The notes under the pieces were generated by a model. That model had not been told where the DNA came from and made no database searches. It saw only the letters and a program-made list of their open reading frames with translations. From Deltaproteobacteria bacterium (GTDB lineage Bacteria; Myxococcota_A; Polyangia; JAAYKL01): a DNA stretch of 36,167 nt. This document shows positions 1 to 36,167 of the stretch, in pieces (within the stretch, counting starts at the first letter, position 1; each line of letters opens with the position of its first letter). A program made the position numbers and the translations under genes. The stretch is taken from NCBI GenBank assembly GCA_016935665.1, contig JAFGQN010000032.1, positions 1-36,167 of the forward strand, written 5' to 3'.

Positions 1-242
1 AACAGCTCAACCTCATCAATCGCGATACCTGCATCTTTTTGAATATGGGAGCCCACGGCAAACATCCCTTCAATCAAGCGGGTTGTTCCTCCTGTAAAAG
101 CGTTTTTTTCAAGCAGGATTACATCGAGTCCCAGCTGAGCAGCCTGAGCGGCGGCAGCCAGTCCCGCTCCGCCCGCGCCGACGACAACCACGTCAGCTGT
201 GATATGCTGTTTACCAATCTTCTTTTGTTTCTCGTGTTGCAT
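1..242 (-). CDS. FAD-dependent oxidoreductase, N-terminal part (runs off left edge)
   Basis: Reading leftwards from an ATG at 240-242, the product begins MQHEKQKKIGKQHITADVVV and continues into a Rossmann dinucleotide-binding fold: VVVVGAGGAGLAAA is the GxGxxG motif, and about 20 residues later LLEKN supplies the acidic residue that binds the FAD ribose. The following TGGTTRLIEGMFAVGS resembles the flavin-contact segment of fumarate reductase/succinate dehydrogenase flavoproteins and related FAD-binding-2 enzymes. A GAGAAGGA Shine-Dalgarno sequence lies just before the ATG. Only about 80 residues are in the window, so the substrate cannot be told. Family call is firm; the specific enzyme (fumarate reductase-like, FMN-linked or another member) is open. 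Confidence 0.75.
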   Translation of the reverse strand, partial: MQHEKQKKIGKQHITADVVVVGAGGAGLAAAAQAAQLGLDVILLEKNAFTGGTTRLIEGMFAVGSHIQKDAGIAIDEVEL

Positions 243-564
243 GGTGTCCTTCTCTCCGTTACAGTTTGAAATTGTCTGCTATTCCAACTCCATCAAAAGG
301 AGTAATCGACTATTAACCCGAATGCTGCCATTCGAGGTGCATTGGTTCCAGGTGCCACGGAAGTACTCCCTGGCTCACATCAGACTTTTAAATGACGTCC
401 GTACCAATGAACACGCGTATCCGGATTTTCGACGACAACAATGGCATTCATCTGACATAGCACTCACGTGAAAAAAGTTGTATCAGAAAACGCAATTGAT
501 TGTTGAGACCATCTCTTTACTTTTTTGCGAGCACATGAAGTGAAACCTGAAAACTGAAATCTAA

Positions 565-768
565 AAACCCCTCCTGAAACCGCGCTGCAAACATTGCGGC
601 AAGCGTTTGGTGTTCGGATTTTCATGCAAGGGTCAAGGGTTATGTCCATCGTGTACAGGGCGCCGGATGGCTGATATGTTTGCACGGCTGGTTGACGATA
701 CGTTCCCCGAAAAAAACCATGCGCCTTTACGTCAAGACAAAGACAGGGGTCATGTGTTGAGGGGCTGT
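565..768 (+). pseudogene. IS91-family transposase fragment (zinc-binding domain)
   Basis: The frame translates as KPLLKPRCKHCGKRLVFGFS followed by CKGQGLCPSCTGRRMADMFA and RLVDDTFPEK. The CxxC...C...CPSC pattern followed by a GRRMA-type motif is the N-terminal zinc-binding region of IS91/IS801-type transposases. There is a stop just upstream (562-564), no start, and after about residue 50 the similarity ends. The catalytic HUH and tyrosine region is absent, so this is a dead remnant. It lies directly before the 771-957 inverted-repeat element, which suggests a deletion or insertion joined the two. Family recognition is good; exact boundaries are approximate. Confidence 0.7.
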
Positions 769-770
769 TG

Positions 771-957
771 CCACCCCTTTCAAGGTGGTGCCAAAATACA
801 GATGAAAAACAGCAGATTCATAAGGGAAAAAATGTAGTTGTGGGCTTTATGCCCGCTTTTTATTGTTCAATCGCGCTTTTCAAGCGAGGATAAACCCCGC
901 AACTAAATTTAATCACACGACTTTTTTTGCGACGAGGACCCACCTTGAAAGGGGTGG
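771..957. mobile_element. MITE-like element, 187 bp with 18-bp perfect terminal inverted repeats
   Basis: The left end CCACCCCTTTCAAGGTGG (771-788) is the exact reverse complement of the right end CCACCTTGAAAGGGGTGG (940-957). Each end can itself fold (CCACC/GGTGG). The interior carries two small hairpins, GGGC-TTTAT-GCCC and CGCTT-TTC-AAGCG. The interior (about 783-899) recurs at 18511-18638. No clear target duplication is seen. It sits next to an IS91 transposase fragment; IS91 ends also contain hairpins, so it may be an orphan IS91 terminus rather than a classical MITE. Confidence 0.5.
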
Positions 958-1481
958 TTATTCAGGCCATCAAAACAAGGGAGGGCGCCCTGGAAAAAGA
1001 TGCAGTCAAAATCGATGCAAAAGCAATCAGAGAAGTCGAACTGCCCGACGGAACTTTCATCCATTTGTATTTGGATTTAAACTGCGACTGCGGACCCCGC
1101 CGCAACAAGCGGGACAAATCGAAGATGTTCGTTGCGGACGCGGCCCATGCGAACGCCGCCATGCAGACTATGCTTCACCCTTGCAGCAATGAAGGCGGCG
1201 CCTGCCCCCGCGCCCCTTTATGCCCATAAGAGCGAATCATCCCAATTGACACGGGACTCTTCGGGCCGCTGCCGAACGGCATCAGTGAAACCCAAACAGC
1301 CATCGACACCAGAAAGGTCGCCCTGCGTTCCTGCAGCCTGCTCAAACACATGGATGGCTTTGAACCGTGCTGCATGAAAATTCAATCCACCGTCGCGGCG
1401 CAGGTCATTTTTTCCTCATATGGGCCAGAAAACAAAACTCACCAAACAGCACTCACACTCTTTCAGAACAGGCTTCGGTGA
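927..1481 (+). pseudogene. Coding-like stretch with internal stop, unrecognised
   Basis: One frame stays open from 927 to a TAA at 1227-1229, then continues in the same frame to a TGA at 1479-1481. Codon third positions look like real genes here, and the translation (for example REVELPDGTFIHLYLDLNCD, then DTGLFGPLPNGISETQTAID) looks protein-like, with several Cys residues. I do not recognise the family. The start overlaps the right end of the inverted-repeat element, so the 5' part of any original gene is missing. It may be an unrelated relic of the same decayed region, or even the upstream part of the beta-sandwich gene that follows. Confidence 0.25.
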
Positions 1482-2001
1482 TACTTGCCGATATTTTTTC
1501 GAAACGCACTCATCCGGCAAGAACCCTCTTTTCAAAATGCAAACCACTGTTTTCAGATTCCACATTCAATTCGAGTACATTTCGTGGATGGAGTGCAGAA
1601 GGAGAGGCATTTCAAAAAAAACTGGTGCTTCGAGAAGCCAAACACAACAACAGCGCGATTGGCAAATATTGGCTGCTGGCATTTTCTCGCGACAAGGATG
1701 CCAAAAACCACACCATTGGAGATCACACCACTGGAACCCTTACGTCAAGATCATTCACCATCCAGCATCGCGCCATTATTTTTCGGGTTGCCGGCGAACG
1801 CGACTGGCGGCGCGTCGACACGTCGTTATGGATAGAAGGCAAAGGAATTTATCGCACCAAAGCGCACTGCGGCAATAAACTGGTCCCCCATCACTGGAAT
1901 GCCTCCGCATTTCAGGGCAGCGAGGCCATCATTAAAGTTGTGGAAAAAATACCAAATCATGGGGTCATATCGACGTGGACCAGTTCTGCCGGAGCGAATA
2001 G
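1478..2001 (+). pseudogene. Beta-sandwich (GH32 C-terminal / carbohydrate-binding-like) domain, frameshifted
   Basis: The frame encodes FRGWSAEGEAF, then STGTLTS-like TTGTLTSRSFTI, an IIFRVAGERD strand and a SAFQGSEAIIKVVE strand. This pattern (GW.vEGdAF ... sTGTLTSp.FtI ... f.igGg ... WGHInvD) is typical of the jelly-roll domain near the C-terminus of GH32 enzymes and of many secreted proteins. The expected last motif, WGHIDVDQF, is present but in the -1 frame, ending at a TAG at 1999-2001. Adding one A to the A6 run at 1944-1949 restores VVEKNTKSWGHIDVDQF. No credible start or catalytic domain is seen upstream. Interpreted as a pseudogene; an assembly indel or -1 slippage on AAA remain possible. 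Confidence 0.55.
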
Positions 2002-2006
2002 TGCCT

Positions 2007-2348
2007 TTACTCAAGTTGCGACAAAAACTCCTCAATGGCGGCTGTAGCGGCGGAATCCGACGTGTCAAATCGAAGTCCCGAGGAGTACCCTCCATCGTCC
2101 CGCTCGGAAGACCAGATAACATCCGCTTTGATATTCAACGGTTCTGCGTCGGGATCTTCGATGCCATCCACCACCAGAAACAATGACAAACCAATGGTGG
2201 AGCGCTCTTTAAGCGCTTTGTTCATGTCCAGACACACGCCCGTATTACTGAGGTTTCGCGTTCTGGCGCCCAGCACGTGCTCCCGGGTGTACACTTCTGC
2301 GGATACTTCAACTGTGTAGCGGACAGCTAGTCTTTTCTCGGTTGTCAT
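2007..2348 (-). CDS. PilZ domain protein
   Basis: A 113-residue protein made of a single PilZ domain. The c-di-GMP-binding signature is visible: RLAVR near residues 6-10 (the RxxxR motif) and NLSNTGVCL near residue 33 (the [D/N]xSxxG motif), followed by the beta-barrel strands IGLSLFLV and IKADVIWSS. PilZ proteins bind cyclic di-GMP and pass the signal to partner proteins controlling motility, adhesion or exopolysaccharide; no effector domain is attached, so it would act through protein contacts. It lies 63 bp downstream of the 2412-3209 gene on the same strand, with an AAGGA ribosome site before the ATG, and may be the last gene of that unit. Domain assignment is strong; partner unknown. Confidence 0.85.
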   Translation of the reverse strand: MTTEKRLAVRYTVEVSAEVYTREHVLGARTRNLSNTGVCLDMNKALKERSTIGLSLFLVVDGIEDPDAEPLNIKADVIWSSERDDGGYSSGLRFDTSDSAATAAIEEFLSQLE

Positions 2349-2379
2349 ACGTTATGGTTCCTTTTTTGAAGGGGGTTGC

Positions 2380-2395
2380 ATCAGTTGACACTGAT
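2380..2395. promoter_or_regulatory. Perfect hairpin/palindrome ATCAGT-TGAC-ACTGAT
   Basis: A 6-bp perfect stem with a 4-nt loop in the 63-bp gap between the pilZ-domain gene and its upstream neighbour. It could be an operator for the PilZ gene or an intercistronic RNA hairpin. There is no T-run immediately after it on the minus strand, so it is not a standard terminator. Confidence 0.3.
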
Positions 2396-2411
2396 CGTTA
2401 TGTACCGACCA

Positions 2412-3209
2412 TTAATATTTGCGAGCAAGAAGACCGCCTGTCAAGGAATCTATCCGTTGGGAGAGTTCATTCATTCTGAGCCGTAGCCGAATTCGTTCCG
2501 ACCCGTCTTTGGGCGGGCGCAGGGCCAACTGTATCTGCAACTGTCGACGCTCAAACCAATACCCGATTATCACCGAAGTAATCGCCTCCCGACGCTCTGC
2601 CCTGTCCGCCAGAACATTGTAGATTTTCAGTTCATCGGGGTGAAAAATCAGTTTATCCAGCTCCCACTGCAACACCACCTGGAACCCCGCATCCCGATCG
2701 GTGTCCGCGCCCCAGGCATCAGGTTTGGTCTGTGTTCTATCCAGCGATTCGTCATGCTCCAAATCATAATCGGCCGACACTTTCATCGTTGGTAGAAGGG
2801 GCGATAGACGAACACGACGCATCAGTGACGCAGCGCCCGCAACATCCGCATCCGCCAACTTCAAGGCCGCCTGGATCAGCGAGTCCAGCGATGGTTCCCC
2901 AGCATCCAGTTGGGCAATGACTCCGGCCAGACGTTTTGCTTCGTCGGCCTCAATTCGGGCACTCGTTTCATCTGCAGCTTTGCTGGCAGTAGCATCTGGT
3001 TTATCCGGCGAAACGGGCAATTGGGGAAAATTTTCGACAGCGCCCGATGTTGACCCGCGTGGTTCATTTCCATTGACGGACTCCGTGTCGGCGGAATCCG
3101 ACGGCGCCCCTTGTTGGGATACAGTATTCACCGGCACCCCGTTATCCTGCGCCCATGCCATTGCCGGCCAAAGCATCCAAATTGCAATCCAAATTAAAAA
3201 TCGATTCAT
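2412..3209 (-). CDS. Exported protein with acidic linker and C-terminal helical region, function unknown
   Basis: A 265-residue protein starting at the ATG 3207-3209, two bases after the stop of the upstream gene, so the two are almost certainly co-translated. MNRFLIWIAIWMLWPAMAWA is a classical Sec signal peptide ending in an AxA-type site. Residues about 25-95 are low-complexity and rich in Asp, Ser and Pro. The second half contains VVLQWELDKLIF followed by a long charged region, RAERREAITSVIIGYWFERR and LRLRMNELSQRIDSLTGGLL, which looks helical and coiled-coil-like. I recall comparable helix-rich exported proteins in myxobacteria, with some resemblance to TolC-type helices, but cannot confirm it. 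A longer in-frame reading extends upstream but overlaps the previous gene and lacks a signal peptide, so it was rejected. Confidence 0.65.
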   Translation of the reverse strand: MNRFLIWIAIWMLWPAMAWAQDNGVPVNTVSQQGAPSDSADTESVNGNEPRGSTSGAVENFPQLPVSPDKPDATASKAADETSARIEADEAKRLAGVIAQLDAGEPSLDSLIQAALKLADADVAGAASLMRRVRLSPLLPTMKVSADYDLEHDESLDRTQTKPDAWGADTDRDAGFQVVLQWELDKLIFHPDELKIYNVLADRAERREAITSVIIGYWFERRQLQIQLALRPPKDGSERIRLRLRMNELSQRIDSLTGGLLARKY

Positions 3210-3211
3210 TA

Positions 3212-4717
3212 TCACCACTCCACGGTTGAAATTACGCCGTTTCGACGCAAATAGCGCCATTTGTCCAATACCAGCTGGTTGAGATACGTTTCGACCGGAT
3301 CCAAAGGTTTCGACCGCGCCGCACAGTGGCGCACCTGTTCCTTCCATAATGCCATTTCAAGCGCAGCAATTCTCTTTCGACGCCGATGGGCCCGGAGTTG
3401 TTGCTGTGTATTGAAAATCAACGCCTGCACAATGGATTTTTGCCGCTTCCATTGAAGCCAAATCCCCAGTGTAACTACGTTGCTGCGACGGCGAACGGAT
3501 TGCTCGTCCCAATACCGCACAGTGGTCATCCCATGGAGGATTTCGCCCTGCAACTGCACTCTGGGCAACAGCCATCGCATGGGATGCGTCACTCGGGAAA
3601 ATGAGGATGGGGTGAACGGCGACGCCGTCACTGGGCGAACAGGCATTGCACACAGCGACTTGGAAGCCGAAATGTTTGCAGGCAGTGACTTTGACCACTC
3701 CATCGGTCCAGCGTTGGTAGCCATCCAGATATGTGACCTGCCACTCTTTGTCACATCCACTGCGTCGGGCACCAGCGTCGGGCCATCAGGGTTTGTCATT
3801 TGTTCAGCATTGCCATTCTCCCGCCTCAGAGAACGAAAATACCAGTTCTCTCCCCGGCGAAACCACACCGCGCCTGGCGTCACAAGGAGTTTATGCAACG
3901 GCGTCCCGATTGGAAACAGCATTTCCAATTCCCCATTATTCGCTATCCGGTACAGTACATCCCCACCCACGAAGTATACGTTGTGTTGATCTGAAGCCAC
4001 GCGCATTGCATTGGAAAAGGCCACTCGTTTTTCAAACCCGCCTTCAGGATGCGTCGATTCCACATACACGCCATCCGACGCAACCGCCACAACCCCCAGG
4101 GCTTTTGTCCACAGCACCTGACGCGCTCTGGAAAAGGGGTATCGCGCCCATAAACGCCCCTGTCGCAATACATGAATGGCATCGGGCAACGCCAGCCATA
4201 TATTCTGCCGATTGTCAATGGCGATGCCGCGCACCTCCGCATAATCGGCCAAAGATCTGCAATCCCCGTTCAGGGGACACATAGTGAGTCGGGAGGTCAG
4301 ATGTTGCCAGAAAAACACGTTTCCCTCGTCGGAGACGGCGACCACCAAATCGCGTTTGGGTGCAACCGCCGCAGTGTCCATCGTCATCAAATCCAATGAC
4401 TCAGAGGCGATGGACGTTTCGGAATCCCCATCTGCTGCTTCGGACGCCGGCCATTCACTTGCATCATTGGCTGGTGGCGACGTATCCTCCTGCGTTGGGG
4501 AGCGTTGCCAGGAGAGATGTGCGGTAATGTACCAGTGATGGCCGCCGTCGACGGTCACCCAGATGCGGTTGTCCACTACCGCCGCTACAGTCATCTCATT
4601 TTCGGGAGCCGCTGCAATATGCGTGCAAACACCCCCTGGAGAGAACGAAGATGCGCTCAACGCAGTTGAAAACAGCAACACAACCAACGGAATGATACCT
4701 GTCGTCGACCAATTCAT
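3212..4717 (-). CDS. Exported beta-propeller-like protein with helical C-terminus
   Basis: A 501-residue protein with an N-terminal signal peptide (IIPLVVLLFSTALSASSF). A BNR/sialidase-like strand, RIWVTVDGGHHWYITAHL, is followed by repeated beta-strand units such as NIWLALPDAIHVLRQGRLWA and HNVYFVGGDVLYRIANNGEL, consistent with a beta-propeller in the periplasm or at the surface. The last 110 residues change character: WLLPRVQLQGEI, NVVTLGIWLQWKRQKS and an Arg-rich helix QQLRAHRRRKRIAALEMALW. The downstream partner also ends in a WELD-then-helices arrangement, so the two may be related or interact. The pair is transcribed together (2-bp gap). Function unknown; a role in envelope sensing or assembly is only a guess. 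Confidence 0.65.
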   Translation of the reverse strand: MNWSTTGIIPLVVLLFSTALSASSFSPGGVCTHIAAAPENEMTVAAVVDNRIWVTVDGGHHWYITAHLSWQRSPTQEDTSPPANDASEWPASEAADGDSETSIASESLDLMTMDTAAVAPKRDLVVAVSDEGNVFFWQHLTSRLTMCPLNGDCRSLADYAEVRGIAIDNRQNIWLALPDAIHVLRQGRLWARYPFSRARQVLWTKALGVVAVASDGVYVESTHPEGGFEKRVAFSNAMRVASDQHNVYFVGGDVLYRIANNGELEMLFPIGTPLHKLLVTPGAVWFRRGENWYFRSLRRENGNAEQMTNPDGPTLVPDAVDVTKSGRSHIWMATNAGPMEWSKSLPANISASKSLCAMPVRPVTASPFTPSSFSRVTHPMRWLLPRVQLQGEILHGMTTVRYWDEQSVRRRSNVVTLGIWLQWKRQKSIVQALIFNTQQQLRAHRRRKRIAALEMALWKEQVRHCAARSKPLDPVETYLNQLVLDKWRYLRRNGVISTVEW

Positions 4718-4920
4718 GCTTCCCTATCGGCCGTTTTGAAATTTTGTTGCAAAAAAAGTTTATTTTCTTTCCCTTTTTAAGGGGAGGGAGCGTCGCGCCG
4801 ATTCCTTCCGGGCCACCGTTCGCAAAACCCCAGGCGGGCCTGTTTCTGGTTAATTATTGTCACTTTGGGCCGATAGTTGTTTGAGAGACAGATAGTTCCC
4901 CTCTGCAAAGGATTGGCAGC

Positions 4921-5733
4921 ATGGCGACAATGGATACGGGATGGGTACTGTTTACCCTGCAAAAACAACAATTTGGCATGCCCATCAAGGATTTGCTTCA
5001 GATGGTGGTACTCGACAAAGTGGCCACACAGGCAACTGCGCCCGAGACTGTGCGGGGTCTGATTAACCTGCGCAACCGCATTGTGCCGGTGGTGGACACA
5101 CGGCAATGTCTGGGCATGACTACCAAACTGAGCCAGCAAAACGAATTTGTGCAGATGATGAATGCACGCAAACAGGACCACATTCACTGGCTGGACGAAT
5201 TGTTTTTGGCCATCGAAGAAAAGCGGACGTTTACATTAACCCGGGATCCCCATTTGTGCGCTTTTGGAAAATGGTACGACGGATACAAAACCGACAACGC
5301 CGTCTTTGGCATGCATCTGGCCAAATTTGACGCCCCCCATCGACGGATTCATCAGCTGGCCGACGAGGTGGATATTCTGGTGTCTCGACACGAACTGGAC
5401 AAGGCCCAGAAACTCATTGAGAAAACGCGGGACAATGAGCTGAAAACGATGATTACCCTGTTTGACAGCGTGGAAACGGTCCTGAAAGAGGCGGAAAAGG
5501 AGATTGTGCTGATTATGAACAGGGGCAACCACCTGATGGGATTCGTTGTAGATGATGTATACACGGTAAAGGATATCCAACCGGACAACATTCAAATGGT
5601 GGACCAGGTGCATTCCATTTGTATGGATGGCGGCACGAGAGTGGCCGAAGTGGATGGGGTTACCAGTATTCTGCTTCACCCGGATGATGTATTTCGAACC
5701 ACATCCTCCCTGCTGGATACGGCCTCTGAATGA
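4921..5733 (+). CDS. CheW-like coupling protein with inserted CZB zinc-sensing domain
   Basis: The 270-residue protein begins with the first half of a CheW fold (WVLFTLQKQQFGMPIKDLLQ to NLRNRIVPVVDTRQCLGM, residues 8-66). The second half appears only at residues 184-258 (IVLIMNRGNHLMGFVVDDVY to GVTSILLHPDDVF). Between them, about residues 82-155, lies a chemoreceptor zinc-binding (CZB) domain: H89-W90, C113-AFGKWYD and FDAPH140RRIH144, the His-Cys-His-His set that binds Zn, then a helix. CheW proteins link chemoreceptors to CheA; CZB domains sense zinc or oxidants such as HOCl through the Cys. This would make a soluble coupling protein that is itself a sensor. An AAAGGA site precedes the ATG. 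No other chemotaxis genes are in the window. Confidence 0.88.
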   Translation: MATMDTGWVLFTLQKQQFGMPIKDLLQMVVLDKVATQATAPETVRGLINLRNRIVPVVDTRQCLGMTTKLSQQNEFVQMMNARKQDHIHWLDELFLAIEEKRTFTLTRDPHLCAFGKWYDGYKTDNAVFGMHLAKFDAPHRRIHQLADEVDILVSRHELDKAQKLIEKTRDNELKTMITLFDSVETVLKEAEKEIVLIMNRGNHLMGFVVDDVYTVKDIQPDNIQMVDQVHSICMDGGTRVAEVDGVTSILLHPDDVFRTTSSLLDTASE

Positions 5734-5737
5734 CGAA

Positions 5738-5766
5738 GGACAAACGCTACGTAACATCAATTGTCC
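5738..5766 (+). other. Weak inverted repeat after the CheW gene
   Basis: GGACAA (5738-5743) pairs with TTGTCC (5761-5766) across a 17-nt loop, starting 4 bases after the CheW stop codon. There is no following T-run, so it is at best a weak 3' hairpin. Confidence 0.2.
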
Positions 5767-5871
5767 CCAAAGATGGAAGGCCTATCTGCAGCTTTTGCCA
5801 TAAATTTATGAATACAAAAGACAAATTCCCCAAAACCGTGTCACAATTGCGAAACACGTGTCCGTATTTTG

Positions 5872-5900
5872 TTGACAAATGACCATGGCTGACGCATAAA
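5872..5900 (+). promoter_or_regulatory. Sigma70-type promoter for the aminotransferase
   Basis: TTGACA (5872-5877), a 17-bp spacer and CATAAA (5895-5900) match the -35/-10 consensus at 6 and 4 positions. It lies inside a 9-bp perfect inverted repeat, CCCCAAAAC (5828-5836) and GTTTTGGGG (5909-5917), which could be an operator. Transcription would start near 5907, leaving a leader of about 220 nt before the 6125 start codon. Confidence 0.55.
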
Positions 5901-5904
5901 GCGT

Positions 5905-6124
5905 ACCAGTTTTGGGGATTGTTGCGCGTTGCAAACCAGTTTGAAACGATTTGCAGACGACGATCCCGGTAAAAAACTGGCACATACAGCGTATGTTCAT
6001 GCCAGACAGAAAGAATCGCTGGATTCGGGTACGACCATGGAACCAATGAAACTGTTTTCCTCAGATTTTGGTCATCATCTCTCTTTTCCAGCTTGTAACA
6101 ACATTAGAGTCCACAGAGATAAAA
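5905..6124 (+). ncRNA. Structured 5' leader of the aminotransferase mRNA (candidate cis-regulatory RNA)
   Basis: About 220 nt lie between the predicted start of transcription and the gene, without a credible ORF. Features visible: a compound hairpin CTGGC (5977-5981)/GCCAG (6001-6005) enclosing ACATAC-AGC-GTATGT (5982-5996) with a 4-nt bulge; a second hairpin GAATC-GCTG-GATTC (6013-6026); and ACCAGTTT repeated at 5905-5912 and 5935-5942, both able to pair with AAACTGG at 5974-5980, giving mutually exclusive folds. I recognise no known riboswitch consensus. No terminator-like T-run occurs, so any control would be at translation or by protein binding. Confidence 0.35.
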
Positions 6125-7420
6125 ATGAGCATTCACCCTCTCGCACAAACCCTCAACGAAACGCTGAACGCTGGTAACAGTATTGCTTATTCACTCCTTT
6201 CCAGAAAAGGGAAGGGCATTTACTTCCCATCCAAAGGCATTCTCGGTCAAAGTGCCGAGGCCAAAGGAAAAGACATCAATGCCACTATCGGCACCGCACT
6301 CGAGGACGATGGGTCTCCTTTGACACTGGGTATCCTTGAAGAGATGATTTCCACCGATAAAAGCGCATTTTTGTATGCGCCCAGTTACGGAGATCCCACT
6401 CTTCGCACCAGATGGAAAGAAATGCTGGCACAAAAAAATCCGAATCTGGCAGGAAAACTGTACAGTACACCGGTGGTTACCGGTGCACTGACCCACGGTC
6501 TTTCCGTTGCCGGGTATCTGTTTGCGGATGAGGATGACCAGATTATCATTCCCGATTTGTACTGGGACAATTACGACCTTTTGTTTGAACAGGGATACGG
6601 CGCACATTTCAAAACATTTAACACCTTTATAAATGGTGGATTTGACGTGCCCGCACTGGAAGCGGCACTGATGGACGGGCCTGTGGGCAAACGCATTGTT
6701 TTGCTCAATTTCCCAAACAATCCAACGGGATACACTCCTTCAAAAGCGGAGGTGACGGCCATCGTTCAAGTGCTCGTTGAATCTGCCGAGGCGGGAAATC
6801 GCATTCTGGCTATCCTGGATGATGCATATTTTGGTCTGGTATACGAAGATGGCATCGCCACCGAATCGATATTTGCGCCGCTTGCGGATGCCCATGAAAA
6901 TATCCTGGCGCTCAAACTGGACGGCCCCACCAAAGAAGACTACGTTTGGGGCTTTCGAGTGGGATTCCTGACATTCGGATTCAAGGGCGCCACTGAAGCG
7001 CAGCTCAAAGCGCTGGAATCCAAGGCCGCCGGAACTGTTCGTGGCACACTGTCGAACGTGCCCAATATTTCTCAGGCCCTGTTGCTGGCTGCATACAGCA
7101 GTGATGTTTACGAGGCGCAAAAGCAATCCAAATACAACACGCTGAAAAAGCGCTACGACAAAATTGTTGAGATTCTGGCCGCCCATCCCGAATATGCGGA
7201 CAGTTTTTGCGCCATGCCGTTTAATTCCGGATATTTTATGTGCGTGAAGCTCAATGGCGTGGACGCGGAAACGGTTCGCAACACACTGCTCGAAAAATAC
7301 AGCACTGGCGTGATTGTGCTTTCCGGCCTTGTCCGGCTGGCATTTTCATCTGTGCCACTGGACAAACTGGAGCAACTGTTCAGTAATCTGCACAACGCCG
7401 TTATGGAGGTGAAAGGGTGA
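6125..7420 (+). CDS. PLP-dependent aminotransferase class I/II (aspartate aminotransferase-like)
   Basis: A 431-residue fold-type I enzyme. The characteristic NFPNNPTGYTP segment, the ILDDAYFGLVYED strand (Asp contacting the pyridine nitrogen, Tyr the phenol oxygen) and the Schiff-base lysine K270 in DGPTKEDYVWGFRVG are all present; FRVGF supplies the phosphate/substrate arginine. It would transfer an amino group between an amino acid and a 2-oxo acid in the cytosol; the substrate cannot be read from sequence, though the overall motif set resembles aspartate/aromatic aminotransferases. The ATG at 6125 (MSIHPLAQTL) is preferred over an upstream in-frame start because the aligned family begins here; the ribosome site is weak. 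It is 145 bp upstream of PEP carboxykinase, so both enzymes may balance oxaloacetate and amino-acid carbon. Confidence 0.85.
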   Translation: MSIHPLAQTLNETLNAGNSIAYSLLSRKGKGIYFPSKGILGQSAEAKGKDINATIGTALEDDGSPLTLGILEEMISTDKSAFLYAPSYGDPTLRTRWKEMLAQKNPNLAGKLYSTPVVTGALTHGLSVAGYLFADEDDQIIIPDLYWDNYDLLFEQGYGAHFKTFNTFINGGFDVPALEAALMDGPVGKRIVLLNFPNNPTGYTPSKAEVTAIVQVLVESAEAGNRILAILDDAYFGLVYEDGIATESIFAPLADAHENILALKLDGPTKEDYVWGFRVGFLTFGFKGATEAQLKALESKAAGTVRGTLSNVPNISQALLLAAYSSDVYEAQKQSKYNTLKKRYDKIVEILAAHPEYADSFCAMPFNSGYFMCVKLNGVDAETVRNTLLEKYSTGVIVLSGLVRLAFSSVPLDKLEQLFSNLHNAVMEVKG

Positions 7421-7434
7421 CGCATTTTGACCTC

Positions 7435-7462
7435 TTGCCCTTTGCCAAAAAGAACTTACATT
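7435..7462 (+). promoter_or_regulatory. Weak promoter candidate before PEP carboxykinase
   Basis: TTGCCC (7435-7440), 16-bp spacer, TACATT (7457-7462): four matches in each box. It would leave a leader of about 100 nt. The gene could equally be read through from the aminotransferase, since no terminator is seen between them. Confidence 0.25.
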
Positions 7463-7565
7463 ACCGGCGCGTTCAAAATGGATGCGCAAACAACAGTCAA
7501 CAATTGGATGCAGTAACCTGCAGCCATTCACATCTGAAAAATCTAACAAATCAATGGAGGTTCTG

Positions 7566-9368
7566 ATGACCGTACCAACCAAACATGCAAAACTCGTCGC
7601 CTGGGTAAATGAAGTTACCAAAATCTGCACACCCGACGCCGTCGAATGGTGTAATGGCAGCACCGAAGAATACGATCGTATGATCAAAATCTGCCTGGAT
7701 GCGGGAACGGCCAAACCACTTGCCAAAAAACCCAACAGCGTTCTTTTCCGCAGTGACCCCTCAGACGTAGCGCGCGTTGAAAATCGCACCTACATCGCTT
7801 CAAAAACCAAAGAAGCTGCCGGTCCCACCAACAACTGGATTGACCCAGCAGAACTCAAAGAAACGATGCTGAAACTGTATTCCGGCTGCATGAAGGGACG
7901 TACCCTGTATGTGATCCCCTTCTCAATGGGCCCGGTAGGCAGCCCCATCGCTAAAATCGGTATCGAAATCACTGACAGCCCCTACGTTGTGGCCAACATG
8001 CACATCATGACCCGAGTGGGTACCAAAGTGCTTGAAGTATTGGGCGATGATGGCGAATACATCCCCTGCTGGCACTCTGTGGGCAAACCTCTTGCCGAAG
8101 GCGAAGATGATGGCGGTCTGTGGCCCTGCGCGCCCCTGAGCGACAAATACATCAGCCATTTCCCGGAAACTCGCGAGATTTGGTCTTATGGTTCCGGTTA
8201 CGGCGGCAACGCGCTGCTGGGCAAAAAATGTCTGGCTCTGCGTATCGCTTCAGCACAGGCCCGCGACGAAGGCTGGCTGGCTGAGCACATGCTCATCCTC
8301 AAGCTGACCAGTCCCGAAGGCAAAGTGAAACACGTGGCTGGCGCTTTCCCCAGTGCCTGCGGTAAAACCAACCTCGCCATGCTCATCCCCACCATTCCCG
8401 GCTGGAAAGTGGAAACCGTTGGTGACGACATTGCATGGATGAAGTTCGGTGCGGATGGCCGTCTGTACGCCATCAATCCCGAGGCTGGTTTCTTCGGCGT
8501 GGCTCCTGGCACCAATGACGAGTCCAACCCCAACGCCATGCGTTCGGTAGACAAAGACACCATCTTCACCAACGTGGCCCTCACAGACGACGGCGATGTC
8601 TGGTGGGAGCAGATTGGTTACGATGCCCCCGGCACACTGATTGACTGGAAAGGGAACAAATGGGATCAGGCCACTGCAGAAGCACCTGCTGCTCATCCCA
8701 ATGCCCGTTTTACAGCCAAAGCCAGCAACTGCCCTGCCATCGCTGACAACTGGGAAGATCCCGCGGGTGTACCCATCGATGCATTTCTGTTCGGTGGACG
8801 TCGTCCTTCCACCATTCCGCTGGTTCACCAGGCCACCAGCTGGAACCACGGCGTGTTCATGGGCTCCATCGTGGGTTCTGAGATTACGGCCGCGGCGCTC
8901 GACCTCAAAGCCGGCACCATCCGTCGCGACCCCATGGCCATGCTGCCCTTCTGCGGGTACAACATGGGTGAGTACTTTGCACACTGGATTAAGCTGGGCG
9001 CTTCCGCCGATCAGAGCAAACTGCCCAAAATCTTCTTCGTCAACTGGTTCCGCAAAACCAGCGAAGGAAAATGGCTGTGGCCCGGATACGGCGACAACTC
9101 CCGCGTTCTGGCATGGATTTTCGGGCAGTGCGATGGTGTTGCAGGAAAATCCATTGAGACCCCCATCGGCATTATGCCCACCGTTGATGGCATCGAACGC
9201 CCCGACGGTGTGACCGAAGAAGACATGAAAGAACTGCTCGCAGTGGACGTTGATGGATGGAAAAAAGAGCTGGCCGATGTTGAAGCCAACCACTATCCCA
9301 AATTCGGCGACAAACTGCCTAAAGAACTCAAAGATCAGATTGCAGCGCTCAAATCCCGTCTTGGCTGA
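7566..9368 (+). CDS. pckG: Phosphoenolpyruvate carboxykinase (GTP)
   Basis: A 600-residue enzyme, the usual length for the GTP-dependent family. It interconverts oxaloacetate + GTP with PEP + CO2 + GDP, the entry to gluconeogenesis or, in reverse, an anaplerotic step. Visible motifs: the P-loop [12 protein letters not shown] with the reactive hypermobile-loop C265, [20 protein letters not shown] with the metal-binding Asp, [27 protein letters not shown], and the guanine-binding region NWFRK...[14 protein letters not shown]. The ATG at 7566 is chosen because a strong GGAGG site sits 5-9 bases upstream; longer in-frame readings start before it. Codon use is the most GC-rich and regular in the window, which fits high expression. 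A strong terminator follows at 9413. Confidence 0.97.
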
Positions 9369-9412
9369 TCTCTGATTGACACAGGTGGCATTGGCTGCCA
9401 GTTGTAAATTTT

Positions 9413-9449
9413 AAACCGCCCGTTGAATTTCAGCGGGCGGTTTTTTTTT
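9413..9449 (+). terminator. Rho-independent terminator of pckG
   Basis: AAACCGCCCG (9413-9422) pairs perfectly with CGGGCGGTTT (9434-9443) around an 11-nt loop, and a run of nine T's (9441-9449) follows. On the other strand it is followed by TTTAAAATTT and may also end the convergent lipoprotein gene. Confidence 0.93.
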
Positions 9450-9462
9450 GTCCGCGCAACGT

Positions 9463-10437
9463 TTATTGATAAGTGTATGTCACGCTTTCTTCAAATACGC
9501 CGATGGTGATATTCACAGTGCACGAACCGGGCGTTTGTCTGTACAGAGAAAACTCATCGGCGACACTGTAAAGGTCACATCCAGAAGAATTCAGTAATTC
9601 AAAATGCACAGCCCCATCCAACCCGCCAATTCTTAAATTATCCTCATCATAAGCCACTGTACGCCACCAATCATAAATCGCACGTCCCGCCACAAGATGG
9701 GTATCGCTCTGATTTCCGTCGTATCCCGACTCCGTATCCGGTAAATAGACAGGACTGATGTGATGAATGCGGGTTTCATCAACAATCTCCAAAGCAATAT
9801 CGTCCAGGTCTTCAGGCGTATGGATTGAGGCCATCCCTGTTTGACTGAATACCAGCGTTGCATCCCCAAAGGACGGAAAATCAATGGTGCTGCTAATTGG
9901 AATCACAGTTAAAAGGTCTGTGGTGGCACTTTGAATATTGTCCAGATTTGCCCCTGCCAACGGCGTATCTCCCCGCATCCAGGTGAACGTCACATCGTCT
10001 CTGCCGCCTTTGAGCCAGGTGGCAGGCTCTGGCAGATTCACATGGGTGCCCTGCACAGAGTTCACACGTACGGAATCACTCTTCACAGCTGTAATGGTTA
10101 CGCTTTGACTGCCATAATCTGTGTGTATGGTCACTTTTGTCCGCCCTGGGGCTTTGGCCCAAAACCATACCGTATGGTTGCCGTTGTCCACTTTCGCCAC
10201 CAGTACATCGCTGTTTTCAATGGAAACCTTTTCAATGTGCGCATTGGGTATTTCGACCGGATCATCCACATCGCCTTCCAGACTCACCATGATTTCCGAC
10301 CAGGTATCCACGGCCGTCACGTAACTGCCTTCCCGCGATAAGACCAGAGACAAATCCGGGTCACAACCCCATAGACCAGTCATCGCTGCCGCAAGTACCA
10401 ACAGAACGCCCGTTTGACAGAATCTGAAAATATGCAT
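9463..10437 (-). CDS. Lipoprotein with Ig-like repeats, function unknown
   Basis: A 324-residue protein starting at the ATG 10435-10437 (MHIFRFCQTGVLLVLAAAMT), 8 bases after an AAAGGA site. GLWGC is a lipobox, so the mature protein is tethered by a lipid at about Cys24. The body is beta-rich: IENSDVLVAKVDNGNHTVWF followed by WAKAPGRTKVTIHTDYGSQSV is a bacterial Ig-like (Big2-type) pattern, and later segments look like further beta-sandwich modules. A much longer in-frame reading exists upstream (to 10821) but it has no signal peptide and overlaps the next gene. It is third in a minus-strand series with the VIT-vWA and propeller genes; the 196-bp gap means co-transcription is likely but unproved. 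Confidence 0.7.
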   Translation of the reverse strand: MHIFRFCQTGVLLVLAAAMTGLWGCDPDLSLVLSREGSYVTAVDTWSEIMVSLEGDVDDPVEIPNAHIEKVSIENSDVLVAKVDNGNHTVWFWAKAPGRTKVTIHTDYGSQSVTITAVKSDSVRVNSVQGTHVNLPEPATWLKGGRDDVTFTWMRGDTPLAGANLDNIQSATTDLLTVIPISSTIDFPSFGDATLVFSQTGMASIHTPEDLDDIALEIVDETRIHHISPVYLPDTESGYDGNQSDTHLVAGRAIYDWWRTVAYDEDNLRIGGLDGAVHFELLNSSGCDLYSVADEFSLYRQTPGSCTVNITIGVFEESVTYTYQ

Positions 10438-10633
10438 GCCGTTCATCCTTTCGTTTGCACAACTGAGAATAATGCTCCCTGCAGTCACACTCAATTGCAT
10501 ACAGCCGGCAATAAACAGCAAAAGGTATGCCATTGCATTTGTCGCAGTTTCTGTCGGGCATTTCGAGTCGCGCCCGCCAGTTTGTGTGACTGCCGGATAC
10601 ATCCACTGTGGTGATTCATCGCAGCAGCGGTGA

Positions 10634-12493
10634 TCATTCAGGCCTGGTCGTGGAAGGCGATTTAAACAGCGAATACACAGCGAGACCCGCTTCGGTACCG
10701 TAGTAAAGCATATTGTCTTCGATGTGCAATGCGGATGTTCGAGGATCCGGTGTTGAGGTTGCGTTTCCAATATTGGTAATCTGTCCCAAACTGTTCGCGT
10801 AGCTGAGCCCTTCCAAACCACCTACAAAAACACCGTTTTTATAAGGGGCAAGGGCGATGATGCGGTTGTCTGGCAAACCTTTGGCCGCATTCAGCAGCGT
10901 GCTTTGCCCGTTTTTGATATGCGCCACACCGTTCTGACACGTGCCCACATACAGTTCCGATTCGCTCAACGGCGCCAGTGCCATTACCCACGCTTCGGGT
11001 AGATGCATCGGGTCGAGGTACTGTTCCAGCATCTCCCCTTCTTTGGACAAAACCGCAACGCCGCGATGCTCGGTGCCGATAAAAATGCGCTCTCCCTTTG
11101 CGGCCACGGTGGTGATGTGCTTTGGAATTTTTTTAGAGTGGGACCAGAACTCTGTTGAAAAACCGTTTTCCCGCCAGGTCATTGTGGCCATGCCAAAGGG
11201 ACTGCCAATCACAAAGGCCTCCGGGGAAAACAGCGTGGCGGATATGGCTGCCGAATCCATGAGCCAGCCATTTTTGCCCTGATTGAATTGGTCGTCGGAC
11301 ACGCGCTTAAACGATTCGTTGTACAGCGAGATACCGTTTGAATCCGCGGCCATCAGGAAATCGCCGTTGCTAATCAAACCATGGACATACTTTGATTTGT
11401 TCTCCAGCAGCGGTTTCCAGCCGTTTTCCGTTTTATAACAGGCGCCATTGTCAAACGTCCGCACCACCAGCCGCCCCTGATGACGGGTCAAACCGGTGAT
11501 GTGATTGGCGCAGATTTCGCTTTTCACCTGCACATGAACCGCGCCTTTGCGATTGAGCCGCCACAATCCCTCATGGGACACGCCCAGCCATATATCGCTG
11601 TCGTCTGCGGTAATGGCCAAAATGCGCTCGCCGTTAAACCGGGTTAGCGGCATTACTTTCTGGCCATCAAATCGCAATAGGTCGCCAGTATCGGTGCCAA
11701 TGAGCAAATGGGTGTTTTCTTTGGCAAACAACGCAGTGGCGCGCACTCTGGCATTGCCGTTCAAAAGCGGGGTGACCATGCCGTTTCGGTACAAAAACAA
11801 TCCGTCCACCGTGGCCACGGCAAATCCCTGCTGCCACGAGGTGATTTTCAAAACCGGAGATTCGAAGCGCATGGTGGTCAACGGCGCATCCATCGTGCCC
11901 TGATAAACAATAAATCGTCCATCTGACCCACCCACCGCCAGGAGGGTGTCGTTGACCGCCGCGCTGTTCCACATCCCAAACGGTGCTGATGGAATTGCAT
12001 CTGTTTCGGTGGCGCGACGGGCCAGACCGCTTTGATAGCGCACCAGCCATTGGCTGTTTTCCAGGGTCACAATATCATTTACCGGGTCAAACGATTTCGG
12101 CGATTGTTTCGCTACGTCGCACACGTTAAAGGACATCGCGTTATGGGCCGGACACAGGGTCGCCCAACCAAAATCCCCCGCCACTGTGAGCGTGTTATCG
12201 TCGCTGGACTGCAGTTTTCGAAGGGAGTTGCCAAACAGCCCATGACGACTGGTTATCTTCTGACGCACGCCACCCGTTTCCCCATCATACACCACCAGCC
12301 CACCTTCGCTGGCCACCAGGATGGCGGGTCCCTTTGCAGAATGCCAAATCAGAATGTCGCGAATGTTTGAGCTGTTGGTGTGCTCATCGATTACCTCTGT
12401 GGCAAAGGGTTTGTCTCCTGCCACCACCTCGTGTCCCGTCATTAAAAGAATACTCGCCATCAAAAGAGACGTACTCACAACTGTCGATTTCAT
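10634..12493 (-). CDS. Exported beta-propeller protein
   Basis: A 619-residue protein with signal peptide MKSTVVSTSLLMASILLMTG ending near VVAG. The rest is a string of repeating four-strand units, for example ILVASEGGLVVYDGETGGV, GFAVATVDGLFLYRNGMVTP, HLLIGTDTGDLLRFDGQKVM, DIWLGVSHEGLWRLNRKGAV, FIGTEHRGVAVLSKEGEMLE and LYVGTCQNGVAHIKNGQSTL. These match the sensor-type 'regulator propeller'/WD-like repeats, likely two propellers. The ATG overlaps the stop of the VIT-vWA gene by four bases (ATGA), implying translational coupling and matched amounts. It probably works with that protein at the periplasm or cell surface. No catalytic residues are recognisable. Confidence 0.8.
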   Translation of the reverse strand: MKSTVVSTSLLMASILLMTGHEVVAGDKPFATEVIDEHTNSSNIRDILIWHSAKGPAILVASEGGLVVYDGETGGVRQKITSRHGLFGNSLRKLQSSDDNTLTVAGDFGWATLCPAHNAMSFNVCDVAKQSPKSFDPVNDIVTLENSQWLVRYQSGLARRATETDAIPSAPFGMWNSAAVNDTLLAVGGSDGRFIVYQGTMDAPLTTMRFESPVLKITSWQQGFAVATVDGLFLYRNGMVTPLLNGNARVRATALFAKENTHLLIGTDTGDLLRFDGQKVMPLTRFNGERILAITADDSDIWLGVSHEGLWRLNRKGAVHVQVKSEICANHITGLTRHQGRLVVRTFDNGACYKTENGWKPLLENKSKYVHGLISNGDFLMAADSNGISLYNESFKRVSDDQFNQGKNGWLMDSAAISATLFSPEAFVIGSPFGMATMTWRENGFSTEFWSHSKKIPKHITTVAAKGERIFIGTEHRGVAVLSKEGEMLEQYLDPMHLPEAWVMALAPLSESELYVGTCQNGVAHIKNGQSTLLNAAKGLPDNRIIALAPYKNGVFVGGLEGLSYANSLGQITNIGNATSTPDPRTSALHIEDNMLYYGTEAGLAVYSLFKSPSTTRPE

Positions 12494-14976
12494 TGGTCAC
12501 CTCCGTACACCGTTATCGTGACGGTCTGCTCAATGCGATTGCCGGCTTTGTCCCTTGCCACCACCAGGACCTTGTATTGGCCGGGCGCCGCGTCTGTGGG
12601 AATGCGCATCCAACGTTGCCACAGTACATCGTCTTCGCTGGACAACTCAAACACTTCCCGCCGCCAGTTCAGCCCTTTGCAATGCACGTACACTTCGGAC
12701 GCCGGTTCAATGGTATCCACCTTCATCAGCAATCCCCGTCCTTTTTTCACACGAATGTGGTCAAAGTTTATTTCGAACTCTGCGCCCTCACTGTCCAGAT
12801 GAAACATTTGCTTCAACAGGGTGACCGTGCCGTTGTGGGCGGTAATAACAATCGCGGTCTCGTAGTATCCGTCGGGGATGCCCACTGGCACCAGAAACCG
12901 TCCGCGCCATCGCTCACGCGTCGCATCCCATGCCAGGTCTTTGGTCAGGCCAAACGGAAAAACAGCGGTGACTTTTGCGGCATCGGCGGGTGCATTCACT
13001 GCGATAAACGGGTCCCCCGGCGGAATCTCGGTGCGTGACAGGCTCCCCAAAGCGTTGCGCGATACCCCTTCGGGCAGAGGCAGGCGCTGGGTAACCGGAA
13101 TTAGCGGGTCACCGGCATCTCGGGTCACTTCACTGGCCACCGCCACAAAAGACGTGTACTTGCTCATCAGACTATGATTCAGCGCCACTTCCTCAATATC
13201 CGCCTGATGACTGCCGGGGCGTGCCGTTTCCTCATCGGACCACTTTTCGATCATCGCGCGGGCCCACAGTCTGGCCACATCCGGGTTGTGCTGTTTTTTT
13301 GGAAGCGTGACCGTCATTTCGTGGCTGTAGGATTGCCCGCCCAGACGACCGGTAATTTTCAACGTTCCCCTTCCGTCTCCCCGATACCGCGAGTGGACCA
13401 GCAATGGTTCTCCATCAAACAAATCCGGTATGGCGTCAATGGCTGGTTTGTCAACAGTCGCGCCATCAATATCCCATTGCAGCCGCACATCGGTAAGCAC
13501 CGGATTGCGTACGCGGTCGTAAAATGTTTTCACAAAAGGCGCCGGGTCTTCATCGTGGCGCATCACCATCATTTTGCCTCGCCCCAGCCGGGCCATCCCC
13601 GACAGTAAGTATCGATTCACCGAGCTGCCCACCCCCAGAGAAAACAAACGAGCCTTTGCGGTGTTTTCCTCGCGCACGGCGTTTAATATTTCGGCGTCAT
13701 TACCAATATATCCGTCAGTTAAGAAAAAAACGATGCGCACTCTTTCTTCGGGGGTGGTCCCTTCCAGCGCGCGGCGAATTCCCGACAGCATTTGTGTGCC
13801 TCCCATGCCGTGCATTTCATCCACATACTGCATGGCAGCCGCCACATTTTCCGTTGTATTGGCAAGGGGCGTTTGCGACAGAGAGGATACATCATCGGAA
13901 AAACGCATCACCGTGAACCTGTCCTTTGGATTCATGTGCGAAAGCGCCTGCTTAATCAACGCTTTCGATGCGTTCAGGGGCGCACCGCTCATGGACCCGG
14001 AATTATCCACCACAAAAAACAAGTCTTTGGGCGTGGCGTCTTTGGCCCCCACTGCCAAAGGCGGTTGAATGGACAGCGTCATATACCCCGAGTCGTCTGT
14101 ATCCTTATGGGTGAGCACCGTTGCATTTGGGGATTTGCTGCGCAAATCGATTTTCAAAACAAAATCCTTATTGGGGATACGATCGCCGTGCACGATGGAA
14201 ACTGTGGCCTTTTTCTTTCCGCTAAAATTCACGTGAAGATTGTGTGACGGCGATTCGATTTTTCGAATCTCTGTCCCCGGACGCACTGTCAGTTGCAGGT
14301 CGATGCGATGGGCGCCAGTCTCTCCTTCGTCAAAAGATGGCGGAGTGATGGCGCTTGCATCCAAAACGCGCGTATTGTCCGATACTCGACCCTGTGGATT
14401 TTTGTCGGGTTGACCGGTGGGCTCCCCTGCAGGAATAAAACGCGGTCCAACAACAGTGGGAAAGACAAACGACGAAACGCCTTTTTCGTAGGGCAGCGCT
14501 TCCACGTAGGAAATTTTCACGTCCACTTTTTCGCCAGGGGGAATATTGCCCACTTTCTGGGTGAAAATATTGGGCCTCTCCTGATTGAGCAGCGCGGCCG
14601 TCTTGCCCGCACGCACGGCTTCTTCGTATTGTTGAATGGCCTCTTCCCGTTTTTTAATAATGGCCACCACCTTTTTTTTGCGAAACCACATCTCCATCCG
14701 GTACACCGCTCCGTTTTCGGGCAACGGAAATACATACGTGGCCTCAATGTGAGAATCGTATGGATTAACGAACTGCTGAACCACATCTACATTTGCCACA
14801 AATCCTTTTATATCACCGGTCACTTTTGTCTTCAGCAGCGGCAGAGCTATGGTTCGGTCGCCGGCATCAATGTGCAGGCCTGGGCTGATGTCATCCATGT
14901 CTCGGGTGGTCGCGTGGGATCCGATGGCCGGCAGCGATAAAATAAAAAAGGTTGTAAAACAAAGTGCCAGTTTCAT
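12490..14976 (-). CDS. VIT and von Willebrand factor A domain protein, exported
   Basis: An 828-residue secreted protein. The ATG at 14974-14976 (MKLALCFTTFFILSLPAIGS) has an AAAGGAG site 8 bases upstream and a clean signal peptide; an in-frame start further up lacks both. Residues about 40-170 form a VIT domain (VVQQFVNPYDSHIEATYVFP, then KKREEAIQQYEEAVRAGKTA, LLNQERPNIFTQKVGNIPPG), as in inter-alpha-trypsin inhibitor heavy chains. Residues about 315-500 form a vWA domain with an intact MIDAS: DNSGS starting at D324, plus a GMGGT loop and FFLTDG. The C-terminal third is beta-rich, ending in a CARDB/Ig-like ARDKAGNRIEQTVTITVYGG. Unlike many relatives, no sortase-like or transmembrane C-terminal anchor is seen. 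It is the first gene of the operon with the propeller protein. Confidence 0.9.
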   Translation of the reverse strand: MKLALCFTTFFILSLPAIGSHATTRDMDDISPGLHIDAGDRTIALPLLKTKVTGDIKGFVANVDVVQQFVNPYDSHIEATYVFPLPENGAVYRMEMWFRKKKVVAIIKKREEAIQQYEEAVRAGKTAALLNQERPNIFTQKVGNIPPGEKVDVKISYVEALPYEKGVSSFVFPTVVGPRFIPAGEPTGQPDKNPQGRVSDNTRVLDASAITPPSFDEGETGAHRIDLQLTVRPGTEIRKIESPSHNLHVNFSGKKKATVSIVHGDRIPNKDFVLKIDLRSKSPNATVLTHKDTDDSGYMTLSIQPPLAVGAKDATPKDLFFVVDNSGSMSGAPLNASKALIKQALSHMNPKDRFTVMRFSDDVSSLSQTPLANTTENVAAAMQYVDEMHGMGGTQMLSGIRRALEGTTPEERVRIVFFLTDGYIGNDAEILNAVREENTAKARLFSLGVGSSVNRYLLSGMARLGRGKMMVMRHDEDPAPFVKTFYDRVRNPVLTDVRLQWDIDGATVDKPAIDAIPDLFDGEPLLVHSRYRGDGRGTLKITGRLGGQSYSHEMTVTLPKKQHNPDVARLWARAMIEKWSDEETARPGSHQADIEEVALNHSLMSKYTSFVAVASEVTRDAGDPLIPVTQRLPLPEGVSRNALGSLSRTEIPPGDPFIAVNAPADAAKVTAVFPFGLTKDLAWDATRERWRGRFLVPVGIPDGYYETAIVITAHNGTVTLLKQMFHLDSEGAEFEINFDHIRVKKGRGLLMKVDTIEPASEVYVHCKGLNWRREVFELSSEDDVLWQRWMRIPTDAAPGQYKVLVVARDKAGNRIEQTVTITVYGGDQ

Positions 14977-15198
14977 GAGATTGCTCCTTTTCGTAAAAAT
15001 TGAACTCACAATCTCACGCAATCGCAACGTTTGTGCCATGCATTAAAGCTTCACATTTACAACATGTTAGCGTACCAAGCGCAGATTTAACCGCGACAGC
15101 CCACCTTTAGCAAATACACAATAAGTAGATTTTATCTTATATTTGAATACTCTTTAACAATCGCCGCGACAGTAATGTGAACAAAAAAGGGAGTGAGG
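14977..15198 (-). promoter_or_regulatory. Upstream region of the VIT-vWA operon with 9-bp direct repeats
   Basis: This 222-bp AT-rich gap must hold the operon promoter. On the minus strand CTGTCGCGG occurs twice (forward CCGCGACAG at 15091-15099 and 15164-15172), each followed shortly by TTAAA. TTGTTA with a downstream TAAGAT/GATAAA is a possible promoter between them, but match quality is modest. Confidence 0.3.
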
Positions 15199-16668
15199 CT
15201 ATTTCGCTCGACAGGCGAGAGGACAGTCGTCTGTCCGACAGGCGGCGCATACAATCCCATCGAGGACGTCTGATGCGTCGTTGGAGATTCTACTTTCCAG
15301 GATGTCCATGTAATTGGTTTGCAGGTAGGCGGCCATTATATCACCAATCTCCTGGCAAATGTCATCGTCGGCACCCACAGATACGTCATCAATCTCAATA
15401 TCGGTCTGAGCAATTTCAACATCGTGCAGCCCGTCTCCCTGTGCCGCATTGGGCGTCAGGTTGCTATCCACTTGCACGGCCACACCCGACAATAACACAT
15501 CGAAATTACAGGATAGCTGGCCCAGCAGCGGCCCCAAATCCAAAACCGTGTCTATTGGCGCAGCAATTGGCGCCATTCGTATTGTCGACGTCATAGATTG
15601 CGGGTCATCCACGCTGTCCACAGTCACTGTCACATCGGACGCTTCGTAAATCACATCACATCCTGCAGCGCCGCTTGAACAGGTGCTGGAAGCGCAAATA
15701 GTCACTTCCAGGCCCGATGCCTCAACCGTTTGAGAAGGTATACACATCGTCTCTTTCGAACCTGTTCTCTCATCAAGCCAATCTTCAACGCATAGCACCG
15801 GTCCATTCGCAGTCGTCTGTTCACACATGGCTGGCAAAGGTATAGTGTCCGTGTCCTCAGTTTCTGTGTCCTCAGTTTCTGTGTCTCCCGTCTCTGTGTC
15901 TCCGGTTTCCGAATCTCCGGTTTCTGTATCCTCGGTCGCCGTGTCCACGGTCTCTGTATCCACGGTCTCTGTATCCACGGTCGCCGTATCCACGGTCTCT
16001 GTATCCACGGTCTCTGTATCCACGGTCTCTGTATCTTCGGTCGCGGTATCCTCAGTCGCCGTATCCACGGTCGCGGTATCCTCCGTCGCGGTATCCTCCG
16101 TCGCGGTATCCTCCGTCGCCGTATCAATCACTTCTATTCCCTCGGAATCGTGTACCAAATCCCCCATTATCACTTCTTCGCCGTTCTCCAATTCAAACCG
16201 AAACGACAGAATAGTTATTTTATCTTCTTCTATTTCTACCGATTGCTCCTTCGAAGATACAAGCTGGGCAGCCATGGTTGTTTTGTCGCTTCGACGAACC
16301 AATTGCCAGCCATCACGCAAAGCAGCCGTATACTCCCCTTCCAGCAGGGTCATCTTTACATAGGGTCCCGCGTTGCCATCTCCGGACACCCGATATTTCT
16401 GGCGCCCTTTTAAATCCAGTGTCGCGCCACCGAGCAGATACGCCGCACCGGATGCGCTCGTCCCCTGGAGCGGCCAAATCAGCGTGCCCATCTGATTTCC
16501 CACAGCGGAGCGACTGCAGCCCACCGCTTGCGAAAGGAGCACCAGCCCCATCAGAATTGCACACAGCAAATATCCAAAGTTCCTACTGTTCTTTGGGCTG
16601 ATTTTGCCGATTATTTTTCCAGTTCGCAAAAGGTACCTCGTTTCAATCGTCCGGTTTTCATCTGGCAT
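15199..16668 (-). CDS. Lipoprotein with pentapeptide DT[AE]T[EVG] repeat linker and Cys-rich C-terminus
   Basis: A 489-residue protein. LLCAILMGLVLLSQAVGC is a lipoprotein signal with the lipid Cys at about 51, so the N-terminal extension before it is unusually long and the true start may lie downstream of the ATG at 16668. An N-terminal globular part (about 52-175; YVKMTLLEGEYTAALRDGWQ) precedes the tandem repeat (about 180-275), 18 units of the DTATE, DTETV and DTETG type, strongly acidic. The C-terminal domain contains paired Cys (ICASSTCSSGAAGCD, CAACRTDDCPLACRAK), probably disulfide-bonded, and beta strands. The repeat is likely an extended spacer that lifts the Cys-rich domain off the membrane. 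Function unknown. It is divergent from the 16834 gene. Confidence 0.7.
   Translation of the reverse strand: MPDENRTIETRYLLRTGKIIGKISPKNSRNFGYLLCAILMGLVLLSQAVGCSRSAVGNQMGTLIWPLQGTSASGAAYLLGGATLDLKGRQKYRVSGDGNAGPYVKMTLLEGEYTAALRDGWQLVRRSDKTTMAAQLVSSKEQSVEIEEDKITILSFRFELENGEEVIMGDLVHDSEGIEVIDTATEDTATEDTATEDTATVDTATEDTATEDTETVDTETVDTETVDTATVDTETVDTETVDTATEDTETGDSETGDTETGDTETEDTETEDTDTIPLPAMCEQTTANGPVLCVEDWLDERTGSKETMCIPSQTVEASGLEVTICASSTCSSGAAGCDVIYEASDVTVTVDSVDDPQSMTSTIRMAPIAAPIDTVLDLGPLLGQLSCNFDVLLSGVAVQVDSNLTPNAAQGDGLHDVEIAQTDIEIDDVSVGADDDICQEIGDIMAAYLQTNYMDILESRISNDASDVLDGIVCAACRTDDCPLACRAK
15846..16125 (-). repeat. 15-bp tandem repeat array (18 units) inside the lipoprotein gene
   Basis: About 18 copies of a 15-bp unit (forward GTATCCTCCGTCGCG and variants) encode the pentapeptides. 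The unit length is a multiple of three, so gain or loss of copies keeps the frame and would change only spacer length. Several neighbouring units are identical (16074-16118), suggesting recent expansion. Confidence 0.85.
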
Positions 16669-16684
16669 ATCGTTTCAATCGTCC
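16638..16684. repeat. 15-bp direct repeat TCGTTTCAATCGTCC, 32-bp period
   Basis: TCGTTTCAATCGTCC occurs at 16638-16652 and again, identical, at 16670-16684. The two copies flank the predicted start of the lipoprotein gene (16668). Three helical turns apart, they could be a binding site for a regulator on the same DNA face, or a short duplication. Only two copies exist, so this is not a CRISPR array. Confidence 0.6.
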
Positions 16685-16706
16685 ACATCACTGGCGTTCA
16701 CCATCA

Positions 16707-16736
16707 TGAATAATGGAATTAAAAAGGCAATGTCAA
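16707..16736 (-). promoter_or_regulatory. Possible promoter for the pentapeptide-repeat lipoprotein
   Basis: On the minus strand a perfect TTGACA (16736-16731) is followed after 18 bp by TATTCA (16712-16707), a poor -10. It lies 40-70 bp before the ATG at 16668 and just upstream of the 15-bp direct repeats. Support is mainly the -35 box. Confidence 0.3.
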
Positions 16737-16833
16737 CGCTCTGCTGTCGATGCAACCAGATAAATCCACACGTGTCCACATTGTTCGGCATATACTTTAA
16801 CCCGGTCCCCATGAAAAATTAATCGCAACCCTC

Positions 16834-17157
16834 TTGAAACCAACCGATTACAAGACTATCGTGTTTCTGTTGACCCTTTTGCGTTGTGCACATAAGATTC
16901 TCCACATGGACGGGACGCCCAAAAAAGATATCGATGCCGAAATCAGGTTCATCGAAAAGCTCCACCGTTTGGGCGATGACAGGTCGGTGGAACATCTTTC
17001 CCGCGGCCTGCTCCTCTCTGAAACACTCACCCCCGAACAGAAAAAGCGTATCCGCAAAGTCATCAACGGCAGCACCCTGGCCGGAAAATTTGTCACTGCA
17101 CTGTTTGTTGTTGTGGCGCTGGTGCTGTTCTATCTGTACATCAAATACCGGGCGTAA
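16834..17157 (+). CDS. Small membrane protein with C-terminal transmembrane helix
   Basis: A 107-residue hypothetical protein. The N-terminal helix (TIVFLLTLLRCAHKILHMDG) is hydrophobic, the middle (RFIEKLHRLGDDRSVEHLSR, LSETLTPEQKKRIRKVINGS) is charged and helical, and the end (FVTALFVVVALVLFYLYIKY) is a clear transmembrane segment followed by RA. A tail-anchored or two-segment inner-membrane protein is likely. The start is uncertain: the TTG at 16834 gives the longest form but has no Shine-Dalgarno sequence; GTG at 16861 is another option. A good -10 (TATACT, 16791-16796) lies upstream without a recognisable -35. No family recognised. Confidence 0.5.
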   Translation: MKPTDYKTIVFLLTLLRCAHKILHMDGTPKKDIDAEIRFIEKLHRLGDDRSVEHLSRGLLLSETLTPEQKKRIRKVINGSTLAGKFVTALFVVVALVLFYLYIKYRA

Positions 17158-17249
17158 CCGTTCGCCACAGATGTGTTGTCGTGAATTTCTTTACTGTGGG
17201 TCTCCGATCTGTTCTGGCGGGAAGTAAACACATTTTGTGATATATATGT

Positions 17250-17277
17250 TTGCCAATCAGGTTATCTGTCCTAAAAA
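17250..17277 (+). promoter_or_regulatory. Promoter candidate before the interrupted lipoprotein gene
   Basis: TTGCCA (17250-17255), 16-bp spacer, TAAAAA (17272-17277), matching consensus at 5 and 4 positions. Transcription would start near 17284, a few bases before the AGGAG ribosome site at 17293. Confidence 0.35.
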
Positions 17278-17307
17278 GTGCACTGTAAACACAGGAGACA
17301 ATCAAAG

Positions 17308-18477
17308 GTGTATTGGCGAGCAACAATTGGACCAGCGGTGACAATACTTGCGGTCACCCTGCTGTCTGTGGCCTGTAAATCCAAACGAAATGAAATCAGC
17401 GCTCAAAACGCAGGTGATGTTGTGACACGCACGGATATGCCTCAAAACGTGGCTGAACGTAATGCGGATGCGCATTCGAGGGTCGCGCCATATCCCTCCC
17501 GAGATACGGATTCAGACGCTGCCGCTCCCATACCAAAGAAAGAGGGAGATGATGAAAACAGTGACACCGGTACAAAAATTGATTCGGCGCCAATTGATCT
17601 GGCTTCCCGATGCACTCAATTCAAGCGTGGGGTCCGTGTGGGCACCTTGTTTGAGGGAGTATCCGAAGTATCCGGAATGGCATGCAGCACTATTCACCCC
17701 AATGTTTTATGGATTCACGAAGACTCCGGCACGGTACCGCTGCTTTAAGGAATGGGGACGGATGGACAGTTGCTTGGCAAATGGCGTTTAGGCAACAATC
17801 CGTCTTTACTGTCGATGTATGATTGGGAAGATATTGCTGTTCAGCCGGGAAGCAACGGACCCGGGATTCTGTGGATGGGGGACATCGGCGACAATACCGC
17901 CAGGGAAACCAAAGGGCGAGAGGGCAGAAAAAATATCAAAGTGATGCGTGCCATTGAGCCCACTGTTATCGATAACGGCGGCACTGTGCCCGGCACGCTT
18001 GGCGACATAACCGTGTTTGAGTTTACTTATCCAGAAAGGCCCTATGACGCAGAGGCGTTGACCATCGACCCCGTCACCGGTGATTTGTATTTCTTTACCA
18101 AAGTTCTGGGCGAAAAAGCGCTGGTGTTTGTCGCCAGAGCGCCCGTTAAGAGTGGTCAACTGGAAGAAATTGGCACAATTGACATGCCCTGGATCACTGC
18201 AGCGGATTTTACTGCGGACGGCGGGGAACTCATTGTACGCAATTATCTGTTTGCGTTTCATTGGGAACGCGCAGAATCGCAGTCGTGGCGCGAGGTTATT
18301 GCCGGAGAACCGACGCCAGTGCCGCTCATATTGGAACGTCAGGGAGAGAGTATTGGCTTTGTTCATGACGCCTCCGGCTTTTTCACTATTTCGGAGGGTC
18401 GCTCTGTTCCCATCTACTTTTACGAACGAAATTGCCAGTCCAACGAAAACTACGACGTGGAACCCAATCAGCTCTGA
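17308..18477 (+). pseudogene. Lipoprotein beta-propeller gene interrupted by one in-frame TAA
   Basis: The GTG at 17308 follows an AGGAG site by 10 bases and gives signal MYWRATIGPAVTILAVTLLS with lipobox SVAC. After a Ser/Asp-rich linker the frame reads GVSEVSGMACSTIHPNVLWI, HEDSGTVPLL, then TAA at 17746-17748, then in the same frame GMGTDGQLLGKWRLGNN, DWEDIAVQPGSNGPGILWMG, DIGDNTARE and on to 18477. The relatives I know run HxDSG...LY..d..G.l.g.....DWEDiA.g......lyvGDIGDN, so the stop sits where a Tyr is expected (TAT/TAC to TAA, one base). The part after the stop is intact for 240 residues. These proteins are secreted propellers of unknown role. Real nonsense mutation, readthrough or sequencing error cannot be told apart here. 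Confidence 0.7.
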
Positions 18478-18510
18478 TTCCGATTTGGGTTCAAAATCAT
18501 CACCCATGAT

Positions 18511-18638
18511 AGGTGGTGCCCAAATACAGATGAAAAACAGCAGATTTATAAGGGAAAAAATGGTGCTGCGGGCTTTATGCTTGCGTTTTAATGTTCAATC
18601 GCGCTTTTCAAGCGGGGATACATCAGGGATAAACCCCA
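18511..18638 (+). repeat. Second copy of the 771-957 element interior
   Basis: AGGTGGTGCC, ACAGATGAAAAACAGCAGAT, ATAAGGGAAAAAATG, GGGCTTTATGC and TGTTCAATCGCGCTTTTCAA occur in the same order as at 784-899, with scattered substitutions and one 11-bp insertion. The left end also keeps a hairpin potential (CACCC...GGTGG) though its sequence differs. A right-hand inverted repeat is not recognisable. The copy begins 34 bp after the stop of the lipoprotein gene. A dispersed non-coding repeat of this genome. Confidence 0.8.
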
Positions 18639-18749
18639 TAAATACATTCAGGTTAATTTGCAGAACTTGATTCTTCGTTTTCAAAAGAGCAGCACCCATC
18701 TCGATTTGTAAATGGCAAGAAACGGTCAAACACCAATTGGTGATTATTA

Positions 18750-19067
18750 CTATTTACGCGATACGGACTCCAGCACCCATTTTACGTAATCCGGATTGCT
18801 GCCGTTTTCGTCGATGTCAAGGGAAACAATCTCCGGTACTTCGTAGGAATGGAGAGCTTTGAGTCGTTCGATAAGGGAAGGCACTCTGGCTGCCGTTGTC
18901 TTCATGATCATCAGTGACTCGGTATCGTCACAGATGTTGCCCTTCCATGTGTAAATGCTTTGTACTGCGGGAACGATATTCACGCTGGCCACCAGCTGCT
19001 CCGACACCAGTGTTTTTGCGACTGCCGGTGCTTCATTGGGCGGTATGGTGGAAAGAATCAGTTTCAT
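18750..19067 (-). CDS. cutA: CutA divalent-cation tolerance family protein
   Basis: A 105-residue protein with the hallmarks of CutA1: the opening MKLILSTIPPNEAPAVAKTL, the LVASVNIVPAVQSIYTWKG core with the conserved Tyr-Thr-Trp, then the MIMKTTAARVPSLIERLKAL helix and the SYEVPEIVSLDIDENGSNPDY segment. CutA forms a stable trimer and has been linked to copper and other metal tolerance in E. coli, though its molecular role is not settled. The ATG at 19065-19067 is chosen over a TTG four codons upstream. The gene starts 35 bp after the FHA-DUF4388 stop and is probably read in the same transcript. A 12-bp palindrome CACCAATTGGTG lies just downstream at 18731. Confidence 0.93.
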   Translation of the reverse strand: MKLILSTIPPNEAPAVAKTLVSEQLVASVNIVPAVQSIYTWKGNICDDTESLMIMKTTAARVPSLIERLKALHSYEVPEIVSLDIDENGSNPDYVKWVLESVSRK

Positions 19068-19102
19068 GTGTATTCGCAAAGAGGTTCAAATTCTGCAGAA
19101 AA

Positions 19103-20098
19103 TCAGAGCAATTCCGCTTCGAGATAATCCCCGGCCAGCAATTTTTGAATGACATCTGCCGCTTCCTTGTCGGACAGCTCTGTGCTGTTTACCAGTTCCC
19201 GTATGCTGATTTCCTGGTGATTGTACACAATTTGCAGCACATCCAAATCCGGTGGGGACAACAGGGACATTCGAGCGCTCAGCGGCCTTGGCACGGTGAC
19301 TTTGGTTTCATCGTCGGGCAGCTTGCTCTTCTGACGACGCAATTCATCCAGTTGCCGCAACCCCTCCATGAGAATATGTTCGGTAGGCAAATCGATGGAT
19401 GAGGAAAAATTCTGTGGCTCGGGTCCCATCAAATCGAAATCGCCTTCTTCCCAGGAGAGAATGCGATACATGGCCTTGAGGGGCTCGAGATTGGGCATGT
19501 CGCTGATGGACGCATACACAATGCGCCCCTGATCCAGGTGGATTTTAGCGATAGTGAAATTATGATTGAGCACCAGCGTGCCTGTTTTTTTACTCGTGCT
19601 GAATAGCTGAATTAGATCCGGCAGAGGCACTTCGGTGATGGTGCCGCTCATGGATCTGGCGCCGCTGTGCATGGTGGTGCTGCGATTCATACCCGCATAG
19701 CCCGCCATGGGCATGGCCGTATGCTGTTGTGTCGGCGCATTCCGCGGGCTGACGGCAGAATTCATGGTGGGCTGGACCGCGCTTACCGACTGGGTCTGAT
19801 CCGTGGCATCGACCAATTTCATGATGGAGGTTCCAATGAGAATGCGGTCGCCTTTTACGGCAGTGGTTGTCGTGATTTTTTCTCCATTCACAAAGGTGCC
19901 ATTGGTGCTGCCATTATCGGTCACGCTCACTTCGTCGCCGTTCACCATCATCAGGGTGTGCCGCCGGGAGACCATGTCCTCCATCAGAACCACGTCGGCA
20001 TCGGAACTGCGACCAATGACCGTTTCCTTGCCATCTTCCAGTATATGTTCTTTCCCCTTGTACTTTCCGGAGATAAATCGCAACGCGAGCTTTGCCAT
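19103..20098 (-). CDS. FHA domain protein with C-terminal DUF4388 (PATAN-like) domain
   Basis: A 331-residue cytosolic protein. Residues about 4-95 are a forkhead-associated domain: VIGRSSDADVVL, VSRRHTLM and NGSTNGTFVNGEKI carry the Gly-Arg, Ser-Arg-His and Asn residues that bind phosphothreonine. A Gln/Met/Thr-rich linker (about 96-145) joins it to DUF4388 (GTITEVPLPDLIQLFSTSKK, TGTLVLNH, AKIHLDQGRIVYASI, EPLKAMYRILSWEEGDFDL), a module common in delta-proteobacterial signalling proteins. The last 60 residues (LDVLQIVYNHQEISIRELVN to ADVIQKLLAGDYLEAELL) look like a winged-helix-type segment. It likely reads threonine phosphorylation by a Hanks-type kinase; none is in the window. Upstream genes encode another FHA protein. 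Confidence 0.9.
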   Translation of the reverse strand: MAKLALRFISGKYKGKEHILEDGKETVIGRSSDADVVLMEDMVSRRHTLMMVNGDEVSVTDNGSTNGTFVNGEKITTTTAVKGDRILIGTSIMKLVDATDQTQSVSAVQPTMNSAVSPRNAPTQQHTAMPMAGYAGMNRSTTMHSGARSMSGTITEVPLPDLIQLFSTSKKTGTLVLNHNFTIAKIHLDQGRIVYASISDMPNLEPLKAMYRILSWEEGDFDLMGPEPQNFSSSIDLPTEHILMEGLRQLDELRRQKSKLPDDETKVTVPRPLSARMSLLSPPDLDVLQIVYNHQEISIRELVNSTELSDKEAADVIQKLLAGDYLEAELL

Positions 20099-20191
20099 AC
20101 CTAATTGAGACCTTTTATATGATTAACGCCAACAGTGATATTACTCAGTTTCCCGTTCATGTAAAAACTTATTTTGCAATATAGTACAAAA

Positions 20192-20241
20192 CTGGTCGAC
20201 AAACCAGAAATTTGAAAACAGTGAATGATTTCCGTTCATTC
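20192..20241. promoter_or_regulatory. Two inverted repeats upstream of the FHA-DUF4388 gene
   Basis: CTGGT-CGACAA-ACCAG (20192-20207) and GAATGA-TTTCCGT-TCATTC (20223-20241) lie about 100-140 bp before the ATG at 20098. A TATATT that could be a -10 on the minus strand lies next to the first. The pair may form operators, or RNA hairpins if transcription starts further up. Confidence 0.35.
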
Positions 20242-20364
20242 CATATGCATCAATTGACGACACGACGCTGTTCGACGTAACCCCAACCCGTCTGGAGCGT
20301 TATCTTTGTCTAATCTTCACTGCAACGGTGTCGCACCAACATTTGCAGCGCGCACACAATATTA

Positions 20365-20415
20365 CGCACACATGAGTGCGCCCCTGCATGTTGGGGCAGG
20401 CCCCTGTATCTGCCC
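20365..20415. other. Cluster of competing hairpins between the two FHA genes
   Basis: CGCAC-ACATGA-GTGCG (20365-20380) is a simple hairpin. Next to it GGGCAG (20394-20399) can pair either with CTGCCC (20410-20415) or, as GCAGG, with CCTGC (20383-20387); the two folds exclude one another. No T-run follows on the minus strand, so it is not a standard terminator for the upstream gene. The rest of the 20099-20446 gap shows nothing else recognisable. Confidence 0.4.
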
Positions 20416-20446
20416 TGACCCGAAATTTTTGATTTAAAGCCGTTTT

Positions 20447-22102
20447 TCAACCGGCGTCAAACGCAGTGACTACTTTTAGTGAATCGTCGGTGTTTTGTTT
20501 GAAATGGACAATTTTTTCCACCAGATTACCGGAATCCGAAGGGCTGCAAATCACCACGATATCAAAAATCCGCGTAAACGTGGTCACAGCCAGAGAAGGC
20601 GCCTCCGAGATGGAGAGAAATCCCGCTCTGAGCGACAGCGCCAAATCGCCGCCGCTGCCCAGGGGCACATCTGCGATGATTGGGGTGCCTTTGGCCGCCA
20701 TCTGAAAAAGGGCCGGCATTTCTGTCCAGGAACCAATGCGCGCCATCAGACGTTGGGCGCCAAAATCATGCACCGCCTGTGTGAGTTCTGTCATCATTCC
20801 CGTATTTCCCTGTCCCGGGGGAAGATTAAAATGAAAGTGATTGTCGCTCTCTATCTGTATCAGCGGAAGGGGTTCCACCACGGCCACACGCTCTGCAGTG
20901 CATTCATCGAGAATCTGTTCCATCAGCATCAGTCTGGACAGAGCGCTGTCCCCCAGAATGGCGATGCTGCCACCGCTTTCAAGAGCGAATCGGATGGGCG
21001 CCATGGCACTGTCGGGCATCGTTTTCGTTTTTTGTCTGTAAATCACCACAGCAGGTAAATGCGTGTTGCGCGCCGGCTGATACGCGATGAGGTCTCCCGT
21101 TTCGAGACGAAATCGACCGCCGCTCATCGCCGCGACGGTGCGACTGCCGGGAAGTCCTGCTATCAGACAGTGCAGCGCGGCGGCCAGCTGTCGCTCCGTG
21201 GTAAATTCCTCTGGAGGGGCCACCACATTCCCTTTGGCTACCACCTGCACCCGATGCTGACCGTTGATTCTGATTTCATCAATATCCGGATTGTTCAGCA
21301 AGGTCGCCAGAGGCCCAAGGTCCACAATGGATAAGAAGGTTTCCATGAACAGCGAACCGCGGGTGTAGTCTTCGGGCAGCTGTTTTGCCTCTGCAAGTCT
21401 GGAAATCATTGGTTTCAAAATCTGTCGGACACGGCCGGCCACCACCGGATCCGCCACGTTGGGCAGCGTGGCGCGATCCATCTGCCGTTCTTCAATGGCT
21501 ACAAAATCAATCAGCTGTTCCACCGGAGCATTCAGAGGCGCCCGTGAGCTGCGCAGATGAAACGGTCCTGGATGTTCGGTTTTGGATTTACCGGGCGAAA
21601 ACTGAAAGTTCGATTTGATTTCCGGCAACGCCGAAATATCAATGGATGTCAATGTGTCTTCGTCGTCGTCCATCTGCTCCAGCGTCAGTGGGGTGGCGCC
21701 TCCAAAGGACTTCGGGGGCGGCACCGATTTGCGCCCTTTGGGCACCGGCGAGGGAATGGACGGTCTGTCCGAACTGATCACCGGGATATCCGGAGAGGAG
21801 GGCTCATCATTTTCATTCATGGAAACCGACACGATAAACTCACCCAGATAGACTTTGTCGCCAGGCTCCAGAGGCGTGGGCCCGGTGATTTTTCGACCGT
21901 TCACGTATGTCCCGTTGGTGCTGCCAATGTCGGTTACTGTGAACTCTTTGTTAATCAGCTGAATCTGCGCATGCTTTTTCGACACATTGCCCAGCGGCAA
22001 CACGATATCGTTGCCTTGCAGTCGGCCAAGGGTCACAGCGGACTTGGTGCACTCAACCAATTTTTTCTGCCCGCCTTTTTCGGTTATCGATATAGTAAAC
22101 AT
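20447..22102 (-). CDS. FHA domain fused to degenerate CpaF-like (T2SS/T4SS) ATPase
   Basis: A 551-residue protein. Residues 1-95 are an FHA domain (VTLGRLQGNDIVL, VSKKHAQI, IGSTNGTYVNGRKI). After a Pro/Ser linker, residues about 195-545 follow the CpaF/VirB11 plan: YTRGSLFMETFLSIVDLGPL, LLNNPDIDEIRINGQHRVQV, then a RecA-like core. Where CpaF has the P-loop GGTGSGKTTLL this protein has AILGDSALSRLMLMEQI (GDSALSR, residues 384-390), with no lysine or threonine; the Asp-box region is VAVVEPLPLIQIE, and the GEVR/Walker B region is also replaced. The fold seems kept but ATP hydrolysis is very unlikely. It starts 14 bp after the membrane-protein gene with an AGGAG site. Probably a phosphothreonine-reading scaffold or regulator. 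Confidence 0.85.
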   Translation of the reverse strand: MFTISITEKGGQKKLVECTKSAVTLGRLQGNDIVLPLGNVSKKHAQIQLINKEFTVTDIGSTNGTYVNGRKITGPTPLEPGDKVYLGEFIVSVSMNENDEPSSPDIPVISSDRPSIPSPVPKGRKSVPPPKSFGGATPLTLEQMDDDEDTLTSIDISALPEIKSNFQFSPGKSKTEHPGPFHLRSSRAPLNAPVEQLIDFVAIEERQMDRATLPNVADPVVAGRVRQILKPMISRLAEAKQLPEDYTRGSLFMETFLSIVDLGPLATLLNNPDIDEIRINGQHRVQVVAKGNVVAPPEEFTTERQLAAALHCLIAGLPGSRTVAAMSGGRFRLETGDLIAYQPARNTHLPAVVIYRQKTKTMPDSAMAPIRFALESGGSIAILGDSALSRLMLMEQILDECTAERVAVVEPLPLIQIESDNHFHFNLPPGQGNTGMMTELTQAVHDFGAQRLMARIGSWTEMPALFQMAAKGTPIIADVPLGSGGDLALSLRAGFLSISEAPSLAVTTFTRIFDIVVICSPSDSGNLVEKIVHFKQNTDDSLKVVTAFDAG

Positions 22103-22116
22103 ATGGTTACTCCTGC

Positions 22117-23664
22117 TTAACGGGATTTCGGAAACCAGCCAAAAAACATTTCCAGTGCGGCTCGTCGATCGCTTTCCAGATAATCAAAGTTTATGCCACG
22201 GTCATTTATTTCCCAAAACTCCCTGGTGCGAATGCTTTTGAGCTCCTGGCGAATGGAACTCAATCGACTGGGCAGTTCATCCTGCATATCCTCAAATATG
22301 GTGCGCGCCAGCGATTGTGCACCCTCCACCAGATAAAACGTGGCCAGCTTTATCTGAGCCTTGCGTACACCCCTCAAAGATGCTTCAAGAGAATGGTCTG
22401 CTTCGGCTTCCTTGTCCACTTCCAGAAAAATGTCCAGCAGCTGCTTTTTCACAGGGGTGTCCAGTCGATAGGCCAGCTCGTTCAAATCACACAGATCGTA
22501 TGCCGCCGTTTCCAGCACAAACGGCAGCCCCATGGCAAATCCCAATTGGCCATAGTACTTAAATCGCCGGGCAATATCCACCGCTATCAGTGATTTACGG
22601 CTTTCGAGCACAGTTTGTGCCAACAGCCGATACTGGTTGAGAATATTGTAGGCGGTACGCACATCCCGGGCGTTGATGGTGGCCCGCATATATGTGTTAA
22701 AAAACTTCACGCATAGCGAAACAATCTGCTCATTATCATTTTTAAGCGCCTGCTCCGCGATGCGACGGGTATTGATTGCCAGCAGGTAATTGATATCCCG
22801 CATACGATTAAGGGATTCGCCATACAGCATCTGATACTGGCGCAGTATTTTCATCTCCAGCCAGTAGTTTTTGTGCTCAATATCGGCAAGCACGTCTTTT
22901 TGCATGGAGACAAAGTCGGGATTATCCCGCATATGAGTGGTCAGCGTAAACCACTCCGCATGCAGCTTTGGTTTAATTTCCAGGTAGTCGCAGGTAAGAC
23001 GTCCCAACGCATCAACCGCATGCATGCACACCACTTTGTCCTTGCTTTCGATGGCGCCACTGGCCACATCAGACAGCTGTTCAATACCGCGTACGCAATT
23101 GCTCTTCATGCGGTCGGGAAAACGCTCGTCCACACCGCCTTTTTCAATCGCGTGAAACACCGACGCGGCCATGCGATCGATGATGTTGTGAGGATTTAGA
23201 AAATTAAAAACAAACGCAAAATAGGGCAGCAGCAAAATAAGGCAAACCGCCACGCACACGATAGTTACCACGGAGCCCACATGGGGAACCATCTGATTGG
23301 AGGTGGTCACGGTGACCCACAGGCATAGCATGCCGGTCACTACAAAAAAGCTCAATATGCCGATGTTCACACCCGAGGCCATAAACAAATCCGTGATGCG
23401 CGCGGTATAGCGGTTGGACGCCAGCTCTACAATAATGGCCACCACCGTAATGGAAACGCCCAGAATACCAATAATCACCTCGGGCAATCCACTGACCGCG
23501 CCGTTTTGGATGGATTTGAAAAAAATGTCGGTAAAGGAAACATCATCCCTTGAAAAATCAAACATCGCCGTGACAAAACACAGCAGCGCACTGATGGAGC
23601 CAATGGAGAGCAGGGCAATAAGTGGACCGCCGGTAAACGTTTTAATGGCCTGATTGTTTTTCAT
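22117..23664 (-). CDS. Multi-spanning membrane protein, DUF2254-like
   Basis: A 515-residue protein with four hydrophobic segments in the first 165 residues (PLIALLSIGSISALLCFVTA; VIIGILGVSITVVAIIVELA; IGILSFFVVTGMLCLWVTV; VGSVVTIVCVAVCLILLLPY) and a large soluble, helix-rich C-terminal part. GVSITVVAIIVELASNRYTA followed by RITDLFM resembles the conserved GvtfSi.lval.laSsqf.pRll stretch of DUF2254 membrane proteins. The C-terminal 350 residues look like alpha-helical (HEAT/TPR-like) repeats. First gene of the unit leading to the FHA-CpaF-like protein, so it may be its membrane partner. Family call is moderate; function unknown. Confidence 0.65.
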   Translation of the reverse strand: MKNNQAIKTFTGGPLIALLSIGSISALLCFVTAMFDFSRDDVSFTDIFFKSIQNGAVSGLPEVIIGILGVSITVVAIIVELASNRYTARITDLFMASGVNIGILSFFVVTGMLCLWVTVTTSNQMVPHVGSVVTIVCVAVCLILLLPYFAFVFNFLNPHNIIDRMAASVFHAIEKGGVDERFPDRMKSNCVRGIEQLSDVASGAIESKDKVVCMHAVDALGRLTCDYLEIKPKLHAEWFTLTTHMRDNPDFVSMQKDVLADIEHKNYWLEMKILRQYQMLYGESLNRMRDINYLLAINTRRIAEQALKNDNEQIVSLCVKFFNTYMRATINARDVRTAYNILNQYRLLAQTVLESRKSLIAVDIARRFKYYGQLGFAMGLPFVLETAAYDLCDLNELAYRLDTPVKKQLLDIFLEVDKEAEADHSLEASLRGVRKAQIKLATFYLVEGAQSLARTIFEDMQDELPSRLSSIRQELKSIRTREFWEINDRGINFDYLESDRRAALEMFFGWFPKSR

Positions 23665-24037
23665 AGCCCATGCAGCGTACCTGCAAGATTACAGGCGGTC
23701 AACTCATTAGAAATTCATTTCCAATGGTTTGTTGTGTACCGGTTCAATGCCAAATCCACTGAACAAAATGAACTTTCTACATCATTTTCCAACGATTTTT
23801 CCCAAGGGCAACGTTCTTTTCGTCCGAGGTGTTTTCGACAACCCACTTTAGCGTTTGAATCACCATGTCATCACCAGGCGTGTTTTTTTTGTTAATACAC
23901 CTTGCTGCGGCATATTGCACCCGGGGCTTTAGCTCCTGTTTTTTGGGTTTTTGCTGGGGGGAAAACGATGGTCACAGAGGTTACGCTCTACACCCTCGCG
24001 GAAATGCTGCGTCGAGCAGGTGCGTGATCTCGCTGTC
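23665..24037. other. Intergenic region without recognisable features
   Basis: 373 bp between the ends of two minus-strand genes. It must contain the promoter of the 22117-23664 gene but no convincing -35/-10 pair is visible. No ORF with coding character and no terminator with a T-run was found. Confidence 0.4.
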
Positions 24038-25306
24038 TCACAATTTGGAGATGAACTCCCAGGCCAGCGGCGGCATGAACGCTTTCAGGCCATCATCACC
24101 CGGTGACCCATCGCTCACACTCGACGGGGTGTGTGCGCCATCGAATGTGCACACCTTGACCGGATACCCTTCAGTGCAGCCCTCGTAGTCGTAGCAAAGG
24201 TGATTGTTGCTTCCACGCGATGCTGTCTGGAGGTCATTGGGCACTGTGCAGCCGTTTTCTTCGGCGTGAGCGATGGAGCAGTACTTGCCGCCCGTCCGGT
24301 TGCCATCGTTGTTGACCCAGGGACAGGTTCCGTCGCTCATGCCTGTGATAGAGAAGTAGGCCACCGCGTCGGCGCTGTCGGTCGGCTGGGTGAAGTTATA
24401 GTTCGCCGGCGCCATCGTGATTGCGCCGCGCAGCTTGTCGGCGCGCCCCAGCGAGAGGGCGTGGCTCATCATTGCCCCAAAGCTGAAACCAGTTGTGAAT
24501 ACTCTGCTTTCGTCGACGCACAGATTTTTGGTGATGTGTTCAAGCAAGGTGTCGAACAGAGCGACGTCCCGATCGTAATCCCAGGGGAAATTGCCGATGC
24601 CATCAGGGGCAACGAAAATGGCAGAGTCTCCAGCCTCTTTCGCTGCGCGCTGAAGTCCGAAGTACGCGTAGTGTTCAGCATCGAAGTTGGGACCATTGTT
24701 GGCCGGATACTGACCGACGGCATTTCCATTCGCGGAACCATAGGCCTGGTGCCAGGAGAAGATCAGTCGGTATGGGTGGCTGGGATCGTAGTCCTCAGGA
24801 ATGTCGATGATGAAGTCGCGATTCCCTCCGCTGTTGATGCTGAGCCGAGTCGATGTTGCAAGCCCCCCCTGGACCGACGAGCCGCCTGCTGTGATTGTCT
24901 GCGCACCGTCCGCGACGCCACATCCAATGCTTGGGACCACGTCGGAATCCGTATCCATGTCGGATTCCGTGTCGGAATTCGTGTCGGTATCGGAATCTGA
25001 GTCAGTATCAGCGTCGGAATCCGGATCCGAATCCGAATCCGTGTCGGCATCGGAATCTGAGTCAGTATCAGCGTCGGAATCCGAATCCGAATCCGAATCC
25101 GTGTCGGAATCCGTGTCGGCATCGGAATCTGAGTCAGTATCAGCGTCGGAATCCGAATCCGAATCCGAATCCGTGTCGGAATCCGTGTCCGAATCGGCGT
25201 CGCTCTGTGAATCGGAGTCTCCTTTTTCAGTTTCCTTTGTGCATCCCAGGGGGAAACAAAGTCCGAAAAAGAAGAGCAAATAAATAAAGTGTGTTGCGTA
25301 TTTCAT
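24038..25306 (-). CDS. Ser-Asp-linker lipoprotein with PHB-depolymerase/feruloyl-esterase-like alpha/beta hydrolase
   Basis: A 422-residue lipoprotein. Signal [18 protein letters not shown] ends in the lipobox PLGC; a GGGAGA site precedes the ATG. Residues about 33-125 are almost only Ser, Asp and Thr, an acidic spacer. The rest is an esterase of the LpqC/CE1 type: [20 protein letters not shown], the oxyanion region [26 protein letters not shown], the nucleophile elbow GFSFG with S275, D325 in [11 protein letters not shown], and H392 in FDGAHTPSS. That completes a Ser-Asp-His triad. Relatives cleave feruloyl or acetyl esters on plant polysaccharide or polyhydroxyalkanoate. Several Cys ([28 protein letters not shown]) probably form disulfides outside the cell. 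Confidence 0.87.
24981..25172 (-). repeat. 60-bp direct repeats encoding the Ser-Asp linker
   Basis: A 60-bp unit starting GTGTCGGCATCGGAATCTGA (forward) occurs at 24981, 25041 and 25113, nearly identical each time; the second interval is 72 bp because of a 12-bp extra block. Both periods are multiples of three. The identity at DNA level, not only protein level, points to recent duplication. Confidence 0.8.
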
Positions 25307-25339
25307 TAGTGTCTCCCTTTTAGAGTTATAGGAGGAAGT

Positions 25340-25359
25340 GCTTTTTCCAATGGAAAAGC
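25340..25359. promoter_or_regulatory. Imperfect palindrome upstream of the esterase lipoprotein
   Basis: GCTTTTTCCAATGGAAAAGC lies 34 bp before the ATG at 25306. TATAAC on the minus strand (25330-25325) could be a -10 next to it, without a good -35. It may be an operator or a hairpin in the leader. Confidence 0.3.
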
Positions 25360-25653
25360 AGGCGGAAAATAATGATTTTTAGCCCTAAAAAAACGCCATT
25401 TTGGTTCTACCGTTCATTCAGCTTAATTGCCGATTTTTCGTTCGCGTTCAGATTCAAGCTTGTGACAACAGCGCTACTTGCGGAAAAAGTGCAACAGCCA
25501 TAGTGAAAAATGTTGAGTTTCACTGTAATAATTTTCCTTCGTCGGGCTCAAGGCGCAGCATGCACATCATTGTGATTACCGTTCCCCCAAAAAATCCTGA
25601 TGAAAACCAGGCGCCTTCAAAAGAATAAGTGAATTCCCCCCAGGGAGGAAGCC

Positions 25654-26095
25654 GTGCGGGCATGGGGACCGGTGGTTCGGAAGTCTGGATTTGGCAAATC
25701 CCGCTGGGCCGATTCCATCAGGTATTGTGATGAACTCGTACTGAATGCGAAGGATGACTGGCGGTTACCCAATGTTAATGAATTGAGAACATTAAACCAA
25801 GGGGTGTGCAAACACTGCCTGGGGAAGCGACTGCCTGGGGGATGCTGTTGATTGTTTTGAACCTGAATGTCGAAGAGGTGACAACGGTGCGCCATATGGT
25901 CTGGGCGATGGTCCCACAGGGGATGGTTGCTATTGGCCGGACGCCCTTGTCGGGGGGTGTGGTTCACATTGGTCCAGCTCTGAGCAATCGGATAGTGTCA
26001 ATGTGGCCTGGACTATCAATTTCCATGGAGGAGTTATCTCCGACAATCCAACCAGCGGTTCAAACTATATTCGCTGTGTGCGGGGTCAGATGTAG
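25654..26095 (+). pseudogene. DUF1566 (Lcl C-terminal-type) domain gene, frameshifted and 5'-truncated
   Basis: The first frame reads SRWADSIRYCDELVLNAKDD then WRLPNVNELRTLN; this is the conserved W.eA..yC..l.l.g..DWRLPn..EL motif of DUF1566. The second half is in the +1 frame: GCANTAWGSDC, VDCFEPECRRGDN, HWSSSEQSDS, AWTINFHGGVISDN and SNYIRCVRGQM, the matching YWSST...aw.v.f..G.v......YvRCVRg motif, ending with a TAG at 26093. Removing one G from the G4 run at 25801-25804 joins the two halves seamlessly as LNQGCANTAWGSD. No start, signal peptide or N-terminal part is recognisable upstream, so this appears to be a gene relic; 25307-25640 otherwise holds nothing recognisable. Confidence 0.75.
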
Positions 26096-26496
26096 CTTGT
26101 AGTGCTGTTGGGGAAGACCTGGACTTTGCCAGGCCATTATGGGTTTTCCTTACACACACCGTTTCGGTCGCGGACGAGACTATTGGAACCATCCTGTTTT
26201 TTTGTGAGAGTGATTTGAGGAAAGTCCTGTTTCGTTATTTACAGCTACGCAAATGAACCTCTCTTTTTGTCGAACTTTTCAATTCTTTACGGATTTCCTC
26301 GGCCGAAGGCTACGGAGGGCAATTTGCTCCTGACGGTTGGTTGCACCAGGGGATAAATGCGCTGAGTGGGCTTGCACGACAGGAGTCAACACGTTATCAA
26401 CAGGTCACCGGTGGGACAACATTCATCAAAAGAAATGTCATTGGCATAGGAGTCATGTGGAACAATAGACGGGTTTCACAAAACACTGCGCACGCG
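26096..26496. other. Intergenic region without recognisable features
   Basis: 401 bp after the DUF1566 relic and before the end of the convergent lipoprotein gene. A short plus-strand ORF (26341-26568) overlaps the neighbouring gene and shows no recognisable motif. No terminator is evident. Confidence 0.4.
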
Positions 26497-28572
26497 CTAC
26501 TGAAAGAACAGTTCCGGGGTTGTGTTGTATACCGGTCCAATGCCGGATGCACCGCTTTGGTTCACTAAATCCACCGCATTCAGGTAATAATATGGAGATG
26601 TCGATGAGCTGCTCGATACAAAAAACAGAACACCGCTGTCGGGGCTGAACTTTAGAAATCGGTCCGACGGATATGAATGTTCATATACACCTGAATCCAT
26701 GTACGCCACATGGTATGTCAGCGTTTTCAGGTTGGCCAGATATACGTTTCCTTTAAATACCGGGTCCGTGCCGCTGTAATCTGCCACATACCCCACAATG
26801 GCAGCCAGCTCCCCATTGGGACTCATTTGAAGGTGGGTAACGGCTTCTTCACCCATATCCGGACTGATTTTCACGGGCAAAGACAATTCACCCGCAGCCA
26901 CGGAGGCACCGTACACCGCATTGGTGGATGCCGCCAAAAGGCGCGACCCATCGGGACTCAATCCCCCAAAGCGCGTCAACTGTTCTGCGGCCACACTCAT
27001 GTGCGCTTCTTTGTAGGGGATAGTGGATAAATCGGAATATGTAATCTGGTCCAGCGCCGTGTGCTCCAAAAACGCCACCGACTGACCGTTCTCATCCCAG
27101 TGCACATTGTAATCACAGGCATAACCGGTACTGCGCGCCACATCAATTGTGTTGCTGCCGTCTTCCACGTCAATAATCGCGTTACCCCGTGTGGCCTCGT
27201 CCGGAATGAACATCCATTCGTAATTGGCGCTATGGGCCGCGCAGTAGCCACAGCCATCGCCCACCATTGTGGCGTTGTCGTTCGCGTACACCACATAGTG
27301 CCGCCAGCTTTGACACGGGCCGGAGACGGTCGTTTGCAGGGAAATGGCCAGTGCCTGTCCGTGGGGCGAATTGAAGTGATCGGTAAGCAGCGCGTAGGCA
27401 GTGCTGATGCTCCCCAGCGCTGATACGGCTCGTTTGGATGCGGTGTCCACCACATTGTCCTGAATATCCACCAGCCAGGCTTCCGTTTTTCCCACCACCA
27501 GCAGAGTATCATTGTCGACCGGCGCCGCCCATGCACCCTGAGCCGTCATAGTCACCGTACCCACTTCCACCAGCGCGTTACCGAGGGTATACCAGTGAAC
27601 CATCATGGCGGCTGCATCGTATTCCACTGTGAAACCAATTGACCGGCTGTCCGGAGTCCAGGTGGGCAGCGTAATGTGTTTACCCGAAACAATAATGACC
27701 TCTGTCCCTGGCCCTTCGTCGGATATTGGCACCAGCACGAGTTCATCGGTGGTTCCGACGTCCCGCGTGTACAGGAGATACCTGCCATCGGGTGAAAAGC
27801 CATACAGGGCGGGAGACGCGCCACTATCGGGCCAATCGTAAACCGTAAAGAGCTGTCCCGTGGCTGGAAATGTGATGTCCATCAGTTTCACATCATGGGT
27901 GTCACTCAAATAGGCCATCCATTTATTTCTAAGGACTTTCCATTGAAAATTCTGTGTGGTTTGGGTGTCCCCCGCATCGGTCACTTTCACTGAAAAGGTG
28001 AAGTCGCCCCCTTTTGCAGGGCGGCCGTGCAGTTTGCCATTGGTAACTTCCACGCCTGTGGGCAGATTACTGCCTGCTTCCACTGTCAGCGCATACGGTG
28101 GTTTGCCACCGGCGATGGTGAATTCAAACTCAAAGTCCTGATTATATTTCCCATCGGGGATTTGCGCCGGCTGGAACACCAGAGGGGCAATGACGTCGGA
28201 TTCGCTTTCGGATTCTGTGTCTCCTTTGGCTGTGTCAGTGGTTTGCGTATCTCCAGTATCGGAATCGTCGGTGCCGTTGGCGGTTGTTCCGGTATCTGTT
28301 GACACGGTGTCCTGCGTGTCCGTTTGTGACGCTGTGTCTTTATTGCCTGTACCACTGGCCGTGTCGGAAAGCGTATCTGCATCCGTTTGCGTCCCGGATT
28401 CTGTATCCTGCCCGGTGCCACTGTCTGTTGAGAAAGCCGAATCCCCGATCCCCGCAGAATCCGAATCGGTGGCGGTGGCCGTATCGGGCGCTTTCAAATC
28501 AAAATCGGAAACGCAACCACTGATAAGAAAAACCATCCACACGCTGCAAAACAATCCACATATTTTTATCAT
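26497..28572 (-). CDS. Thr/Ser/Asp-linker lipoprotein with Ig-like domain and TolB-type propeller
   Basis: A 691-residue lipoprotein: signal MIKICGLFCSVWMVFLISGC with lipobox ISGC, an AAAGGA site before the ATG. Residues about 25-130 form an acidic Thr/Ser/Asp linker. About 130-215 is a putative-Ig (He_PIG) domain: IPDGKYNQDFEFEFTIAGGK, PPYALTVEAGSNLPTGVEV, NGKLHGRPAKGGDFTFSVKV. The rest is a beta-propeller with WD40-like PD40 units (FSPDGRYLLYTRDV, WTPDSRSIGFTVEY, WDENGQSVAFLEH, LSPDGSRLLAAS, MSPNGELAAIVGY, FSPDSGVLFFVSS). Such propellers are usually protein- or glycan-binding platforms. Two Cys-rich loops (GPCQSW, GCGYCAAH) suggest oxidised extracellular folding. It lies 43 bp downstream of the TPR-PEGA gene. 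Confidence 0.8.
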   Translation of the reverse strand: MIKICGLFCSVWMVFLISGCVSDFDLKAPDTATATDSDSAGIGDSAFSTDSGTGQDTESGTQTDADTLSDTASGTGNKDTASQTDTQDTVSTDTGTTANGTDDSDTGDTQTTDTAKGDTESESESDVIAPLVFQPAQIPDGKYNQDFEFEFTIAGGKPPYALTVEAGSNLPTGVEVTNGKLHGRPAKGGDFTFSVKVTDAGDTQTTQNFQWKVLRNKWMAYLSDTHDVKLMDITFPATGQLFTVYDWPDSGASPALYGFSPDGRYLLYTRDVGTTDELVLVPISDEGPGTEVIIVSGKHITLPTWTPDSRSIGFTVEYDAAAMMVHWYTLGNALVEVGTVTMTAQGAWAAPVDNDTLLVVGKTEAWLVDIQDNVVDTASKRAVSALGSISTAYALLTDHFNSPHGQALAISLQTTVSGPCQSWRHYVVYANDNATMVGDGCGYCAAHSANYEWMFIPDEATRGNAIIDVEDGSNTIDVARSTGYACDYNVHWDENGQSVAFLEHTALDQITYSDLSTIPYKEAHMSVAAEQLTRFGGLSPDGSRLLAASTNAVYGASVAAGELSLPVKISPDMGEEAVTHLQMSPNGELAAIVGYVADYSGTDPVFKGNVYLANLKTLTYHVAYMDSGVYEHSYPSDRFLKFSPDSGVLFFVSSSSSTSPYYYLNAVDLVNQSGASGIGPVYNTTPELFFQ

Positions 28573-28615
28573 CTCATTGTCCTTTTAAATGCTGGTTCCA
28601 AAAATTGGCCCGAAA

Positions 28616-29653
28616 TTAAAATGTTACACCCAACCCGGTGGCGGGCGCCCAACTGAAACGGCTCTTTTTGACGCGTTTTGCATGCAGAATCAGCAGCACT
28701 GTGCCAGCGGCCAGGCAGGCGCCCCCCGCAATGAACCCCACTTTCAAAACAATGGAATCCGTCCAGGCGTCATCGTGGCTTTTTTTGGCCATGTTAAAAT
28801 CGGTGAGCAAACCACTGGTATTGAATTTGTCCCTGTATTTCTCCCAGTTGTCGTTGTCGTCGGCAAACTTTTTCGAATATATCCCGCCAAGTGTCACTCC
28901 CGCCACGCCCAGCACCGCAGAAACAATACCGCCCACCAGCAACCCCTTTTGGGGCTTTGAAACGCGAGGTAACTGCCGTTGAGGTGTCTCTTCTTTGGGG
29001 GCATTGTCGGCAGCGGAGGGTTCGGGTGTCATGGTGATTTCGTCCGCAACTGATTTGGCGCCTGTGGCACTGTCATCGCCATCGCGCACGGTCACCTGTG
29101 TGGTCATCCCGCCCGCCACCGTGACTTCCGTCTCCAGCAGTACCACGCCTTCTTTTTCGACTTTCACCGTATGGGTGCCAATGGACACGCGCACCGGTCC
29201 CGGAAGCGGCACTACACCGCGCGGGGCGTTATCCACATACAGCACCGCATCAGAATCCGCAGTGACAGCCACTGTTCCCACCAACATGCGCAACCGCCGG
29301 ATTTCCGACATCACCTCGTCGCTGCGACTATCAATTATTTCGTCGCCCCCTTCGGCCAGGTATTGCTCGAACGCCTCAATGGCCAGACCGTACCGTTTGG
29401 CCGCTGTCTCCGCCTGGGCAATATTGAACAGCAGCCGCCAGGTGGGCGAAATATCGTAGGCCCGCCGAAATGCCTCGGCCGCTTCCAGATACTTTTCCCC
29501 GGTAAACAGCTCGCGTCCTTCATCGAAAGCCATTTTGGCGTGCGTTTTTTTTACTTCAGACGCGTCTTCGGGAATCCCCTGAGCTCTGGTTGAAACCGCT
29601 CCAAAGGTGATTACCAAAAAACACAAATAAATGACGTATCCTCTCATAAGCAT
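28616..29653 (-). CDS. TPR and PEGA domain exported protein with C-terminal membrane segments
   Basis: A 345-residue protein with a signal peptide (MRGYVIYLCFLVITFGAVST, cleaved near RAQ). Residues about 35-115 are TPR-like helices (AKMAFDEGRELFTGEKYLEA, AEAFRRAYDISPTWRLLFNI, YGLAIEAFEQYLAEGG). About 125-200 is a PEGA domain: VGTVAVTADSDAVLYVDNAP, RGVVPLPGPVRVSIGTHTVK. The C-terminal region contains two hydrophobic stretches (LLVGGIVSAVLGVAGVTLGG and VGFIAGGACLAAGTVLLILH). This layout is common in exported proteins of delta-proteobacteria near serine/threonine kinase or secretion genes; the role is unclear. Two start codons are possible, 29653 and 29647, both placed awkwardly from GGAAAG. Likely first gene of an operon with the following lipoprotein. 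Confidence 0.8.
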   Translation of the reverse strand: MLMRGYVIYLCFLVITFGAVSTRAQGIPEDASEVKKTHAKMAFDEGRELFTGEKYLEAAEAFRRAYDISPTWRLLFNIAQAETAAKRYGLAIEAFEQYLAEGGDEIIDSRSDEVMSEIRRLRMLVGTVAVTADSDAVLYVDNAPRGVVPLPGPVRVSIGTHTVKVEKEGVVLLETEVTVAGGMTTQVTVRDGDDSATGAKSVADEITMTPEPSAADNAPKEETPQRQLPRVSKPQKGLLVGGIVSAVLGVAGVTLGGIYSKKFADDNDNWEKYRDKFNTSGLLTDFNMAKKSHDDAWTDSIVLKVGFIAGGACLAAGTVLLILHAKRVKKSRFSWAPATGLGVTF

Positions 29654-29730
29654 TCATCTTTCCAACAGGTGATGTCAGTACAGCAACGGTTCACAGACGG
29701 CGATTATCGCTTCCATAAAAAAAAATCAAT

Positions 29731-29761
29731 ATCAGATACAACCGGATTAAATCAGATACAA
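29731..29761 (-). promoter_or_regulatory. 11-bp direct repeat ATCAGATACAA at 20-bp spacing upstream of TPR-PEGA gene
   Basis: ATCAGATACAA occurs at 29731-29741 and 29751-29761, exactly 20 bp (two helical turns) apart, 80-110 bp before the gene start at 29653. The core ATACAA recurs at 29815-29820 and 29828-29833. Repeats on the same DNA face suggest an operator or activator site. The rest of 29654-30168 shows no gene. Confidence 0.4.
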
Positions 29762-30168
29762 AAATGCGTGCCCGATTCAGTGTCATTAAATACTTACACC
29801 AATAATGAGAGTGAATACAAGATCGTCATACAATATTCCGTTTTTTTCACCAGGAGAGCGGATTCACCAAAGCCATACAATGATGAGCGAAAAGCAAAAA
29901 GAGATTATCTCAACTGTTACAGTGCCACCATCTGACGCAAATCAGTTGGCGGGCGTATTCGCCGGCGCCCATTTGTCACTCGCGGCAAGTGCACCACACA
30001 ATGAGTTGCAGATGAGGCAGTTTTCACAGACAACCATTGCCTTGTATTCATAGCACAGGATGATTTTTAACGGACGTTCTCACAGGATCACCGATGGTTT
30101 TTGGAAGCGAACAGTGCAGAACCCCAAAATACAATTTGGAAAATTATAGGTAAATAGTCTGAATCCTG

Positions 30169-30197
30169 TTGTCAGCCATTTGAAGGTGCATTATAAG
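30169..30197 (+). promoter_or_regulatory. Promoter of tRNA-Val
   Basis: TTGTCA (30169-30174), a 17-bp spacer and TATAAG (30192-30197) match consensus at 5 of 6 in each box, and the start of transcription would fall a few bases before the tRNA at 30209. Confidence 0.75.
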
Positions 30198-30208
30198 TTC
30201 CCCGAAAC

Positions 30209-30280
30209 GGGCGTTTAACTCAGCGGGAGAGTGCAATCCTCACACGGTTGAAGTCACTGGTTCAAATCCAGTAACGCCCA
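30209..30280 (+). tRNA. tRNA-Val (anticodon CAC)
   Basis: A 72-nt cloverleaf folds completely: acceptor GGGCGTT/AACGCCC, D-arm ACTC/GAGT with a 7-nt loop containing GG, anticodon arm CAATC/GGTTG with loop CTCACAC (anticodon CAC, reading GTG), 5-nt variable loop AAGTC, T-arm ACTGG/CCAGT with loop TTCAAAT, discriminator A. CCA is not encoded (ACA follows), so it must be added enzymatically. GTG-specific valine tRNA is the non-essential isoacceptor in many bacteria because TAC can also read GTG. Confidence 0.95.
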
Positions 30281-30286
30281 CAAAAG

Positions 30287-30317
30287 AGGCCGTCGGCAGT
30301 TTGCCTGCGGCCTTTTT
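30287..30317 (+). terminator. Rho-independent terminator of tRNA-Val
   Basis: AGGCCG pairs with CGGCCT, with additional pairing CGGCA/TGCC in the stem, and TTTTT follows (30313-30317). It starts 6 bases after the tRNA. Confidence 0.9.
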
Positions 30318-30379
30318 GCTTATGTAACGCCGCCTGGGTTTCCCGATTATTCTTCCAAACACAGAAATTGATATTCGAC

Positions 30380-30406
30380 AGCGTCAAACGCTCCCGAATT
30401 TTCGGG
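30380..30406 (-). terminator. Two adjacent hairpins after the C25 protease gene
   Basis: CCCGAA-TT-TTCGGG (30393-30406) and AGCGT-CAA-ACGCT (30380-30392), both perfect stems, lie 18-45 bases beyond the stop of the protease gene. No T-run follows, so they may protect the 3' end or act with Rho rather than as a classical terminator. Confidence 0.4.
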
Positions 30407-30423
30407 GATCAGTGTGGATTGAC

Positions 30424-33400
30424 TCAACGCCAGGGATTTGGCGTTGCCGGGTCGCCCAGCAGGTTGAAGGTGGCTATGGCGTCGACGGAGGGAATTCCAG
30501 GTTGCCCGGCAAGTTGGTGTTTGGCATTGTACAGCGCCTCGCCAATCGTTTCTGCAAGGCCAGACGCCAACTGATAATTCACAGCGTACGACAGGCTATC
30601 GACGGACGCGGGTTGCGACAGGCTCGAACTGGCCACCGCAGCCACTGCGCCACCTTTGGGATTGCTCACAAATGCCCAGGCCAGCGAGTCATCCCATGGG
30701 CCCGTAAAGGCGCCGTCAAAACACGACCAGGACAATAGAACAAACAGCCGTTCGTTGGAAAGCGCTCCCACACTGGATACGGTTGCAAGCTCGGGCGACG
30801 ATGACCATCCGCTCAGGAATGCGTGACCGTTGAAATTCACCACATCCAGTCCTCTGTCGACGGCGTTTACGAAATCAGCGGCCGCATCGAAGGCGTCGTC
30901 CCGATACAGTCTCACCGCGCTTCGCGCGTCCAGCCCCGTCACTTCAATCTGCATCTCTGCCGCAGATTCAAATACGCCCACTTTGTTTTGCGACACATTT
31001 TCGTCCCGATCGGCGATAAACAAACTGAGACCGGCGCCGCCGCCTCTCCATCCAATAATCTTGTCGACCACCCCATTGGCTTCTTCAACCGTTTCCACCG
31101 CGAGTCGGCCAATGGAAACTCCCAAAAGTCCATCCACATAGTAGCCGTCTGAAGCGGCTTCGTAGTTGTCCGCGAGTGTTTTATGAAACGGCGCAGGAAC
31201 AAAATCCTCGTTGCCCAAACCAAGGTATCCCAGAGGATCCACAGATGCAGCGCCCATCAGCAGGACATAGCGGGGCGCCTGTCGCCAGACGGCATGCGCC
31301 GTTGCAATGAGATTCCGAATGGCGCTGGGATGTTTGTTTCCGTAATTGAACGCATTGTAGGCGTCGTCCGTTGTCACAATTTTTACGGTGAGACCATTGC
31401 CGCTATGAAAAGCAGCCATTTTTTTTGCTGCATGCGTAAACATCGGATGGGTGATAATCAGATAATCTGCCTGGTTGTTCCGACTTGCAAGGGGGCTCTT
31501 CGCCGGGAAAGGGTCGCCGAGAGACGGTTCCAGGGCATCTGACAGCGACACTAGAAGCAGTTCCTGTGTTTTGCCACTTTTGTTTCGCCGAGTCGGTGGA
31601 TTGAACACAATACCGTCCGGATTTTGGGGAGTTGTCCTAAACCCCGTCAGTTCCACGGGATGGCTGTCGTCAGAAACATCAAACAACCGATATGCAGAGC
31701 CGGGAATCAATCCGTCAACTTCAACACACTGCCCCGCTGGCGCTTTAAAATAGAGTCCCTCCGGTAATGCGCGAAGCGGCCGTTTCATCGATACAGTCAC
31801 GCTATCTATCCAAAGAAGATCTATCGTGCCGGTGTTGAGAATGCTGAGCGCCAGGGTATTTTCGCCCTCCTTTAGTATCCCCGCCGGAACAGTGGCAGAC
31901 AGGTGGGTTTTGTCTCGCCCTTCCCACTCAAATACGTCGAGAGAAACGCCATTCACAGAAAGCTGCGCGGTATGATCCATCCCCACAACGTTCGCCAGTC
32001 CTGCCACCGATACAGAAATCGTCGCTGCGTCGTCAGTAACTGCGGTCAAATAGAAGTTGACTTTTGCGGGTACTCCCACAAATGCCATAGCCCACTGGAA
32101 GGGATCGCCAGACGGTGTGCTGACGTTGTACAGATTGTTCTGCGCAAATGGGATGACATCCTCATACTGGCGAACAGGGCTATCGCATCCCAAAAGGGAC
32201 ACCCGTTTGCGGCGCATTTTTTGCGGCGTGCCCCGGGACAGCACATATGCCTGAGCGTCGGTATATCGGTTGGCCGCCACTGTTCCCAAAAAGTAAATGC
32301 CTTCCTGGCCCATCAGCGTGGGAATACTTTTTCCATTTCGCATCACGCGTATCCCACGCTGCACCCTGGAGCGCTGCCCCAGGGCGGTCCCAAGGGCGTC
32401 ATATGCCACGAACTGAAGCCCGTCCACGTCCACCTCGGCGCTCACCGCCATTTTACCATTGTATGCCTTCTTTGGGGAAACGGCGGCCATACCAAACAGT
32501 GTATGCAATCTGTCCATCACAGATGCAGTTTCTTTTTGCTGCCACAGCGCACTTGCGCCTCGGGAACGCCATGTGGACGACCCGCGCATGAAAAAATCTT
32601 CGCCCGTTGCTTCCATAATTGAATGAGACGTGATCTTTCCACCGTACGCCACATCGTCAATTCGGTACATATTCCCCTTTTTACCCATCACATCAAAGAA
32701 GCTGTATCCTCTGCCAAAGGCGGAATCCCCAAGGCCGGGAATGGGAATATCGTTCAACCGTTGCCAGTTTCTGCCGGTCTTCCGGTACACATGGAAGCCG
32801 GCATTGCGTCGCTCCGCACCGGTCTTCCAACTAAGCAATACTCCCCCGCTATCCAGCGCCACCGCCCAATGGGCCAGCATCCGAACAGAAAGCGGTTCAA
32901 CATCCTCTTCTGTGCCGTCGTAAATGATAAAGCCGTTGTCACCTTCGCCCGGTTCAGGCGCATTATCTGTTACATTCACCAGACCCGAAGTTGAAACGGA
33001 AATGCCGATTGTATCGTTGGTATAATTAAGCCCCAGGAGGTCGTAGGGGATAGAAAACTCTGCGAAGCTTCCGGACCAGGCGAAATCCCCGCCCGCTGGA
33101 ATCAAATCATCGGTCAGCTCCAGCGTTACGTCCGTAAATCCGTCGAGGTCTGTGTCCAGATTTAAAAAGAAATCTATATCGAAACCAAGATAACGGGGAT
33201 TCACAGTCCCGGATACTTCCACCGCCACGTACAGGTTGCCATTTGATGGATCGGACGGATTGTCGATATTGTCATCCGTCACCCAGACATTCACAATATC
33301 CCTGTGCTCGAGAAGACCAAAGAGATAGTCCATATCATCGGCGTCCGCATATGTCCAGGCATCCTGCGGCCAGTCCGACATATCCCCATCAATTGTTGGG

Positions 33401-33474
33401 GTCGCATCCGCCAGGGAGTTCAGGGAAAACAGAAACCCAATTGAAACAAAAGAAAAAATAGAAAACTTGAGCAT
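30424..33474 (-). CDS. Gingipain-like (peptidase family C25) secreted cysteine protease
   Basis: A 1016-residue exported protein. Signal peptide MLKFSIFSFVSIGFLFSLNS ends near LADA; GAGGA site before the ATG. Residues about 26-185 (PTIDGDMSDWPQDAWTYADA, VAVEVSGT, FAEFSIPYDLLGL) resemble a CBM9/DOMON-type glycan-binding beta-sandwich; about 205-290 is a FnIII-like module seen in other C25 proteins (GGVLLSWKTGAERRNAGFHV, MYRIDDVAYGG). The peptidase occupies about 660-1010: ADYLIITHPMFTHAAKKMAA, PRYVLLMGAASVDP, SIGRLAVETVEEA, the catalytic H884 in VNFNGHAF and C918 in LLSWSCFDGAF, 34 residues apart as in gingipains. No C-terminal T9SS sorting domain is present. Cleavage specificity (Arg or Lys) cannot be assigned. 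Confidence 0.9.
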   Translation of the reverse strand: MLKFSIFSFVSIGFLFSLNSLADATPTIDGDMSDWPQDAWTYADADDMDYLFGLLEHRDIVNVWVTDDNIDNPSDPSNGNLYVAVEVSGTVNPRYLGFDIDFFLNLDTDLDGFTDVTLELTDDLIPAGGDFAWSGSFAEFSIPYDLLGLNYTNDTIGISVSTSGLVNVTDNAPEPGEGDNGFIIYDGTEEDVEPLSVRMLAHWAVALDSGGVLLSWKTGAERRNAGFHVYRKTGRNWQRLNDIPIPGLGDSAFGRGYSFFDVMGKKGNMYRIDDVAYGGKITSHSIMEATGEDFFMRGSSTWRSRGASALWQQKETASVMDRLHTLFGMAAVSPKKAYNGKMAVSAEVDVDGLQFVAYDALGTALGQRSRVQRGIRVMRNGKSIPTLMGQEGIYFLGTVAANRYTDAQAYVLSRGTPQKMRRKRVSLLGCDSPVRQYEDVIPFAQNNLYNVSTPSGDPFQWAMAFVGVPAKVNFYLTAVTDDAATISVSVAGLANVVGMDHTAQLSVNGVSLDVFEWEGRDKTHLSATVPAGILKEGENTLALSILNTGTIDLLWIDSVTVSMKRPLRALPEGLYFKAPAGQCVEVDGLIPGSAYRLFDVSDDSHPVELTGFRTTPQNPDGIVFNPPTRRNKSGKTQELLLVSLSDALEPSLGDPFPAKSPLASRNNQADYLIITHPMFTHAAKKMAAFHSGNGLTVKIVTTDDAYNAFNYGNKHPSAIRNLIATAHAVWRQAPRYVLLMGAASVDPLGYLGLGNEDFVPAPFHKTLADNYEAASDGYYVDGLLGVSIGRLAVETVEEANGVVDKIIGWRGGGAGLSLFIADRDENVSQNKVGVFESAAEMQIEVTGLDARSAVRLYRDDAFDAAADFVNAVDRGLDVVNFNGHAFLSGWSSSPELATVSSVGALSNERLFVLLSWSCFDGAFTGPWDDSLAWAFVSNPKGGAVAAVASSSLSQPASVDSLSYAVNYQLASGLAETIGEALYNAKHQLAGQPGIPSVDAIATFNLLGDPATPNPWR

Positions 33475-33605
33475 GCAGATTCCTCAAAGTGGCCGGTTAC
33501 ATTTTCGCAACCGGGTACCAACATAGCATAATAATTTACTCACATGGTAATAACTTTTTAAAAATTCTACCTATGCCAGGGGGCCGTGTGGGTTCCTGTG
33601 GGTTT

Positions 33606-33634
33606 AAAAGCGTGTGGGAAGATCGCTTTTTTTT
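33606..33634. terminator. Bidirectional terminator-like hairpin
   Basis: AAAAGCG (33606-33612) pairs with CGCTTTT (33624-33630) around an 11-nt loop and eight T's run to 33634 on the plus strand; on the minus strand CGCTTTT is followed by AAACC. It lies 150 bp beyond the rhodanese gene. The remaining 33475-33784 gap shows no gene. Confidence 0.45.
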
Positions 33635-33784
33635 AACTGTAGGTCGGGCATGCGGGCTCATATGGGTACGCGTTCAAATTTTAACGGGAAGAAAAAAATT
33701 TTTAACCGATTGGACTTATTGAATCGAAGCACACGACCATTGGCCGCACGACAGGGTAGAGCGGAAGAACTATATTGGATCTGG

Positions 33785-34210
33785 TCATTTCCCCGTTTCC
33801 ACTGGCAGGCCTGCGGACTTCCACGCGCGAATTCCGCCTGCCATGTTGTGCACGTTGGTATGCCCCTGCTCGCGCAGTGCATCTGTTATACGACCGCTGC
33901 GATTCCCGCTGCGACATGTGACGAAAATGACTTTTGCGTCAATAAATTCGGACTTTCGCTGAAGCACCTGTCCCATGGGAATGTGCTTCACCCCTGAAAT
34001 ATGGGCATCCGCATATTCATCGGGTTCCCGCACATCCAGCACCACCACACCCTCTTTGCCTTTCATGGCGGCCACTGTGTGGACCGATACTTCTTCGCCA
34101 AATTTTTCAGGATCGGTCTGCGCCGGACCAAATGCGGCGGAGGATGTGCATGACACCCACATGCCAATCCCCAACGACAGAACCAAAACAGCCAGTTTAT
34201 TAAATATCAT
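33785..34210 (-). CDS. Rhodanese-domain lipoprotein/periplasmic protein
   Basis: A 141-residue protein with hydrophobic N-terminus MIFNKLAVLVLSLGIGMWVS followed by Cys21, a probable lipidation or export signal. The single rhodanese domain covers about residues 40-135: VVVLDVREPDEYADAHISGV, KHIPMG, the active-site loop CRSGNRSG with the persulfide-forming C99, then NVHNMAGGIRAWKSAGLPVE. Rhodaneses transfer sulfane sulfur, or in such single-domain exported forms carry out sulfur trafficking or redox roles that are poorly known. AAAGGAAAG precedes the ATG. It is divergent from the next gene and separated from it by 227 bp. Confidence 0.9.
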   Translation of the reverse strand: MIFNKLAVLVLSLGIGMWVSCTSSAAFGPAQTDPEKFGEEVSVHTVAAMKGKEGVVVLDVREPDEYADAHISGVKHIPMGQVLQRKSEFIDAKVIFVTCRSGNRSGRITDALREQGHTNVHNMAGGIRAWKSAGLPVETGK

Positions 34211-34352
34211 TTTTAGCTTTCCTTTTTTTTTTCATATTACCAAAACTCCTCTCCTTCGCCATGCATATCCCCATTTAAAGGAGTCACCGAACAACGCTGC
34301 AGTGTCACGTTAATCTGGTATTAATATGTCAATTAATAGTTGTTGTGCCCTA

Positions 34353-34381
34353 CTGACAGGAGAATCCAACACTGATACAAT
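34353..34381 (+). promoter_or_regulatory. Promoter of the EGF-like lipoprotein gene
   Basis: CTGACA (34353-34358), 17-bp spacer, TACAAT (34376-34381): five of six matches in each box. Transcription would begin near 34388, giving a leader of about 50 nt. Confidence 0.65.
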
Positions 34382-34437
34382 CTGCACAATCGTCGCAAAC
34401 TTACAACCCATTCGTTTTTTGCCATATGGGGTCCTGA

Positions 34438-36090
34438 ATGATGGTTTATAAAATATGTATTCTGCAGGTGTTTCTTACTTTCATGGTGTGTACCATCGGC
34501 TGTGCCCGCGTGGCGCCGGTGGGGGGAACCAATGATTCCGATACCCGTGCGCTGCCAGGAGATACAGACACCGGAAGGACACAGCAAACGGATAACCTGA
34601 TTGTCGCCAGCGACACTGACAGCCAGGCAGCAGTGCCGGATTCGACTGGGGATTCATTCGGTGACAGTGCGGGGGGGGCAGACGGTGACATCATTTTGAA
34701 AACCGATACAGAAACAGATACGCACGAATCAGAACGGGACTGCCGTTATTGCAGCTGGACGCAGGTCTGCAATGACGTTTTGAACATATGTGAATGCCGG
34801 TTACCTTTTGCGGGACCGGATTGCACCCTATGCGACACGGCTGCCGGTTATGTGACATCTCCTTTGAATGATGATCAATGCGTACAGTCTCGCTGCTATG
34901 AGTGCCTTCAGCGGGACAGCTGTGCAATTCTTTCCAATATCGAAAACGACTGTGGGTGTAAAAGTGGGTGGAGTGGGCCCAAATGCGAATATCACTGGAC
35001 AGTGATTGTGCCCCCGGTCACTCAGACAAAAGAGTTTCGCGAGACAGTGCGGCTGGCCATTGGCCGCAATGATGAGAAGTGGGTGAACATCTCCGGCCGG
35101 CTTTTTTATTTCGATGATGGCAACACCCCACCAGAACCATCGGACGACAGCTGGATTTTTGTACCCACCCCGGCAGTGGAGGGCAGAAATACGATAGTAA
35201 CCGATATGGTACCCAACCCGGGTGGTGGAATCTGGATTGCCACCCGCGTGCTTTTGGAATCCCCATACAACTTCAGTTCGCAACTGCATTACCTTTCCAT
35301 TGGCGATATTCATCAGGCCAACGACGATCAGTGGATGACTTACGATACGGGCGCCCTGTTCGCCAGTTGCCTTAAACTGAACGCCATGGACGACACCGGG
35401 GCGCTCTGGCTGACCAACTGTGTGCACAAACCCGGAGTCTTCGTTGATCATCTGGGCGTTTTGCATCCGTCGGACACGCCATTCGACGCAAGAGATGACA
35501 ATCTGGTGACCTGGTCATTCACTGCCGGCGACCTTCCTGCGCGTCCCTATTTCGCAGGGACGGGCATCGGAAATGGCGTATGGTTCAGCGATTTCTATCT
35601 GCAGCAACGCGATGCGTCCACAATTGGTCCAGGGGATGCTATCCAGGGGGACTTTGGCAGTGTAAGCGATGTGAAATTAGACTCCCGCCAAAACGCGTGG
35701 TTAAGTACTTATAATTTACACAGCGGAGAATTTTTTGTGCGCTACCTGAACGACGGTGGGACGCCCCTGAGCACAGACGACGATGTTATTGTGGATTACA
35801 CCACCGCCGATGGTCTGGCGGAGACCACCATTAATCACCTGGCCATTGACGGCTATGACGTTAAGTGGATTTTGAATGCATCGCCAGGTCAAAATGAACC
35901 ATGGGTACTGCAGCTGAATGACAACGATACACCCCGTTTAAAAGACGATGACACGTGGTGGGCAATGTCCTATCTGGATGACATAGTGGATGAGCACGGC
36001 GGTCGCATTTACAACATGGCCGTGGATAACGAATCCAACCTGTGGTTTGCAGCGGATTTTGGAATTGTCTATCTGCAGGTTTACCGATAA
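34438..36090 (+). CDS. Lipoprotein with EGF-like Cys modules and propeller-like C-terminus
   Basis: A 550-residue lipoprotein. Signal MMVYKICILQVFLTFMVCTI ends in IGC; two adjacent ATG codons (34438, 34441) are possible starts and the ribosome site is weak. Residues about 30-95 form a Thr/Ser/Asp/Gly-rich linker. About 100-185 hold EGF-like cysteines (CRYCSWTQVCNDVLNICECR, LPFAGPDCTLCDTAAGY, CYECLQRDSCAILSNIENDC, GCKSGWSGPKCEY). The rest has repeated beta strands with W/Asp signatures (DDSWIFVPTP, GIWIATRVLLE, NGVWFSDFYL, QNAWLSTYNL, NLWFAADFGIVYL) like an extracellular propeller. EGF modules are uncommon in bacteria but frequent in surface proteins of this group. Function unknown; adhesion or recognition is plausible. 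Confidence 0.78.
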   Translation: MMVYKICILQVFLTFMVCTIGCARVAPVGGTNDSDTRALPGDTDTGRTQQTDNLIVASDTDSQAAVPDSTGDSFGDSAGGADGDIILKTDTETDTHESERDCRYCSWTQVCNDVLNICECRLPFAGPDCTLCDTAAGYVTSPLNDDQCVQSRCYECLQRDSCAILSNIENDCGCKSGWSGPKCEYHWTVIVPPVTQTKEFRETVRLAIGRNDEKWVNISGRLFYFDDGNTPPEPSDDSWIFVPTPAVEGRNTIVTDMVPNPGGGIWIATRVLLESPYNFSSQLHYLSIGDIHQANDDQWMTYDTGALFASCLKLNAMDDTGALWLTNCVHKPGVFVDHLGVLHPSDTPFDARDDNLVTWSFTAGDLPARPYFAGTGIGNGVWFSDFYLQQRDASTIGPGDAIQGDFGSVSDVKLDSRQNAWLSTYNLHSGEFFVRYLNDGGTPLSTDDDVIVDYTTADGLAETTINHLAIDGYDVKWILNASPGQNEPWVLQLNDNDTPRLKDDDTWWAMSYLDDIVDEHGGRIYNMAVDNESNLWFAADFGIVYLQVYR

Positions 36091-36143
36091 TTTCATTGGT
36101 TGGGGTTATCGCAAGATACTAGATTTTTAGAAAAATATTGTAG

Positions 36144-36167
36144 GGCGGTAGTTTATCTGCCGCCTTG
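36144..36167 (+). terminator. Terminator hairpin cut by the right edge
   Basis: GGCGGTA (36144-36150) pairs with TGCCGCC (36158-36164) with one G-T pair and a 7-nt loop, 53 bases after the lipoprotein stop. The window ends at TTG, so the T-run cannot be judged. Confidence 0.5.

Follow-up and report, generated by a model that had tools for sequence, protein, structure and literature searches.

A family of uncultured myxobacterial relatives within the Polyangia (Myxococcota) encodes a protein, P1, that keeps its FHA domain and, as far as sequence comparison and structural modelling can tell, its CpaF fold, while its nucleotide site has been dismantled and its gene has become coupled to that of a DUF2254 membrane protein, P2. 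The copy described here lies in the window (the whole 36,167-nucleotide stretch of DNA analysed), which belongs to genome G000, one of 14 family genomes examined; a neighbouring FHA-DUF4388 gene is designated P3 (Table 1). There is about an even chance that P1, a catalytically dead protein probably descended from an FHA-fused CpaF motor of the Kil/Tad type, now acts as a phosphothreonine-reading, non-motor adaptor seated on the DUF2254 membrane protein.

Table 1. Features of the window, with positions in nucleotides and residue numbers of the encoded proteins
Feature	Position	Strand	Remarks
CheW fused to chemoreceptor zinc-binding (CZB) domain	4921..5733		
Protein with a long TATEDTATEDT-type repeat run	15199..16668		
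CutA1	18750..19079	(-)	Pfam; adjacent in G000, G001, G002 and G005 only
P3, FHA + DUF4388 protein	19103..20098	(-)	Pfam; linked to P1 in 9/14 family genomes
P1, FHA - linker - degenerate CpaF	20447..22102	(-)	551 aa
P1 C-terminal ATPase-fold domain without catalytic residues	20450..21022	(-)	Residues 361-551
P1 remodelled P-loop	20930..20953	(-)	Residues 384-391, GDSALSRL; GGTGSGKT in intact CpaFs
P1 three-helix bundle + CpaF-fold N-terminal domain	21023..21538	(-)	Residues 189-360
P1 disordered linker	21539..21811	(-)	Residues 98-188; EDTLTSID kept within genus
P1 FHA domain	21812..22102	(-)	Residues 1-97; G26, R27, S41, H44, N63 and G64 invariant in family
P2, DUF2254 membrane protein	22117..23664	(-)	515 aa; four predicted membrane helices (residues 12-155) and helical solenoid
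Asp/Ser/Thr-rich runs like the repeats at 15199-16668	24038..25306		
Asp/Ser/Thr-rich runs like the repeats at 15199-16668	26497..28572		
Gingipain-like C25 peptidase	30424..33474		1016 aa

The N-terminal FHA domain of P1 scores well above the Pfam threshold (68.6 bits against a cut-off of 20.7, E=6e-19), and the canonical residues of its phosphothreonine-binding pocket are invariant in the family alignment. The Pfam scan of P1 recovers this domain only and does not detect a T2SSE domain. A CpaF-like region is nonetheless present: a profile of 12 family members matches the solved C. crescentus CpaF over columns 242-560 (E=1e-21) and, more weakly, VirB11, FlaI and archaeal GspE. The AlphaFold model of P1 (mean pLDDT 76.6) comprises the FHA domain (residues 1-95 in the model), a disordered linker (97-187) and a confident CpaF-like part (190-549); its top PDB match is CpaF 8rjf (Foldseek 2.5e-16), and comparison with 9e24 yields a VIA Z of 18.2. 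The modelled succession of three-helix bundle, N-terminal domain (NTD) and RecA-like C-terminal domain corresponds to the CpaF/VirB11-PilT fold, and the overall order of N-terminal FHA, disordered linker and CpaF core is that of class III CpaFs. Together, the profile match and the predicted fold rule out a chance likeness of P1 to CpaF. The preliminary description of this DNA had placed the two open reading frames at the positions given in Table 1, 14 bp apart, and had proposed the CpaF-like region; both hold, with CpaF as the nearest solved structure. Searches of plasmid records returned FHA-level matches only.

Residue roles were taken from C. crescentus CpaF (PMC12019362), and nine positions were scored against 31 intact CpaFs from the genomes examined, in every one of which the nine are kept. 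In the window P1, the Walker A residues K287 and T288 are replaced by R390 and L391, the Asp-box E312 by L414 and the Walker-B E357 by I456, and two arginine fingers, R223 and R347, have become L338 and D446. These replacements agree with the preliminary description, which had read GDSALSR in place of the GxxGxGKT motif and changes at later catalytic positions. Among the nucleotide-handling positions scored, R217 alone is kept, as R332, and this applies to 12/12 family members. The catalytic loss is likewise common to all 12 members with a readable CpaF domain: E357, R347, D215 and the P-loop glycine G284 are lost, T288 has been replaced by L or M, E312 by L or I, and R223 by L, I or V; the Walker lysine position carries R in 11 members and K in one. 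An intact Walker A in close relatives, which would have spoken against the earlier proposal, is found nowhere in the family's P1 orthologous group.

A loss common to 12/12 members reflects neither chance nor local decay, and the recurrence of the same replacements at ~27-52% identity to the window P1 argues for one selected, remodelled site rather than random decay. Catalytic loss in the P1 family is well supported, and alignment and model agree on a dismantled nucleotide site that carries a conserved R-L / L pattern instead. A pseudogene or sequencing artefact is rejected on the recurrence of an open frame and the same loss in 12 genomes; the sole broken copy, in G013, lies at a contig end. 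Retention of R217 and of the fold keeps nucleotide binding formally possible, and an arginine at the Walker lysine position in nearly all members, together with R332 in every one, would suit a P1 that serves as a sensor, its changed pocket still accepting a nucleotide. With G284, T288, E312 and E357 gone, however, and the T288, E312 and R223 positions hydrophobic in all 12 members, such a sensor is very improbable.

Conservation is graded along P1. Mean pairwise identity is 57% in the FHA domain (29 invariant columns out of 97), 35% in the helix bundle and NTD, and 28% in the ATPase domain (5 out of 191), so that the bundle and NTD form the better conserved section of the motor half. Between the window P1 and that of G001, dN/dS is 0.07 for the FHA domain and 0.38 for the ATPase domain, rough values given that synonymous changes are near saturation; for the closer pair G012 and G013 it is, again roughly, 0.25 for P1 (readable 221 codons) and 0.10 for P2. 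The P1 family, dead site included, is under purifying selection. As the folded part with the lowest identity and with the highest dN/dS, the ATPase domain could belong to a protein that functions through its FHA domain only, the CpaF part being a decaying passenger without a role, and similar catalytic loss in other families fits the same explanation; the fast evolution of this domain would also allow a passive spacer role. A decaying passenger is nevertheless quite unlikely, since the full-length frame of about 550 aa is open in 12 genomes, the CpaF-like part is confidently predicted to fold (pLDDT about 86), residues such as D199, R210, P214, R332, E410 and F513 are invariant, and dN/dS stays below 1. 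As a separate observation, the otherwise variable linker retains EDTLTSID in the three genus members. Its T-x-T-S motif seems similar to the acidic phospho-switch ETTS found in GarA/OdhI, and the FHA domain of P1 may bind to this site in its own linker.

P2 is a member of DUF2254 (PF10011; Pfam 56.8 bits against a cut-off of 28.8), to our knowledge a widespread family without known function. Its model (mean pLDDT 85.7) displays four long N-terminal helices, predicted to lie in the membrane, and a cytoplasmic-looking solenoid with many invariant residues, and this predicted solenoid is a plausible docking surface for P1; the putative cytoplasmic domain covers residues 158-477. A Foldseek search of the P2 model against the PDB gave nothing at E <= 0.001, its top matches being designed helical repeats, which are uninformative. 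Alignments of P2 orthologues contain highly conserved stretches in the helical part, for example SLRGVRKAQ and FWE..DRG..FDY.

The pairing of the two genes is close and recurrent. P1 was found in 13 of the 14 family genomes, the exception being G003, in which the end of a contig cuts off the DUF2254 gene and no P1 was seen; DUF2254 was likewise found in 13, the exception being G007, which has P1 and P3 and no DUF2254 match genome-wide. In all 12 genomes with both genes, P2 and P1 are adjacent on the same strand, with gaps of -13 to 36 bp. The tight coupling proposed from the window is thereby corroborated, and the linkage is not confined to the source genome. Because G007 keeps P1 and P3 without DUF2254, P2 cannot be the sole partner of P1. 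DUF2254 orthologues themselves occur class-wide in Polyangia, mostly 39-50% identical and mostly single-copy, and within a named genome collection, which assigns the class to Polyangia (Myxococcota), they extend to Sorangium, Sandaracinaceae and Kofleriaceae. Eleven of the 80 DUF2254 loci returned from that collection adjoin P1, all 11 in the window's family, and elsewhere in Polyangia DUF2254 is found without P1 and degenerate FHA-CpaFs without DUF2254. DUF2254 as an old, class-wide partner of FHA-CpaFs is rejected, the pairing being absent from all 20 class-level loci and from every locus outside the family among the 80 named. Two DUF2254 loci carry the titles of other groups, Phycisphaerae for L211 and Planctomycetota for L254, possibly through mis-binning.

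P3 and CutA, both put forward in the preliminary description as possible co-workers of P1, fare differently. A single P3 orthologue is present in each of the 14 family genomes, and in nine of these it follows P1 as the nearest conserved gene, which sustains the proposal for the FHA-DUF4388 protein; in G001, other genes, including one for a TonB-dependent receptor, lie between P1 and P3. CutA adjacency is limited to the window's genus and G005, so that CutA is probably a bystander, and with linkage in only four family genomes it is rejected as a member of the system. Signalling genes also occur near some FHA-CpaFs: a Ser/Thr kinase gene near P1 in G007 (L036 1609-4305) and, beside degenerate FHA-CpaFs of other families, a PP2C phosphatase gene (L044 622-1722) and a related gene (L050 15368-16600).

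The window's genome encodes three further CpaFs, all with intact Walker A and GE-R Walker B: one belongs to the complete canonical Tad locus of contig C119 (L195), one is an FHA-CpaF accompanied by two T2SSF (TadB/TadC-like) genes on C3 (L194), and one is a lone CpaF on C249 (L196). P1 is accordingly an extra protein rather than a leftover from a pilus that has been lost. The presence of these three intact CpaFs, together with the stronger conservation of the bundle and NTD relative to the ATPase domain, favours the main rival to the adaptor reading, in which P1 regulates a living Tad/Kil motor by joining or capping intact CpaF hexamers or by competing for the TadB/TadC platform, with the FHA domain conferring phospho-dependence and the DUF2254 linkage being secondary. 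This account is rather doubtful: the family neighbourhoods seen do not show the secretin with TadB/TadC or other pilus genes that would accompany a Tad/Kil component, the one pilus-type gene recognised near P1 being that for a T2SSE protein in G004, 1.7 kb upstream. Moreover, P1 has lost both D215 and R347, an interface arginine, and the neighbour that is conserved is DUF2254.

For the preferred, adaptor reading, we infer a scaffold role, as the preliminary description proposed, in which P1 binds P2 and depends on phosphorylation. The FHA domain would recognise a phosphothreonine produced by one of the numerous Ser/Thr kinases in the cell; 65 Pkinase (protein kinase family) matches in the window's genome indicate that such signals are available. 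The helix bundle and NTD, which in CpaF are predicted to face the membrane platform (PMC12019362), would attach to the helical solenoid that P2 is predicted to hold in the cytoplasm. Kinase signalling through P1 would then change the place or state of the membrane protein, with P3 probably serving as another reader in this circuit.

The origin of P1 is indicated by its relatives. In the FHA tree, P1 groups with class-wide long-linker FHA-CpaFs, both intact and degenerate (support 96/96), and short-linker FHA-CpaFs and P3 fall outside this group. Derivation of P1 from the same family's short-linker FHA-CpaF is rejected on this placement with the long-linker group. Among the long-linker FHA-CpaFs read outside the window's family, Walker A is intact in seven and no longer intact in sixteen. 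For five of the seven, the gene order is secretin, FHA-CpaF, FHA protein, and one of these loci, L134, has a prepilin peptidase upstream. In M. xanthus Kil cluster 1, the FHA-fused CpaF KilF is likewise followed by an FHA protein, KilD (PMC8460266, PMC10433427). This match in gene order, together with the shared architecture, suggests a Kil-type motor as the ancestor of P1.

The CpaF-domain tree requires at least two changes of P-loop state, since in family f12, which branches apart from the window's family, the lost copy of G029 and the intact copy of G045 are supported sisters; with the long branches in this tree, an exact count of losses would be unsafe. P-loop loss thus recurs elsewhere in Polyangia, and the DUF2254 pairing is seen only in the window's family. 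A broader scheme can be put forward tentatively, as possible though short of an even chance: the Kil-type FHA motor may have been repeatedly stripped of ATPase activity across Polyangia and reused as a phosphothreonine-reading adaptor that, in the window's family, assembles with DUF2254 and FHA-DUF4388 proteins into a dedicated complex for membrane signalling. Separately, three closely related FHA-CpaFs of f12 (L044, L137, L139) have P-loops that are intact, changed from T to A, and changed from T to N with other changes, possibly a snapshot of ongoing motor loss.

Secretion and pilus motors are usually regarded purely as machines powered by ATP. Here selection has preserved a dead motor whose signalling domain is more conserved than its engine, which suggests that the shell of such a motor can find new use as a phospho-regulated adaptor. 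P1 offers a first testable partner for DUF2254 and, if the adaptor reading is true, would give DUF2254 its first function and add a pseudoenzyme branch to the CpaF/VirB11 motors. The family is also relevant to the part that FHA domains play in predation machines of the Kil type (PMC8460266).

A literature search for described pseudo-CpaF or pseudo-VirB11 proteins found none, although absence there is not proof. The statement that no described system has this set of genes needs dividing: the FHA-CpaF fusion is already known, as class III CpaF (PMC12019362) and as KilF (PMC8460266), whereas a conserved, catalytically dead FHA-CpaF branch in an operon with DUF2254 appears undescribed in the literature searched. 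Class III CpaF consists of an FHA domain, a disordered region and a CpaF core (PMC12019362), and P1 shares its order and fold, from FHA domain and disordered linker to three-helix bundle, NTD and C-terminal ATPase fold; unlike it, P1 is without the nucleotide-binding and catalytic residues and without Tad genes at the locus, standing instead in an operon with DUF2254. KilF of the M. xanthus Kil predation apparatus is likewise an FHA-fused CpaF with FHA partner genes in Myxococcota, and the intact Polyangia relatives of P1 share its order of secretin, FHA-CpaF and FHA genes, to which L134 adds the upstream prepilin peptidase, as in Kil cluster 1. KilF is treated as a working motor ATPase beside a secretin (PMC8460266), whereas P1 is dead and lies beside DUF2254. 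Within the DUF2254 family (PF10011), P2 is a member by Pfam score, and its pairing with a dead FHA-CpaF was seen in the window's family only. Finally, the FHA domain of P1 resembles the GarA/OdhI-type regulators in its predicted fold (Z 15-16) and conserved phosphothreonine pocket; those regulators are single-domain proteins acting on metabolic enzymes, whereas in P1 the FHA domain is fused to a motor fold.
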